A stretch of DNA of 63,081 bases from Actinomycetota bacterium (lineage in GTDB: Bacteria > Actinomycetota > Actinomycetes > JACCUZ01): the NCBI GenBank assembly GCA_030841035.1, contig JAVEDI010000064.1, positions 1-63,081 on the forward strand, in the 5' to 3' direction. The position numbers were made by a program, and so were the translations under genes. This document shows positions 1-63,081 of this stretch, piece after piece; the stretch's first letter is position 1; the number at the start of each line of letters is the position of its first letter. A model generated the notes under the pieces. It made no database searches. It was given only the letters and a program-made list of their open reading frames with translations, and had not been told where the DNA came from.

Positions 1-1
1 C

Positions 2-913
2 ATGCTCGACTGGGTCACAGACGGAGGTCTCGAGACCGACCTGCTGTTCCACCACCGGATCGACCTGCCGGAGTTTGCCGCGTTCCCGCTTGTGGACGAC
101 CCCGCCACGGCGCAGGTTCTCCTCGACTACTACCGCGACTACGTCGCCATCGCGAACGACGTCGGTGTCGGGGTGCTGCTCGAGACACCCACCTGGCGGG
201 CCAACCGCGACTGGGCCCACAGGCTCGGGTACGACGTCGCCGCGCTCGACCGGGTCAACCGTGCCGCCGTCGAGCTGGTGCGCCAAGCGGCGCCGGAGAC
301 CGCCCGTGCGCGGGTCTCGGGCGTGGTGGGACCACGAGGTGACGGGTACGTCGCCGCCGGAACGTCCGCCGATGCCGCGGCTGACTACCACCTGGCCCAG
401 GTCACGTCCTTCGCCGCCGCGGGCGTCGACGTCGTACACGCGATGACGCTCAACGAGACGGCCGAGGCCGTCGGAGTAGTGCGCGCCGCCCGCAGCGTCG
501 GGCTGCCCGTGGGCGTGTCGTTCACCGTCGAGACCGACGGCAGTCTCTCGGACGGCACCGCCCTCGGTCGGGCCGTCGAGCAGGTCGACGCCGACGCCGC
601 GCCTGACTGGTTCGGCGTCAACTGCGCCCACCCGACGCACGTGCTCAACGCCCTTGACGGCGGCGCCTGGCAGGGACGGCTGCGCAGCTTCCGGCCGAAC
701 GCCTCGACCCTCACCCACGCGGAGCTCGACGCCATGGAGGTGCTCGACGAGGGCGATCGCGACCTGCTCTGCGACAGCACCTGTGACCTGCTGGCGGCCC
801 TGCCCTCACTCACCACGCTCGGCGGATGCTGCGGCACCGACTTCACCCACGTCGCTGCCCTCTGGAGGGCCACCACAGCGCGCTCCGCCGCGGGCGCTGC
901 TGACACGACCTAG
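2..913 (+). CDS. homocysteine S-methyltransferase family protein
   Basis: The 303-residue product matches the zinc-dependent homocysteine S-methyltransferase family (MmuM/BHMT-like), which moves a methyl group from a donor such as S-methylmethionine to homocysteine. The start of the fold reads TDGGLET, and the three expected zinc cysteines are present: Cys208 in GVNCAHPTHV and Cys276-Cys277 in GGCCGT near the C-terminus. Length is normal for the family. The ATG lies at the second base of the window, so the ribosome binding site is outside and a slightly longer N-terminus cannot be excluded. The donor substrate cannot be read from sequence. It converges on the aldo/keto reductase downstream. 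Confidence 0.85.
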   Translation: MLDWVTDGGLETDLLFHHRIDLPEFAAFPLVDDPATAQVLLDYYRDYVAIANDVGVGVLLETPTWRANRDWAHRLGYDVAALDRVNRAAVELVRQAAPETARARVSGVVGPRGDGYVAAGTSADAAADYHLAQVTSFAAAGVDVVHAMTLNETAEAVGVVRAARSVGLPVGVSFTVETDGSLSDGTALGRAVEQVDADAAPDWFGVNCAHPTHVLNALDGGAWQGRLRSFRPNASTLTHAELDAMEVLDEGDRDLLCDSTCDLLAALPSLTTLGGCCGTDFTHVAALWRATTARSAAGAADTT

Positions 914-964
914 CGTTCGGGCCTAGCCGCGCGGCCGGAAGCGCCGCGGGACTCCCCCCTGTTG

Positions 965-1939
965 TCAGCGGTCGAGCATGCGCATCTGCGCCTCGTTGTG
1001 ATGGTCGCCAGCGGGCGGCGTGACCCTGGTGAGCTTGTCGACCTGCTCAGCAGTCAGCTCGACGTTGTCGGCGGCCACGTTCTCCTCGAGGCGGGACACC
1101 CGCTTGGTCCCCGGGATCGGAACGATGTCGTCGCCTTGCGCGAGTAGCCAGGCCAGCGCCACCTGTGCAGGTGTCGCGCCGACCTCCTCGGCGATCTGGC
1201 GCACCTCGTCGGCGACGCGCAGGTTGTGCTCGAAGTTCTCGCCGGTGAACCGTGGGTTGGTCTTGCGGAAGTCGTCGTCCTCCAGGTCGTCCACCGAGCG
1301 GATCTGACCGGTGAGGAACCCCCGCCCGAGCGGGGAGTAGGGCACGAAACCGATGCCGAGCCCGCGCAGCAGCGGCAGCACGTGCGCTTCCGGGTCCCGA
1401 GTCCACAGCGAGTACTCCGACTGCACTGCGGTGATGGGGTGCACGGCCTCGGCGCGCCTGATGGTGTCCACTCCAGCCTCGGACAGCCCGATGTGGCGGA
1501 TCTTGCCTTCGGTGACGAGGTCGGCAAGAGCGCCGACGGTGTCCTCGATCGCCGTGTTCGGGTCGACCCGGTGCTGGTAGTACAGGTCGATGTGGTCGGT
1601 GCCGAGCCGCTCGAGCGACCCCTCTACGGCGGCGCGGATGTTCGCGGGGCTGCTGTCGAGCTCCCCGGCGGCGCGGCCGGTGTGGGACACGAAGCCGAAC
1701 TTGGTCGCAAGCACGACCTGGTCGCGGCGGTCCTTGATGGCGCGGCCGACCAGCTCTTCGTTGTGGTAGGGCCCGTAGACCTCGGCGGTGTCGAGCAGGG
1801 TGACGCCGAGGTCCAGGGCCCGGTGGATGGTCCGGATGGACTCTGCCTCGTCGGTGGCAGCGCCGTACGCCCCGGACATCCCCATCGCGCCGAGGCCGAT
1901 GCGCGAGACCTGCAGGCCCCTCAGGTCGGCAGTTCGCAT
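965..1939 (-). CDS. aldo/keto reductase
   Basis: A 324-residue NADPH-dependent aldo/keto reductase of the large AKR family, which reduces aldehydes and ketones in the cytosol. The catalytic tetrad is visible as Asp50 and Tyr55 (LDTAEVYG), Lys80 (ATKFGF) and His123 (YYQHRVD). The C-terminal cofactor-binding segment [13 protein letters not shown] is also typical. The frame is open further upstream, but the ATG at 1939 is preceded by a GGGGAGG ribosome binding site and begins the conserved protein. The zinc alcohol dehydrogenase lies just upstream on the same strand, 64 bp away, so the two may be co-transcribed. The physiological substrate is unknown. Confidence 0.92.
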
Positions 1940-2003
1940 GGTGCCTCCCCTTCCTGTGTCGGCCCTGAACGGGCCGTGACGGACGCGCCGCCGTGGCTGT
2001 TGA

Positions 2004-3035
2004 TCACTGCACGAGGACCTTGAGGGCCTCTCGGTGGGCCATTGCCCGGTAGCCCTCGGGGACCTCGTCGAGCTTGACGGTGCGGTCAAACACCCGGCCG
2101 GGGTCGACCGTTCCCTCGAGCACGTCAGGCAGCAGCTCGTCGATGTACGCGCGGGCCGGGGCGACGCCACCGGTCAGGGTGATGTTGCGCATGAACGGAC
2201 CGGAGTCCATCGCCACCTCGCTGTACTGCGGCGCGCCGACGCGGCTCACGACGCCGCCGTCCCGGACCACGGCAAGCGCCGTCTCGATCGCGGGCTTGAG
2301 CCCGACGCACTCGAGCACCGTGTGGGTGCCGTCACCGCCGGTCAGCTCCAGCAGCCGCTCCACGCCCTCCTCGCCCCGCTGCGCGATCACGTCGGTCGCA
2401 CCGAACTCACGGCCGAGGTCGGTGCGGACCTCGTGCCGGCCCATCAGGATGATCCGCTCGGCGCCGAGCCGCTTGGCGGCCAGCACCGCGGACAGGCCGA
2501 CCGCGCCATCGCCGATGACCGTCACGGTGGTACGCGGGTTGACACCGGCCGTTGCCGCGCAGTGGTGCCCGGTCGGGAACACGTCGGACAACGTCAGCAG
2601 CGACGGGAGCAGCGCGGCGTCCTCACCGACCGGCAGCCTGACCAGGGTCCCCTGCGCCTGCGGTACCCGCACAGCCTCCCCCTGCCCCCCGTCGATGCCG
2701 TCGCGGCCCCAGAAGCCGCCGTTCCGGCAGGAGGTCTGCAGGCCCTCGCGGCAGAAGTCGCAGGTGTTGTCCGCCCACACGAACGGTGCGAGGACGACAT
2801 CCCCGGCCTTCAGTCCCGCGACATCGCGACCCACGTCCTCGACGACGCCGAGGAACTCGTGCCCGATGCGCTGCGGGCCCTCGGATGCGGACTTGGACCC
2901 GTAGGGCCACAGGTCGCTCCCGCAGATGCATGAGCGCAGCACCCGCACGACCGCGTCGGTCGACTGCTGGATGACCGGGTCGGGCACCTCCTCGACCCGC
3001 ACGTCGCCGGCCGCGTAGATCACTGTTGCTCGCAT
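2004..3035 (-). CDS. zinc-dependent alcohol dehydrogenase
   Basis: A 343-residue medium-chain dehydrogenase/reductase that oxidises an alcohol with NAD(P). Catalytic zinc ligands are visible as Cys38 (CICGSD), His59 and Glu60 (GHEFLG). The structural zinc lobe has Cys92, Cys95 and Cys103, only three of the usual four cysteines. The Rossmann motif GDGAVG is at 175-180. The start chosen is the ATG at 3035, because the longer open frame upstream has no family similarity. The AKR gene follows on the same strand, suggesting a small redox operon. Substrate unknown; the threonine-dehydrogenase-like branch of the family is also possible. Confidence 0.9.
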
Positions 3036-3239
3036 GAAAACGTTTCTTCCGTCCTGTCGGTGAGCCGCCACCCGGCGTTGTCGCTGGGCCGGGTCGGTTC
3101 GCTCCGGCGGCCTGTCACCACCGAAACGGTTCGTCCCAACGATGAACAACCGCAGGCGACGTACGCCATTCCCTCGCCTCGCGCCGAACCGAGGTGCCCG
3201 CACCCGACCGGGCCACCAGCCTACGGCGGCCCGAGGTCG

Positions 3240-4136
3240 CTAGCTGACGGTGATCGAGAGGACCTTGTCGGCGGTCGTGCCACGTGAGTCGCCGGCCCGG
3301 ACGGTGAAGGTGAACGTGCCCCGGGCCGTCGGCGTGCCGGCGATCGACCCGCGGGAGGTCAGCTGCAACCCCGGGGGCAGGGTCCCCGACAGCAGGCTCC
3401 ACTGGTAGCCGGGCAGGCCGCCGTCGGCGGTCAGGATGATCCAGTAGCTGCCACCCGCGGTCCCGGGGTCGGCGCTCGCCGTCGTCACGGTCACCGGACG
3501 AGGAGCGGCGACGGTGACGGTGAACGACTCGGTGTCGGTAGCGCCGGCTGCATCGGTCACCTGCACTCTGAACGTGTAGGTGCCCTCCGTCGTGGGCCGC
3601 CCGGCGATCTGGCCGTCGGTCTGACCCTGCAGGTAGGGCCCGGTCATACCGACAGGGATGCGCCCGGCGAGATAGGACCAGCTAACCGGGCCGGCGCAGC
3701 CGGTGGTCGGCAAGTAGTAGGCCTTCATGTCCCCGAGCGGGTACGTCGCGGGCGCCTGCGGGGTGATCACGCAGCTGCCCGTCGGCGGTGGGTTGCTGCC
3801 CGGCGGCACCGCGGGGGTAGGTGTGCAACCAGCCAGCCGCACGGTCGCGGTCAGGGTCTGCCGGTCGGACACGACCACCATGCAGTCGTCGGCGCGGAAG
3901 TTCGCCGCGACGACGTGGTAGGCGCCCGACACGTCAGCGCGGATGCCGGTGGAGCTCGACGCGGACTCGACCATCACGAAGACACCGGGGACGGCGTTCG
4001 TGCCGTCCAGACGCAGCTGGCCGCCTTTGAGCTCGGCACGGGACACGGTGACCGCGCCGGCACTGCCGGGAAGGGAGACCACCCCGACCAGCACCACTAG
4101 AGCGGCGAGGATGGCAAGCAGCGCCTTGCGCAACAT
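3240..4136 (-). CDS. secreted protein with putative Ig (He_PIG-like) domains
   Basis: A 298-residue exported protein of unknown role. Residues 1-29 form a signal peptide (a hydrophobic run ending in SAGA). Residues about 30-110 look like a small beta-sandwich with cysteine-containing loops, followed by a proline-rich linker. Two repeats then resemble the putative-Ig family: each carries the G-x-I-x-G-x-P-T signature (GQIAGRPTTEGTYTF and GSIAGTPTARGTFTF) and ends in a beta strand such as FTVTV or LSITVS. Such domains are usually surface adhesion or spacer modules. ATG 4136 is preceded by AGGAGAG. It is divergently transcribed from the M28 peptidase gene, which also encodes an exported protein. 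Confidence 0.75.
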   Translation of the reverse strand: MLRKALLAILAALVVLVGVVSLPGSAGAVTVSRAELKGGQLRLDGTNAVPGVFVMVESASSSTGIRADVSGAYHVVAANFRADDCMVVVSDRQTLTATVRLAGCTPTPAVPPGSNPPPTGSCVITPQAPATYPLGDMKAYYLPTTGCAGPVSWSYLAGRIPVGMTGPYLQGQTDGQIAGRPTTEGTYTFRVQVTDAAGATDTESFTVTVAAPRPVTVTTASADPGTAGGSYWIILTADGGLPGYQWSLLSGTLPPGLQLTSRGSIAGTPTARGTFTFTVRAGDSRGTTADKVLSITVS

Positions 4137-4299
4137 GGGTCTCTCCTGTCGTCGGTGGCTCCATAGGACTCCGCGGGTCGGGACCGGCGCCACGAGACCT
4201 TCGGCGTAGGACCAATGGCCAGTGCGGACGTCCGGCGTCGCTCCCGGCACCCACGTGAGCGCCATGGACACCGGTGGTGACCGGGTCCACCATGAGGCC

Positions 4300-5745
4300 A
4301 TGAGCCAGAGCGAGCCTGGATCTGTCAGGCGCCCCTCGCGGCGCACGGTGCTGATCGGCGCGACGGCGACGACAGCCTCGATAGCCGGGGGGCTGCTCGG
4401 CTCGGGAGGAGCCGCGGCCGACGACCACTCCCCGGCGCCGGGACCGGGCGTTGCGGTGCGGCCACAACGGCCCGACCGGGAGCTACGGCGGCTGCTCGGT
4501 GAGCTGGACAGGGGCCGCGTGGAGGAGACCGTTCTGCGGCTGACGCAGTTCGGGACCCGTCACACGTTGTCCAGCCAGGACGACCCGGTGCGCGGCATCG
4601 GCGCGGCCCGGGACTGGATTCGCGACCAGCTGCAGGCATCCGCGGCGGCCTCCGGTGGCCGGATGACTGTTGAGGTGCAGTCATTCGTCCAGCCGGCCGG
4701 CGGGCGGATCCCGGTGCCGACGACCATCAGCAACGTGGTCGCCACCTTGCACGGCAGCACGTCCCCGGACCGTGTGTACGTCGTTTCCGGCCACTACGAC
4801 TCGCGGGTGACCGACGTCCTGGACTTCACCAGCGACGCCCCCGGAGCCGACGACGACGCTTCCGGTGTCGCCGCGGTGCTGGAGCTGGCGCGGGTGTTCG
4901 CCACCCGTCCGACGGAGGCGACCATCATGTTCGTCGCGTACGCGGGAGAAGAGCAGGGACTGTTCGGGTCACAGTTCATGGCGCGACAGCTGCGAGCCGG
5001 GAAGGCCGACGTCCAGGCGATGTTCAGCAACGACATCGTCGGTGCCAGCAGTGCGTTCGACGGCACCCCGCCCGACCCGCGCACCGTGCGGTTGTTCGTC
5101 GAAGGTGTGCCCACCGCCGAGACCGCCCAGCAGACCGCGAACCGGCAGCTGGTCGGGGGCGAGAACGACGGGCCGTCCCGCCAGCTCGCGCGATTCGTCC
5201 AGGACGTCGCGCAGAACGAGGAGACGGGCCTGCGCGTGCGGGTGATCTGGCGACGGGACCGTTTCCTGCGCGCCAGCGATCATGTCTCGTTCCTGCAGCA
5301 GGCCTACCCCGCAGGCCGGTTCACCGAGCCCCGGGAGAACTTCAACCACGAGCACCAGAACACCCGCGTCGAGAACGGCGTCCAGTTCGGCGACCTCCCG
5401 CAGTTCTGCGACTTCGGCTACATCACCCGGGTCGCGAAGGTCAACGCGGCCACCCTGTGGTCGCTCGCGCAGGCACCAGGTACGCCGAAGGACGTCACGA
5501 TCGTCGCCGCGGTCCTGACCAACACCAGTACCCTGACCTGGACGCGCGGCGCCGAACCCGACCTCGCCGGGTACGAGGTGGTCTGGCGCGAGACGACCGC
5601 GGCGCAGTGGACCAACGTGATCCCGGTCGGCGACGTGACGACAGCGACCATCGACCTCGCCAAAGACAATGTGCACTTCGGTGTGCGCGCCGTCGACCGC
5701 GACGGTCACCGCAGCCCGGTCGCCTACCCCCAACCGTCGGGTTAG
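4300..5745 (+). CDS. Tat-exported M28 family metallopeptidase with C-terminal fibronectin-like domain
   Basis: A 481-residue zinc aminopeptidase-type enzyme. The N-terminus has a twin-arginine signal (SRRTVLIGATA, then a hydrophobic stretch and an Ala-rich cleavage region). The M28 core shows the two-zinc set: His165 (GHYDSR), Asp185 (GADDDASG), Glu217 as catalytic base and Glu218 (YAGEEQGLFGS), Asp245 (NDIVG) and His328 (SDHVSF). Residues from about 400 form a fibronectin type III-like domain (TLTWTRGAEPDLAGYEVVWR). The ATG at 4300 is chosen because it begins just before the Tat signal; earlier in-frame starts would push the signal inward. It probably trims N-terminal residues from extracellular peptides. 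Confidence 0.87.
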   Translation: MSQSEPGSVRRPSRRTVLIGATATTASIAGGLLGSGGAAADDHSPAPGPGVAVRPQRPDRELRRLLGELDRGRVEETVLRLTQFGTRHTLSSQDDPVRGIGAARDWIRDQLQASAAASGGRMTVEVQSFVQPAGGRIPVPTTISNVVATLHGSTSPDRVYVVSGHYDSRVTDVLDFTSDAPGADDDASGVAAVLELARVFATRPTEATIMFVAYAGEEQGLFGSQFMARQLRAGKADVQAMFSNDIVGASSAFDGTPPDPRTVRLFVEGVPTAETAQQTANRQLVGGENDGPSRQLARFVQDVAQNEETGLRVRVIWRRDRFLRASDHVSFLQQAYPAGRFTEPRENFNHEHQNTRVENGVQFGDLPQFCDFGYITRVAKVNAATLWSLAQAPGTPKDVTIVAAVLTNTSTLTWTRGAEPDLAGYEVVWRETTAAQWTNVIPVGDVTTATIDLAKDNVHFGVRAVDRDGHRSPVAYPQPSG

Positions 5746-5841
5746 TCGCGACACCCGTCCTCTCGACCGCGCACCGAGCCACCCGATCCTGCGCCCTGCT
5801 TGCCAGATCCGGGCTCGGGGGGAGTATGGTCACCGACTGCA

Positions 5842-5930
5842 ACACGGGAGCCCGGTAAGGACCGGGCTGAGAGGGTGGGCTGCCAGCCCCCGACCGTCCG
5901 AACCTGATCCGGGTAATGCCGGCGCAGGGA
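5842..5930 (+). promoter_or_regulatory. TPP riboswitch (THI element)
   Basis: The sequence carries both conserved blocks of the thiamine pyrophosphate riboswitch: ACGGGAG ... GGGCTGAGAGGG on the 5' side and ACCTGATCCGGGTAATGCCGG on the 3' side (positions about 5844-5875 and 5902-5922). It lies in the leader of the thiamine operon, about 60 bp before the first thiE start. By family knowledge, TPP binding turns off expression of the downstream genes, in actinobacteria usually by hiding the ribosome binding site. The distance to GGAGGGAGG before 5989 fits translational control. Confidence 0.95.
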
Positions 5931-5988
5931 GTTCACCAGAGCCTGACGGCTGCCCTCTCTCCCATCCGTGTGCGCGGAGGGAGGCGTC

Positions 5989-6612
5989 GTGTCCGTCGGG
6001 CGGCTGCACGTCATCACCGACACCCGGCCGGGACGCCCGACGGTCGAGGTCGTCCGGGCCGCTCTGTCGGCTGGGGCGCCGGTCGTGCAGGTGCGCGCCA
6101 AGCAGGCCGGCGACCGCGAGCTGTTCGACCTCGCCTGCCGGGTGGTCGACCTGTGCCGCGCGAGCGGCGCCCAGTGCCTGGTCGACGACCGGACCGACAT
6201 CGCGCTCGCGGCCGCCGCCGCCGGGGCACACCTGGGTGCGCAGGACCTACCGGTCCACGCGGCCCGCCGGATCGTCGGGCCGGCGTTCGTGCTCGGCGCC
6301 ACGGCACGGGACCCGGCAGGCGCGCGCGAGCTGGTCGCGCAGGGCGCCACCTACCTCGGTGTCGGTCCGGCGCACCTGACGAACACCAAGGCCGGGCTGC
6401 CCGAGCCGCTCGGGCCGGCGGGTGTGGGCGCCGTGGCCGGCGCGGTCACGGTGCCGGTGATCGCGATCGGCGGGGTGACGGCGGACCGCGTTCCCGCGCT
6501 GGTCGCAGCCGGAGCACACGGCGTCGCGGTGGTCACCGAGGTGTCCGACGCCGCCGACCCAGCCGCGGCCGTCTCGGCGCTGCTGCGCGCCCTCGGGGAC
6601 GGCGCAGCATGA
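5989..6612 (+). CDS. thiE: thiamine phosphate synthase
   Basis: A 207-residue TIM-barrel enzyme that joins HMP pyrophosphate to thiazole phosphate to make thiamine phosphate. ThiE landmarks appear in order: VQVRAKQ (phosphate and substrate binding), DDRTDIALA, HLGAQDLPV, LGVGPAHLTNTK and AIGGVT. The GTG at 5989 is preferred over the in-frame GTG at 5968, because GGAGGGAGG sits 5 bases before it. It is the first gene after the TPP riboswitch, and its stop overlaps the thiO start (ATGA). A second ThiE-like gene lies at 8781, so this copy is the better ThiE candidate because it keeps DDRTDIA. Confidence 0.9.
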   Translation: MSVGRLHVITDTRPGRPTVEVVRAALSAGAPVVQVRAKQAGDRELFDLACRVVDLCRASGAQCLVDDRTDIALAAAAAGAHLGAQDLPVHAARRIVGPAFVLGATARDPAGARELVAQGATYLGVGPAHLTNTKAGLPEPLGPAGVGAVAGAVTVPVIAIGGVTADRVPALVAAGAHGVAVVTEVSDAADPAAAVSALLRALGDGAA

Positions 6613-7774
6613 CCGCCGGCGGCCGGGCAGACGTGGTGGTGGTCGGGGCCGGGGTGATCGGTGCCGCGGTCGCCTGGCGGACCGCACAGCGCGGGCTCTC
6701 GGTCGTCCTGGTCGACCCCGCGCCGGGCTGCGGCGCGTCGTACGCCGCCGCCGGGATGCTGGCACCGGTCGCGGAGGCTGCCTACGGCGAGGAGACCCTG
6801 CTCGGGCTGTGCCTCGACTCCGCGGCGCGCTACCCGGCGTTCCTTGCCGAGCTGCGCGGGGCCTGCGACGTCCCGGTGGCCCGGACCAGCGGGGCAACCG
6901 TGGTGGTCGCTCTCGACGGTGACGACCTGCGCGCGCTGGACCGGCTCTCCGACTACCACGACGAGCTCGGCCTGCCGGTGCGCCGGCTCACCGGCCGGGA
7001 CTGCCGCCGGCTCGAACCGCTGCTCTCGCCGCGGGTCCGTGGCGGCCTGTCGGTCGAGGGCGACCACGCCGTCGACCCGCGCGCCCTGGTGCAGGCCCTG
7101 CTGGCTGCGGGCGCACGGCGTGGCGTCCGGCTGGTACGCCGGTCCGCCAGCTCGCTGCTGGTGGAGTCCGGCTCCGCACGCGGGGTGCGGCTGGACACCG
7201 GTGAGGACCTGACCGCAGACGTGGTCGTCGTCGCCGCCGGCTCGTGGTCCGGCCCGACGGGACCGCTGGGCGGGCTGCCCGCGCACCTGGTCCCGCCGGT
7301 GCGCCCGGTCAAGGGCCAGGTCCTGCGGCTGCGCGGCGAGCCCGGGCCCGCCGGGCTGACCCGGACCGTGCGGGGTTGGGCGCACGGCGCCCCGGTGTAC
7401 GTCGTGCCCTACGGCGACGGTCGCGTGGTCCTCGGCGCGACGAGCGAGGAGATGGGCTTCAACACCGACGTGACCGCCGGCGGGGCCTACGAGCTGCTGC
7501 GCGACGCGCTGGCCCTGGTGCCCGGGCTCGCGGAGCTGGAGCTGGTCGAGGCGACCGCGCGACTGCGGCCCGCCACCCCGGACAACGCCCCGCTGATCGG
7601 CCCCACTGCGATGCCCGGCCTGGTGCTGGCGACCGGGCACTACCGCAACGGGGTGCTGCTCGCTCCGGTCACCGCCGACGCGCTCGCCGGCTTCCTCGCT
7701 ACCGGCGTTCCCGCCGGCGAGGTCAGCGCGTTCTCGCCCCGGCGCTTCTCCGCCACGGCGCAGCAGGTGAGCCG

Positions 7775-7778
<4 letters not shown>
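6609..7778 (+). CDS. thiO: glycine oxidase ThiO
   Basis: A 389-residue FAD-dependent D-amino-acid-oxidase-fold enzyme. It oxidises glycine to dehydroglycine, the nitrogen and carbon donor for the thiazole ring. The N-terminal FAD motif is VVVVGAGVIGAA at about residues 9-20, and the family segment ASYAAAGMLAP follows. The C-terminal signature RPATPDNAPLIG ... TGHYRNGVLLAP matches ThiO. ATG 6609 overlaps the thiE stop by 4 bases. ThiO replaces the anaerobic ThiH route, which suits an aerobic organism. The frame is open far upstream, but that region is the antisense shadow of thiE. Confidence 0.93.
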
Positions 7779-11973
<4,195 letters not shown>

Positions 11974-12007
11974 GCGGGCCCAGCCACGCCGGTCGAGGGC
12001 ACGTAGG

Positions 12008-14584
12008 GTGACGGGCGTGCAGCCACCGTCCGAGTCGGCGATGCGGCGCGTGCTGCGCCGGGCGAGTGACGGCGTCGCCCTGGACGCGGTCGAGGCCGAG
12101 GTGCTGCTGCACGCCCGCGGCCCCGACCTCGACGCCTTGTGCACGTCGGCGTCGCGCGTGCGTGACGCGGGTCTGGCCGACGCCGGACGCCCCGGGGTGG
12201 TGACGTACTCGCGCAAGGTGTTCGTGCCGCTCACGAGACTGTGCCGAGACCGCTGCCACTACTGCACGTTCGCCACCGTGCCCGGCCGGGTCCCGGCGGC
12301 GTTCCTCGAACCGGACGAGGTCCTCGCGATCGCCGCGGCGGGCGCCGCCGCGGGCTGCAAGGAAGCACTGTTCACCCTGGGCGACCGGCCGGAGTCCCGG
12401 TGGTCGGCGGCGCGGGAGTGGCTCGAGGCCCGCGGCTACGCGGACACCCTGTCCTACCTGCGGGCGATGGCTGTGCTGGTGCTGGAGGAGACCGGGCTGC
12501 TGCCCCATCTCAACCCCGGCGTGATGAGCTGGGCCGAGCTGGCGCGGCTGCGCCCGGTGGCGCCGTCGATGGGCATGATGCTCGAGACCTCCGCCACGCG
12601 GCTGTGGTCGGAGCCCAGTGGCGCGCACCACGGGTCCCCGGACAAGGAACCGGTGGTGCGGCTGCGGGTGCTCGAGGACGCCGGGCGCCTCGCGATCCCC
12701 TTCACCACCGGCGTACTCATCGGCATCGGCGAGACCTACGCCGAGCGCGTCGAGTCGCTGCAGGACATCCGGCGAGTGGCCAAGGCCTACGGCGGCATCC
12801 AGGAGGTCATCGTCCAGAACTTCCGGGCCAAGCCGGACACCGCGATGCGCGCCCGGCCCGACACCCAGGCCGAGGAGCTGGCCGCCACCATCGCGGTGGC
12901 GCGGCTGATGCTCGGCCCCCGGATGCGCGTCCAGGCCCCGCCCAACCTGGTGGGCGACCAGTTCGAGCTGATGCTGCGCGCCGGCATCGACGACTGGGGC
13001 GGGGTGTCCCCGGTCACTCCCGACCATGTCAACCCGGAGCTCCCGTGGCCGGCGGTGGAGGAGCTGCGCGCCCGGTCGGCCGCGGCCGGCTTCCAGCTGC
13101 GCGAGCGGCTCACGATCTACCCGGAGTACGTCGTGCGTGCCGAGCAGTGGCTGGACCCCCGGCTGGCCGCCCACGTCGGCGCGCTCGCCGAGCCGGGCAC
13201 CGGTCTCGCGGCGGCCGGCGCCGAGCCGGTCGGTCAGCCGTGGCAGGAGCCCGAGGGCGGCCTCGCGACGACCGGGCGCAGCGACCTGCACACCGGCATC
13301 GACACCGCCGGCCGCACCAGCGACCGTCGCGGGGACTTCGACACCGTGTACGGCGACTGGGACGCGCTGGCCGAACGGGTCAGCGGCCCGGCCACCTCCG
13401 CTGCGCGGCCAGCCTCCACCGCCGGCCTACGGGCGGACTTCGTCGCGGCGATGCGTCGGGCCGAGGCCGACCCGGCCGGCCTGCCGGACGCCGACGCGCT
13501 CACCCTGCTCGACGCCGAGGAGGGCGAGGAGCTGGAGGCACTGGCGCAGCTGGCCGATGCGTTGCGCGTCGAGGCCGTCGGCGAGGACGTCACCTACGTC
13601 GTCACGCGGAACATCAACTTCACCAATGTCTGCTACACCGGCTGCCGGTTCTGCGCGTTCGCCCAGCGTCGAACCGACGCGGACGCCTACACGTTGTCGC
13701 TGGACCAGGTCGGGCAGCGTGCCGAGGACGCATGGGCGGTGGGTGCCACGGAGGTGTGCATGCAGGGAGGTATCCACCCCGACCTGCCGGCCACGACGTA
13801 CTTCGACCTCGCTGCGGAGGTCAAGCGCCGCGCGCCGGAGATCCATCTGCACGCCTTCTCCCCGATGGAGGTCGTCAACGGCGCCACCCGCGCCGGGCTG
13901 TCGATAACCGACTGGCTCAGCGCCGCCCGTGAGGCAGGAGTCGACTCGCTGCCGGGCACGGCGGCAGAGATCCTCGACGACGACGTCCGCTGGGTCCTCA
14001 CCAAGGGCAAGCTGCCCGCGTCGTCCTGGGTGGAGGTCATCACCACCGCACACCGGCTGGGCCTCCCGACGACGTCCACAATGATGTACGGCCACGTCGA
14101 CGCACCTAGGCACTGGGTCGCCCACCTCAAGCTCATCGCCGCTATCCAGGCCGAAACCGGCGGGTTCAGCGAGTTCGTGCTGCTGCCCTTCGTGCACACC
14201 AGCGCACCGATCTACCTCGCCGGCCTCGCCCGGCCCGGACCCACGATGCGCGAGAACCGCGCCGTCCACGCCCTCGCCCGCATCCTGCTGCACGGCCGGA
14301 TCGCCAACATCCAGACCAGCTGGGTCAAGCTCGGTGACGAGGGGGTCCAGCTCGTGCTGCGCGGCGGCGTCAACGACCTCGGGGGGACCCTGATGGAGGA
14401 GACCATCAGCCGGATGGCCGGATCGCAGCACGGCAGCCACAAGACCGTCTCGGCGCTGGAAGCGCTCGCCCGGGCCGCCGGTCGACCCGCCCGCCAGCGC
14501 ACGACGACCTACGGCACCGTCGACCCCGAGCGGATCGCAGTGGCCCGTTACCACGACGGGATCCTCCACCACGTCACGCGATGA
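12008..14584 (+). CDS. fbiC: 7,8-didemethyl-8-hydroxy-5-deazariboflavin (FO) synthase, fused CofG-CofH
   Basis: An 858-residue fusion of two radical SAM domains that makes FO, the chromophore of coenzyme F420, from tyrosine and the ribityl-pyrimidine intermediate of flavin synthesis. The CofG half has Cys79, Cys83 and Cys86 (CRDRCHYC). The CofH half has Cys542, Cys546 and Cys549 (CYTGCRFC). The fused form is the actinobacterial arrangement. GTG 12008 is the earliest start, and a second GTG three codons later is also possible. The closeness to thiC suggests co-transcription but does not prove that FO synthesis responds to the TPP riboswitch. Confidence 0.97.
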
Positions 14585-14771
14585 GGGGATCCTGCGACGT
14601 CACCGGGCGGTGCACCGCTGCGTGACTTCACAGCCTCTCGCGCGGTGCCGGACCGGGGCCCGAGGGGAGATTGCCGCGAGTAGCACTGGGCAGGGCGCCC
14701 GGGCCGCCCCCTCCAGGCAGTTGCGACGTCAGGCCGCGGGCGGCCGAGCCGGCGTCCTGAGGAGGCATGTG

Positions 14772-15920
14772 ATGCAGGCGATGGTGTACCGCGGGCCGTA
14801 CAAGGTCCGGGTCGAGGAGAAGGACATCCCGCCCATCGAGCACCCGAACGACGCCATCGTGCGGGTCAAGCTGGCGGCAATCTGCGGGTCGGACCTGCAC
14901 CTGTACCACGGCATGATGCCCGACACCCGGGTCGGCATGACCTTCGGACACGAGTTCATCGGCGTCGTGGAGCAGATCGGCCCGTCCGTGCAGGAGCTGA
15001 AGGTCGGCGACCGGGTGATGGTGCCGTTCAACATCTTCTGCGGCACCTGCTGGTACTGCGCGCGGGGCCTGTACTCCAACTGCCACAACGTCAACCCGAA
15101 CGCCACTGCGGTCGGCGGAATCTACGGCTACTCCCACACGTGCGGCGGCTACGACGGCGGCCAGTCGCAGTATGTCCGCGTGCCGTTCGCCGATGTCGGG
15201 CCGTCGGTCATCCCGGCCTGGATGGACGACGAGGACGCCGTGCTGCTCACCGATGCGTTGCCGACCGGGTATTTCGGGGCACAGCTGGGAGACATCGTCG
15301 AAGGTGACGTCGTGGTCGTGTTCGGCGCCGGGCCGGTGGGCCTGTTCGCGGCCAAGTCGGCCTGGTTGATGGGTGCGGGACGGGTGATCGTGATCGATCA
15401 CCTGCAGTACCGGCTCGAGAAGGCCCGGACGTTCGCCCATGCCGAGACGTACAACTTCACCGAGTACGACGACATCGTCGTGCACATGAAGAAGATCACC
15501 GATCACCTGGGCGCCGATGTCGCCATCGACGCCGTAGGCGCCGAGGCGGACGGCAACTTCGTGCAGCACGTCTCGTCGTCGCAGCTCAAGCTCCAGGGTG
15601 GTTCGCCGGTCGCCCTGAACTGGGCGATCGACTCGGTGCGCAAGGGCGCCACGATCTCGGTGATGGGGGCCTATGGGCCACTGTTCAGCGCGGTCAAGTT
15701 CGGCGACGCCATGAACAAGGGCCTCACCCTGCGGATGAACCAGTGCCCGGTGAAGAGGCAGTGGCCCCGCCTCTTCGAGCACATCCGCAACGGCTATCTC
15801 AAGCCGAGCGACATCGTGACGCACCGCATCCCGCTCGAGCACATCACCGAGGGCTACCACATCTTCTCGGCGAAGCTCGACGAGTGCATCAAGCCGCTCG
15901 TCGTCCCCAGCGCTGCCTGA
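14772..15920 (+). CDS. glutathione-independent formaldehyde dehydrogenase-like zinc dehydrogenase
   Basis: A 382-residue medium-chain zinc dehydrogenase close to the glutathione-independent formaldehyde dehydrogenase branch, recognised by the long insert after the structural zinc lobe (GIYGYSHTCGGYDGGQSQYV). Catalytic zinc ligands are Cys38, His60 and Glu61. Structural zinc cysteines are Cys90, Cys93, Cys96 and Cys104. The nucleotide motif is VFGAGPVG. ATG 14772 follows a clear GGAGG. It is followed 17 bp later by an uncharacterised gene. It may oxidise formaldehyde or another small aldehyde or alcohol with NAD; formate would then feed the formate dehydrogenase encoded further along, which is inference only. 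Confidence 0.88.
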   Translation: MQAMVYRGPYKVRVEEKDIPPIEHPNDAIVRVKLAAICGSDLHLYHGMMPDTRVGMTFGHEFIGVVEQIGPSVQELKVGDRVMVPFNIFCGTCWYCARGLYSNCHNVNPNATAVGGIYGYSHTCGGYDGGQSQYVRVPFADVGPSVIPAWMDDEDAVLLTDALPTGYFGAQLGDIVEGDVVVVFGAGPVGLFAAKSAWLMGAGRVIVIDHLQYRLEKARTFAHAETYNFTEYDDIVVHMKKITDHLGADVAIDAVGAEADGNFVQHVSSSQLKLQGGSPVALNWAIDSVRKGATISVMGAYGPLFSAVKFGDAMNKGLTLRMNQCPVKRQWPRLFEHIRNGYLKPSDIVTHRIPLEHITEGYHIFSAKLDECIKPLVVPSAA

Positions 15921-15937
15921 GGGAAGGGAGAACGACC

Positions 15938-16531
15938 ATGACGTACATCCAAGAAAGACCGCCCACGTACACGCAGGAGAAGCCACCGCTGGCAGAGTCC
16001 GTCGACCAGCTGCGCGCCAGGATCCCCGGCTGGGGGGTCGACCTTGACCCCAAGGACCGTCCGTCGGTACCGAAGCTGCGACGCATCGAGGGCCTCACCC
16101 ACGCGCACTGGGACTTCCCGCAGCGCCAGCCGGAGAAGTGGCCACGGGAGAGATCGGTCGAGCACAAGTTCCTCACCCCCGTGTTCGGCACTGCGTGCCC
16201 GCCACGGGGCGTGTCAGGTGCCATGCGCAGGTACGCCTACAAGTACAGCGAAGGCCGCGCTGCGCACTGGGTGATCCTGCTCGCGGCCGACCGCGTGGAC
16301 GCGTGGGAGAACCATCTGCGGTCGCTCGCCACCACTCACCCCGACAACCCGGTGACCGAGACCGGCGTGCTCAGCGAGTTCGGTCACCGCGGGATCTCCT
16401 CACGCCTCGGGAAGAAGCGCGCTGACCTGCCGCACCACGTCTTGGACCCGGTCATCGTCGCCGGACCGTGGATCCTCGCGGCCCGGGTGGCGTACGTCGG
16501 AGTCCGAGCCGCATGGAAGCGGCGGCACTGA
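15938..16531 (+). CDS. hypothetical protein downstream of formaldehyde dehydrogenase
   Basis: A 197-residue soluble protein that I do not recognise. It starts at ATG 15938 after GGGAAGGGAG and lies 17 bp after the zinc dehydrogenase, so the two are probably one transcript. The N-terminus is proline- and glutamine-rich and polar. Residues about 105-130 have an alternating hydrophobic pattern (AAHWVILLAADRVDAWENHL), and the C-terminus carries a hydrophobic segment (VIVAGPWILAARVAYVG) ending in a basic tail. No catalytic motif is visible. A role linked to the dehydrogenase is suggested only by position. Confidence 0.7.
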   Translation: MTYIQERPPTYTQEKPPLAESVDQLRARIPGWGVDLDPKDRPSVPKLRRIEGLTHAHWDFPQRQPEKWPRERSVEHKFLTPVFGTACPPRGVSGAMRRYAYKYSEGRAAHWVILLAADRVDAWENHLRSLATTHPDNPVTETGVLSEFGHRGISSRLGKKRADLPHHVLDPVIVAGPWILAARVAYVGVRAAWKRRH

Positions 16532-16563
16532 GGCGCACTCGACGGGGCACCCGGCGCGAGGCC

Positions 16564-17256
16564 TTACCTGCCGGCCTCGACGCCGGTCACCGTGTAGCCG
16601 GCGTCCATCTTGACCGTCGCCTCGGTGCCGTCGGCCTTCCTGACGTGCGCCTCGTAGGTCGCGCCGTCGGCGTCCTTCTCGACACGCTCGACGGTGGCAC
16701 CGGGCAGCTCGGCGAGCGCCGCAGCCCTGGCCTTCGCCGCCGCGCTGCCGGTCAGTGCCACCTCGTCGTGCCCACGGCCGCCGGGTCCGCCGTGGTCGCG
16801 GTCCCCGGGACCGCCGGTCTCGACACCGGTCACCGCGAAGGCGGCGTCCAGCTTCACGGTCACCCGGCTGCCGTCAGCCTTGGTCAGGTGCGCCTCGTAC
16901 ACCGCACCGTCCGAGTCCTTCTCGAGCCGGTCGACGGTGGCGCCGGGCACCTTCGCGAGAGCCGCGGCCTTCACCTTCGCCGCAGTGTCGCCGGTCAGCA
17001 CCTGCTCCCTACCGTGGCCGCGATGACCCTCACCCCGCTCCGTCGTGCCGCTGCTGGAGCTGCCCGCACCCGGGGTGCTCGTGTTGTCGGCGGAGGCGGT
17101 CATGCTGCCCGCGAGGATCGCCCCCGCGAGGGCTCCGCCGGCGAGCAGGCCCAAGCCCCACCCGACCTGACGCCGGCGGCTGCTGCGCGGGCCGTTGGCG
17201 AGCTGGTCGCTGACCGGCTGGTCGCTGTTGGTCTCGTCGGTCATCTGGATCGTCAT
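16564..17256 (-). CDS. membrane-anchored protein with two tandem PepSY-like repeats
   Basis: A 230-residue protein with a short basic N-terminus, one membrane segment at about residues 30-50 (GLGLLAGGALAGAILAG) and an extracellular part. That part consists of a Gly/Ser linker and two near-identical units of about 60 residues. Each begins LTG-x-A-A-K, continues with an AAALA...PGATV helix and ends VTGVE, the pattern of PepSY-type domains thought to inhibit or bind proteases. A His-Gly-Asp-rich linker separates the repeats. GGAGG directly abuts the first ATG (17256) and is 12 bases before a second ATG at 17244, so the start is uncertain. It converges with the preceding gene. Confidence 0.75.
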   Translation of the reverse strand: MTIQMTDETNSDQPVSDQLANGPRSSRRRQVGWGLGLLAGGALAGAILAGSMTASADNTSTPGAGSSSSGTTERGEGHRGHGREQVLTGDTAAKVKAAALAKVPGATVDRLEKDSDGAVYEAHLTKADGSRVTVKLDAAFAVTGVETGGPGDRDHGGPGGRGHDEVALTGSAAAKARAAALAELPGATVERVEKDADGATYEAHVRKADGTEATVKMDAGYTVTGVEAGR

Positions 17257-17495
17257 CCTCCGTGGGTTGCACCGACGCGACTCCCGCGCCGGACTCACAG
17301 TAGAGAGGCCGAACCTGGCATCACCCTGTGCCAGACCTGTGAATCCACGAGCAGCGCAGGCACGCGACGGCGTGCGACCGACGGTGCACCCTTCACGGCG
17401 CCATACCTCGCGGACGGCGAACCTGACGGCAGCCCCGCTCCGCGGTCCGGCGATCTCCAGCGCGCCGGGGCACGTTCACTGTCACACTGCTCGCC

Positions 17496-18785
17496 ATGGC
17501 CTCCTGGCGGGTACGGGACTTTCACGACGACGACCTCGATCAGATCGTTCGGGTCTGGGAGGAATCGCGCAAGACCGGCATCGATCCCGTCTACGGTCTC
17601 GCCGAGATCCTGGCAGCGTTGCGTGGTGACGGTGTCGGTGTCGTGGCCATCGTCGGTCAGGCCGTCGTCGGCGCGACGATCGCGCAGGTCAACGGCGACC
17701 GGGGATGGGTCAACATGCTGGCGCTCGCTGACGACTGGCGGGGCAAGGGCCTGGGTTCGGCCATGCTCGTCCAGCTGGAGCGGCGCCTCGTGCAACGCGG
17801 CGTACATCGCCTCTCGGCTCTGTTGCCCGAGGGCGAGACCGGAGTAGAGGCGTTCCGCAACCTGGGCTACGAGACGCGTGACCTCATCTACTTCGAGCGC
17901 GTGGTCCCGCTGCAGCCGCAGGAGGTCGGCCGGCTCGAACGACTCGGCGGTCGCGTGCTGCCCAAGGGCCTGTGGGACTCGTTGGCCGGGATGGCACGGG
18001 AGAAGATGCTCATCGAACGACGGCTCGTGCTGCCGCTGGCCGAGCCGGACCTGGCCGACGAGTACGGCGTGCGGCCGCCGCGCGCCGTCGTGCTCTTCGG
18101 TCCCCCGGGAACCGGGAAGACCACCTTCGCCAAGGCGGTCGCGTCCCGGTTGGGCTGGCCGTTCGTCGAAGTCCTGCCGTCGCGGCTGGCTGCCGAGGGA
18201 CCGGGGTTGGCGTTCGCGCTACGCGAGACGTTCGGCGAGATCGCGGAGCTCGAGCACGTCGTGGTGTTCATCGACGAGGTCGAGGAGATCGCCGCGGAAC
18301 GCGGGGGTCGGCCGCCCTCACCGAACCAGGGGGTGACGAACGAGCTGCTGAAGTGCATAGCGAGCTTCCGGGAGAGAGAAGGGCGCTTGCTCGTCTGCGC
18401 GACCAACTTCATCCGCGCCCTCGACCCCGCCTTCCTGCGGCACGGTCGCTTCGACTACGTCATCCCGATCGGCCCCCCGGACGAGACCGCTCTGGCGGCC
18501 ATCTGGGAGCGCTACATCCCTCCAGCGGTCGTGGGCCTGATCCACCTCGACGCGCTGGTGCAGGCGAGCAACCTCTTCACACCGGCGGACATCGAGTTCG
18601 CCGCGAGCAAAGCCTCGCAGCGTGCCCTCGAGACGGCAGTCTACGAACAGGGTGGCACGACAGACGACGTGCCCGGACCGCGCACCGACGACTACCTCGT
18701 CGCGATCCGCGAGACCCGTGGCACCCTGACCGACACGATGGTCTGCGAGTTCAACGAAGACATCGAGCGCATCTCCCGGCTCTGA
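17496..18785 (+). CDS. fusion of GNAT acetyltransferase and AAA-type ATPase
   Basis: A 429-residue protein with two recognisable parts. Residues 1-140 look like a GNAT N-acetyltransferase, with the acetyl-CoA loop RGKGLG at 82-87 and the closing NLGYETRD. Residues about 165-429 form an AAA ATPase: Walker A GPPGTGKT (202-209), Walker B VVFIDE (256-261), sensor 1 Asn304 in CATNF and the arginine-finger region LRHGRFD. Pore-type substrate loops are not obvious. No Shine-Dalgarno is visible before ATG 17496, so translation may be leaderless. Function unknown; the pairing suggests ATP-driven handling of a protein that is acetylated or sensed by the GNAT part, which is inference. Confidence 0.87.
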   Translation: MASWRVRDFHDDDLDQIVRVWEESRKTGIDPVYGLAEILAALRGDGVGVVAIVGQAVVGATIAQVNGDRGWVNMLALADDWRGKGLGSAMLVQLERRLVQRGVHRLSALLPEGETGVEAFRNLGYETRDLIYFERVVPLQPQEVGRLERLGGRVLPKGLWDSLAGMAREKMLIERRLVLPLAEPDLADEYGVRPPRAVVLFGPPGTGKTTFAKAVASRLGWPFVEVLPSRLAAEGPGLAFALRETFGEIAELEHVVVFIDEVEEIAAERGGRPPSPNQGVTNELLKCIASFREREGRLLVCATNFIRALDPAFLRHGRFDYVIPIGPPDETALAAIWERYIPPAVVGLIHLDALVQASNLFTPADIEFAASKASQRALETAVYEQGGTTDDVPGPRTDDYLVAIRETRGTLTDTMVCEFNEDIERISRL

Positions 18786-18789
18786 GTGC

Positions 18790-19947
18790 TCAGCCGCACG
18801 GCAGCAGGCCCGCTGCGAGCTTCGCCTGCAGTATCCGCCGCGCGGATGCGTCGACGATCCTCCGGAACGCCGGATCGGCGCCGGCCCGTGCCAGCACGGC
18901 CCGGACCATGGCATGCGCCGGAGCGACAGACTTCGAGATGATCATGTCACCACCGGCGAGCAGGAAGTCGATCGCCCGACGGGCCGGCGGTATGGCGGCA
19001 ACCGCTCTCGCGTCGCCGAGGTCGTCGGAGATGACCACTCCGTCGAACTGCAGCGCCCCACGCAGCAGGTGGCGGATCACCACCGGGGAGAACACCGCCA
19101 GGTGGCGTCGGTCTATTCGCGTGTAGGTGGCGAGGGCGACCATGACGAAGGGCACACCGGCAGCGACCGAACGGCGGAACGTCTGCAGGTAGGGGTCATC
19201 CGCCGCGGTGGTCCGGTCGACGACCCCTGCCGTGACATCGGTGTTGCCCACGACGCGGCCCAGGCCCGGGAAGTGCTTCGCACTGGTCGCGACCCCGGCG
19301 GCGCGCATGCCCTGCTGGAAGGCGATGCCATGTGCGGCGACCGGGCCGGGGGTGTGCCCGTACCCGCGATGCAGGACGCCGATCGGCTGGTTCTGCGCGT
19401 CGCGGCCCGGCGGCACCACGTCCATCACCGGCGCGAAGTCGAACTGCACCCCCGCCGCCCGCAGCTGACGGCCCCAGCGCAGTGCGTCGGCGCGCAGCGT
19501 TCCCGCCGAGAGGTGCCCCTGGGCACGCGCGCTGGGCACGTGCGAGAAACCGGGGCCCGTCAGCGACTGGATCAGGCCACCCTCCTGGTTGGCGGCCACG
19601 AGGAACCGCACCCCGGCGGTGTTGGGGATCGTGGCCAGGTCCTGGACGGACTGCGACACCCGCCGGATCGTCGCCACACCAGCCGAGCTCTTCTCGACGT
19701 ACCAGACCGAGCCCACGTGGTCGGTGCGGATCGCCCGCTGCTCCGCCGCACCGAGGCGGTCCCCGGACAGGCCCAGGTCGAAGAGCTGGCCGATCCGCTG
19801 GGCCAGGGACATCGTCGAGAGAACTCGATCGACGCAGGAAGCCGCCTGCGGTCGGTCCACCGCCCGTGCGTCACGCACCGACTGGCAGCCACCTGTGGTG
19901 GCGACGAGGGCGAGTGCCCAGGCGACCAGACCGGCCCTGATCCTCAT
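18790..19947 (-). CDS. glycoside hydrolase family 3 protein, exported (NagZ/LpqI-like)
   Basis: A 385-residue exported GH3 enzyme of the beta-N-acetylhexosaminidase branch, likely acting on peptidoglycan fragments. The N-terminus is a signal sequence ending at a weak lipobox (TTGGC, Cys21), so it may be a lipoprotein. KHFPG lies at 224-228, and the nucleophile Asp308 is in VVISDDLGDA. The loop after KHFPG reads GLGRVVGNTD. The classical NagZ acid/base Asp-Ser-His is therefore absent here. ATG 19947 is chosen because it begins the basic signal-peptide head. It is divergent from the esterase gene. Confidence 0.87.
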   Translation of the reverse strand: MRIRAGLVAWALALVATTGGCQSVRDARAVDRPQAASCVDRVLSTMSLAQRIGQLFDLGLSGDRLGAAEQRAIRTDHVGSVWYVEKSSAGVATIRRVSQSVQDLATIPNTAGVRFLVAANQEGGLIQSLTGPGFSHVPSARAQGHLSAGTLRADALRWGRQLRAAGVQFDFAPVMDVVPPGRDAQNQPIGVLHRGYGHTPGPVAAHGIAFQQGMRAAGVATSAKHFPGLGRVVGNTDVTAGVVDRTTAADDPYLQTFRRSVAAGVPFVMVALATYTRIDRRHLAVFSPVVIRHLLRGALQFDGVVISDDLGDARAVAAIPPARRAIDFLLAGGDMIISKSVAPAHAMVRAVLARAGADPAFRRIVDASARRILQAKLAAGLLPCG

Positions 19948-20094
19948 CCGAGCACCGACTTCCCGCAAGCCCCGACCGCATCAGATCATCGCACCGTGGC
20001 AGGCGCCGGATCAGGCGCCACGCAAGGCCCGGTGCGACGGTCTCAGCGTCCTCTCAGCACCCCGACGCATACTCGAAGGCGAGGGGAGGGAGCA

Positions 20095-20121
20095 ATGTCG
20101 AGCGCCCCGCACCGGCCGTGA
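20095..20121 (+). CDS. 8-codon leader ORF coupled to the esterase start
   Basis: ATG 20095 follows a strong GAGGGGAGGGAG, and after eight codons (MSSAPHRP) meets TGA at 20119-20121. That stop overlaps the GTG start of the esterase at 20118 (GTGA). The esterase has no Shine-Dalgarno of its own at proper spacing. This is the layout of a coupling leader: ribosomes end on the tiny frame and restart at the overlapping GTG. Whether the peptide sequence itself matters cannot be told. Codon content shows no obvious regulatory run. Confidence 0.55.
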   Translation: MSSAPHRP

Positions 20122-21293
20122 GCCTGACCGGGCACGCCTTCCTGGCGCTGTGCGCCGTCCTGGCGATCGGGATGCCGGTCTCGACGCTGCTGCTCTGGCC
20201 GCAGGTGCGCGGCACCCGGGTAGTGCGGGGGCTGCAACGGCTGCTGCTGATCGGCGCCTGTCAGGTGACGGCGGTGGCACTGATCGGCGTAGCCGTCAAC
20301 AACAGCTTCGACTTCTACTCCTCATGGTCCGACCTGCTCGGTACGTCGAGCGGCGCCGTCGTCGTGAACGGCGGCCGGGCGCTGCCGAACGGGCGCGCGG
20401 TGGAGACCCGTCACGTCTACGCCGCGTTCCGCAAGCACCGGGTGCCCAGCGGCGGGGTCGTGCTGAGCTACACGATCCGCGGTCCTCGGTCGGGCATCTC
20501 GGCGCCCGCGCTGGTCTACCTGCCGCCGGAGTACGCCGAGGCGCGCTACCGGCACACCAGGTTCCCGGTCGTCACCGTGATGCCGGGCTACCCCGGGAAC
20601 CCGCTCATGTGGGTGCACCACCACCTCCCGCTCCCACAGATCATGCGCACGGAGGTGGCAGGCGGGCGGGCGACCCCGTTCGTCGCGGTCATCATCAAGG
20701 AGACGGTGGCGCCACCACGAGACACCGAGTGCGCCGACGTCGTCGGTGGTCCCAAGGTCGAGACCTTCCTTGCCCGGGACGTGCGCAGCCAGATCGCCTC
20801 CGTGCTGCGGGTGCGCACGGACCGGGCCGGCTGGTCGCTGATGGGTGACTCCACCGGGGGCTTCTGCGCCACGAAGCTCGCCATGCGGCATCCGCAGCTC
20901 TACAGTTCCGCGGTCAGCCTCAGCGGCTACTACACCGCCATCGAGGACCCCACGACCGGAGAGCTGTACGGCGGCCGCGCGGCCCTGCGCAACCAGAGCA
21001 GCCCCCTGTGGCGGCTCGCGAACCTCCCCGCCCCGCCGATCCATCTGCTCGTTACCATCAGTCGTCAGGAACGCACCTATCCGCAGACCGAAGCCCTCCT
21101 CTCGGAGGTGAAGCCACCGATGCACGTGACGTCGTTCATCGCCGCGACCGGCGGGCACAACACCCGTGCGTGGTCGCTGATGCTGCCGCGTGCCATCGAC
21201 TGGCTGCAGGGCCAGTTCGGACCGCTGCAGCCCGCCGCCCCGAGCGTGGCCCTGTGCCGCTCCCCCGGGCTGCCGCGGGGCCACTGCGGATGA
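20118..21293 (+). CDS. membrane-anchored alpha/beta-hydrolase esterase
   Basis: A 391-residue protein with two N-terminal membrane segments (about residues 4-28 and 40-60) and an extracellular alpha/beta-hydrolase of the putative-esterase/antigen 85-like family. The nucleophile elbow is GDSTGG with Ser245, and the catalytic histidine is probably His347 in GGHNTRAW. The strand VVTVMPGYPGNP contributes the oxyanion side. GTG 20118 is the only start that keeps the first membrane segment, and it is coupled to a short leader frame. The GDSL gene follows 1 bp later. Substrate is unknown; mycolyl transfer cannot be claimed. Confidence 0.82.
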   Translation: MSLTGHAFLALCAVLAIGMPVSTLLLWPQVRGTRVVRGLQRLLLIGACQVTAVALIGVAVNNSFDFYSSWSDLLGTSSGAVVVNGGRALPNGRAVETRHVYAAFRKHRVPSGGVVLSYTIRGPRSGISAPALVYLPPEYAEARYRHTRFPVVTVMPGYPGNPLMWVHHHLPLPQIMRTEVAGGRATPFVAVIIKETVAPPRDTECADVVGGPKVETFLARDVRSQIASVLRVRTDRAGWSLMGDSTGGFCATKLAMRHPQLYSSAVSLSGYYTAIEDPTTGELYGGRAALRNQSSPLWRLANLPAPPIHLLVTISRQERTYPQTEALLSEVKPPMHVTSFIAATGGHNTRAWSLMLPRAIDWLQGQFGPLQPAAPSVALCRSPGLPRGHCG

Positions 21294-21294
21294 C

Positions 21295-22131
21295 GTGCTG
21301 ACCCGGGGTCGCCAGGGCGTGCGCGCCTTCGTCGCCGTCGTCCTGACGCTGGGCCTCGGCGGCGGTGTCGCGGCGACGGCGACCGATACGTCGGGGCCCA
21401 CGGCCGTTGCCTGGTCGACCAGGTCCGCCGGTGCGGAAGCGTCCGCCGCCGCGCCTCGACACACCCTCGTCGGCCTCGGCGACTCCGTGGCGTCGGGCAG
21501 TCACTGCGACTGTGTGCCGTTCGTCGAGCGCTACGGCCGACTCACCATGCGCGGTACCCGCGCGGCGGTGCGGACGCACAACCTGGGCGTACCCGGGCTG
21601 ACGACCGTCGGGCTGCTCCGGCAGCTGTCCACCGGCACCAGTGCGGCGCGGGCAGTCAGCCGGGCCGACATCATCACCATCACGATCGGTGCGAACGACA
21701 TGATCCCCGCGCGCCGCGCGTACGAGAGGAAGACCTGCACGAGCTGCTTCATCACAGCGGCCACCGCAGTCCGCCAGCGCATGGACGCGCTGCTCACCCG
21801 CGTGGCGGCACTACGGTCCGGGCGACCGACCGAGGTGCTCGTGACGACGTACTGGAACGTCTTCGAGGAGCCCGTGGAAGGAGACGGCCACCCTGCCGGC
21901 TACCGCCAGATGGCGGAGCGGGCGACCCGGCGTACCAACCAGGCTCTGTGTGACGCGGCCGGAGCCGCGCACGCTGCCTGCATCGACCTGTATCGGCCTT
22001 TCAAGGGAAGGGGCAGGGACCCGGCGCCGCTGCTCGCCGACGACGGGGACCACCCGAACTCCGCCGGACACGCGCTCATCGCGGAAACGCTGGCCCGCCA
22101 TGGCTGGCGTGAGCTGGCTGCGCGGACGTAG
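21295..22131 (+). CDS. secreted SGNH/GDSL-family hydrolase
   Basis: A 278-residue exported esterase or lipase-like enzyme. A signal peptide occupies about residues 1-30. The SGNH blocks are in order: block I GLGDSVASG with nucleophile Ser64, block III TIGANDM with the oxyanion Asn, and block V DGDHPNSAGH with Asp252/His253. Two cysteine pairs (CDC and CTSC) suggest disulfides in the exported form. GTG 21295 lies directly after the esterase stop, so translation is probably coupled. It overlaps by 56 bp, tail to tail, with the DUF2156 gene on the other strand. Confidence 0.85.
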   Translation: MLTRGRQGVRAFVAVVLTLGLGGGVAATATDTSGPTAVAWSTRSAGAEASAAAPRHTLVGLGDSVASGSHCDCVPFVERYGRLTMRGTRAAVRTHNLGVPGLTTVGLLRQLSTGTSAARAVSRADIITITIGANDMIPARRAYERKTCTSCFITAATAVRQRMDALLTRVAALRSGRPTEVLVTTYWNVFEEPVEGDGHPAGYRQMAERATRRTNQALCDAAGAAHAACIDLYRPFKGRGRDPAPLLADDGDHPNSAGHALIAETLARHGWRELAART

Positions 22132-23833
22132 CACGCACCGTACGGCGCCGCCCGAACCGCGGGAGCACCAGGAATGCCTCCGCGCGCAGGGCCGCCAGCG
22201 TGACGGGCGGCAGCTCGCGCGCGCTGCGGAAACACAGATACCGCGGCGACCAGATGGGTTGGTACTTCGCGTTGGCGCGGTAGAGCGACTCGATCTGCCA
22301 GAAGCGCGAGGCATGCAGCAGCAGCCGTCGCCACAGCCGCAGGACCGGTCCGGCACCGAGGCGGCCCCCGCGCTCGAACACCGAGCGGAACACCGCGAAG
22401 TTCAACGAGACCCGCTGCATCGCGAGATCGCGCGCTGCGCCCACCAGTTCGGTGACCATCAGCTCGACGACGCCGTTGTCGCACTCGGGGCTGCGCCGCA
22501 TCAGGTCCAGGGAGAGCCCTTGGCGTCCCCATGGCACGAGGTGCAGCGCCGCGCACAGTGCGCCCGACGCGTCACGGGCCCGCACGACGTAGCAACCGTC
22601 GTCGCTCGGGTCGCCGAAGCGGCCGAGTGCCATGGAGAAGCCGCGCTCGGTCGCTCCGTCACGCCAGCGGGTCGCCGCATCCACGAGCTCCTGGAGGTCG
22701 CGGCGGTTCAGGGCGCTCACGGGCACTACGTCGCAGCGCACCCCCGCACGGACCACGCGGTTCACGGCCTGCCGCACGGGACGCATCGTGCGGCCCTCGA
22801 GCGAGAAGCGCTCGAGCTCGATGACTGCCTCGTCACCGAGCTCGAGGGCATCCAGACCGGCGCGGTGGAAGGCGTCGGCCCCGCGCTCGCTCGCCGCCAG
22901 CACGGCCGGGACCCATGCGTAACGCTCGGCCTCCGCCAGCCAGGCGCCGATCGCCGAGGGCCACGCCTCCGGGTCGCCGAGCGGGTCCCCCGAGGCGAGG
23001 CTGACGCCGCCCACGACGCGGTAGGCCACTGCGGCCTTCGCCGACGCGGAGAACATCACCGACTTGTCCGAGCGCAGCGCGAAGTAGCCGAGCGAGTCCT
23101 GGTCGCCGTAGCGTTCCAGCAACCCACGCACCCGGGCTCCGTCGCCGTCGTCGAGACCGTGCGGGCCACCTGGCGAGCGCAGCGCGGAGGCGATCGTCCC
23201 GCACAGCACCAGACCGCCCAACAGCACCAACGTCACCGCGACCTGACTCTCGAGCGCCCGAGCGCCGAAGGGCACCGGACCGCCCAGCCCGACGAGGCCC
23301 CGCAGCACCTCGGGCAGTGCCGCGCCCACCGACGGCCGACCACCCGGATCGTCCGGGTCGGCGAGCACGACGGCGAGCCCGATCGCTACGGCCAGTGCCG
23401 AGGACCCGGCGAGTACGGCGAGCGGGTGCGCCCAGGATCGTGGGTCAGAGCGGCCGGCGAAGGATCCTCGCGTCGCGACGAGGAACAGCAGGGTCGCGAC
23501 GCTCAGGGACGCCTCCTCGACGTCCAGGCCCTTGACCACGTGCAGCACCGCGACCGTCGCCGCCAGGATCACCGCCAGAAGCCAGGCTCGGCGCTTCCGG
23601 CGGCGCAGGCCGCTCGACAACATCAGCAGGGCGGTCCCTGTCACCACGGTGGCGACCCGTGCCGCTCCGGGAGCGAACGCCGGCAGGACCTGGACGACCA
23701 GCCGCATCCGACCGGACATGGCCGGCGACAGCGCGCTCACGACACTCACCAGGCCGACCAGGCCCACGGCGCGGGCCGCCCAGCGCGGAGCGAACTCGGG
23801 CGGCAGCCGTCGGCGGCGCGGCTTGGGCGTCAC
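22076..23833 (-). CDS. MprF/LysX-like membrane protein with DUF2156 (phosphatidylglycerol lysyltransferase-type) domain
   Basis: A protein of about 585 residues. The N-terminal 220 residues hold roughly six membrane segments. The C-terminal half is a DUF2156 domain of double GNAT fold, recognised by YFALRSDK, VSLASGDPLGDPEAW, LGDEAVIEL and LNFAVFRSVFERG. By family knowledge, such domains aminoacylate phosphatidylglycerol and lower the cell's negative charge. Unlike mycobacterial LysX, no lysyl-tRNA synthetase domain is attached, so the lysyl-tRNA would come from elsewhere. The start is uncertain: GTG 23833 is chosen before the basic PKPRRRR, with GTG 23842 and TTG 23905 as alternatives. Confidence 0.82.
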   Translation of the reverse strand: MTPKPRRRRLPPEFAPRWAARAVGLVGLVSVVSALSPAMSGRMRLVVQVLPAFAPGAARVATVVTGTALLMLSSGLRRRKRRAWLLAVILAATVAVLHVVKGLDVEEASLSVATLLFLVATRGSFAGRSDPRSWAHPLAVLAGSSALAVAIGLAVVLADPDDPGGRPSVGAALPEVLRGLVGLGGPVPFGARALESQVAVTLVLLGGLVLCGTIASALRSPGGPHGLDDGDGARVRGLLERYGDQDSLGYFALRSDKSVMFSASAKAAVAYRVVGGVSLASGDPLGDPEAWPSAIGAWLAEAERYAWVPAVLAASERGADAFHRAGLDALELGDEAVIELERFSLEGRTMRPVRQAVNRVVRAGVRCDVVPVSALNRRDLQELVDAATRWRDGATERGFSMALGRFGDPSDDGCYVVRARDASGALCAALHLVPWGRQGLSLDLMRRSPECDNGVVELMVTELVGAARDLAMQRVSLNFAVFRSVFERGGRLGAGPVLRLWRRLLLHASRFWQIESLYRANAKYQPIWSPRYLCFRSARELPPVTLAALRAEAFLVLPRFGRRRTVRATSAQPAHASHGGPAFPR

Positions 23834-23908
23834 ACCGGCCACCGTAGGGTTCCCGTCTGAGACTGGGCTGAGAGAAGCCGGCGACGAGGTCGGCGCCCGG
23901 CCCAAGCG

Positions 23909-24391
23909 CTACTTCGCGACGACGTCCGCATCCTCGCCCCGCTCGAGGCGCTCGAGGACCCGGTCGGCGATCGTGGTCATGACCTCCAGCTCGCGAGCCG
24001 AGAGAAGGTCGATGAAGCTGTCTCGGACGGCGGCCACGTGTTGGGGCGCCGCGGCCTCGATGGCGCGTCGACCGGCCCTGGTCAGCCGGATGAACGCGCC
24101 GCGGGCGTCCGTGGGGCACTCTCTGCGCTCGACCAGGCCACGCTGCTGCATCCGCGAGAGGTGGTGGGAGAGCCGGCTCTTCTCCCAGTCGACCGTGCGC
24201 GCCAGGTCGCGGGCCCGCAACTGCTCACCAGGCGCCTCGGACAGCGGTACCAGCAGCTCGTAGTCGGCCCACGAGAGGCCCGAGTCGCGCGTCAGCCGCT
24301 GGCCGAGCACCCGGTTCAGGCGCCGATCCATCTGCGTGTAGGCACGCCAGGCGCGCTGCTCGCGCTCGTCCAGCCATCGCGACGTGGTCAT
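23909..24391 (-). CDS. MarR family transcriptional regulator
   Basis: A 160-residue winged-helix regulator. Residues about 35-105 contain the MarR helix-turn-helix and wing: LSWADYELLVPLSEAPG, then LRARDLARTVDWEKSRLSHH and the wing GLVERRECPTDARGAFIRLT. Helices at both ends would form the dimer interface. It starts 103 bp from the divergent YceI gene, and a 5-bp inverted repeat with 6-bp spacer lies between them. Autoregulation plus control of YceI is the usual arrangement, but this is inference. Confidence 0.92.
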   Translation of the reverse strand: MTTSRWLDEREQRAWRAYTQMDRRLNRVLGQRLTRDSGLSWADYELLVPLSEAPGEQLRARDLARTVDWEKSRLSHHLSRMQQRGLVERRECPTDARGAFIRLTRAGRRAIEAAAPQHVAAVRDSFIDLLSARELEVMTTIADRVLERLERGEDADVVAK

Positions 24392-24428
24392 GGGGACTAT
24401 TCTAGCTCCGGGAATGTTGACGCGTCAT

Positions 24429-24444
24429 CCATCGTTACGGATGG
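24429..24444. promoter_or_regulatory. inverted repeat, possible MarR operator
   Basis: CCATC-N6-GATGG is a perfect 5-bp inverted repeat located in the 103-bp gap between the divergent marR and yceI-like genes. MarR dimers bind short palindromes in such gaps. The match to a MarR site is by position and symmetry only. Confidence 0.35.
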
Positions 24445-24494
24445 TGTCCACCACCGTCCCGGGTCGCCCGGGTCACGTTCAGCCAGGAGACCTC

Positions 24495-25085
24495 ATGACC
24501 GACACCCACGCCACGCCGATTGCTGTCACCGACGGCCTCGGCCACATCACCGGGGACTACGTCCTCGACGTCGCCCACAGCCGCCTGGGCTTCGTTGCCC
24601 GACACGCGATGGTCACCAAGGTCCGCGGGGCCTTCAACGACTTCGAGGGGACCGTCCACCTCGACGGCGACGACCCCACCAGGTCGTCCGCCTCGTTGAC
24701 GATCGACGTGGCGAGCATCGACACCCGCCAGCCGCAGCGTGACGAGCACCTGCGCACCAACGACTTCTTCGACGCGGCGAACTTTCCGACGATCACGTTC
24801 GTCAGCACGGCCGCCGAGCGCGTCGGCGACGACACCTTCCGGCTGGCCGGTGACCTGACCATCAAGGACGTCACCAAGCCCGTCTCCCTCGACTTCGAGT
24901 ACAACGGCAGCGCCACGGACCCCTACGGCAACCAGCGCGTCGGCTTCGAAGGCACGACGGTCATCAGCCGCAAGGACTTCGGTGTCAGCTTCAATGCTGT
25001 GCTCGAGACCGGCGGCGTGATGGTGTCGGACAACATCACCCTCGAGTTCGAGATCTCCGCGATCAAGAACCAGCCGGCTGCCTGA
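24495..25085 (+). CDS. YceI family protein
   Basis: A 196-residue YceI-like lipocalin-fold protein, a family that binds polyisoprenoid-type lipids. Landmarks are GDYVLDVAHSRLGFVARH at the N-terminus, VRGAFNDFEG, SIDTRQPQRDEHLRTNDFFD and FPTITFVST. No signal peptide is present, so this member is cytoplasmic, as is common in actinobacteria. ATG 24495 is preceded by CAGGAGA. It is divergent from the MarR regulator, which is its likely controller. It is followed by a terminator-like hairpin at 25111. Confidence 0.93.
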   Translation: MTDTHATPIAVTDGLGHITGDYVLDVAHSRLGFVARHAMVTKVRGAFNDFEGTVHLDGDDPTRSSASLTIDVASIDTRQPQRDEHLRTNDFFDAANFPTITFVSTAAERVGDDTFRLAGDLTIKDVTKPVSLDFEYNGSATDPYGNQRVGFEGTTVISRKDFGVSFNAVLETGGVMVSDNITLEFEISAIKNQPAA

Positions 25086-25110
25086 GGCCGGACGCCAGGC
25101 TGACGTCCTA

Positions 25111-25134
25111 CCGGCGCCCCACGGGGGGTGCCGG
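25111..25134 (+). terminator. GC-rich hairpin after the YceI gene
   Basis: A 10-bp stem with one G-T pair (CCGGCGCCCC with GGGGTGCCGG) and a 4-base loop begins 26 bp after the YceI stop. There is no T-run after it, so it is a GC-rich terminator without a U tract or just a stable 3' end. Confidence 0.45.
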
Positions 25135-25204
25135 CAGGGCGCCGTCGCGCACCGGTCGTCGACACCACGTCGAGCTGGTCGAGGCCCGGGCTAGTGTCGG
25201 GAGC

Positions 25205-26908
25205 ATGACGACGGCCATCGACCTCTTCGCCCGGCACGAGCAGCTCCTGCAGCGCGCGCTGAGCGCGATCCGCGAGCGCAGCTACTGGTCGGCATACCCG
25301 GAGAACCTCAAGGCGTACGGCGAGAACGGCACGCTGTCCGTCGCGGACGGCAAGGCCGCCTTCGATGCTGTCCTCGACAAGCCGTTCGCGCTCGAGCAGC
25401 CCGCCACGGACGGGCAGGTCGCCGGCGAGCGGTCGCCCTACGGCATCGAGCTGGGCCTCACCTATCCCCATGCCGACGTCGACGTGCTGCTCCACGCGGC
25501 CCAGCAGGCCATGCCCGCGTGGCGCGACGCCGGGCCCGACGCCCGCGCCGGCGTCGTACTCGAGATCCTCGCGCGCATCAACGCGCGCAGCCACGAGCTG
25601 GCCCAGGCCGTCATGCACACCAGCGGCCAGGCGTACGCGATGGCGTTCCAGGCAGGTGGGCCGCACGCGCAGGACCGGGCGCTCGAGTCCATCGCCTACT
25701 CCTACGCCGAGATGACCCGCCACGCCACCGAGGCGACGTGGGAGAAGCCGCAGGGCAAGCGACCCCCGCAGCGCATGACCAAGCGCTTCACGGTCGTGCC
25801 GCGCGGTGTCGCCCTGGTCGTCGGCTGCAACACCTTCCCGACGTGGAACTCCTATCCCGGGCTGTTCGCCAGCCTCGTCACCGGCAACCCGGTGGTCGTC
25901 AAGCCGCACCCCGCGGCGGTGCTGCCGCTGGCGCTGACCGTGCAGGTCGCCCGGGAGGTCCTGACGGAGGCGGGGTTCTCGCCCGATCTCGTCACCCTGG
26001 CGCCCGAGCAGCCCGGAGAGGGGCTGGCCAAGGTCCTGGCCCTGCGCGGCGAGGTGCGGATCGTCGACTACACCGGCTCCACCGAGTTCGGCACCTGGCT
26101 CGAGCGCAACGCCCCGCAGGCCGTGGTGTTCACCGAGAAGGCCGGCGTCAACACCGTCGTGCTCGACTCCACCGACGACTACCGCGGCATGCTCGCGAAC
26201 CTGGCGTTCTCCCTCTCGCTGTACAGCGGGCAGATGTGCACCACGCCGCAGAACCTGCTGATCCCCCGCGACGGCATCACCGCCGACGGCGAGCCGAAGT
26301 CGGTCGACGACGTGGCCCGTGACCTGGCCGCCGCGATCGACGCGCTGCTCGGTGACGACGCCCGCGCGACGGCGCTGCTCGGCGCGATCGTCAACGGCGG
26401 CGTGCTCGAGCGGCTCGGCAGCGCGGCGTCGTACGGCGACGTCGTGCTGGCCTCCCGCACGGTCGCGCACCCGGAGTTCCCGGACGCCACGGTGCGTACG
26501 CCGACCGTTGTACGGCTGGACGCCGGTGACCGCGACACCTATCTGAAGGAGCACTTCGGTCCGGTGGCCTTCCTCGTCACGACCGACGGCACCGAGGCCT
26601 CGATCGACCTGCTGCGCGAGACCGTCCGCGAACACGGTGCAATCACCGCTGCCGTCTACTCGACCGACGAGAAGGTCCTCGAGGCCACCGAGCAGGCGGC
26701 CCTCGACGCGGGCGTGGCCCTGTCGTGCAACCTGACCGAGACCGTCTACGTCAACCAGTCGGCCGCGTTCAGCGACTTCCACGCCACCGGAGCGAACCCA
26801 GCGGCCAATGCGGCGCTCACCGACGCGGCGTACGTCGCCAGCCGGTTCCGCGTCGTGCAGTCACGACGTCACCTGCCCGGAGGGGATGACCCCGCCACTC
26901 CCGGATGA
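25205..26908 (+). CDS. paaN: phenylacetic acid degradation protein PaaN-like aldehyde dehydrogenase
   Basis: A 567-residue aldehyde dehydrogenase-superfamily protein of the PaaN type, used in the aerobic phenylacetyl-CoA route. The N-terminal 60 residues (HEQLLQRALSAIRERSYWSA) and the segment NTFPTWNSYPG are PaaN landmarks. The catalytic Cys lies in SGQMCTTPQN and the general-base-type Glu region in FTEKAGVN. There is no C-terminal MaoC hydratase domain, unlike the long bifunctional form. No other paa genes are in the window, so its pathway partners must be elsewhere. ATG 25205 stands alone after the hairpin at 25111. Confidence 0.9.
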   Translation: MTTAIDLFARHEQLLQRALSAIRERSYWSAYPENLKAYGENGTLSVADGKAAFDAVLDKPFALEQPATDGQVAGERSPYGIELGLTYPHADVDVLLHAAQQAMPAWRDAGPDARAGVVLEILARINARSHELAQAVMHTSGQAYAMAFQAGGPHAQDRALESIAYSYAEMTRHATEATWEKPQGKRPPQRMTKRFTVVPRGVALVVGCNTFPTWNSYPGLFASLVTGNPVVVKPHPAAVLPLALTVQVAREVLTEAGFSPDLVTLAPEQPGEGLAKVLALRGEVRIVDYTGSTEFGTWLERNAPQAVVFTEKAGVNTVVLDSTDDYRGMLANLAFSLSLYSGQMCTTPQNLLIPRDGITADGEPKSVDDVARDLAAAIDALLGDDARATALLGAIVNGGVLERLGSAASYGDVVLASRTVAHPEFPDATVRTPTVVRLDAGDRDTYLKEHFGPVAFLVTTDGTEASIDLLRETVREHGAITAAVYSTDEKVLEATEQAALDAGVALSCNLTETVYVNQSAAFSDFHATGANPAANAALTDAAYVASRFRVVQSRRHLPGGDDPATPG

Positions 26909-26962
26909 TCGACTCGGCTCGAGGGCATGTTTGAATCGGTGCTCGAACGGGAGGAGCGGCAC

Positions 26963-29900
26963 ATGAGCCTGAGGACCTTCGTCGAGGGGTGGCCGGTCTA
27001 TCGCCAGCTGACCGGCACCGACCCGCTCGGCCGCGGCGCCGCCGCGATGTCGGTCCGCAGTGCCGCGCTGACCCCGCGCACCGAGGACGCCGACCGGGTC
27101 GCCCGCTCGGTGTGTCCCTACTGCGCCGTCGGCTGCGGCCAGAAGGTCTACGTCAAGGACGAGAAGGTCGTGCAGATCGAGGGCGACCCCGACAGCCCGA
27201 TCTCGCGCGGCCGGCTCTGCCCCAAGGGCTCGGCCAGCAAGCAGCTGGTGACCGGGCCGCAGCGCGAGCAGAAGGTGCTCTACCGCGCGCCCTACGCCAC
27301 CGAGTGGACCGAGCTGGACCTCGACTCCGCCATGGACATGGTGGCCGACCGGGTCCTCGACGCCCGGCACAAGGGCTGGCAGGACGAGGACCACCACGGT
27401 CACACGGTCAGGCGCACGATGGGCATCGCCAGCCTCGGTGGCGCGACGCTGGACAACGAGGAGAACTACCTCATCAAGAAGCTTTTCACCGCGCTCGGGG
27501 CGATCCAGATCGAGAACCAGGCCCGCATTTGACACTCCGCCACCGTCCCCGGTCTGGGGACCTCCTTCGGTCGCGGCGGGGCGACGGACTACCAGCAGGA
27601 CCTGTCCAACTCTGACTGCATCGTCATCATGGGCTCCAACATGGCGGAGGCCCACCCCGTCGGTTTCCAGTGGGTGGTCGAGGCCAAGAGCCGCGGCGCG
27701 AAGGTCATCCACATCGACCCGCGGTTCACCCGCACCAGCGCGTTGGCCGACGCCCACGTACCGCTGCGTGCGGGAAGCGACATCGCGTTCCTCGGCGGGG
27801 TCATCAACTACATCCTCAGCAACGACCTGGCCTTCCGCGACTACGTCGTGCCCTACACCAACGCGTCGTTCCTGCTGAGCGAGGACTTCCGCGACACCGA
27901 GGACCTGGACGGGTTGTTCAGCGGCTACGACCCCGAGAGCGCGACCTACGACCCGGCGTCCTGGCGATACGAGGGTGCACCGGCGACCCCGCCGACCGCT
28001 GAAGGCTCCGCGGAGCAGGCACTGGGCGACCAGCACGGCTCCGGTGGTGCGCGCCTGGAGGGCGTCAGCATGCACCCGCCCTCCGACCCGACCCTCGAGC
28101 ACCCGCGCTGCGTCTACCAGGTGCTCAAGCGTCACTACGCCCGCTACACCCCCGAGATGGTCGCGGAGGTGTGCGGGACGCCGCGTGACCTGTTCCTGCA
28201 GGTCTGCCAGGCGTGGACGTCGGCCTCCGGCCGGGAACGTACGGCAGCACTGGTCTACTCCGTGGGCTGGACCCAGCACACCGTCGGCGTGCAGTACATC
28301 AGGTCGGCCGCGATCATCCAGCTGCTGCTGGGCAACATGGGGCGCCCGGGTGGCGGCATCCTGGCCCTGCGCGGCCACGCGAGCATCCAGGGCTCGACCG
28401 ACATCCCGACGCTGTTCAACCTGCTGCCGGGCTACATCCCGATGCCGGCCTCGACCGGCAACGACACTTTCGACGACTACGTGGAGAGCGTCCGCGGCGA
28501 GCAGCAGAAGGGGTTCTGGCGCAACGCCAACGCCTACATCGTGTCCCTGTTGAAGGAGTACTGGGGCGACAACGCGACCGCCGACAACGACTTCTGCTAC
28601 GACTACCTGCCGCGCATCTCCGGCGACCACGGGACCTACCGCACGGCCCTGGACATGATCGACGGCAGGGTCTTCGGCTATTTCCTGCTCGGCCAGAACC
28701 CCGGTGTCGGCTCCGCGCACGGCCGCCTGCAGCGACTCGGCATGGCCAACCTCGACTGGCTGGTCGTGCGCGACCTGGCGATGATCGAGAGCGCCACGTT
28801 CTGGAAGGACTCACCCGAGGTCGAGACCGGCGAGATCCGGCCGGAGACCTGCCGCACGGAGGTGTTCTTCTTCCCGGCCGCCTCGCACGTCGAGAAGGAG
28901 GGCACGTTCACCCAGACCCAGCGGATGCTCCAGTGGCGCGAGAAGGCCGTCGAACCGCGCGGCGACCAGCGTTCGGACCTGTGGTTCTTCTTCCATCTGG
29001 GCCGCATGCTGCGCGAGCGGCTGGCCGGGTCGGACGCCCGGCGCGACCGACCGCTCCTCGACCTGTTCTGGGACTACGAGGTGCGCGACGGCGAACCGAG
29101 CGCCGAACACGTGCTCCGGCGCATCAGCGGTCAGGACGTCGCCACGGGCAAGCAGCTCAGCGGCTACATGGACCTCAAGGACGACGGCTCCACCCTGTCG
29201 GGCTGCTGGATATACAGCGGCGTGTACGCCGACGGGGTCAACCAGGCCGCCCGACGCACATCGCGCTTCGAGCAGGACCTCTACGCCCACGAGTGGGGCT
29301 GGGTGTGGCCCTACAACCGCCGCATCCTCTACAACCGGGCGTCCGCCGATCCGGCCGGCCGGCCGTGGAGCGAGCGCAAAGCCATCATCTGGTGGGACGA
29401 GGAGAAGAAGGAGTGGACCGGCCACGACGTCCCCGACTTCGAGAAGGACAAGCCGCCGACCTACGAGCCGCCGCAGGACGCGGTGGGAGTGGCCGCCCTG
29501 CGCGGTGACGACCCGTTCATCATGCAGGCCGACGGCAAGGGCTGGCTGTTCGTGCCCAACGGCCTGCTCGATGGGCCGATGCCGACCCACTATGAGCCGC
29601 ACGAGTCGCCGGTACGCAACCCGCTCTACGGTCAGCAGGGCAATCCGACGCGCACGGTCTACGGCCGCAGCGACAACCCGTCCAACCCGGGGCCACCCGA
29701 GCCGAACGCCGAGGTCTTCCCGTACGTCTTCACGACGGCCCGGCTCACCGAGCACCACACGGCCGGCGGGATGAGCCGCTGGCTGCCCTACCTCTCCGAG
29801 CTCCAGCCGGAGATGTTCGTCGAGGTGTCCCCCGAGCTGGCCCGCGAGCGCGACCTGCAGCACCTCGGGTGGGCGACCCTCGTGTCGAGCCGGTCCGCGA

Positions 29901-30268
29901 TCGAGGCGCGGGTCATCGTCACCGACCGGATGAAACCCCTGCGCGTCGCCGGCCGCACCGTCCACCAGGTGTGGGTGCCCTACCACTGGGGTGCCACGGG
30001 ACTGGTCACCGGCGACTCCGCCAACGACCTGCTCGGTGTGGCACTGGACCCGAACGTCCTGATCCAGGAGAGCAAGGTCGCCACCTGCGACGTACGACCC
30101 GGCCGTCGCCCACGCGGCGAGGAGCTGCTCGCCTACGTCGAGGACTACCGCCGCCGGGCCGGTATCACCGTCGAGACCGGGACCCGGGTCACCACCGTCG
30201 GGCCGGGAGCGTCCATCGCGCACATCGAGACCGCCCCCGAGGGGCAGGACGACGAGGAGCGGTCATGA
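26963..30268 (+). CDS. fdhA: selenocysteine-containing formate dehydrogenase, catalytic subunit
   Basis: A 1101-residue molybdo- or tungsto-pterin formate dehydrogenase that oxidises formate to CO2. The frame contains TGA at 27530-27532, which must be read as selenocysteine 190. It stands in NQARI-Sec-HSATVPGLG, the same place as Sec in E. coli formate dehydrogenases, and the frame continues without break to 30268. A SECIS-like hairpin follows the TGA. The N-terminal [4Fe-4S] cysteines are Cys51, Cys54, Cys58 and Cys86. No Tat signal is present, so the subunit faces the cytoplasm. ATG 26963 follows GGGAGGAG. The next gene overlaps by 4 bases. Automatic annotation would split it into two fragments. 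Confidence 0.95.
27530..27573 (+). promoter_or_regulatory. bacterial SECIS element for Sec insertion in fdhA
   Basis: Directly after the TGA, a perfect 6-bp stem (GTCCCC, 27545-27550, with GGGGAC, 27556-27561) closes a GGTCT loop. In E. coli fdhF the SECIS apical loop also contains GGUCU, and there too GGU-CUG are the eighth and ninth codons counting UGA as the first. SelB, encoded at 42976, would bind this loop to deliver Sec-tRNA. The recoding site and the loop are read directly; binding is inferred. Confidence 0.85.
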
Positions 30269-31281
30269 CCCAGGACAACCGGCTCTACGGGCCTCTGGAC
30301 GACGTCGCTGGCGACGCCGGCCATGTCGGGCACCCCCCGCGGATGGGCTTCTTCACCGACACCTCCGTGTGCATCGGCTGCAAGGCCTGCGAGGTCGCCT
30401 GCAAGGAGTGGAACCTGCTGCCCGACGACGGCTTCGAGCTGCTCGGCATGTCGCTGGACAACACCGGCAGCCTCGGGGCCAGCTCGTGGCGCCACGTCGC
30501 GTTCATCGAGCAGGAGCGGCCCATCGCGGGGCAGGACCCCGGGGTCATCGGTACGCCGACCGGGCCCTCCGGCACCGGTGCGACCGCCACGTCGGTCGCT
30601 GAGGCCCTGCACGGCACACCTGGACGCGGCTCCGAGCTCGGCACCGAACCCGTCGACCTGCCGATGCCGTCCTTCGAGCTGCCCGGCGAGGGCACCGGCG
30701 CCGAGGGCCGCACCGACTTCCGGTGGCTGATGGCCTCCGACGTGTGCAAGCACTGCACCCACGCCGGGTGCCTCGACGTCTGCCCCACCGGCGCGCTGTT
30801 CCGCACCGAGTTCGGGACGGTCGTCGTACAGCAGGACATCTGCAACGGCTGCGGGTACTGCGTGCCCGCCTGCCCCTACGGCGTCATCGACCGACGGGAG
30901 GACGACGGACGCGCCTGGAAGTGCACGCTGTGCTACGACCGGCTCAAGGGAGGCCTCGAGCCCGCGTGCGCGAAGGCCTGCCCGACCGACTCGATCCAGT
31001 TCGGTCCGCTCGATCAGCTGCGGGAGCGGGCCGCGAGACGGGTCGACCAGCTGCACGAGGTCGGCGTGCCGGAGGCCCGGCTGTACGGCGAGGACCCGCA
31101 CGACGGCGTCGGCGGGACGGGCGCGATGTTCCTGCTGCTCGACGAGCCCGAGGTCTACGGCCTGCCACCGGACCCCGTCGTGCCGACGAGGGACCTGCCG
31201 CGCATGTGGCGCTTCGCAGGGGCCGCCGCCGGCGCCCTGGTCGTGGCGGCGATCGGGGCCTTCGCCGGACGGCGGCCGTGA
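30265..31281 (+). CDS. fdhB: formate dehydrogenase iron-sulfur subunit
   Basis: A 338-residue electron-transfer subunit with four [4Fe-4S] motifs: CIGCKACEVAC near residue 36, CKHCTHAGCLDVC, CNGCGYCVPAC, and CTLCYDRLKGG with its distant CAKAC. It would pass electrons from the Sec subunit to the membrane subunit. About 70 residues rich in Gly, Pro and Thr are inserted between the first and second clusters. The C-terminus has one hydrophobic anchor (AGAAAGALVVAAIGAFAG). ATG 30265 overlaps the fdhA stop, and its own stop overlaps the next start (GTGA), so the three subunits are translationally linked. Confidence 0.93.
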   Translation: MTQDNRLYGPLDDVAGDAGHVGHPPRMGFFTDTSVCIGCKACEVACKEWNLLPDDGFELLGMSLDNTGSLGASSWRHVAFIEQERPIAGQDPGVIGTPTGPSGTGATATSVAEALHGTPGRGSELGTEPVDLPMPSFELPGEGTGAEGRTDFRWLMASDVCKHCTHAGCLDVCPTGALFRTEFGTVVVQQDICNGCGYCVPACPYGVIDRREDDGRAWKCTLCYDRLKGGLEPACAKACPTDSIQFGPLDQLRERAARRVDQLHEVGVPEARLYGEDPHDGVGGTGAMFLLLDEPEVYGLPPDPVVPTRDLPRMWRFAGAAAGALVVAAIGAFAGRRP

Positions 31282-32360
31282 CCGACCGGCCCACCGAGCC
31301 CCGCAGCGACACCGGTGCGCGCGATCGCGACGCGCTGCTGTGGCAGGGCCTCGGCCAGAGCGGTGACCGGCCGGCCGGTCGGCGCCGCAAGAAGGGTGCG
31401 GACGACGGTTCGCGCGAGACGCCGATGGTGCCCCGCGCCACGTTCCAGTCCTACTACGGGCGACCGGTGCTCAAGGCGCCCGTGTGGAAGGACGACATCG
31501 CCTACTACTTCTTCCTCGGCGGCCTGTCCGCCGGGTCCAGCCTGCTGGGCGCAGGCGCTGACCTGACCAGCCGGCCCGGGCTGCGCCGCGGGACCCGCGT
31601 CGCAGCGCTGGCGTCGCTCGGCGTCGGGGCGTTCTATCTCGTCAAGGACCTCGGGCGCCCCGAGCGGTTTCTCAACATGCTGCGGGTGGTCAAGCCCACG
31701 TCGCCGATGAGCGTCGGCACCTGGGTCTTGACCGCGTACGGTCCGGCCGTCGGCCTCGCCGCAGCCAGCGAGCTGCTGCCGCAGCAGCTGCGTCGTAGTG
31801 TGCTCGGCCGGCTGATCGACTCGCTGGCCCGGCCGGCCGGGCTGTCCGCCGCAGCGCTCGCGCCGGCCGTGGCGTCGTACACCGCGGTGCTCCTGTCGCA
31901 GACCGCCGTGCCCGCCTGGCACGACTCCCACGAGGAGCTGCCGTTCATCTTCACCGGCAGCGCCGCCGCGAGCGCCGGGGGCCTGGGCATGATCATCGCT
32001 CCGGCCGCCGAGGCCGGGCCGGCCCGGGCCCTCGCGCTCTACGGTGCGGCGGTCGAGCTCGCGGCGTCGCGCCGCCTCGAGCATCGGCTCGGCGTCGAGA
32101 GCGAGCATTTCCACACCGGTCGGGCCGGTCGCGAGCTGCGGCTGGCCGCCACGCTCACCGCTGTCGGCGCGGCCGGCACCCTCGTGCTCGGCCGGCGGGG
32201 CCGCGTCGCCGGGTGCGTGGCCGGCGCCGCGCTGGTGGCCGGCGGCTTCTTCGAGCGGCTCGGGCTGCTGCACGCCGGGGCCGCGTCGGCGGTCGACCCA
32301 CGCGCGACGGTGCAGCCCCAGCGGGCCCGCATCGAGGCCGGTCGCCCCGCCCGGTCCTAG
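31278..32360 (+). CDS. NrfD/PsrC-type membrane subunit of formate dehydrogenase
   Basis: A 360-residue integral membrane protein of the NrfD family, without heme ligands, which anchors the Fe-S subunit and exchanges electrons with quinone. The N-terminal 60 residues are polar and basic. The conserved start of the first helix, WKDDIAYYFFLGGLSAGSSL, follows, then FYLVKDLGRPERF and SPMSVGTWVL, all typical of NrfD. About eight membrane segments can be drawn. GTG 31278 overlaps the fdhB stop by 4 bases. Together the three genes describe a cytoplasm-facing, membrane-attached respiratory formate dehydrogenase. Confidence 0.9.
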   Translation: MTDRPTEPRSDTGARDRDALLWQGLGQSGDRPAGRRRKKGADDGSRETPMVPRATFQSYYGRPVLKAPVWKDDIAYYFFLGGLSAGSSLLGAGADLTSRPGLRRGTRVAALASLGVGAFYLVKDLGRPERFLNMLRVVKPTSPMSVGTWVLTAYGPAVGLAAASELLPQQLRRSVLGRLIDSLARPAGLSAAALAPAVASYTAVLLSQTAVPAWHDSHEELPFIFTGSAAASAGGLGMIIAPAAEAGPARALALYGAAVELAASRRLEHRLGVESEHFHTGRAGRELRLAATLTAVGAAGTLVLGRRGRVAGCVAGAALVAGGFFERLGLLHAGAASAVDPRATVQPQRARIEAGRPARS

Positions 32361-32364
32361 ACAG

Positions 32365-32453
32365 ATGGGCAGTTCGCCCGGGTTTGGCAGGAAAACTGCC
32401 GGGAGTAGTCCCGCGCCCATGAGGGTAGACCGCTCCGGGGGTCCGTCTCATGG
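32365..32453 (+). promoter_or_regulatory. structured leader upstream of the OFA-type MFS gene
   Basis: The 108-bp gap between the NrfD gene and the MFS gene can fold in two exclusive ways. ATGGGC (32365-32370) pairs with GCCCAT (32415-32420), enclosing an AGTT/AACT arm and a CGGGA-GTAG-TCCCG hairpin. Alternatively CCATGAG (32417-32423) pairs with CTCATGG (32447-32453), which directly precedes the GAGGTGG ribosome binding site. The shared CCAT makes the two states compete. This looks like a leader that could control MFS translation. No known riboswitch class is claimed. Confidence 0.4.
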
Positions 32454-32468
32454 AGGTGGCTCAGACCA

Positions 32469-33854
32469 ATGGCGCTTACATTCCTCGACCGGGATCGCAG
32501 CGTGGCCGGCCCGGGGTACAACCGCTGGCTCTTCCCGCCGGCCGCCCTCGCCGTGCACCTGTCGATCGGCCAGGTCTACGCGTTCAGCGTTTTCAAGACG
32601 CCGCTGGTCGACCACTTCCACAGCAGCCTCACGGCGATCGGCATCGTGTTCAGCATCGCGATCGTGATGCTGGGCGCGTCGGCAGCGATCCTCGGCACCT
32701 GGGTCGAGCGCAGCGGACCACGCAAGTCGATGGCTGCCGCAGCCCTGTGCTGGTCGAGCGGCTTCCTGATCGGCGCGCTCGGGGTCGCCAGCGACCAGCT
32801 GTGGCTGGTCTACCTGGGCTACGGGGTCATCGGCGGCATCGGGCTGGGCATCGGCTACATCTCGCCCGTCTCGACGCTGATCAAGTGGTTCCCCGACCGG
32901 CCGGGCCTGGCCACCGGCCTCGCCATCATGGGGTTCGGCGGCGGTGCGCTCATCGCCTCCCCTCTCTCGAACAAGCTCCTCACCACCTACGCCGACAAGC
33001 CGCAGGACGCGATCGTGCCGGCGTTCCTCACCCTCGGCGCCCTCTACCTCGTGGCCATGCTGCTCGGCGCCACTGCCGCTCGGGTGCCTCCCGCCGGCTG
33101 GGCACCGCCCGGCTGGACCGCGCCCACCAGCCAGGCGAGCGGCATGCGCACTACCGCCAACGTCACGGCGGCCGACGCGATCCGCACCCGGTCCTTCTGG
33201 CTGCTGTGGATCGTGCTGTTCTGCAACGTCACCGCCGGCATCGGCATCCTCGAGCAGGCCAGCCCGATGATCCAGGACTTCTTCTCCAACGTCGACGCCA
33301 ACGCCGCGGCCGGCTACGTCGGCCTCCTCTCGCTGGCGAACATGTCGGGACGGTTCATCTGGTCGTCCACCTCCGACGTCATCGGCCGGAAGGCGACATA
33401 CATGGGCTACCTCGGCATCGGTGCCGTGCTGTACTTCCTCGTGGCCACGACCGGTACGTCGTCGGTAGCGTGGTTCGTCGCCCTCACCGCGCTGATCATC
33501 AGCTTCTACGGCGGCGGGTTCGCGACCGTGCCGGCCTACCTCAAGGACCTCTTCGGGGGCCTCGAGGTCGGTGCCATCCATGGCCGGCTGCTCACCGCGT
33601 GGTCGGCGGCCGGAGTCGCCGGGCCGCTGATCGTCAACCGGATCGCCGATGCCCGCAAGGCCAACGGCATCAAGGGCGCCGACCTCTACACCCTCTCGCT
33701 CTCGATCATGGTGGGAGTTCTCATCGTCGGGTTCCTGGCCAACCTGGCCATCCGTCCGGTCCCCGAACGCTTCCACGCGGGCCCCGACGGAGCCCGTAGG
33801 GGCACGGGAGGCGACGTGGATCTGCGCAACGAGGAGGAGGTGACGAACCGATGA
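32469..33854 (+). CDS. OFA-family MFS transporter (oxalate/formate antiporter-like)
   Basis: A 461-residue major facilitator with about 12 membrane segments. The N-terminal HLSIGQVYAFSVFKTPL and the loop pattern WVERSGPRKSM fit the oxalate:formate antiporter (OFA) family. A 40-residue central loop separates the two halves. Its position between the formate dehydrogenase genes and selD suggests it moves formate or a related carboxylate to the enzyme. GGAGGTGG precedes ATG 32469. The next gene, a very small membrane protein, overlaps by 4 bases. Confidence 0.87.
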   Translation: MALTFLDRDRSVAGPGYNRWLFPPAALAVHLSIGQVYAFSVFKTPLVDHFHSSLTAIGIVFSIAIVMLGASAAILGTWVERSGPRKSMAAAALCWSSGFLIGALGVASDQLWLVYLGYGVIGGIGLGIGYISPVSTLIKWFPDRPGLATGLAIMGFGGGALIASPLSNKLLTTYADKPQDAIVPAFLTLGALYLVAMLLGATAARVPPAGWAPPGWTAPTSQASGMRTTANVTAADAIRTRSFWLLWIVLFCNVTAGIGILEQASPMIQDFFSNVDANAAAGYVGLLSLANMSGRFIWSSTSDVIGRKATYMGYLGIGAVLYFLVATTGTSSVAWFVALTALIISFYGGGFATVPAYLKDLFGGLEVGAIHGRLLTAWSAAGVAGPLIVNRIADARKANGIKGADLYTLSLSIMVGVLIVGFLANLAIRPVPERFHAGPDGARRGTGGDVDLRNEEEVTNR

Positions 33855-34021
33855 CGACCGGAGCCGGCACCAGGAACGACAACCCGGGCGATCCGGGGAC
33901 GACACCCAGAGGCGACGCCGTCGCCGTACCGCTGTCGTTGCTGCTGTGGGCGCTCGTGCTGATCGCGCTCGCCTACGGCGTCATCTCCACCCTCCAGAAG
34001 GTGACGCAGCTCTTCGGCTGA
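33851..34021 (+). CDS. small membrane partner of the MFS transporter
   Basis: A 56-residue protein. After a polar, flexible N-terminus it has a single membrane helix (LSLLLWALVLIALAYGVI) and a short polar tail. ATG 33851 overlaps the MFS stop (ATGA), and the gene ends one base before the selD stop on the other strand. Small one-helix proteins of this type occur beside OFA-like carriers and are annotated as MFS small subunits; a stabilising role is inferred. Confidence 0.8.
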   Translation: MTTGAGTRNDNPGDPGTTPRGDAVAVPLSLLLWALVLIALAYGVISTLQKVTQLFG

Positions 34022-35026
34022 TCAGCGGACCACGAGGACGGCCGGGCCGGCGGGGATGAGCTCACCGACCACGGGGTAGCCCGGCACCTCGCCCGCCACC
34101 AGCAGCCCGCCCGACGTCTGCGCGTCGGCGAGCAGCAGCAGCTCGTCCTCGCCCACCCGGGCTGACAGGTGCGGCCGCACCCAGTCCAGGTTGCGCCGCG
34201 TGCCGCCGCTGACGTAGCCGTCGCGCAGGGCGGCGCGCGCGCCGTCGACATACGGCACGGCAGCGGCGTCCACGACGGCCGTGACGCCACTGGCCCGCGC
34301 CATCTTGAACAGATGGCCCAGCAGTCCGAAGCCGGTCACGTCGGTCGCCGCCCGAGCCCCGGCGGCGAGCGCGGCCGAGGCCGCCGAGGCGTTCAGCGTC
34401 GTCATGAGGTCGACGGCCTGGGCGAACACCTCGCCCGTTGCCTTGTGCCGGCTGTTGAGCACGCCGATGCCCAGCGGCTTGGTCAGGGTGAGGGGTACGC
34501 CGGCGGTGGCCGCGTCGTTGCGCAGCAGTCGGGCCGGGTCGGCGAGCCCCGTCACTGCCATGCCGTACTTGGGCTCCGCGTCATCGACGCTGTGACCGCC
34601 TGCCAGGTGCGCCTTCGCCGCGAGAGCCACGTCGGCGCCGCCCCGCAGCACCTCACGCGCGAGCTCGAGCGGCAGCGTGTCGCGTGGCCACGCGAGCAGG
34701 TTGACGGCGACCAGCGGCGACCCGCCCATCGCGTAGATGTCGGAGAACGCGTTGGCCGCCGCGATGCGACCGAAGTCGTAGGCGTCGTCCACCACCGGGG
34801 TGAAGAAGTCGGCAGTTGCGATCACGGCGCGGTCGCCGTCGATCCGCACTACCGCGGCGTCATCGCCGTCCGCGAGGCCGACGAGCAACTCGTGCTCACC
34901 CACCGGACCCGGGGCGGCCAGCCCGGCGACCATCGACTCGAGCTCACCCGGCGGGATCTTGCACGCGCATCCTCCACCGCGAGAGAACTGCGTCAACCGG
35001 ACCGCGCCGAGGGTGACCGTGCTCAT
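34022..35026 (-). CDS. selD: selenide, water dikinase
   Basis: A 334-residue enzyme that makes selenophosphate, the selenium donor for SelA, from selenide and ATP. The flexible N-terminal catalytic loop reads GGGCACK, giving Cys20 and Lys23 in the positions of E. coli Cys17 and Lys20. This SelD is therefore a cysteine form and not itself a selenoprotein. Other landmarks are DFFTPVVDDAYDFGRIAAANAFSD, LAGGHSVDD, KPLGIGVL and ATDVTGFGLLGH. ATG 35026 begins the conserved region. It converges with the MFS small subunit and diverges from the HTH-TOBE regulator. It completes the Sec pathway with selA, selB and selC. Confidence 0.96.
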   Translation of the reverse strand: MSTVTLGAVRLTQFSRGGGCACKIPPGELESMVAGLAAPGPVGEHELLVGLADGDDAAVVRIDGDRAVIATADFFTPVVDDAYDFGRIAAANAFSDIYAMGGSPLVAVNLLAWPRDTLPLELAREVLRGGADVALAAKAHLAGGHSVDDAEPKYGMAVTGLADPARLLRNDAATAGVPLTLTKPLGIGVLNSRHKATGEVFAQAVDLMTTLNASAASAALAAGARAATDVTGFGLLGHLFKMARASGVTAVVDAAAVPYVDGARAALRDGYVSGGTRRNLDWVRPHLSARVGEDELLLLADAQTSGGLLVAGEVPGYPVVGELIPAGPAVLVVR

Positions 35027-35214
35027 GCGCCAGACCGTAGCTGGTTGGCCCTGACCGGGGGCTGCTGCACCTGTCCCGCGCACCGGACCCCGCCGGGCGG
35101 GGGCGCGTCCGCCCTGCATCTCCTGACGCATTCTCGGCTCCCAGCGGCCTATGGGACTGCTGGTGCTGCTGAAACCATGTCGGAAACTCGCATCTGCGGG
35201 TAGGGTCCTGCCTC

Positions 35215-35625
35215 GTGCAACAGTTCAGGATCAGCGAGGCGGCCGCGTTGCTGGGGGTCAGCAGCGACACGTTGCGCCGCTGGGCCGACGCCGGGCGGGT
35301 CGAGGTGACGCGCGACGGTTCCGGTCGCCAGGCGATCGACGGTGCGGCGCTGGCCCGGCTCGCCGAGGAGACCGGTGCCACCGCCGACCGCCCGGTGCCG
35401 CGACCGGTCGTGTCCGAGTCGGCGCGTAACCGCTTCCTGGGGCTGGTGACCAAGGTCAAGCGCGACGGGGTGATGGCACACGTGGAGATCCAGGCGGGTC
35501 CGCACCGCATCGTCTCGCTGATGAGCCGCGAGGCCGCCGACGAGCTGGGTCTGGAGCCCGGCGTGCTCGCCGTCGCTGCAGTGAAGTCCACCAACGTCGT
35601 CGTCGAGGTCCCCGCCGAACCCTGA
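35215..35625 (+). CDS. HTH-TOBE molybdate-responsive regulator
   Basis: A 136-residue protein. Residues 1-50 form a MerR/excisionase-like helix-turn-helix (RISEAAALLGVSSDTLRRWADAGRV), and residues about 68-136 form a TOBE/MOP domain (ARNRFLGLVTKVKRDGVMAHVEIQ). The TOBE domain binds molybdate in ModE-type proteins. It sits 44 bp before modA, so it probably adjusts molybdate uptake to supply. The start is GTG 35215, with only a weak TAGGG upstream. It could alternatively be a molybdate storage-type protein, but the HTH argues for regulation. Confidence 0.85.
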   Translation: MQQFRISEAAALLGVSSDTLRRWADAGRVEVTRDGSGRQAIDGAALARLAEETGATADRPVPRPVVSESARNRFLGLVTKVKRDGVMAHVEIQAGPHRIVSLMSREAADELGLEPGVLAVAAVKSTNVVVEVPAEP

Positions 35626-35669
35626 GCGCCCGTCCGGGGACGTTCTGACCGTCACCAAGGAGAAGCTGC

Positions 35670-36485
35670 ATGCCTCGCACCGCGAAACCGCTGGTCGCCC
35701 TCGTCGCCGTCGGCGCGCTCCTCACCGGCTGCGGGGGATCCAGCGGGGCGAACAGCCCCTCCGGCACGTCCGGCTCCTCCGGGTCGTCGTCCGCGACCTC
35801 GTCCACCGCGGTCGCGGGCACCATCAACGTGTTCGCGGCCGCGTCGCTGCAGAAGGCGTTCACCACGCTGGGCTCCCAGTTCGAGCGCAAGAACCCGGGC
35901 ACGAAGGTCGTCTTCAACTTCGGCCCGAGCTCCGGGCTGGCCGAGCAGATCAGCCAGGGCGCGCCGGCGGACGTCTTCGCGTCGGCCAGCACCAAGACCA
36001 TGGACCAGGTGGTCACCAGCGGAGACGCCGCGAGCCCCACCGACTTCGTGACGAACACGATGGAGATCGCGGTGCCGCCGGACAACCCGGCCGGCATCAC
36101 ATCGGTAGCCGACCTGGCCAAGAAGGGCGTGAAGGTGGCGCTGTGCCAGACCGATGTCCCCTGCGGCGCCACCGCCCTGACGGTGTTCCAGAACGCCAAG
36201 GTCCACGTCACCCCGGTCACCGAGGAGATCGACGTGAAGGCCACGCTGGGCAAGGTGAGCCTCGGCGAGGTCGACGCCGGCGTGGTGTACGTCACCGACG
36301 TGCGCGCGGCCGGGACATCGGTGAAGGGCATCGAGATCCCGAGCGACGTCAACGCCTCCACGACGTACCCGATCGCCACGCTGACGAGCTCGAAGAACAA
36401 GGCGACCGCCAAGGCCTTCGTCGACTACGTGCTCTCGCCCGACGGCCTCGCGGCGTTGACCGCCAGCGGGTTCAGCAAGCCCTGA
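35670..36485 (+). CDS. modA: molybdate ABC transporter substrate-binding lipoprotein
   Basis: A 271-residue lipoprotein. The signal ends in the lipobox LLTGC, followed by a Ser/Gly-rich linker. The ModA core begins with INVFAAASLQKAFTTLG and continues with FNFGPSSGLAEQISQGAPADVFASA, the anion-binding segments of molybdate/tungstate receptors. AAGGAGAAG lies before ATG 35670. modB follows 36 bp later. It supplies the metal for the pterin cofactor of the formate dehydrogenase next door. Confidence 0.94.
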   Translation: MPRTAKPLVALVAVGALLTGCGGSSGANSPSGTSGSSGSSSATSSTAVAGTINVFAAASLQKAFTTLGSQFERKNPGTKVVFNFGPSSGLAEQISQGAPADVFASASTKTMDQVVTSGDAASPTDFVTNTMEIAVPPDNPAGITSVADLAKKGVKVALCQTDVPCGATALTVFQNAKVHVTPVTEEIDVKATLGKVSLGEVDAGVVYVTDVRAAGTSVKGIEIPSDVNASTTYPIATLTSSKNKATAKAFVDYVLSPDGLAALTASGFSKP

Positions 36486-36521
36486 GACCAGTCGGCGTCC
36501 TCGGCCCGGCAGTCTGTGCCC

Positions 36522-37346
36522 ATGACCGCACAATCTGAGCGTGCTACGACGCCCTCATCGAGCATCGTGCCCTGGCCGCTGGCCCTGACAGCGCTCGTCA
36601 CCATCGCGTTCCTGCTGGTGCCACTGGTCGGCCTGGTGATCCGTGCCCCCTGGCGCAACCTGGGGCACGTCCTCGCCGAGACCCAGGTGGTCGAGGCGTT
36701 GCGGCTGTCGCTGGTGTGCGCCAGCGCAGCCACCGTCCTGTCACTGGTCTTCGGGGTGCCGTTGGCGTGGGTGCTGGCCCGGGCGAGGTTCCGCGGGCAC
36801 GGCCTGCTGCGGGCCCTGGTCACGCTGCCGCTGGTCCTGCCACCGGTCGTCGGAGGTGTCGCGCTGCTGCTGGCCTTCGGTCGCCGCGGGATCGTGGGGC
36901 AGTACCTGGACTCGTGGTTCGGCCTCACGCTCCCCTTCACCACGCTCGGCGTGGTCGTGGCCGAGACGTTCGTCGCCATGCCGTTCCTGGTCGTCACCGT
37001 CGAGGGCGCCTTCCGGAGCGCCGACCGTGGCTACGAGGAAGCCGCGGCCACCCTCGGTGCGTCCCGGCTGACGGTGTTCCGCCACGTCACCCTGCCGCTG
37101 GTCGCGCCGTCCCTGGTGGCCGGCTCGGTGCTGTGCTGGGCGCGCGCCCTCGGCGAGTTCGGGGCCACCATCACCTTCGCGGGCAACTTCCCGGGCCGCA
37201 CCCAGACGATGCCGATCGCGGTGTACCTGGCGCTGGAACGTGACCCCAAGGCCGCCATCGCCCTGTCGCTGGTCCTCCTCGCGGTCTCCGTCGCCGTCCT
37301 CGTCGGGCTGCGCGACCGCTGGCTCCACACCGGGCCCACCGCATGA
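36522..37346 (+). CDS. modB: molybdate ABC transporter permease
   Basis: A 274-residue permease with about five to six membrane segments. The binding-protein-dependent transport motif for ATPase contact is EEAAATLGASRLTVFRHVTLP. The C-terminal part ARALGEFGATITFAGNFPG is typical of ModB. A GTG at 36516 is an alternative start two codons earlier. The stop overlaps the modC start (ATGA). Confidence 0.94.
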   Translation: MTAQSERATTPSSSIVPWPLALTALVTIAFLLVPLVGLVIRAPWRNLGHVLAETQVVEALRLSLVCASAATVLSLVFGVPLAWVLARARFRGHGLLRALVTLPLVLPPVVGGVALLLAFGRRGIVGQYLDSWFGLTLPFTTLGVVVAETFVAMPFLVVTVEGAFRSADRGYEEAAATLGASRLTVFRHVTLPLVAPSLVAGSVLCWARALGEFGATITFAGNFPGRTQTMPIAVYLALERDPKAAIALSLVLLAVSVAVLVGLRDRWLHTGPTA

Positions 37347-38479
37347 CTGCCAGCTCCGTGCCGCTCGGGCACGCAGCGGGCGCACGGGCCTCCCTGGAGC
37401 TGGACGTCGTCGTCCGCCGCGACGCGTTCACGTTGGAGGTCGCCACCGAGGTCGCGCCCGGCGAGGTGCTGGGGGTGCTCGGCCCCAACGGCGCCGGGAA
37501 GACCACTCTGCTGCGGGCTCTCGCCGGGCTCGCCGCCGTCACCTCGGGCAGCATCCGGCTCGGCGGCACGGTGCTCGACGACGCGACGGCCGGCACGTTC
37601 GTCCCGGCCGAGCAGCGGCCCGTCGGACTGGTGTTCCAGGACTACCGGCTGTTCCCCCACCTGAGCGTGCGCGACAACGTCGCGTTCGCCGCTCGCTCCC
37701 GTGGCGCCCGTCGCAGTGACGCCCGCCGGCACGCCGACCGCTTCCTCGACCAGCTCGACCTGACCGACCTGGCACAGCGCAGACCGGCGCAGCTGTCCGG
37801 CGGGCAGGCGCAACGCGTCGCCCTGGCCCGGGCCCTGGCGGCCGAGCCGGCGATGCTCCTGCTCGACGAGCCACTGGCGGCGCTTGACGCCCGTAGCCGG
37901 CTCGAGGTCCGCAGCGAGCTGCGCCGGCACCTCGCCGACTTCCCCGGCCCCGTGCTGGTGGTGACCCACGACCCGCTCGAGGCGATGGTCATGACCGACC
38001 GTCTGCTCGTGCTCGAAGAGGGTCACGTCGTCCAGCACGGCACACCGGCTCGCGTCGCGCGCCGCCCAGCCACCCAGTACGTCGCCCGTCTCGTGGGCCT
38101 CAACCTCTACCCCGGCACGCTGGTCGCGCCCGACGGGACCGTGGCGCTGGCCACCGGCGGCAGCCTGGTTGCGACGCCTGCCGAGCCGATCCCGCCCGGG
38201 TCGACCGACGTGCTCGTCGCGGTGCGACCCTCGGCCATCGCGGTGCACACCGCGCGGCCCGACCATGCCAGCCCCCGCAACGTCTGGGCCGGGACCATCA
38301 CCGGCCTCGAGCTGCTCGCCGACCGGGTGCGCGTCCAGGTGCAGGGCGCCCCGGACGCGCTCGTGGACCTGACCCCTGCCGCTGTGGCCGACCTCGCGCT
38401 GCGCCCCGGCCTGCAGGTATGGCTCTCCGCGAAGGCCACCGAGGTCGACGTCTATCCCGACCGGCCACCGAGCCGGTGA
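37343..38479 (+). CDS. modC: molybdate ABC transporter ATP-binding protein
   Basis: A 378-residue ABC ATPase. Walker A is GPNGAGKTT at about 49-57, the Q loop is in FQDYRLFPHL, the signature is LSGGQAQR, Walker B is LLLLDEPLAALD and the switch His is in VVTHDPLEA. The C-terminal 130 residues form TOBE-like regulatory domains, as usual in ModC. It overlaps modB by 4 bases. A hairpin follows at 38503. Confidence 0.95.
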   Translation: MTASSVPLGHAAGARASLELDVVVRRDAFTLEVATEVAPGEVLGVLGPNGAGKTTLLRALAGLAAVTSGSIRLGGTVLDDATAGTFVPAEQRPVGLVFQDYRLFPHLSVRDNVAFAARSRGARRSDARRHADRFLDQLDLTDLAQRRPAQLSGGQAQRVALARALAAEPAMLLLDEPLAALDARSRLEVRSELRRHLADFPGPVLVVTHDPLEAMVMTDRLLVLEEGHVVQHGTPARVARRPATQYVARLVGLNLYPGTLVAPDGTVALATGGSLVATPAEPIPPGSTDVLVAVRPSAIAVHTARPDHASPRNVWAGTITGLELLADRVRVQVQGAPDALVDLTPAAVADLALRPGLQVWLSAKATEVDVYPDRPPSR

Positions 38480-38502
38480 GAGGTTCCGATGTCTGCCGGA
38501 CA

Positions 38503-38518
38503 GCGGTGGTGCCACCGC
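38503..38518 (+). terminator. hairpin after modC
   Basis: GCGGTG-GTGC-CACCGC forms a perfect 6-bp stem 24 bp after the modC stop. There is no T-run. It may end the mod transcript before the tRNA gene. Confidence 0.35.
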
Positions 38519-38689
38519 AGAGGAGGCGGTCCGCAGAGCGGCTCGCAGCCTCGCGTCCCGTCGCCGTACGTCGCGTGGCAGCAGCTGCTGCCGGGCGAGC
38601 GGGGCCCGTGATCTTGACATACTCGGCACCTCGAACCGCCTCTCCCTGCGCGCGCAGCTCTCACCCGCCGCGCAGGTCGGCGGCCCGAG

Positions 38690-38782
38690 GGAGGCGTTTG
38701 GGTGTCTGGTGACCCCCGCGGTCTTCAAAACCGACGTGGCCGAGGATCTCGGCCAGGCGGGTTCGATTCCCGTCCGCCTCCG
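38690..38782 (+). tRNA. selC: tRNA-Sec (anticodon TCA), recombined at its 3' half
   Basis: The gene has the anticodon loop CTTCAAA (anticodon TCA, reading UGA) and a long variable arm, TGGCCGAG-GAT-CTCGGCCA, with a perfect 8-bp stem. The T arm is GCGGG-TTCGATT-CCCGT, and the 8-position acceptor pairs GGAGGCG with CGCCTCC plus a T-C mismatch at the eighth position. The D stem also has one mismatch. After the discriminator G the genome reads CTA instead of CCA. The 3' 61 bases are repeated at 41498, next to selA, where CCA is intact. An island has thus been inserted, and this copy is a hybrid of host 5' half and incoming 3' half. It should still be functional if CCA is added post-transcriptionally. 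Confidence 0.93.
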
Positions 38783-38783
38783 C
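38723..38783 (+). repeat. left direct repeat (attL-type) in selC
   Basis: The 61 bp from the anticodon loop to the end of selC are repeated at 41498-41558 with 60 of 61 bases equal; the single difference is GAGGATC here and GAAGATC there. This is the usual signature of tyrosine-integrase insertion into a tRNA gene. Confidence 0.9.
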
Positions 38784-38979
38784 TAAGCCGTCTACCTGCG
38801 CAGACGTGGCTAGCGGCTGCCCTCTGGATCGGTCCGACGTCGCCAAGGTCGACGTTCTGGACCACACACAGACCACAATCGGCCTATGCCAGCCGACCAC
38901 ACCGAGGCGCGTCCATCCGTGGCAAAGCCCTGCCGCCCGCCGCTGTCCACAGGCATCGCTCGGTAGCGCAACACCACCG

Positions 38980-39527
38980 TTGTGGGTGCTCCGAGCCGGC
39001 GAGGTTGCCGGGATCCGAGTCCGCAACGTCAACATCGCGCGGCCGAGGGTCGAGGTCAAGGAGACGGTGATCTTCCTCGGCGGCGAACTGCTGGCCGACA
39101 CCCCGAAGTCCCTCAAGAGCCGCCGCACCGTGCCCATCCCGCCACCGGTAGCCCGGATGCTGGCTGACCACATCGCGGCGCACGACCTGCGGGCGGACGA
39201 CTACGTGTTTGGCGACGGCGCCGTACCTCTCAACCACGACTGGTTCTACCGGGTGCACTTCAAGCCAGCGGCCGATCGAGCCGGTACCAAGGGCGTGCGG
39301 TTCCACGACCTGCGGCACACGTTCGCCAGCCTCATAGCGCACCACGGCACGGCAAGGACCTCTACCGGGTCAGCCGGTGGATGGGTCACAGCACCATCGC
39401 GATCACTGCCGACCTCTACACGCACCTGTTTGAGACCGAGGACGACGCGCTGGCGTCGCGGCTGGAGACGGCGTTCCTCACCGGCCACCAGGCCGACCGC
39501 ACCGTGGTCAGCCTGCCGAGGGCAACG
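38980..39527 (+). pseudogene. tyrosine integrase remnant, frameshifted and lacking the N-terminus
   Basis: The catalytic domain of a phage-type tyrosine recombinase is recognisable: LRAGEVAGIRVRNV with the first Arg, KSRRTVPIP, then RFHDLRHTFASL with the HxxR pair. At about 39349-39351 one base is missing. The frame must change to continue with KDLYRVSRWMGHSTIAITAD and the nucleophile Tyr in ADLYTHL. The N-terminal DNA-binding half is absent; upstream sequence has no match. It lies beside the left repeat, the normal place for an integrase of a tRNA-targeting element. It is not functional as it stands. Confidence 0.87.
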
Positions 39528-39593
39528 TCCGGCTGCCGCGAACCGCTGGATTCGCGTCGGGGGCCGAGCAGTCGTCACGGCCCCGTCGACGAT

Positions 39594-40073
39594 CTACATG
39601 CGCGCGAGAAGGTCCGCCTTCTTGGCGTCAAACTCGGCTTGGGTGACGATGCCTTGGTCGCGGAGTAAAGCGAGTTGCTGGATCTGGTCGCCAATGTTCG
39701 GCGCGCTCGGCGGCGCATGAACCGGAGCCTGCGGCGTTGCTCGGGCGACAATGACCTGCTCGATGGCCTCGCGCAGCGCGAGGAACTCGGGCATCTGCTT
39801 CTTGGTGAACATGACCGAGTTCTCGTCCTTCGCAGCGTCAGTGGACTGGCTGCCAAAGGAGGAGCGTCGTTCGTTCCCACCGGGGACCGTGAACTGGATG
39901 AAGCCGTTCACAATCCCGCCAGCGGGCTTGAACTGAACCGCGACGATGCTCGCGACAGGAATGCGCTTCTCGCCCTTGCCGATGGTCGCCCGCGCGAGGA
40001 AGCCCTTCCGATTGATCGTGACGAAGTGGCCGTCGAAGTTGATGACTCCGTTGTGGCCCTTGACCTCTGTCAT
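39594..40073 (-). CDS. DUF4429-like protein with C-terminal SHOCT domain
   Basis: A 159-residue protein in the island. The N-terminal 100 residues resemble DUF4429 (GHNGVINFDGHFVTINRKG, then VASIVAVQFKPAG and GFIQFTVPGGNE), a PH-like beta fold. The C-terminal 35 residues are a SHOCT domain (IQQLALLRDQGIVTQAEFDAKK). Such proteins are common on mobile elements, but their function is unknown; SHOCT may mediate oligomerisation. ATG 40073 follows GGGGGA. It converges with the integrase remnant. Confidence 0.8.
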   Translation of the reverse strand: MTEVKGHNGVINFDGHFVTINRKGFLARATIGKGEKRIPVASIVAVQFKPAGGIVNGFIQFTVPGGNERRSSFGSQSTDAAKDENSVMFTKKQMPEFLALREAIEQVIVARATPQAPVHAPPSAPNIGDQIQQLALLRDQGIVTQAEFDAKKADLLARM

Positions 40074-40157
40074 AGATCCCCCATGAGTTTCGACTGTCAC
40101 GCGACGCAGAGTACGCCGCCACTCGTCACCTTGTGACCGATTCGTCCAGTAGCAGGC

Positions 40158-40595
40158 CTAAAGACCCTCGGTGAGAACCTTCACCAGAACGCTGGTCAGC
40201 ACGCCCTTGCCGACGCCCTTTGCCCCGTCGAGGAACTTCCTCGCACCGCTCCGCTCTTCCTCGGTAGGTGCGTTCTCGGCGGCGTCTTCTAGCGCGGCGA
40301 TGATGCGGTCAGCCAGGCTCTCCCGTGTCGGCCACTGCCCTACGCGACGTCGCGCTTCGCCGGTCGCGTCGCCGGCGCCCATGAAGAACTTGCCGGACAT
40401 TGAGCTCACATCGATGACCGAGATGAGACGCGGTTGCTCGTTGTTGAGTGCACGGAGCGCGGCTTGCAGCAGGGCGTCGTCATGGCCGGTGCGTTGCGCG
40501 AGGGTGTCGAGTCTTGCGTACTGTCCCGTCTCATCCTCGAAGTCAACAATTGCCTTCAGGACCGGAAGGTCTCGCGTCTCCCACACGGACGTCAT
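40158..40595 (-). CDS. hypothetical protein of the selC island
   Basis: A 145-residue acidic, helical protein of unknown function. It starts MTSVWETRDLPVLKAIVDFED, has a possible helix-turn-helix-like segment (LDTLAQRTGHDDALLQAALRAL), a middle strand-rich part (RLISVIDVSSMSGKFFMGAG) and a Gly/Lys-rich C-terminus (GAKGVGKGVLTSVLVKVL). ATG 40595 has GGGGGA 9 bases upstream. It lies between two other small minus-strand genes, so the three may form one operon of accessory cargo. The winged-helix reading is a guess. Confidence 0.7.
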   Translation of the reverse strand: MTSVWETRDLPVLKAIVDFEDETGQYARLDTLAQRTGHDDALLQAALRALNNEQPRLISVIDVSSMSGKFFMGAGDATGEARRRVGQWPTRESLADRIIAALEDAAENAPTEEERSGARKFLDGAKGVGKGVLTSVLVKVLTEGL

Positions 40596-40653
40596 TTGAT
40601 GTGTCCCCCGATGAGCAGGCAACGCCGGGGCGGTGGGACCCCGGCGTCGATAT

Positions 40654-40797
40654 CTACTTCTTGCCCTTGCCCTTCGGCGTCTGCGAGAGCGCGCTTCCCG
40701 CCGCCGTCTTGTCGGCCTTCGACGACTTGGGGTTGCGCAGAACGCTGCTCGCAGCCGTCGCGGCCTTTTGACCGGTCTGGCGCTTGTTCATTGCCAT
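40654..40797 (-). CDS. small basic protein of the selC island
   Basis: A 47-residue Lys/Ala/Ser-rich protein beginning MAMNKRQTGQKAATAASSVL and ending SQTPKGKGKK. Small proteins of this pattern, often with the words SKADKTAAGSALSQ, occur in many bacteria and have no known role. The gene is well supported by a strong GGAGGGAGG 7 bases before ATG 40797. It is the first gene of the minus-strand trio in the island. Confidence 0.7.
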   Translation of the reverse strand: MAMNKRQTGQKAATAASSVLRNPKSSKADKTAAGSALSQTPKGKGKK

Positions 40798-41497
40798 GTG
40801 ACACACCTCCCTCCTTCGGTACTGGCTTGCGCCGACCGAAGGAGGCAGACTGCTGGTTTCCACACCGCGGAGCCTCCTTCAGACGGTTCTGCACCGGCGC
40901 CCTTCGCCCATCACCGCGAGGGGCGCTGGCATTTTCTGAGCCTGGGAATCGTGGATAACTACATCGCTGTGATTCACAAGCCGTGCCCAATGGGAACATC
41001 GCCACCACCAGATGTGCAAGCAGTCCTGTGGACCAGCGGAAAGTCGTCCTACGCCCGGCCTCTCGGGCTCCGTACCGTGCCTGGCATGACCGACAGCAGC
41101 CACCAACCCCGCGAATGAACCGCTCCCCCGGCGAGCCCACGGACGCTCGCGACCGGGCGCTCGAGCGATCGGCGGGAGCGGAGCTCCCGTCGGGCGTACA
41201 GCAGCTGGGCCAAAGTGAACTGCGCGCTGCTGAGGGAAGTCGCGCCAGTCAAGGTCGGGCGGGCAACGTGCCGCGAGAACGCCTGGCTGAGGGGGATCGC
41301 GTCGCTGTAAGCAGCGCCGTCGCCGGTTCATCTAGGACTCCATTTCGGCGCTGTGCGTCACTGACATGCTTATGGCGGAGTCAAAGACACAGCGGAACTA
41401 CACGGGCGCGCTCTGGTTGCCGGGACTGGCCCTGTGGCTTGCGCTTTACCGTTCAATTTCCTGGTAGAAGGCTCGGGTCCAGTCGGCGTCCATCCGG
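40798..41497. other. 700 bp of island DNA without a recognised gene
   Basis: I see no reading frame here with family similarity or a good ribosome binding site. Open frames on both strands are short or overlap the selC fragment. The stretch is less GC-biased than the host DNA. It includes the promoter region of the 47-residue protein at its left end. A 31-codon frame at 41372-41467 with a hydrophobic middle is the only small candidate, and it lacks a start signal. Confidence 0.6.
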
Positions 41498-41560
41498 CTT
41501 CAAAACCGACGTGGCCGAAGATCTCGGCCAGGCGGGTTCGATTCCCGTCCGCCTCCGCCA
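41498..41560 (+). repeat. 3' half of selC (attR-type) with encoded CCA
   Basis: This is the displaced end of tRNA-Sec, from the anticodon loop to the encoded CCA at 41558-41560. It matches the last 61 bases of selC at 38723-38783 with one difference. It has no acceptor 5' strand or D arm and cannot be a tRNA. It shows that the host gene originally encoded CCA and stood about 100 bp before selA. Confidence 0.92.
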
Positions 41561-41660
41561 CAGCACCGAGCGTGCGGCCCGCGCCCTGCCCCCACCTGCG
41601 AAGTGCCGCGGTCCACAGCGCGGTCGCGGCGAGCCGGGCACCGCGACCTAGAGTCGGCAC

Positions 41661-42971
41661 GTGCGCACCCCCCACGACGGCGAGGAACCGCGCCGCGCCG
41701 TACCCCGCACCGACGTGCTGCTGGCCGACCCGCGCCTGGCCGCGGCGACCGAGCGGCTGGGCGCGGCCATCGTCAAGGCCGGGGTCGCCGCGGCCCAGGA
41801 GCGGGTACGCCGCGCGGAGATCCCGCCGTCCGCCGCCGCGGACGTCGCGCTCGCCAGCCTGCCGGCCACGGCAACGTCGATGCGCCGCGTGCTCAACGCG
41901 ACCGGAGTGGTGCTGCACACCAACCTGGGCCGGGCGGCCCTGTCCGCGGCCGCCGTCGACGCGGTGGGTGAGGCAGCGGGCGCGACCGACGTCGAGCTCG
42001 ACCTGGCCACGGGTCGCCGGGCGCGCCGGGGCCGCGGGGCCCTGGCCGCGCTGGCCGCCGCGGTGCCCGACGCCGAAGCGGTGCACGTGGTCAACAACGG
42101 CGCCGCTGCCCTCGCACTCGCGGCGGTCACCCACGCCGCGGCTCGCGAGATCGTCGTCAGCCGCGGCGAGCTGGTCGAGATCGGCGACGGCTTCCGGCTG
42201 CCCGACCTGCTCGTCAGCGCCGGCGCGCGGTTGTGCGAGGTCGGCACGACGAACCGCACGACGCTCGCCGACTACGAACGAGCGATCGGTAGCGACACGG
42301 CGCTGGTCCTCAAGGTCCACCCGTCGAACTTCGTCATCAGCGGCTTCACCTCGACGGTGCCGGTGGAGGCGCTCGCCACCCTCGGCGTGCCGCTGCTCGT
42401 CGACCTCGGCTCGGGACTGCTCAGCCGTCACCCACGGCTGCCCGACGAGCCCGACGCCGCCTCTACGCTGCGCGCCGGCGCCGACCTGGTCACCGCTAGC
42501 GGCGACAAGCTGTTGGGCGGTCCGCAGTGCGGCCTGGTGCTCGGCCGCTCGTCACTCGTCGAGCCGATGCGCCGACACCCGATGGCGCGTGCCATGCGGG
42601 TCGACAAGCTCACCCTCGCGGCGCTCGAGGCGACCGTCACCGGCCCGGCGACCCCCACCGCACGGGCGCTCGCGACGACGTACGGCGACCTGCGGCACCG
42701 CGCCGAGCGACTCGCCGCGGAGCTTGCCCGCGCCGGTCTGGACGCTCGAGCCGTCGACAGCGACGCGTCGGTCGGCGGTGGCGGGGCACCCGGTGTCGTG
42801 CTGCCCAGCGCGGCGGTGAGCCTGCCCGCCGACCACCACCCCCGCCTGCGCGCGGCCACGCCACCGGTCCTGGGCCGGCTGCGCGACCACCGCTGCCTGC
42901 TGGACCTGATCGCCGTCGACCCCGCCGACGACGCGCTGCTCGCCGCAGCCGTCCGCTCCCTCGCCGGGTAG
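41661..42971 (+). CDS. selA: L-seryl-tRNA(Sec) selenium transferase
   Basis: A 436-residue PLP enzyme that converts Ser-tRNA-Sec to Sec-tRNA-Sec using selenophosphate. The PLP lysine is Lys283 in SGDKLLGGPQCG. Other landmarks are VLNATGVVLHTNLGRA, VNNGAAA, SRGELVEIGDGFRLPD, EVGTTNRT and KVHPSNF. GTG 41661 lies 100 bp after the selC fragment. selB follows after 4 bp. With selB, selC and selD it completes the Sec machinery. Confidence 0.97.
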   Translation: MRTPHDGEEPRRAVPRTDVLLADPRLAAATERLGAAIVKAGVAAAQERVRRAEIPPSAAADVALASLPATATSMRRVLNATGVVLHTNLGRAALSAAAVDAVGEAAGATDVELDLATGRRARRGRGALAALAAAVPDAEAVHVVNNGAAALALAAVTHAAAREIVVSRGELVEIGDGFRLPDLLVSAGARLCEVGTTNRTTLADYERAIGSDTALVLKVHPSNFVISGFTSTVPVEALATLGVPLLVDLGSGLLSRHPRLPDEPDAASTLRAGADLVTASGDKLLGGPQCGLVLGRSSLVEPMRRHPMARAMRVDKLTLAALEATVTGPATPTARALATTYGDLRHRAERLAAELARAGLDARAVDSDASVGGGGAPGVVLPSAAVSLPADHHPRLRAATPPVLGRLRDHRCLLDLIAVDPADDALLAAAVRSLAG

Positions 42972-42975
42972 CAGC

Positions 42976-44760
42976 GTGCACGTCCTGGCCACCGCCGGTC
43001 ACGTCGACCACGGCAAGTCGACGCTGGTACGTGCCCTGACCGGCATGGAGCCCGACCGGTGGGCCGAGGAACGCCGGCGCGGCATGACGATCGACCTCGG
43101 CTTCGCGTGGACCACGCTGCCCGACGGCGAGGTGGTGGCCTTCGTCGACGTGCCCGGCCACGAGCGCTTCGTCCCCAACATGCTTGCCGGCGTCGGGCCG
43201 GTGCCCGCCGTCGTCGTGGTCGTGGCCGCCGACGAAGGATGGCGGCAGCAGTCCGCCGAGCACCTGCGCGCCCTCGACGCCCTGGCCGTCCGGCACGGCC
43301 TGCTCGTCGTGACCCGCAGCGACAGGGCCGACCCCGCCGCGGCGACGGACCAGGCCCGGCGCGAGATCGGGCACAGCTCGCTCGGGGCGGTCGAGGCCGT
43401 CGCGGTCAGCGGCACGACCGGGGCCGGGCTCGGCGAACTGCGGGCCGCGCTGTCGCGGCTGGTCGCGCAACTGCCCGCTCCGGACCTGGCCGACGACGTC
43501 CGGCTGTGGGTCGACCGCTCGTTCACCGTCCCCGGGGCCGGCACGGTCGTCACCGCGACCCTGGCGCGCGGGTCGCTCAGGGTCGGCGACACCCTCACGA
43601 TCGGACCGGGAGGACGGGAGGTCCGGGTCCGGGGCCTGCACAGCCTGGGCCGCCCGTGCGAGTCGGCAGCCGCGGTTGCCCGGGTCGCGGTCAACCTGCG
43701 CGGCGTGGACCACGACGACGTACGGCGCGGGGATGCCCTGACGACACCGGGGGCCTGGCTGGCGACCAGCGAGGTCGACGTTCGGGTCCGTCCCGACGGG
43801 GCCCTGCACGGCGTCGCGCCGGGCACGCACCTGGTGCTGCACGTGGGCACCGCAGCCGTCCCGGCGCGGGTACGTCGGTTGGGGGCCGACACGGCGCGGC
43901 TGCGGCTCGCGGCCCCGCTGCCGCTGCGCATCGGCGACCGCGCCGTGCTGCGCGAGCCGAGCAACCACGAGCAGACGCTCGGCGTGCAGGTGCTCGACCC
44001 TCGGCCGCCGGCGCTCACCCGCCGCGGCGACGCCGCCCGTCGGGCCGCTGCCCTGGCCGCGCTGGACGGGACACCCGACGCGAGTGCGGAGGTGAGCCGT
44101 CGGGGGCTGGTCACCACTGACCAGCTGCGCCGCCTGGGTGTCCGCGGCGACCTGCCGGCGCCGCTCGCCGACGGGTGGCTGGTCGACCCGGCGCTGCGCG
44201 CCGACCTGGCGCGGCAGCTGCACCTGCTCGTCGACGAGCACCGGCGCAGCCATCCGCTGGAGCACGGCATCGCTGTCGGAGCAGCCGCCCGCTGCCTCGG
44301 GCTGCCGTCCACCGCGCTGCTGAGCGCACTCGCGCCCGCCGACCTCGTCGTGCACGAGGGCCGGGTGCTGGCGGCCACCGCCGCTCGGGCCCTGCCCGCG
44401 CCCGTGCAGCGCGCCGTGGACGAGGTGCGCGACGGGCTCGCCGGCCACCCCTTCGCCGCGCCCGAGGCGCACCGCCTGCACGAGCTGGGCCTGGGCCGTC
44501 GAGAGCTGGCCGCCGCCGCCGCCGCAGGACTGCTCATGGTGATCGGCGACGGCATCGTGCTGCTCCCCGACGCAGCGGAGCGAGCCGCCACCGCGCTGGT
44601 CGCGCTCGGCGGCCCGTTCACGGTCAGCGACGCGCGTCGGGCCTGGGGCACCAGCCGGCGGGTGGCCCTGCCGTTGCTCGAGCTTCTCGACCGGTCCGGC
44701 GTGACCACCCGGCTGCCCGACGGCGGCCGGCGGCTGGCCGACCAGCGGCCCGCCCCGTAA
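42976..44760 (+). CDS. selB: selenocysteine-specific elongation factor
   Basis: A 594-residue EF-Tu-like GTPase that delivers Sec-tRNA to UGA codons bearing a SECIS. G1 is GHVDHGKS at 8-15, the switch region RRRGMTIDLGF, G3 DVPGH at 58-62 and G4 TRSD at 113-116, where most GTPases have N/TKxD. The C-terminal 230 residues contain winged-helix modules for SECIS binding (ending GTSRRVALPLLELLDRSGVTTR). GTG 42976 is 4 bp after the selA stop, so the genes are co-translated. Its target is the SECIS in fdhA at 27530. Confidence 0.97.
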   Translation: MHVLATAGHVDHGKSTLVRALTGMEPDRWAEERRRGMTIDLGFAWTTLPDGEVVAFVDVPGHERFVPNMLAGVGPVPAVVVVVAADEGWRQQSAEHLRALDALAVRHGLLVVTRSDRADPAAATDQARREIGHSSLGAVEAVAVSGTTGAGLGELRAALSRLVAQLPAPDLADDVRLWVDRSFTVPGAGTVVTATLARGSLRVGDTLTIGPGGREVRVRGLHSLGRPCESAAAVARVAVNLRGVDHDDVRRGDALTTPGAWLATSEVDVRVRPDGALHGVAPGTHLVLHVGTAAVPARVRRLGADTARLRLAAPLPLRIGDRAVLREPSNHEQTLGVQVLDPRPPALTRRGDAARRAAALAALDGTPDASAEVSRRGLVTTDQLRRLGVRGDLPAPLADGWLVDPALRADLARQLHLLVDEHRRSHPLEHGIAVGAAARCLGLPSTALLSALAPADLVVHEGRVLAATAARALPAPVQRAVDEVRDGLAGHPFAAPEAHRLHELGLGRRELAAAAAAGLLMVIGDGIVLLPDAAERAATALVALGGPFTVSDARRAWGTSRRVALPLLELLDRSGVTTRLPDGGRRLADQRPAP

Positions 44761-44899
44761 CCAGGGGTTTGCCGGCAGGTTGCCGGTTGGTGTCCAAACC
44801 CGTAGATTTCAACCCAGTCGCACTCCAGCCCCCGCTGGACGTGCCTACGTCGCACTGAGACAGTCGGTGTGACGCATCCGTCGAGCGTGAGGACGCCCG

Positions 44900-45292
44900 A
44901 TGACGCTCCGCGAGCCCCCCGCCGCCAGCTACGCCGGCGAGTTCAGCGTCGTGCGGCTGCCCGAAGAGGTGGATCTCGCCACCAGCTCGCAGGTGCTCGG
45001 CAGCCTGCTGTCCACCATCAACCGAGGCGGACCGCACCTGGTCGTGGACGCCCGCGACGTGCGCTTCATGGACTCGGCCGGCATCAACGCTCTGGTGCGC
45101 GCGCGGGAGCGGATCGAGGCGATGCAGGGCTCGCTGCACGTGGTCGCGGCCAGCCGACGGCTGCGGCGGCTGCTCGAGATCACCGGCATGGAGCGCGTCC
45201 TGCATCGGGTCGACACGGTCGACGCGGCGATCGCCTGCCTCACCGACAGCCGCGCCGGGCACACCTGCGACCCACCGGTGGGCTCTGTCTGA
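44900..45292 (+). CDS. STAS-domain anti-sigma factor antagonist
   Basis: A 130-residue single STAS domain. Such proteins bind an anti-sigma kinase when unphosphorylated and so free a stress sigma factor. The phosphorylatable serine is Ser59 in FMDSAGINAL. The core spans about residues 13-115, and the C-terminal tail is short. GAGGA precedes ATG 44900. No anti-sigma kinase or sigma gene is adjacent; the group-2 sigma factor at 52658 is not obviously its partner. Confidence 0.88.
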   Translation: MTLREPPAASYAGEFSVVRLPEEVDLATSSQVLGSLLSTINRGGPHLVVDARDVRFMDSAGINALVRARERIEAMQGSLHVVAASRRLRRLLEITGMERVLHRVDTVDAAIACLTDSRAGHTCDPPVGSV

Positions 45293-45415
45293 GCAGTCGC
45301 GCAGCCGCAGCGGTGCACCGCAACGGGTGATGACCCGCACCACCTGGGCACGCGACGATGACCGACGCCGCGACGACCGACCCCCCGACGACCCGACAAC
45401 CGACGAGGAGCAGCG

Positions 45416-45907
45416 ATGGGCCTACCTCCTGCGCCGGCCGACCCGGACACCGTCGAGGAAGAGGACACGGCTCAGGCCGACCGGCGCTACAACGAGCTGC
45501 TGCAGGAGCTGCGCGTCGCGCAGACCGGCGTGCAGTTCCTCTTCGCGTTCCTGCTGACCCTGGCGTTCACCCAGCGGTTCCCCGAGATCACGAGCTTCCA
45601 GCGCCGGCTCTACATCGGCACCCTGCTCGTCACGTCCGGGGCCTCGGCGCTGCTGATCGGGCCGGTCTCCCTGCACCGGATCCTGTCGCGACGTGGTCTC
45701 AAGCCGCGTCTCGTGCGGGGTGGAGACCTGATGGCGCGGGGCGGGCTGGCGCTGCTTCTCCTCGGCATCAACGGGGCGGTGCTGCTGATCCTCGACGTCG
45801 TGATGCCAGGGCCCTGGGCGTTCGTCCTCGCGGGGCTGTGCTTCGCCTGGTTCGTGCTGGTCTGGTACGTCTTCCCGATGACGGCGCGGGAGCACCCGCG
45901 GCCCTGA
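45416..45907 (+). CDS. DUF6328 family membrane protein
   Basis: A 163-residue protein with an acidic N-terminus, the segment RYNELLQELRVAQTGVQFLFAF and four membrane helices (about 40-55, 70-88, 105-125 and 130-150). It matches the DUF6328 family, whose function is unknown. AGGAGCAGCG is upstream of ATG 45416. It lies in the same direction as the STAS gene and the hemerythrin-like gene, but with 120- and 45-bp gaps. Confidence 0.8.
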   Translation: MGLPPAPADPDTVEEEDTAQADRRYNELLQELRVAQTGVQFLFAFLLTLAFTQRFPEITSFQRRLYIGTLLVTSGASALLIGPVSLHRILSRRGLKPRLVRGGDLMARGGLALLLLGINGAVLLILDVVMPGPWAFVLAGLCFAWFVLVWYVFPMTAREHPRP

Positions 45908-45952
45908 GCAACCCCGCGTGTGACCCATCCCCCGGGGGGGTATCCGCACGAC

Positions 45953-46546
45953 ATGCCCAGCAGCGTCCGACGTCTCACGGCGCTCGACCACGAACGGCTG
46001 GTGCGCCTGCTGCGGCGGATGTGCACCCCAGGGCCCGGCCAGGACAGGTGGCGAGCCGAGTTCGTGGGGCTGCTGCGCGCGCACCGACATGCTGAGCGCG
46101 ACGTCGTCATCGGCGAGCTGGTCGCCGACGTCGAGCAGCTCGCAGGCGCCGCCCGCGAGCAGGCCGCCGCGGATGTGGCCCTCGACGAGCTCGCCGCGGA
46201 CGCCGCGGTGCTCGCGCCCGATCACCCCGACCTCGACCGCTGGGCTGAGCAAGCGCGCCTCTTGCTCGACCGTCACTCGCAGAGCTGGGCCGAGTCGTTG
46301 ATGGTGCCGCTCGAGGGTCTGATCGCCCGCAGGGAGCTACGCCGCCTGGGCGGGGCCTACGAGACTCGCCGCGAGGAGGAGCTCAGCGGCGCCGGCGTCG
46401 CCCCGGCCCCCCCGCGCCGGCTCGACCTGTCCCGTGCCGAGCTCTACGAGCTGGCGCGACGGGCCGGCATCGAGGGCCGGTCGTCGATGACGCGCGGGCA
46501 GCTGATCGACGAGCTGCAGCGTCACCAGGGCGAAGGTCCGCACTAG
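45953..46546 (+). CDS. hemerythrin-like protein with C-terminal Rho-N/SAP-like domain
   Basis: A 197-residue protein. Residues 1-130 are helical with spaced His/Asp/Glu (ALDHERLVRLL, LRAHRHAERDVV, DHPDLDR, DRHSQSWAESLMVPL) that recall a hemerythrin-type four-helix bundle, although some metal ligands look degenerate. Residues about 155-190 (LDLSRAELYELARRAGIEGRS) resemble the Rho N-terminal or SAP fold, which can bind nucleic acid. ATG 45953 is chosen as the start of the helical core; a GTG at 45920 is possible. The stop codon lies inside the target duplication of the IS element that follows. Confidence 0.6.
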   Translation: MPSSVRRLTALDHERLVRLLRRMCTPGPGQDRWRAEFVGLLRAHRHAERDVVIGELVADVEQLAGAAREQAAADVALDELAADAAVLAPDHPDLDRWAEQARLLLDRHSQSWAESLMVPLEGLIARRELRRLGGAYETRREEELSGAGVAPAPPRRLDLSRAELYELARRAGIEGRSSMTRGQLIDELQRHQGEGPH

Positions 46547-46547
46547 C
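46542..46547. repeat. target site duplication, left copy
   Basis: ACTAGC immediately left of the IS is repeated at 47634-47639 on its right. It has the NCTAGN form known for IS481-type insertions and includes the TAG stop of the preceding gene. Confidence 0.85.
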
Positions 46548-47633
46548 TGTAACGACCACAGACGTTGTTGACGTTCGGCGCGTCGGCTTGATCGAAGGAG
46601 GGACCTCCGGCAGGAGTGGCGGTGTCTAAGTCGCTCCTCGCCCCGGAGGTCCCTGATGGCCCACGCTAATGCCCGTCTGAATGTGTTTGGTCGACGAACC
46701 CTGGTCGAGCGTGTCCTTGCTGGTCACAAGCCCGCTGAGGTGGCCAAACAGCTCAACGTCAGCCGAGCCACGGTCCATAAGTGGGTCCGGCGGTTCAAGG
46801 CCGAAGGGCTCGCCGGGTTGGCCGATCGCTCTAGCCGCCCGCATCACAGCCCACGCCAGGTGCCCGATGGGCTGGCGGCGCAGATCCTCGCTGCACGGCG
46901 CGCCGAGCACGTGGGGGCCCGCGAGCTGTCCACGCTGCTGGGGGTGTCGGCCAGCACGATCGGCGCGGTGCTGCGCCGCGCCCAGGTGCCGCACCTGGCC
47001 CAGATCGACCAGCTCACCGGCCAGCTGATCCGCGGGCGCCGGCACAGCGACATCCGCTACCAACACGACCGGCCCGGCTCGCTGTTGCACGTGGATGTGA
47101 AGAAGCTCGGGAAGATCCCGCCCGGCGGCGGCTGGCGGGTCCATGGCCGCACCGAAGAGGTCCGCGGCCGCGGTATCGGGTGGGACTACGTGCACGTCGC
47201 GGTCGATGACCACACCCGCATCGCCTACGCCGAAGTGCTGCCCGACGAGCGGGCCGGCACCTGCGCCGGGTTCCTGCACCGCGCCTGCCAGTGGTTCCAC
47301 CACCAGCACGGCGTCACCGTCCGGCGGGTCCTGACCGACAACGCCAAGTCCTACCGGGTCGGGGCCGATTGGGCCGCGGTCTGCACCGCCCTGCAGATCA
47401 AGCGCCGGTTCACCAAGCCCGGCTGCCCATGGACCAACGGCAAAGCCGAGCGGTTCAACCGCACCCTGCAGAACCGTTGGGCCTACCGCACCCCCTGGCT
47501 CGGCAACCACGACCGCACAGCCGCCCTGGCAGACTTCCTGATCTTCTACAACACTGTCCGAGGCCACGACTCGCTCGGCGGGAACACCCCGATCAGCCGA
47601 CTCGCAGCGTGAACAACCTGTCTGGTCGTTACA
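46548..47633 (+). mobile_element. complete IS481-family insertion sequence
   Basis: A 1086-bp element. The ends are inverted repeats: TGTAACGACCA is exact at both ends and imperfect similarity continues for about 12 more bases. It is flanked by the 6-bp duplication ACTAGC. One full-length transposase gene fills it. Intact ends and gene suggest a recent insertion that may still be active. Confidence 0.92.
46656..47612 (+). CDS. IS481 family transposase
   Basis: A 318-residue DDE transposase. Residues about 10-55 form a helix-turn-helix (TLVERVLAGHKPAEVAKQLN, then SRATVHKWVRRF). The catalytic acids are visible in VDDHTRIAYAE, LTDNAKSYR and NGKAERFNRTLQ, in order. The frame is intact, and GGAGG precedes ATG 46656. 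It belongs to the element bounded at 46548 and 47633. Confidence 0.95.
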   Translation: MAHANARLNVFGRRTLVERVLAGHKPAEVAKQLNVSRATVHKWVRRFKAEGLAGLADRSSRPHHSPRQVPDGLAAQILAARRAEHVGARELSTLLGVSASTIGAVLRRAQVPHLAQIDQLTGQLIRGRRHSDIRYQHDRPGSLLHVDVKKLGKIPPGGGWRVHGRTEEVRGRGIGWDYVHVAVDDHTRIAYAEVLPDERAGTCAGFLHRACQWFHHQHGVTVRRVLTDNAKSYRVGADWAAVCTALQIKRRFTKPGCPWTNGKAERFNRTLQNRWAYRTPWLGNHDRTAALADFLIFYNTVRGHDSLGGNTPISRLAA

Positions 47634-47639
47634 ACTAGC
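47634..47639. repeat. target site duplication, right copy
   Basis: ACTAGC directly follows the right inverted repeat and equals the left copy at 46542-46547. Confidence 0.85.
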
Positions 47640-47762
47640 GCTCCCGGACCAGGTTTGCCGCACTGCACTGCGGAGCAAGGGATCGGCACACCTCGCGCGT
47701 GCTGCAAAAGACCGGTGCGCCAGCGGGCCGGCTTCGCCGGCAGCAGCACCTGCGGGAGCGCC

Positions 47763-48812
47763 ATGCACCTCCACGTCGTCTCTGACCACCCCTGCGCCGA
47801 GTCCGACAGCGGTCTCGTGCAGGCATTGAACTCGCTCGGACACCCGACCCGGCACAGTGTGCTGTCCGCCAGCTCGGTGCCCGGTGCCGCCGACCTCGGG
47901 CACGAGCTGGCCGGCTGCTGGGCCGACGACCAGCCGGACGCCGTGCTCGCACTCGGCTGGCTCGCCGGCCTCTCGGCACAGGTCGGGACCCGCGACCTCG
48001 CGACGCCGGTCCTGCAGCGGCTCTTCGCCCCCGGCCGCTCGCCCGCGCCCGAGCGCCGGCGCCTCGAGAGCGCGGTCGGTCGGGGGGCCGCCCGGGTGCT
48101 CGCCGTGTGCAGCAGCGACGCCGACCGGCTCGTCGCACTCGGCGTACGTCGCTCACTGGTGCGGGTGGTGCCGCACGCCGTCGACACGCAGGTCTTCCGC
48201 GACGAGGGTCGGGCCTCCGCCGGCGGACCCTGGCACCGCCTGGTCGCGCGTCCGGTCGACGCGGCGGCCGCCCGCCGGCTGATCAGCGTGGTTGCCTCGT
48301 TGCCACGCTGCGAGCTGGTGCTGCTCACCACGACGGCCACCCGCGGGGGCCTCACGACTGCCCTGCCCGTGACACCCGGCAAGCCGTCGGCGCAGGGCCG
48401 GGTGCGGCTGCTGGACCTCGAGCAGCAGGGCGCCCCCGCGGTGGCAGCGCTGCTGGGCTCGACCGATGTCGTCGTGGCCGTCGATGACGACGAGCCGTCG
48501 CTGGTCCTGGTGCTCCAGGCCATGGCGTGCGGCGTGCCGGTCGTGGCTGCGTCGGTCGGCGCGCTGGCCGACGTCGTCGCCGACGGGGTCACCGGAGTGC
48601 TGGTGCCGCCCCCCTCCGCCGAGGTACTTGCCGAGTCGCTGCGCGGGCTGCTCGCCGACGGGCTCAGCCGCGAGAGCCAGGCACTGGCCGCCGTCGACCG
48701 GGTGCAGGCGTCGTTCGGCTGGGCGACGGTCGCGCCCGCGGTGCTGCGCGTCGCCGAGGAGGTCGTCGCCGACGACCGCTTGCTGCCGGTGGCCAGCGCC
48801 GCCGCGCCCTGA
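47763..48812 (+). CDS. glycosyltransferase family 4-like protein
   Basis: A 349-residue protein of the GT-B fold. The C-terminal Rossmann half shows the sugar-nucleotide donor features: DDDEPSLVLVLQAMACGVPVVA with the E-x7-E-like pattern, then GVTGVLVPPPSAE. The N-terminal half is shorter than usual and includes VVPHAVDTQVF. There is no signal or membrane segment. ATG 47763 is chosen after GGGAG. The upstream gap holds a GCCGGC-TTC-GCCGGC hairpin. The sugar and acceptor are unknown; cell-envelope work is likely given the M23 peptidase next door. Confidence 0.8.
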   Translation: MHLHVVSDHPCAESDSGLVQALNSLGHPTRHSVLSASSVPGAADLGHELAGCWADDQPDAVLALGWLAGLSAQVGTRDLATPVLQRLFAPGRSPAPERRRLESAVGRGAARVLAVCSSDADRLVALGVRRSLVRVVPHAVDTQVFRDEGRASAGGPWHRLVARPVDAAAARRLISVVASLPRCELVLLTTTATRGGLTTALPVTPGKPSAQGRVRLLDLEQQGAPAVAALLGSTDVVVAVDDDEPSLVLVLQAMACGVPVVAASVGALADVVADGVTGVLVPPPSAEVLAESLRGLLADGLSRESQALAAVDRVQASFGWATVAPAVLRVAEEVVADDRLLPVASAAAP

Positions 48813-48895
48813 CCCTGCCCTGAGGTCAAGTTCGGCGCGCAGCACGCCGACGTGTCTGTAGGGACCTGCGGGCGCGGTCCGCAGGAGGGGTTCTC

Positions 48896-50167
48896 ATGCA
48901 TCGGCGACGGCCACGTCGCCTCGTCACAGCGCTGCTGTGCGGGGGGCTACTGCTCGGCGTGGGCGTCACCGCCGGTCAGCCGGTGGCCGCCGACGCCGGT
49001 GGGCCCGCGGACCCGACCACCCAACAGGTGATCGACCAGGTGCGCGCCGACCTGGCGGAGTCCAGCGACGCGATGGTCGCCGCAGCCACCAGCCTCAAGC
49101 TCGCCGAGGCGGCGCTGCCGCGGGCCCGCGCCACCCTCGCGCAGACCCGTCGGCTGCTGGCCGCCGCCCAGCAGCGGCAGGCGGCCGCCGCGCAGCGCCG
49201 CGGCCAGGCCCAGAGCCTGCTGATCGTGGCCAACCAGGACGCCGAACGGGGCGCCGCCGCAGTCGACACGCAGCACGCCCGCGTCGGCCGGCTGGCCCGC
49301 GCCGTCTATCAGGGAGGCGGGTCGATCGGCAACGCCGCCATGCTCCTTCAGGCGCGCTCGCCGGCGGACCTCGCCGAGCGGCTGGTGGCGATCCGGACGG
49401 TCGTGTCCTCGCAGCAGTCCACTCTCGAGGACCTGCGCGCGGCACAGCAGGCCTTCGGTGACCGCGCGAGCGAGCTGGCCACAGTGCGCAGCGACCTGGC
49501 CACCGCGGACCAGCAGGCGCAGGCGGAGCTCGCGGTCATCACCGACCTCGAGAAGCGCGCGAGCGACGCGGCGTCGAAGGTCACCCGACTCGTGTCCGCC
49601 CGTACGTCGGCTCTCGCCGCGAGCGCCGCCGCGCAGGCCGAGGAGGACGCGCGCAGCCAGCAGCTGCACAGTGAAGGCGGTTCGTTGCAGGCCACCCTGG
49701 CTGCCCAGGCCCGTCAGCTGCTCGGCGCGGCCGGCTCGACCCACGGCTACGACGTCCCACCGCAGCCCGCCACGCTCGGACGGCCCGTGAGCGGACCGAT
49801 CACCTCACCGTTCGGCATGCGGGTGCACCCGATCACCGGTGTCCGCAAGCTGCACACCGGTACCGACTTCGGCGTCCCTTGTGGCACTCCGATCAGGGCA
49901 GCCCGGGAGGGGACCGTCCTGTCGGCCGGCTACAACACGGCTTACGGCTGGCGCACCGTGGTGTCGCACGGCGTCGTCGGAGGCGCGCTGCTCACGACGA
50001 CGTACAACCACCAGACCCGCCTGGGCGTCGCAGTCGGCCAGCACGTCACCGCCGGTGAGGTGATCGGCATCAGCGGCACCACCGGCTACTCCACCGGGTG
50101 CCACCTGCACTTCGAGCTGCTCGTCAACGCCGACTTCGTCGACCCGGTGCCCTGGCTCGTGGGCTAG
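48896..50167 (+). CDS. secreted M23 family endopeptidase with coiled coil
   Basis: A 423-residue exported protein. A signal peptide covers about residues 1-33. Residues about 40-275 form a long Ala/Gln/Arg-rich coiled coil, like those in EnvC/RipA-type cell-wall hydrolase partners. The C-terminal M23 (LytM) domain has zinc ligands His320 and Asp324 (LHTGTDFG) and catalytic His403/His405 (HLHFEL), so it should be active. The usual Y-x-H-L-S strand reads TTTYNHQ. It probably cuts peptidoglycan cross-links during growth or division. AGGAGG precedes ATG 48896. Confidence 0.92.
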   Translation: MHRRRPRRLVTALLCGGLLLGVGVTAGQPVAADAGGPADPTTQQVIDQVRADLAESSDAMVAAATSLKLAEAALPRARATLAQTRRLLAAAQQRQAAAAQRRGQAQSLLIVANQDAERGAAAVDTQHARVGRLARAVYQGGGSIGNAAMLLQARSPADLAERLVAIRTVVSSQQSTLEDLRAAQQAFGDRASELATVRSDLATADQQAQAELAVITDLEKRASDAASKVTRLVSARTSALAASAAAQAEEDARSQQLHSEGGSLQATLAAQARQLLGAAGSTHGYDVPPQPATLGRPVSGPITSPFGMRVHPITGVRKLHTGTDFGVPCGTPIRAAREGTVLSAGYNTAYGWRTVVSHGVVGGALLTTTYNHQTRLGVAVGQHVTAGEVIGISGTTGYSTGCHLHFELLVNADFVDPVPWLVG

Positions 50168-50194
50168 CCGGCAGCGACGTACGCCGGTGGTGGC

Positions 50195-50878
50195 TCAGGC
50201 CAGCCGGGCGAGATGTGCGGCGAATCCACCGTCCACCCGGGAGACACGTCGGGCGCTGGTCAGCACCGGGATCTCGCCGCTGCGCACCGTGTGCCGCCCC
50301 GCCAGCGCGCCGGCCAGTGACACGTCCTCGTCGCAGCTGAGGGCGAGGAAGCCGCCGGCCTCCACATAGGCGTCCGCCCGGCATCCGACGTTCGCGCCGT
50401 GCACGTGCGGGTGCCCGTCGGCCGCGACGTAGGCCGAGCGCCACCGCCGGGCCACGTGCGCCGGGTGCTCCCCCCAGTCGTCGACGTCGACGGTGCCCAG
50501 GACGACGTCCGCGCCGCGGTCGGCGAACGCGAGCTGGCGGGTGAGCCAGGAAGGTGGCACCCGCGAGTCGGCGTCGGTGCTGGCCAGCCAGAGCCGGTCG
50601 AGGCGATCGGCGTCGTGCCCGTTGAGCACCTGCGCACAGCCGAGCGCACGCGCCAGCCCCACGTTGCCGGCGTCCACCGCGAGCGACGACACCCACGGGC
50701 GGCCGGCCACGATCTCGGCGCTGCGATCGGTGCACCGGTCGAGGACCACGACGACCGTGACCGCGACGGCGGAGTCGGTGAGCACCTCCTGCACGCACAC
50801 CGCGAGGGCGTCGAGGCAGCCGGGCAGCAGCACCTCTTCGTCGCGGGCCGGCACGACCACGCCGATGCGTTCGATCAC
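50195..50878 (-). CDS. glycosyltransferase family 2
   Basis: A 227-residue GT-A enzyme. It starts VIERIGVVVPARDEE, has VVVLDRCTDRSAEI, a DxD-like STDADSRVPPSWL and GANVGCRADAYVEAGGF. The C-terminus lacks membrane helices. GTG 50878 overlaps the methyltransferase stop by 4 bases (GTGA), so it is the third gene of a minus-strand operon. Substrate unknown. In other actinobacteria similar trios also hold a PIG-L deacetylase, which is missing here. Confidence 0.86.
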   Translation of the reverse strand: MIERIGVVVPARDEEVLLPGCLDALAVCVQEVLTDSAVAVTVVVVLDRCTDRSAEIVAGRPWVSSLAVDAGNVGLARALGCAQVLNGHDADRLDRLWLASTDADSRVPPSWLTRQLAFADRGADVVLGTVDVDDWGEHPAHVARRWRSAYVAADGHPHVHGANVGCRADAYVEAGGFLALSCDEDVSLAGALAGRHTVRSGEIPVLTSARRVSRVDGGFAAHLARLA

Positions 50879-51504
50879 GGTGCGAGTCCCTCGTCCTGGG
50901 CCACCGAGGGCACGTCTCCCAACGTGAACACGTCGAGCAGGAAGTCGACCTCGTCGTGGCACACCGCCCGGTGCAGCACGCGCCGGGCCCGCACGGCTCC
51001 GTGCACCGCATCGCCGGCCAGGGGGTAGTCGGCCACCCGGTGGCGCCAGTGGCAGACCAGCAACGTGCCCCCCGGCGCCAGGCTGCCGATCGCGTCGTCG
51101 AGCACCGTGGCCAGGTCGGCGTCGTCGAAGTAGTAGCCGATCTCCGAGAGCACCACCAGGTCGAACGGCGCCTCCTCACGCGGCCAGCCGTCGGGCAGCG
51201 CCCGGTGCTCGATGCGCAGCTCGCAGCGCTCGGAGCGCTCCGAGTGGTACCGCCGCGCAGCGGCGACGGCGGTGGCGCTCGCATCGGTGGCGAGCAACCA
51301 GTCGCAGCGCCGGGCGAGACCCTCGGTCAGGAGACCGATCGAGCAACCCGGCTCGAACGCCCGTGCGTACCTGCGCCGAGGCAGCGCGGCCAGGGTGACC
51401 TCGCGCTTGCGCTGCTCGTACCAACGGGTGCGGAACGACCACGGGTCGGGCGACGCGTCGTACATCTGCTCGAAGTAGCCGGCCGGCAGGGTCACCGCGG
51501 CCAT
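50875..51504 (-). CDS. SAM-dependent methyltransferase, NodS-like
   Basis: A 209-residue class I methyltransferase. The SAM site is AFEPGCSIGLLTEGLARR, followed by LLATDASATAV. The N-terminal YFEQMYDASPDPWSFRTRWYEQRK is the NodS-family opening. NodS N-methylates an amino sugar, which suggests but does not prove the same chemistry here. ATG 51504 overlaps the acyl-CoA dehydrogenase-like gene by 13 bp, and its stop overlaps the GT2 start. It is the middle gene of the operon. Confidence 0.88.
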   Translation of the reverse strand: MAAVTLPAGYFEQMYDASPDPWSFRTRWYEQRKREVTLAALPRRRYARAFEPGCSIGLLTEGLARRCDWLLATDASATAVAAARRYHSERSERCELRIEHRALPDGWPREEAPFDLVVLSEIGYYFDDADLATVLDDAIGSLAPGGTLLVCHWRHRVADYPLAGDAVHGAVRARRVLHRAVCHDEVDFLLDVFTLGDVPSVAQDEGLAP

Positions 51505-52538
51505 CCCTGCTCGAGGACGTGCCGGCCGTGGTCCTCCAGGTCGCGCTCGGCGTGGCTCTGCCGCACGTAGAGCTGCAGGTCGCCGACCCGCTTGGCGTGC
51601 TCGGCGTCGCCGGCCAGCGGGCCTGGACCGAGCGCCCGACCGACCCGCTCGACCACCTCGGTCACCGCCTGCTCGACCACGGCGCGCACCCGACGGGCGG
51701 TCCGCATGGCGCTGCCCGACCGGTCGTGCGGATCGGCGTCGAACTGCGCCGCTGACTGGGCGAGCAGCGCCCGGGCGGCCGCGAGCGTCGCGTCGAGCGC
51801 ACCCGCGTGGGCCAGGGCGTGCGGGTGCAGCGGGCGGTGACGGTGCGAACGCCCCAGCGGTACGGCGACGCCGGTGGCGCCGCCGAGCCACACCGCGGCG
51901 ACCCCGACAGCCCCGTGCCAGAAGCCGGGCCGGTCCAGATAGGCGTCAGGCCCCCCGAGAGCCGTCGCCGGCGTCGCCGTGAAGGCGACCGACCGGCTGT
52001 CGCTGCCGGTCATGGACCGCGCCGACCAGCTGCCCTCGACCGGCCTCGCGCCCGGGTGGTGCAGGTCGACGGCGAACATCCGGTAGCCCTCCTCGGTGCG
52101 CGCCGTGACCAGCGCGGCGTCGCAGCTGCCCGCGCCGCTGCACCACGGCTTGGTGCCGTCGAGGCGCCAGCGGGTCCCGTCGGGTCGCGCCGTCAGCGGC
52201 GCGTCCGAGGGGTTGGCCGCCCAGACGCCCCACAGCCGCGGCCGGTCGGTCGGGGCGAGCGGATCGCCGACGTCGCCCGCGAGGTCGGCAAGGATCGCGG
52301 TCGCGTCGGCGTGCGCCTCGGCCAGCCGCGCCACGTCCAGGTCGACGGCGCCGATCGCGCCCAGCGTGGCCCAGCGGGCCGCGGTGTCGCCCGCCCCCGG
52401 CAGGGGCAGGTCGAGCAATCCCTCCTGCAGAGCGCGCCGAACCCAGACCGCCGTGCACGACGGCTGCGCGGGGTCCCCCTCGGGCCGCAGCCGCAGGAGG
52501 TGGAGCGAGACCGGCGCCTGGGCCGAGGACAACAGCAT
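51492..52538 (-). CDS. acyl-CoA dehydrogenase-like protein
   Basis: A 348-residue flavoprotein-fold protein related to acyl-CoA dehydrogenases, shorter than the usual 380 residues. The middle beta domain shows WRLDGTKPWCSGAGSCDAALVTAR, the FAD-contact pattern. The C-terminal helical domain is present, but a catalytic glutamate cannot be placed with confidence. It is the first gene of a minus-strand operon with NodS-like and GT2 genes, so its substrate may be a sugar- or lipid-linked amine and not a fatty acyl-CoA. The frame is open to ATG 52538. Confidence 0.78.
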   Translation of the reverse strand: MLLSSAQAPVSLHLLRLRPEGDPAQPSCTAVWVRRALQEGLLDLPLPGAGDTAARWATLGAIGAVDLDVARLAEAHADATAILADLAGDVGDPLAPTDRPRLWGVWAANPSDAPLTARPDGTRWRLDGTKPWCSGAGSCDAALVTARTEEGYRMFAVDLHHPGARPVEGSWSARSMTGSDSRSVAFTATPATALGGPDAYLDRPGFWHGAVGVAAVWLGGATGVAVPLGRSHRHRPLHPHALAHAGALDATLAAARALLAQSAAQFDADPHDRSGSAMRTARRVRAVVEQAVTEVVERVGRALGPGPLAGDAEHAKRVGDLQLYVRQSHAERDLEDHGRHVLEQGWPR

Positions 52539-52657
52539 GAGTGCGCCCCACCCCCTCAGAGGTGATCAGTCTACGTATCGCCCCGCCCTACCGGCGGAAA
52601 CTTTGCCGCCGTCCCTGGCGTTTCGCCAGAGAGACGCACGACGACCCGGAAGGCACG

Positions 52658-53647
52658 ATGAGTCAATCGGCTGAGCTGCCCCTCGACCTCCCCACGCAAC
52701 CGGGCGAAGTCGAGGAGGTCGAGCACGAGGTCGGCAGCCCCGACCTCGTGCGCCTGTACCTCGACGAGATCGGTCGGGCACCCTTGCTGGACGCGCAGTC
52801 CGAGGTCGACCTGGCCCGCCGGATCGAGGCCGGACTGTTCGCCCGCCACCTGTTGGAAGGCCTCGGCCGCCGACGCGCGGTCAAGCTGCAGAGCACTCGC
52901 AAGGTGGCGAGCACGCGTGAGCTGCAGACCCTGGCGGCCGACGGAGACGTGGCCAAGCGGGTCTTCATCCGGGCAAACCTGCGCCTGGTCGTGTCGCTGG
53001 CCCGACGCTACCGGCGGTCCTCGATGCCCCTTCTCGACCTGATCCAGGAGGGCAACGTCGGGCTCGTGCGGGCGGTCGAGAAGTTCGACTACACCCGCGG
53101 CTACAAGTTCTCCACCTACGCGACGTGGTGGATCCGCCAGTCCATCGGTCGCGCGATCGCCGAGCAGAGCCGGACCGTGCGGCTGCCGGTCCACCAGGTG
53201 GAGAAGCTCAGCCGGCTCTCCCGCACCCGTCGCGAGCTCGCCCTCACCCTCGGCCGTGACGCCACCGACTCCGAGGTGGCCGCCGAGATGGAGGTGCCGG
53301 TCGAGGTGGTCACCGAGCTGGACTCCATCTCCCGGGCCCCCGCCAGCCTCGACATGCTCGTCGGCGAGGACAGCGGGACGACCCTCGGCGACCTGGTGGA
53401 CGCGGCCGACCCGGGTCCCGAGGACGTCGCGGTCGCCCGGCTCTCCCGCGACCAGCTCGTCTCCTCGATCGCCCGGCTGGACCCCCGCGAGTCCGAGGTG
53501 ATCCGATCGCGCTACGGGCTGACCCAGGACAAGCGGGAGACCTACGACTCCATCGCGGCGCGCATCGGGGTCTCGCGCGAGCGGACCCGCCAGATCGAGC
53601 GCGAGGCGTTGATCAAGCTGCGCACCTGGGTGAATCCGCCCGCCTGA
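52658..53647 (+). CDS. group 2 RNA polymerase sigma factor (sigma-70 family)
   Basis: A 329-residue sigma factor. Region 1.2 is PDLVRLYLDEIGRAPLL. Region 2 spans RANLRLVVSLARRYRR, LIQEGNVGLVRAVEKFDY and FSTYATWWIRQSIGRAI. Region 3 follows (VEKLSRLSRTRREL), and region 4 ends with IGVSRERTRQIEREALIKLR. It lacks the long N-terminal region 1.1 of the housekeeping factor and so is a SigB/HrdA-type alternative factor. ATG 52658 has CGGAAGG upstream. It diverges from the acyl-CoA dehydrogenase-like gene. Confidence 0.93.
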   Translation: MSQSAELPLDLPTQPGEVEEVEHEVGSPDLVRLYLDEIGRAPLLDAQSEVDLARRIEAGLFARHLLEGLGRRRAVKLQSTRKVASTRELQTLAADGDVAKRVFIRANLRLVVSLARRYRRSSMPLLDLIQEGNVGLVRAVEKFDYTRGYKFSTYATWWIRQSIGRAIAEQSRTVRLPVHQVEKLSRLSRTRRELALTLGRDATDSEVAAEMEVPVEVVTELDSISRAPASLDMLVGEDSGTTLGDLVDAADPGPEDVAVARLSRDQLVSSIARLDPRESEVIRSRYGLTQDKRETYDSIAARIGVSRERTRQIEREALIKLRTWVNPPA

Positions 53648-53668
53648 CGGTCGGCACGCAACGACGGT

Positions 53669-55201
53669 CTAGGACCCCCGCCGCGCGGACGGAGCACCGG
53701 TCGACGCGAGGGGCCCGTCGTGCGGGCAGCAGTGCAGCGGCGGCCCGTCCACGCCGGCGTGGCGACGGTGCTCCGCGGGCTCGGCGGGTTCCGGTGTCCG
53801 GACCAGCAGGGCCGCCAGCAGGGACCCGAGGACGAGCAGGCCCGCGCAGACGAGCATCACGACGCGGAACGCCGGCTGCAGCCGCCCCGGGTCGCCGTAC
53901 GCGTCGCCACCCAGCCCGGCGACCAGCGGCAGCACCGCGATGGCCAGCAGTCCGGCGACCCGGGCGACGGCGTTGTTGACCCCGCTCGCCAGCCCGGCGT
54001 GCTCGTCGGGCGCCGCCGCGAGGACCGTTGCGGTGAGCGGCGCGACGGTGCAGGCCAGCCCGAGACCGAAGAGCGTGACCCAGGGCAGGACGTCGACGAC
54101 GTACGACGCGTGCGGGTCGAGGCGGCTGAGCCCGAGCGCCCCGGCGGCGCACAGCAGCGGACCCACCGTCATCGGCAGCCGCGGACCGATCCGCGCCGCG
54201 ACCGCACCCATGCGCGCCGAGAGCAGCAGCATCAGCACGGTGATCGGCAGCAGCGACAGGCCCGCCGCCAAGGGCCGGAAGCCGGCGACCACCTGCAGCG
54301 CGAGGACCAGGAAGAACATCACGCCACCAAGGGCGCCGTAGACGGCGAACGTCACGGCGTTGGTCCCGTTGAACAGTCGGTTGCCGAAGATGTCCAGCGG
54401 CAGCATCGGCTCGCGCGCCTGACGCTCGCGCAGCCCGAAGCCCACCAGTGCCGCGATCCCGGCGCCGAGCGCCAGCAGCACCCGCGCGGAGGCCAGGCCG
54501 TACCCCTGCCAGGCGATCAGCCCGTAGGTCAGCGCGGCGAGCCCGGTCGCGCCCAGGACGGCCCCGGAGATGTCGAGGTGCTGCGAGGCGGTGGCAGCGC
54601 GCGACTCGGGGACGTGCCGGGCGGTGATGACGACGACGGCGACGGCCACGGGCAGGTTGATGAGGAACACGTAGCGCCACGACGTGGTCTGCACCAGCCA
54701 GCCACCGACGAACGGCCCCGCGGCACCCGCGATGCCGCCCAGGCCCGACCAGGCGCCGATGGCCCGCGCCCGGTCCTCGGGGCGGAACGCGGACTGCAGG
54801 ATCGCCAGGCTGCCGGGGGTCAGCAGGGCGCCTCCGACGCCCTGCAGCGCGCGTGCCGCGACGAGGGTCTGGATGTCGGGCGCGATCCCGCACAACAGGG
54901 ACGCCAGCGCGAACCACACGACCCCCACCATGAACACCCGGCGGCGGCCGAAGCGGTCACCGAGGGAGCCGCCCAGCAGGATCAACGAGGCCAGGGTCAG
55001 CGTGTAGGCGTTGACGGTCCACTGCAGCCCCGCCAGCCCCGCGTCGAGCTGCCGGCCGATGCGCGGCAGGGCGACGTTGACGACGGTGCCGTCGATGAAG
55101 GCCATCCCCGAGCCGAGCACGGTCGCCGTCAGCACCCAGCGGGCGCGCGGCTGCCCGTAGGCCAGACCCGCGTCGGACGCGGTGGGTGGCGGCGTCGTCA
55201 C
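53669..55201 (-). CDS. MFS drug-efflux transporter, DHA2 (14-helix) type
   Basis: A 510-residue exporter of the EmrB/QacA group with about 14 membrane segments. Motif A is GSLGDRFGRRRVF, motif C is in GPFVGGWLVQTTSWRYVFLINLP, and the opening FIDGTVVNVALPRIG is characteristic. The C-terminal tail is His/Pro-rich. GTG 55201 is taken as the start; GTG 55225 is in frame, and neither has a good ribosome site. It converges with the sigma-factor gene. Substrates unknown. Confidence 0.9.
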   Translation of the reverse strand: MTTPPPTASDAGLAYGQPRARWVLTATVLGSGMAFIDGTVVNVALPRIGRQLDAGLAGLQWTVNAYTLTLASLILLGGSLGDRFGRRRVFMVGVVWFALASLLCGIAPDIQTLVAARALQGVGGALLTPGSLAILQSAFRPEDRARAIGAWSGLGGIAGAAGPFVGGWLVQTTSWRYVFLINLPVAVAVVVITARHVPESRAATASQHLDISGAVLGATGLAALTYGLIAWQGYGLASARVLLALGAGIAALVGFGLRERQAREPMLPLDIFGNRLFNGTNAVTFAVYGALGGVMFFLVLALQVVAGFRPLAAGLSLLPITVLMLLLSARMGAVAARIGPRLPMTVGPLLCAAGALGLSRLDPHASYVVDVLPWVTLFGLGLACTVAPLTATVLAAAPDEHAGLASGVNNAVARVAGLLAIAVLPLVAGLGGDAYGDPGRLQPAFRVVMLVCAGLLVLGSLLAALLVRTPEPAEPAEHRRHAGVDGPPLHCCPHDGPLASTGAPSARRGS

Positions 55202-55315
55202 GGTGCACTCGTCGTCACGGTGCACGTAACGCTACGCCCACGGACGTCGCCCCGGCCTCACGGGGCAGGGGCGCTTCGGGCTCGTGGGCCGGGAACCGGA
55301 CTAGCCTGTCCGGGC

Positions 55316-55732
55316 ATGACCGAGGGGTCGAGGACCGCGGGCTACTCCGGTACGCCGCTGCCGCGCAAGCTGGGCATCACCGAGGGCCACCGAGTGCTGC
55401 TGGCCGGGGCTCCTCGCGGGTTCGGCCTCGGTCCGCTGCCGGGCGTCACGCTGCACCGACGGCCGGGCCAGGCGGCGTACGACGTCATCCTCGCCTTCGC
55501 CCCGGACCGGCGCACGCTGGAGCGCCGCTTCCGGCCCCTGCGCGAGCGGATGACCCGCAACGGCGGGCTGTGGATCGCGTGGCCGAAACGATCCAGCGGT
55601 CGCGTCAGCGACCTGGACGAGAACGTCGTGCGGGACGTCGGGCTGGCCGTCGGACTGGTCGACACCAAGGTGTGCGCGGTCGACGAGACATGGTCGGCCC
55701 TGCGGTTCGTCGTGCGCCTGCGCGACCGCTGA
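55316..55732 (+). CDS. DUF3052 family protein
   Basis: A 138-residue protein with the family opening AGYSGTPLPRKLGITEGHRV and the closing pattern DTKVCAVDETWSALRFVVR. DUF3052 proteins are common in actinobacteria and have no established function. A middle segment (LWIAWPKRSSG) is also conserved. ATG 55316 lies 115 bp from the MFS start, divergently. Confidence 0.85.
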   Translation: MTEGSRTAGYSGTPLPRKLGITEGHRVLLAGAPRGFGLGPLPGVTLHRRPGQAAYDVILAFAPDRRTLERRFRPLRERMTRNGGLWIAWPKRSSGRVSDLDENVVRDVGLAVGLVDTKVCAVDETWSALRFVVRLRDR

Positions 55733-55758
55733 CCGCAGGCCTCGGCACTGGCACCGGG

Positions 55759-57411
55759 TCAGCCGCGGACCCGCACCGTGGTCAGGTCGATGCGCCGCCC
55801 GGCGCTGCCGCCGAGGCCGATCAGCCGGACGAACCGCGCCCGGCGGTCGGGGACGTCGTAGGTCTCCTGGGCGCTGCTGCCCCCGCTGCTGACCACCGTC
55901 CGCGCCACCGACCACCGGCGTCCGGTGACCGAGGTGAGGATGCGCAACCGAGTCGCGCGGGCGTCGCCCTGCCAGAACGCGACGGAGACGCCCGACACCC
56001 GGCGGACCCGGCCGAGGTCCAGCCGTAACGCGGCGGCCGCCGCCCCGGCCCGCCAGCTCGCCGACCAGCGGCTCGTCGCGCTGTGGTCGAGCACCGCGCG
56101 CCCGGGGTGGTGGGCGGCGGCCCGCGAGGCACCTGCCCGGACGACCCGCAGGGCCCGGCGGGTGGAGGGCACGAGCTGTGCCCGCTGCAGCGCCTCGAGC
56201 AGGTAGTAGTCGCCGTAGACCGTGCCCGCGTCGGGGGTACGTGGGCTGGCCCGGCCGTGCAGCAGGACCGACCGGCTGCCCGAGCCCTGCGCGCTGAACC
56301 GCGGACCGGTGAGGGTGCGCAGGGTGTGCAGGCCGGCCCGGCGGTACCGCGCCCGCAGCCCGGCGTCGGGGTCGATGGCCCCCAGCTCGAGAAGTGCCGA
56401 GGCGAGCACCGCCCCCGCGCTCGAGTCGCGTGGGGTCCGGCGGGTCACGGGCACCGCGTAGTCCCAGTAGGGCACGCCGTCGGCGGGCAGGTGGCTCAGC
56501 GCGAAGCGCGCCGTGCGGCGGGCCACCTCGAGCATCCGGGGATCTCCGGTCTCCCGGTAGGCCACCGTGTAGCCGTAGACCGCCCAGGCCTGCCCCCGCG
56601 CCCAGGTCGAGTCGTCTCTGGCACCGCCGATGTTGCCCCGCCACACGCGCTCGCCGGTCTGCTCGTCGAAGCGCACGGCGTGCCAGGTGCTGCCGTCCGG
56701 TCGCACCAGCTGGTCGCGCGTGGTCAGGGCGTGCTCCAGGGCCATCTCGCGCCAGGCTGCGGGGCCGCCGTGGTCGGCCCCCCAGAACAGCAGCTCGAGG
56801 TTGACCATGTTGTCGACGATGACGGTGACCTGACCCGGCGGACCCTGCCAGCTCCGCAGGGTGTGCGCGACGGGCACCCACCGGCTGGCGAGCGAGGCCG
56901 CCGAGTCCAGCACGACCCGCCGGGCCCGCGGGTCGCCGGTCAGCCGCGAGGCCTGGCCGAAGCTGTCGAGCATGACGAAGCCCAGGTCGTGGGTGGAGGT
57001 GTCGAACCGCCGCCACCTGAGGTCTCGCTGGCGGGCTCTCGCGCGGGCCGCCCACGTCGGGTTGCCGGTGGCCTCGTAGGCGAGCCACAGCTGCCCGGGG
57101 AAGAAGCCGGCCATCCAGCTCGAGGAGCCCTCGGTCCGCCACGGCACGTCCGGGTGCGCGGTCACGGGATAGCGGCCGCGCGCGAGATGCCGGTCGGTGG
57201 CGGCGAGCTGGTGCAACGCGAAGGCACGGGCCTTCGCCCAGCGGGCCTGGTCGTGCGCCGCGGCTGCGGGCGCCTCGGGCGGTGCAGCACCGGCCGGCTG
57301 GGCGGGCCCGGTCAGCAGGGTCGCGCACAGCGCGGCGGCGACCAGGGCCGCGACCCGGCCGGCGGCCTGCGACGTACGTCGCGGGTGGAACGGGCCGGGC
57401 AGCACCCGCAA
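55759..57411 (-). CDS. secreted GH88 unsaturated glucuronyl hydrolase-like protein with C-terminal F5/8-type domain
   Basis: A 550-residue exported protein. A signal peptide covers about residues 1-42. The alpha/alpha-barrel of family GH88 spans roughly 55-400. The two aspartates needed for hydration of unsaturated uronic sugars are seen in STHDLGF and DNMVNLELL, and DDSTWARGQAWAVYG is another landmark. Residues about 420-550 form a discoidin-like (F5/8 type C) sugar-binding domain. It would release unsaturated uronic acid from lyase-cut polysaccharides. No lyase is in the window. The start is TTG 57411 or GTG 57405; neither is ideal. Confidence 0.82.
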   Translation of the reverse strand: MRVLPGPFHPRRTSQAAGRVAALVAAALCATLLTGPAQPAGAAPPEAPAAAAHDQARWAKARAFALHQLAATDRHLARGRYPVTAHPDVPWRTEGSSSWMAGFFPGQLWLAYEATGNPTWAARARARQRDLRWRRFDTSTHDLGFVMLDSFGQASRLTGDPRARRVVLDSAASLASRWVPVAHTLRSWQGPPGQVTVIVDNMVNLELLFWGADHGGPAAWREMALEHALTTRDQLVRPDGSTWHAVRFDEQTGERVWRGNIGGARDDSTWARGQAWAVYGYTVAYRETGDPRMLEVARRTARFALSHLPADGVPYWDYAVPVTRRTPRDSSAGAVLASALLELGAIDPDAGLRARYRRAGLHTLRTLTGPRFSAQGSGSRSVLLHGRASPRTPDAGTVYGDYYLLEALQRAQLVPSTRRALRVVRAGASRAAAHHPGRAVLDHSATSRWSASWRAGAAAAALRLDLGRVRRVSGVSVAFWQGDARATRLRILTSVTGRRWSVARTVVSSGGSSAQETYDVPDRRARFVRLIGLGGSAGRRIDLTTVRVRG

Positions 57412-57627
57412 AGCCTACGACCCACCCCTTCGCGGGCATCGGGTAGCAGCGTGGCCGCCACGAAGGCCGCCGGTCAGCTGCGGGTGGTGCAGGGCGCCGG
57501 AGAGGTCCGGAGGCCGGTGATCGCCCGGTCGGCGGCCCTGTCAGCCAGGGGGCGCGGGGCCGGTCGGGGCCTTCGATCACCCGCTGGCGGGCGACTAGGC
57601 TAGGGGTACCACCCAGCTTTCGAGCAT

Positions 57628-57645
57628 CCGAAGGTACGACTTCGG
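57628..57645 (+). promoter_or_regulatory. hairpin in the kgd leader
   Basis: CCGAAG-GTACGA-CTTCGG is a perfect 6-bp stem. It ends one base before the CAGGAAGAGG ribosome binding region of kgd. It may affect translation start, but no known class fits. Confidence 0.3.
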
Positions 57646-57666
57646 CAGGAAGAGGCGAATAGCGCC

Positions 57667-60600
57667 GTGGCACAGTCCGGGGACAGCAATTCCGGTCAGT
57701 CTCAGCCCGGAGGGTCGGCGCTGGCCGCCTTCGGACCCAACGAGTGGCTGGTCGACGAGATGTACCAGCAGTACGTCAAGGACCCCGACTCGGTCGACAA
57801 GGCCTGGTGGGACTTCTTCGCCGACTACAAGCTGCACGACCCGGGTTCCGCGACCGACCGGTCGGGCAACGGGTCGAGCGCGGCGACGCCGCCAGCGTCG
57901 GCCGCCCCGACCGGCGCCTCGGCCGGAGCTCCCGGCCCCACCCCGAGCGCCACCGTCCCCGAGCGGCCCGTCACCGGGCCGGCCGCGCGCGCCGACGGCT
58001 CCCCGGTCGCCAGTGGCACCCCGTCCACCACGTCGCCGGCGGCGCCGGCGCCCACGCCGTCCCCGGCCCCCCGCAAGGCCGAGCCCGTGACCAGGCCTGC
58101 GCAGAAGGCGCCGGGCACCCCCTCGACCCCGCTCAAGGGCCCGGCCGCGCGGGTGGTCGCCAACATGGAGGCCAGCCTCACCGTCCCGACCGCGACGAGC
58201 GTGCGGGCCATCCCGGCCAAGCTGCTCATCGACAACCGCGTCGTCATCAACAACCACCTGCTGCGCGGCCGCGGCGGCAAGGTGTCGTTCACTCACCTGA
58301 TCGGCTACGCCGTCGTGCGTGCCCTCGCCTCGATGCCGGAGATGAACTACGGCTACGCCGAGGTCGACGGAAAGCCCAATGTCCTCAAGCCCGAGCACGT
58401 CAACCTCGGGCTGGCGATCGACGTGCAGCGGCCCGACGGCACCCGCTCGCTGCTGGTCCCCTCCATCAAGAAGGCCGAGTCCCTGGACTTCGCGGGGTTC
58501 TGGTCGGCCTACGAGGACATCGTGCGACGGGCGCGCACCAACAAGCTGACCGCCGACGACTTCGCCGGCACCACGATCAGCCTGACCAACCCCGGCACCA
58601 TCGGCACGGTGCACTCGGTGCCGCGGCTGATGTCGGGGCAGGGCACCATCGTGGGCGTCGGCGCGATGGAGTACCCCGCGGAGTACCAGGGCGCCGCTCC
58701 CGAGACTCTCGCCCGGCTCGCGGTCAGCAAGGTCATGACGCTGACCTCGACCTACGACCACCGCATCATCCAGGGCGCGCAGTCCGGTGACTTCCTGCGC
58801 CGCATCCACGCCCTGCTGCTGGGCGAGGACAACTTCTACGACGACGTCTTCCGGTCGTTGCGCATCCCCTACGAGCCCATCCGCTGGGTGCGCGACATCT
58901 CGGCCTCGCACGAGGACGACGTCGTCAAGCAGGCGCGGGTGCAGGAGCTGATCCACGCCTACCGGGTGCGCGGGCACCTGATGGCCGACACCGACCCGCT
59001 GGAGTTCCGCCAGCGCTCCCACCCCGACCTGGACGTCGTGACCCACGGCCTCACGCTGTGGGACCTCGACCGCGAGTTCGCGACCGGCGGCTTCGGCGGC
59101 AAGCCGATGCTGCCGCTACGCAAGATCCTCGGTGTGCTTCGGGAGTCGTACTGCCGGCGCATCGGCATCGAGTACATGCACATCGGGGACCCCGAGGAGC
59201 GCCGCTGGATCCAAGAGCGCGTGGAGGTCGGCAGCCCCAAGCCCTCGCGCGAGGAGCAGCTGCAGATCCTGCGCCGGCTCAACGCCGCAGAGGCGTTCGA
59301 GACGTTCCTGCAGACCAAGTACGTCGGCCAGAAGCGCTTCTCGCTGGAGGGCGGCGAGTCGGTCATCCCGCTGCTCGACCAGCTGCTCAGCTCGGCCGCC
59401 GAGGAGTCCATCGGCGAGGTCACCATCGGCATGCCCCACCGCGGCCGGCTCAACGTGCTCGCCAACCTCGCCGGCAAGAGCTACGCCCAGATCTTCCGCG
59501 AGTTCGAGGGCAACCAGGACCCTCGTTCGGTGCAGGGCTCCGGTGACGTCAAGTACCACCTGGGCACCGAGGGCACCTACACCGCACCCGGCGGACAGCA
59601 GTCCAAGGTCTACCTCGCCGCCAACCCCTCTCACCTCGAGGCCGTCAACCCGGTGCTCGAAGGCATCACCCGCGCCAAGCAGGACCGCATCGACAAGGGC
59701 GAGCAGGGCTTCACCGTGCTGCCCGTGCTCATGCACGGGGACGCGGCCTTCGCCGGCCAGGGCGTCGTGGCGGAGACGTTGAACCTGTCGCAGCTGCGCG
59801 GCTACCGCACCGGCGGCACCGTGCACGTCATCGTCAACAACCAGGTCGGCTTCACGACGTCGCCGTCGTCCTCGCGCTCGTCGCTGTACTCCACGGACAT
59901 CGCGCGGATGATCTCGGCGCCGATCTTCCACGTCAACGGCGACGACCCGGAGGCGTGTGTCCGGGTTGCCGAGCTCGCGGTCAAGTACCGGCGGGAGTTC
60001 CGCAAGGACGTCGTCATCGACATGGTCTGCTACCGCCGGCGCGGGCACAACGAGGCCGACAACCCCTCGTTCACCCAGCCGCTGATGTACGACATCATCG
60101 ACAAGAAGCGCAGCGTCCGGAAGCTCTACACCGAGGCTCTCGTCGGCCGGGGCGACATCACGCTCGAGGACGCCGAGCACGCGTTGAAGGACTTCCAGTC
60201 CCAGCTGGAGAAGGTCTTCGTCGAGACCCGTAACGCCTCGGACCAGGCCGCCCCGCAGCCCGAGATCGAGCACGAGACGCCCTCGCAGACGGTCACCACG
60301 GCCGTCCCCCTGGACGCGATCAAGCGCATCGGCGAGGCCTACGCCAACCCGCCCGAGGGCTTCACCATGCACCCCCGGCTCAAGCCGCAGATCGACCGCC
60401 GGGTGGCCATGGCCAGCTCGGGCAACGTCGACTGGGCCACCGCCGAGCTGTTCGCGTTCGGCTCGCTGGTCATGGAGGGCCGCACCGTGCGGTTGTCCGG
60501 CCAGGACAGCCGCCGCGGCACCTTCACCCAGCGGCACGCCACGCTCATCGACCGCGAGACGGGCGAGGAGTACACGCCGCTGCACGATCTCACCCCGGAC

Positions 60601-61443
60601 CAGGCGTACTTCATGGCCTACGACTCGCTGCTCTCGGAGTTCGCGGCCATGGGCTTCGAGTACGGCTACTCGGTGGCGCGGGCCGACGCGCTCGTCTGCT
60701 GGGAGGCCCAGTTCGGCGACTTCTTCAACGGCGCGCAAACCATCATCGACGAGTTCATCTCCTCCGGCGAGGCCAAGTGGGGCCAGCGCTCGGCCGTCAC
60801 CCTGTTGCTGCCGCACGGCCAGGAGGGGCAGGGCCCCGACCACTCGTCCGGGCGTCCCGAACGCTTCCTGCAGGCCGCGGCCGAGAACAACATGACGGTC
60901 GCCATGTGCTCGTCCCCGGCGAACTACTTCCACCTGCTGCGCCGCCAGGGGCTCTCCCCGGTGCGCCGGCCGCTGATCGCGTTCACCCCGAAGTCGCTGC
61001 TGCGCCTCAAGGCGGCCGTCAGCGACCTGGACGACTTCACCTCCGGCACCTTCCAGCCCGTGCTGGGCGACACGAAGGTCGATCCGGCCGGCGTCACCCG
61101 GGTGCTGCTGTGCTCGGGCAAGGTCTACTACGACCTCGCGGCCGAGCGGGAGAAGTCCGGACGCACCGACGTCGCGACCGTCCGGCTCGAGCAGCTCTAC
61201 CCGCTGCCGGTCGAGGCGTTGCAGACCGAGCTCGGGCGCTTCCCGCAGGCCGAGCTGGTGCACGTGCAGGAGGAGCCGGCCAACCAGGGTCAGCGGCCGT
61301 TCCTGGCCCTGAACCTGCCCGAGCACCTCGAGGGCCGGGCCCTGCGGCACATCTCGCGTCGCGCGTCGGCCTCCCCGGCCGTCGGTTCGCAGTCCAAGCA
61401 CGAGGCCCAGCAGAAGCAGATCGTCGCCGAGAGCTTCGCGTAG
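57667..61443 (+). CDS. kgd: multifunctional 2-oxoglutarate decarboxylase/dehydrogenase E1-E2
   Basis: A 1258-residue fusion characteristic of actinobacteria. The N-terminal [15 protein letters not shown] is followed by a Pro/Ala/Ser-rich linker, an E2-type succinyltransferase domain (about 160-400, catalytic His365 in [10 protein letters not shown]) and a thiamine-diphosphate E1 domain (about 420-1258, with [19 protein letters not shown] and [13 protein letters not shown]). There is no lipoyl domain, as in the known enzymes, which borrow one from the pyruvate complex. It runs 2-oxoglutarate oxidation in the TCA cycle. GTG 57667 has GGAAGAGG upstream. Confidence 0.97.
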
Positions 61444-61453
61444 GGGTACAGCC

Positions 61454-62437
61454 ATCGAGCCGATCAGGTGGGGCATCCTCGGTGCGGGCGGTATCGCGGC
61501 GACGGTCGGCGCCGACATCGCAGCGCTGCCCGGGCACGCGCTGCAGGCGGTCGGCGCCCGGGACGCCGACCGCGCGGCGGCCTTCGCCGCGGCGCACGGC
61601 GTCGCGCGGTCCTACGGTTCCTACGACGAGCTGGTGGCCGACCCCGACGTCGACGTCGTCTACGTCGCCACCACGCACGGCCAGCACCACGAGCACGCCC
61701 TGCTGGCGCTGCGCGCGGGCCAGCCGGTACTCGTCGAGAAGGCATTCACGCTGAACGCGACGCAGGCCCGCGAGGTCGTGGCCGAGGCGCGGGCCCGCCG
61801 GCTGTTCTGCATGGAGGCGATGTGGGTGCGCTTCCACCCGCTGATCCGCCAGGTGTCCGCGCTGCTCGCCGACGGCGTCATCGGCGAGGTCATCGGGGTG
61901 CGGGCCGACCTCTCGAAACGGTTCGCCTTCGACGCGTCGCACCGGCTGTTCGACCTCGCGGCCGGTGGCGGCGCGTTGCTCGACCTCGGCGTGTACCCGG
62001 CGGCCGCCGTCTGGACGTGGCTCGGCCGGCCGGACACCGTGCAGGCCACCGGATCGCTGTCCCCCACCGGCTCTGACCTCTCCGTCGGCCTGCAGTGGGG
62101 GTACACCGACGGCCGGTTCGCGCAGCTCTACACCAGCGCCGCCGGCGACAGCCCGTTCGCCGCCCTCGTCACGGGCACCCGCGGGTGGATCAGCCTCGAA
62201 CCGCGCCTGCACCGCGGGCAGCGGCTCGTGGTGCACACCGCGGACGGCGAGGAGCAGCACGCCGCCCCACCCGTCGAGGGCAACGGGTACCGCGCCGAGA
62301 TCGAGGAGGTCGGCCGCTGCCTGCGTGCGGGCGAGCTCGAGAGCCCGGTGGTGCCGCTCGACGACACGGTCGGCATCCTGGACGTCCTGGACGAGGCACG
62401 CCGGCAACTCGGCGTGCGCTACCCCGCGGACAGCTGA
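61454..62437 (+). CDS. Gfo/Idh/MocA family oxidoreductase, apparent ATC start
   Basis: A 327-residue NAD(P)-dependent oxidoreductase. The N-terminal Rossmann motif IRWGILGAGGIAATV is present in frame before any ATG, GTG or TTG. The only plausible beginning is ATC 61454, placed 7 bases after AGGGG and just after the kgd stop. Residues about 95-110 show the catalytic-lysine block VLVEKAFTLNATQA. The C-terminal sheet domain follows (GGGALLDLGVYPAAAV). A start at GTG 61634 would remove the whole nucleotide-binding motif. It is either initiated at AUC or inactivated by a start-codon change. Sugar or myo-inositol substrates are typical. Confidence 0.82.
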   Translation: MEPIRWGILGAGGIAATVGADIAALPGHALQAVGARDADRAAAFAAAHGVARSYGSYDELVADPDVDVVYVATTHGQHHEHALLALRAGQPVLVEKAFTLNATQAREVVAEARARRLFCMEAMWVRFHPLIRQVSALLADGVIGEVIGVRADLSKRFAFDASHRLFDLAAGGGALLDLGVYPAAAVWTWLGRPDTVQATGSLSPTGSDLSVGLQWGYTDGRFAQLYTSAAGDSPFAALVTGTRGWISLEPRLHRGQRLVVHTADGEEQHAAPPVEGNGYRAEIEEVGRCLRAGELESPVVPLDDTVGILDVLDEARRQLGVRYPADS

Positions 62438-62456
62438 GCGGACGACGGAGGCACGC

Positions 62457-62633
62457 ATGTACTTCACCGACCGAGGCATCGAGGAACTCGTGTCGCGGCG
62501 CGGCGAGGAGGAGGTCAGCCTCGAGTGGCTGGGCGCTCGGCTGCAGGCGTTCGTCGACGCGCACCCGGACTTCGAGACGGCGATCGACCGGCTCGCCACC
62601 TGGCTGGCCCGCGACGACGAGGACGAGGAGTAG
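62457..62633 (+). CDS. DUF6104 family small protein
   Basis: A 58-residue acidic protein, MYFTDRGIEELVSRRGEEEV at its start and a run of Asp/Glu at its end (DDEDEE). It matches the DUF6104 family, widely found as single copies in actinobacteria near kgd and without known function. GGAGG precedes ATG 62457, 19 bp after the oxidoreductase stop, so the three genes may form one operon. Confidence 0.88.
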   Translation: MYFTDRGIEELVSRRGEEEVSLEWLGARLQAFVDAHPDFETAIDRLATWLARDDEDEE

Positions 62634-63081
62634 CGGTCACCGGGACCTCTGCAGTCGCCGAGCGGCGCCGCGAGGGGTCGAACAGGGGTAGTGACAGCTG
62701 GGTCAGCGGCCCGATGGCCAGCGCGAAGACCACGGTGCCGACACCGACCGTCCCGCCGAGCAGCCAGCCGACCGCGAGCACCGCGATCTCGATGCCGGTC
62801 CGGCACATCCGGATCGAGCGGCCGGTGACGCGCGCCAGCCCGGTCATGAGGCCGTCCCGCGGGCCGGGCCCGAAGTGCGCGCCGATGTACATGCCGGTGG
62901 CCACGCCGCACAGCAGCACGCCGCCGACCAGGCAACCGATGCGCGCCGGCCATGCCGACACGTGCGGCAGGACGTCCAGGCCGACGTTCATGGAGACCCC
63001 GACCAGCACCACGTTGCTGACCGTGCCGAGACCGGGACGTTGCCGCAACGGGATCCAGAGCAGCAGCACCGCGGCCCCGAC
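62515..63081 (-). CDS. YczE/YitT-like membrane protein, cut by the window end
   Basis: At least 189 residues; the 5' end lies beyond the window. About four to five membrane segments are seen, with the family patterns VSMNVGLDVLPH, GMYIGAHFGPGPRDGLMTGL and GGTVGVGTVVFALAIGP. The last 50 residues are Arg/Pro-rich and are read across the DUF6104 gene on the other strand, a 119-bp tail-to-tail overlap. That tail may be an artefact of a late stop. Function unknown. Confidence 0.82.
   Translation of the reverse strand, partial: VGAAVLLLWIPLRQRPGLGTVSNVVLVGVSMNVGLDVLPHVSAWPARIGCLVGGVLLCGVATGMYIGAHFGPGPRDGLMTGLARVTGRSIRMCRTGIEIAVLAVGWLLGGTVGVGTVVFALAIGPLTQLSLPLFDPSRRRSATAEVPVTATPRPRRRGPARWRAGRSPSRSPGARRRTPAAERPATRG

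Follow-up and report, generated by a model that had tools for sequence, protein, structure and literature searches.

A selenocysteine (Sec) formate dehydrogenase (FDH) cluster has been described in Corynebacterium aurimucosum (PMC2830990). In Actinomycetospora chiangmaiensis, formate removal is selenium-dependent, and SelA, SelB, SelD and FDH are expressed (PMC7176365). For mycobacteria, a survey in the literature lists 103 with a predicted tRNA-Sec (PMC9569102). Here, a stretch of 63,081 nt (the window) from an uncultured actinobacterial genus was analysed and compared with these systems.

On the sequence evidence, the gene in question almost certainly encodes a Sec FDH with a SECIS. The original prediction of such an enzyme with a SelB-type SECIS was well supported, and selD, tRNA-Sec, selA and selB were found in the same window. 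Its view that selenoproteins are uncommon in actinobacteria did not hold. Among genomes drawn evenly from the class, tRNA-Sec was found in 79 of 297 genomes and 41 of 105 genera, and of the first 81 loci typed, 74 carried TGA at the Sec site; the family model NF041513 and the published clusters (PMC2830990, PMC7176365) point the same way. The finding is thus correct but ordinary, since tRNA-Sec is widespread in the class and Sec FDH clusters have been published; many actinobacteria were already known to carry genes of this kind.

The formate dehydrogenase frame and its SECIS hairpin

The features of the locus are listed in Table 1. The alpha-subunit frame contains one internal stop only, the TGA at residue 190, and ends with the TGA at 30266-30268; reading of the frame confirmed that the same protein continues for 911 residues past the internal TGA, as had been claimed. 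It matched NF041513 (NCBIfam, formate_DH_Act) over its full length with 1961.5 bits (cut-off 1400). The Pfam domains Molybdop_Fe4S4, Molybdopterin and Molydop_binding were all present, which marks a Mo/W-bisMGD oxidoreductase with an N-terminal 4Fe-4S motif. Upstream of the start, the raw sequence contains a GGGAGGAG box, and the FDHs of several relatives align with the protein from residue 1. No twin-arginine signal was seen in the alpha subunit. Residue 190, in the motif NQAR(U)H, aligned with the position shown as X (Sec) in the structures 1kqf (E. coli FdnG) and 1h0h (a Desulfovibrio FDH). The TGA therefore lies at the Sec site of E. coli FDHs, as predicted, and all close homologues typed have Sec or Cys at this position.

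Table 1 Features of the Sec FDH locus and its surroundings in the window
Feature	Position	Strand	Evidence and remarks
Aldehyde dehydrogenase family protein	25205..26908	+	Pfam Aldedh; upstream neighbour, adjoins FDH also in two family relatives (L091, L099)
FDH alpha subunit (fdnG-like, 1101 aa)	26963..30268	+	NF041513 formate_DH_Act match; in-frame TGA at residue 190
UGA selenocysteine codon	27530..27532	+	Falls on Sec196 of FdnG in the alignment; 62 distinct sequences have TGA/TAG here and 7 have Cys
SECIS hairpin core, 6-bp stem and GGUCU loop	27545..27561	+	GUCCCC-GGUCU-GGGGAC; conservation and covariation
FDH beta subunit, 4Fe-4S ferredoxin-like	30265..31281	+	Pfam Fer4_11 and others; ATGA overlap with alpha
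NrfD-like membrane subunit (gamma)	31278..32360	+	Pfam NrfD; GTGA overlap with beta
MFS transporter	32469..33854	+	Pfam MFS_1; also in same-genus relative L009
selD, selenophosphate synthetase, Cys form (GGCACK motif)	34022..35131	-	Pfam AIRS/AIRS_C; pairs divergently with selC in relatives
modABC molybdate ABC transporter	35670..38479	+	TIGR01256, TIGR02141/TIGR01581; ModC by TIGR02142 below cut-off
selC, tRNA-Sec, anticodon UCA	38690..38783	+	Rfam RF01852 75.3 bits (cut-off 47); ARAGORN
Decayed integrated element	38784..41497	+	Frameshifted tyrosine recombinase fragment, DUF4429/SHOCT gene, small unknown ORFs
Second copy of selC 3' 61 nt (attachment-site repeat)	41498..41558	+	98% identical to 38723-38783; RF01852 37.2 bits, below cut-off
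selA, L-seryl-tRNA(Sec) selenium transferase	41661..42971	+	TIGR00474 420 bits (cut-off 268); Pfam SelA
selB, selenocysteine-specific elongation factor, C-terminal winged helix	42976..44760	+	TIGR00475 284 bits (cut-off 242); Pfam SelB-wing_3

Behind the TGA, the predicted 6-bp stem with a GGTCT loop was present at the fdhF distance, GGTCT beginning 21 nt after the T of the TGA in this gene and in E. coli fdhF alike. The covariance search that had been suggested succeeded only in part: the Rfam model SECIS_3 matched at 27527-27585, but with 22.4 bits against a cut-off of 63, and this model is probably too narrow for the actinobacterial group. The fold of the single sequence was unexceptional (z -0.8). 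The homologous site was gathered from actinobacterial genomes, which gave 62 distinct stop-codon sequences (60 TGA and 2 TAG, the window's included), and the expected hairpin counts came from synonymous codons drawn anew according to the usage of each gene. All six stem pairs were kept in 61 of the 62 sequences, when 11.8 were expected, and a GGTCT, AGTCT or AGTTT loop was found in all 62 (5.3 expected). The hairpin was lost in all seven distinct Cys (TGC) homologues, none of which kept stem and loop. Base pairing joins the third positions of the Val and the Gly codon, as C-G, U-A, U-G or G-C, so that silent sites change together. In 46 of the sequences, the covariation score was 0.283, compared with 0.147 ± 0.014 after shuffling (0 of 500), and pairings slid along the alignment gave 0.12 or less. 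A longer hairpin with an energy-predicted lower stem was rejected: the actinobacterial relatives keep the upper 6-bp stem but not the lower one, in whose helix 75% of cells are paired, so the SECIS is claimed for the upper stem only. Judged from the aligned sequences, the hairpin that directly follows the UGA is under selection, and it is the comparison with relatives that decides this. What emerged is an actinobacterial SECIS established comparatively by its 6-bp stem, conserved apical loop (GGUCU or AGUYU), compensation at third positions across relatives and loss upon the change from Sec to Cys.

Selenocysteine machinery and the element in selC

The original prediction had missed that selA, selB, selC (UCA) and selD all lie in the same window. 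Codon, SECIS and predicted machinery genes are all evident there, so that this uncultured actinobacterial genus is confirmed to have a full selenocysteine system. SelD of the window is the Cys form, not a Sec form. Where relatives carry these genes in one place, selD and selC mostly stand side by side in divergent orientation, and the distance from selC to selA is often no more than about 120 bp. The window locus departs from this order: modABC separates selD from selC, and 2.7 kb separates selC from selA. No ModA or ModB match was found in the other loci compared, and among these loci modABC stood between selD and selC in the window's genome only. In a search for further selenoproteins, the genome's AhpC-like proteins and Fe4S4 molybdoenzymes yielded no additional frame interrupted by a TGA. 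Six of the remaining RF01852 matches in the genome were examined and proved to be tRNA-Ser and tRNA-Trp. Elsewhere in the window, a TPP riboswitch at 5834-5947 scored over its Rfam cut-off.

In E. coli, elements are known to integrate in selC. Here, two directly repeated copies of the 3' half of the tRNA, 61 nt long and 98% identical, flank the 2.7-kb insert, and the repeat keeps selC whole. The same-genus relative L009 shows the empty site, with selC followed by selA and no insert. The tyrosine recombinase fragment beside the intact tRNA-Sec gene has lost its N-terminus and carries a frameshift before the RVSRWMGH motif; it does not represent a functional integrase, and the insert is a remnant, not a live element. 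A plasmid search with the element returned weak DUF4429/PH-domain similarity and nothing more. The RF01852 match at 41467-41556 was rejected as a second tRNA-Sec: ARAGORN made no call, pairs are broken in its acceptor and D arms, and the repeat makes up its 3' 61 nt. This anatomy is usual for an element that integrated in a tRNA gene and has since decayed.

For the source organism, the relatives suggest how Sec would be inserted, what activity the enzyme would have and which way its electrons would go. The gene would encode the catalytic subunit of a molybdenum/tungsten bis-MGD FDH of the FdnG type, with Sec190 as a metal ligand in the active site. SelA would make selenocysteyl-tRNA-Sec using the selenophosphate of SelD, and SelB would carry it and bind the hairpin just behind the UGA, so that selenocysteine is inserted there; otherwise translation of the alpha subunit would end at 189 residues. 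Because of the 4-nt overlaps between alpha, beta and gamma, translation of beta and gamma is probably coupled to UGA read-through. Electrons would pass from the 4Fe-4S beta subunit to the NrfD-like membrane subunit and then probably to the menaquinone pool. Since the alpha subunit has no visible twin-arginine signal, formate oxidation is tentatively placed on the cytoplasmic side.

Relatives, rival readings and the missing FdhD

A full-length FDH match was obtained in 15 genomes, and in 12 of them a TGA-type FDH and tRNA-Sec occurred together (G000, G001, G002, G003, G005, G007, G009, G013, G015, G022, G025 and G034), where the codon in some of the 12 was taken from the stop count, which can include the terminal stop, and not read. 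G004 and G010 have a Cys FDH with the active-site codon TGC, and tRNA-Sec was not found in either genome; the stops that had been reported as internal to these two FDHs turned out to be their terminal stops. In G028 (93% complete), tRNA-Sec was not found, though its FDH (L096:2059) has TGA and SECIS, and the missing tRNA may be an assembly loss. Two FDHs from Modestobacter and Blastococcus MAGs (L036:5478 and L055:431) carry TAG at the Sec site with a perfect SECIS. Their tRNA-Sec was not found on the short contigs concerned, and the TAG fits the known UAG-Sec recoding of Geodermatophilaceae (PMC5330540).

Mechanical ORF calling divides the alpha gene into two frames of 201 aa and 879 aa, as would be expected if the TGA were a true stop or a nonsense mutation in two separate genes or a decaying pseudogene. 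Against this, 62 distinct sequences share a stop at this codon together with a conserved recoding hairpin, the 1101 codons hold no other stop or frameshift, and the full recoding machinery is present; we regard this explanation as extremely improbable, and gene callers ignorant of recoding will split such genes. Equally hard to credit is a UGA read as another amino acid, for example Trp, by genome-wide reassignment or suppression. Nothing was found that speaks for it. TGA ends most of the neighbouring genes, so there is no genome-wide reassignment of the code, the anticodon of the tRNA-Trp encountered in the genome is CCA, and the position is Sec or Cys in every close homologue typed.

A different doubt concerns the enzyme, which might be poorly active or inactive in this genus with signal and cluster intact, either for want of FdhD or through disturbance of selA/selB expression by the element in selC. 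FdhD is the sulfurtransferase that FDHs normally need, and E. coli FDHs require it to sulfurate their cofactor. With the Pfam model (PF02634), FdhD was not found in the window's genome (G000, 99.76% complete) or in its congener (G001, 93% complete), nor was it found in these two genomes of the genus with the FdhD protein of a family relative as query at E up to 10. It was present in 16 of the 19 other genomes searched, the three without it being G001 and two assemblies of 80-82% completeness. Most other Sec-FDH genomes checked have FdhD, and G000 and G001 carry a Sec FDH with none found. This suggests a real loss or a diverged replacement in the genus, and the 2.7 kb between selC and selA would also speak for poor activity. 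However, tRNA-Sec, selA, selB, selD and the FDH genes show no damage, the SECIS is flawless and selC is whole, which makes an impaired enzyme unlikely. It is conceivable, though we would not expect it, that the genus makes a working Sec FDH without FdhD and that some other protein sulfurates the Mo or W cofactor. The absence of FdhD, if real, is worth a test.

Comparison with known systems

With regard to the Sec FDH itself, the protein of the window matches the actinobacterial FDH model NF041513 at full length and shows no difference of note. The FDH1 cluster of Actinomycetospora chiangmaiensis DSM 45062 (PMC7176365) is similar in that a Sec alpha subunit (1078 aa in that strain), beta, gamma, a permease, SelA and SelB are clustered, whereas the cluster of the window also includes selD, modABC and selC; DSM 45062 has FdhD, and none was found in the window's genome. 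The fdnG-selABCD region of Corynebacterium aurimucosum (PMC2830990) likewise has an internal-UGA fdnG clustered with selABD and selC. In corynebacterial relatives, selC precedes selA by about 34-101 bp and the insert is lacking, in contrast to the window, and their SECIS loop is AGTCT or AGTTT instead of GGTCT.

The E. coli enzymes FdnG and FdhF have Sec at the aligned position (TGA at residue 140 in fdhF and 196 in fdnG) and the same spacing from UGA to loop. According to the K-12 record, the loop is GGUCU in fdhF, as in the window, and AGUCU in fdnG, and both start 21 nt after the T of the TGA. Unlike in E. coli, the 6-bp upper stem alone is conserved among the actinobacterial relatives, the FDH of the window has no twin-arginine signal, and its membrane subunit is NrfD-like, not of the FdnI type. 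Finally, the UAG-Sec FDHs of Geodermatophilaceae (PMC5330540) share the enzyme and the SECIS with the window, but they use TAG with a CUA tRNA-Sec, whereas the window's genome uses UGA with a UCA tRNA.
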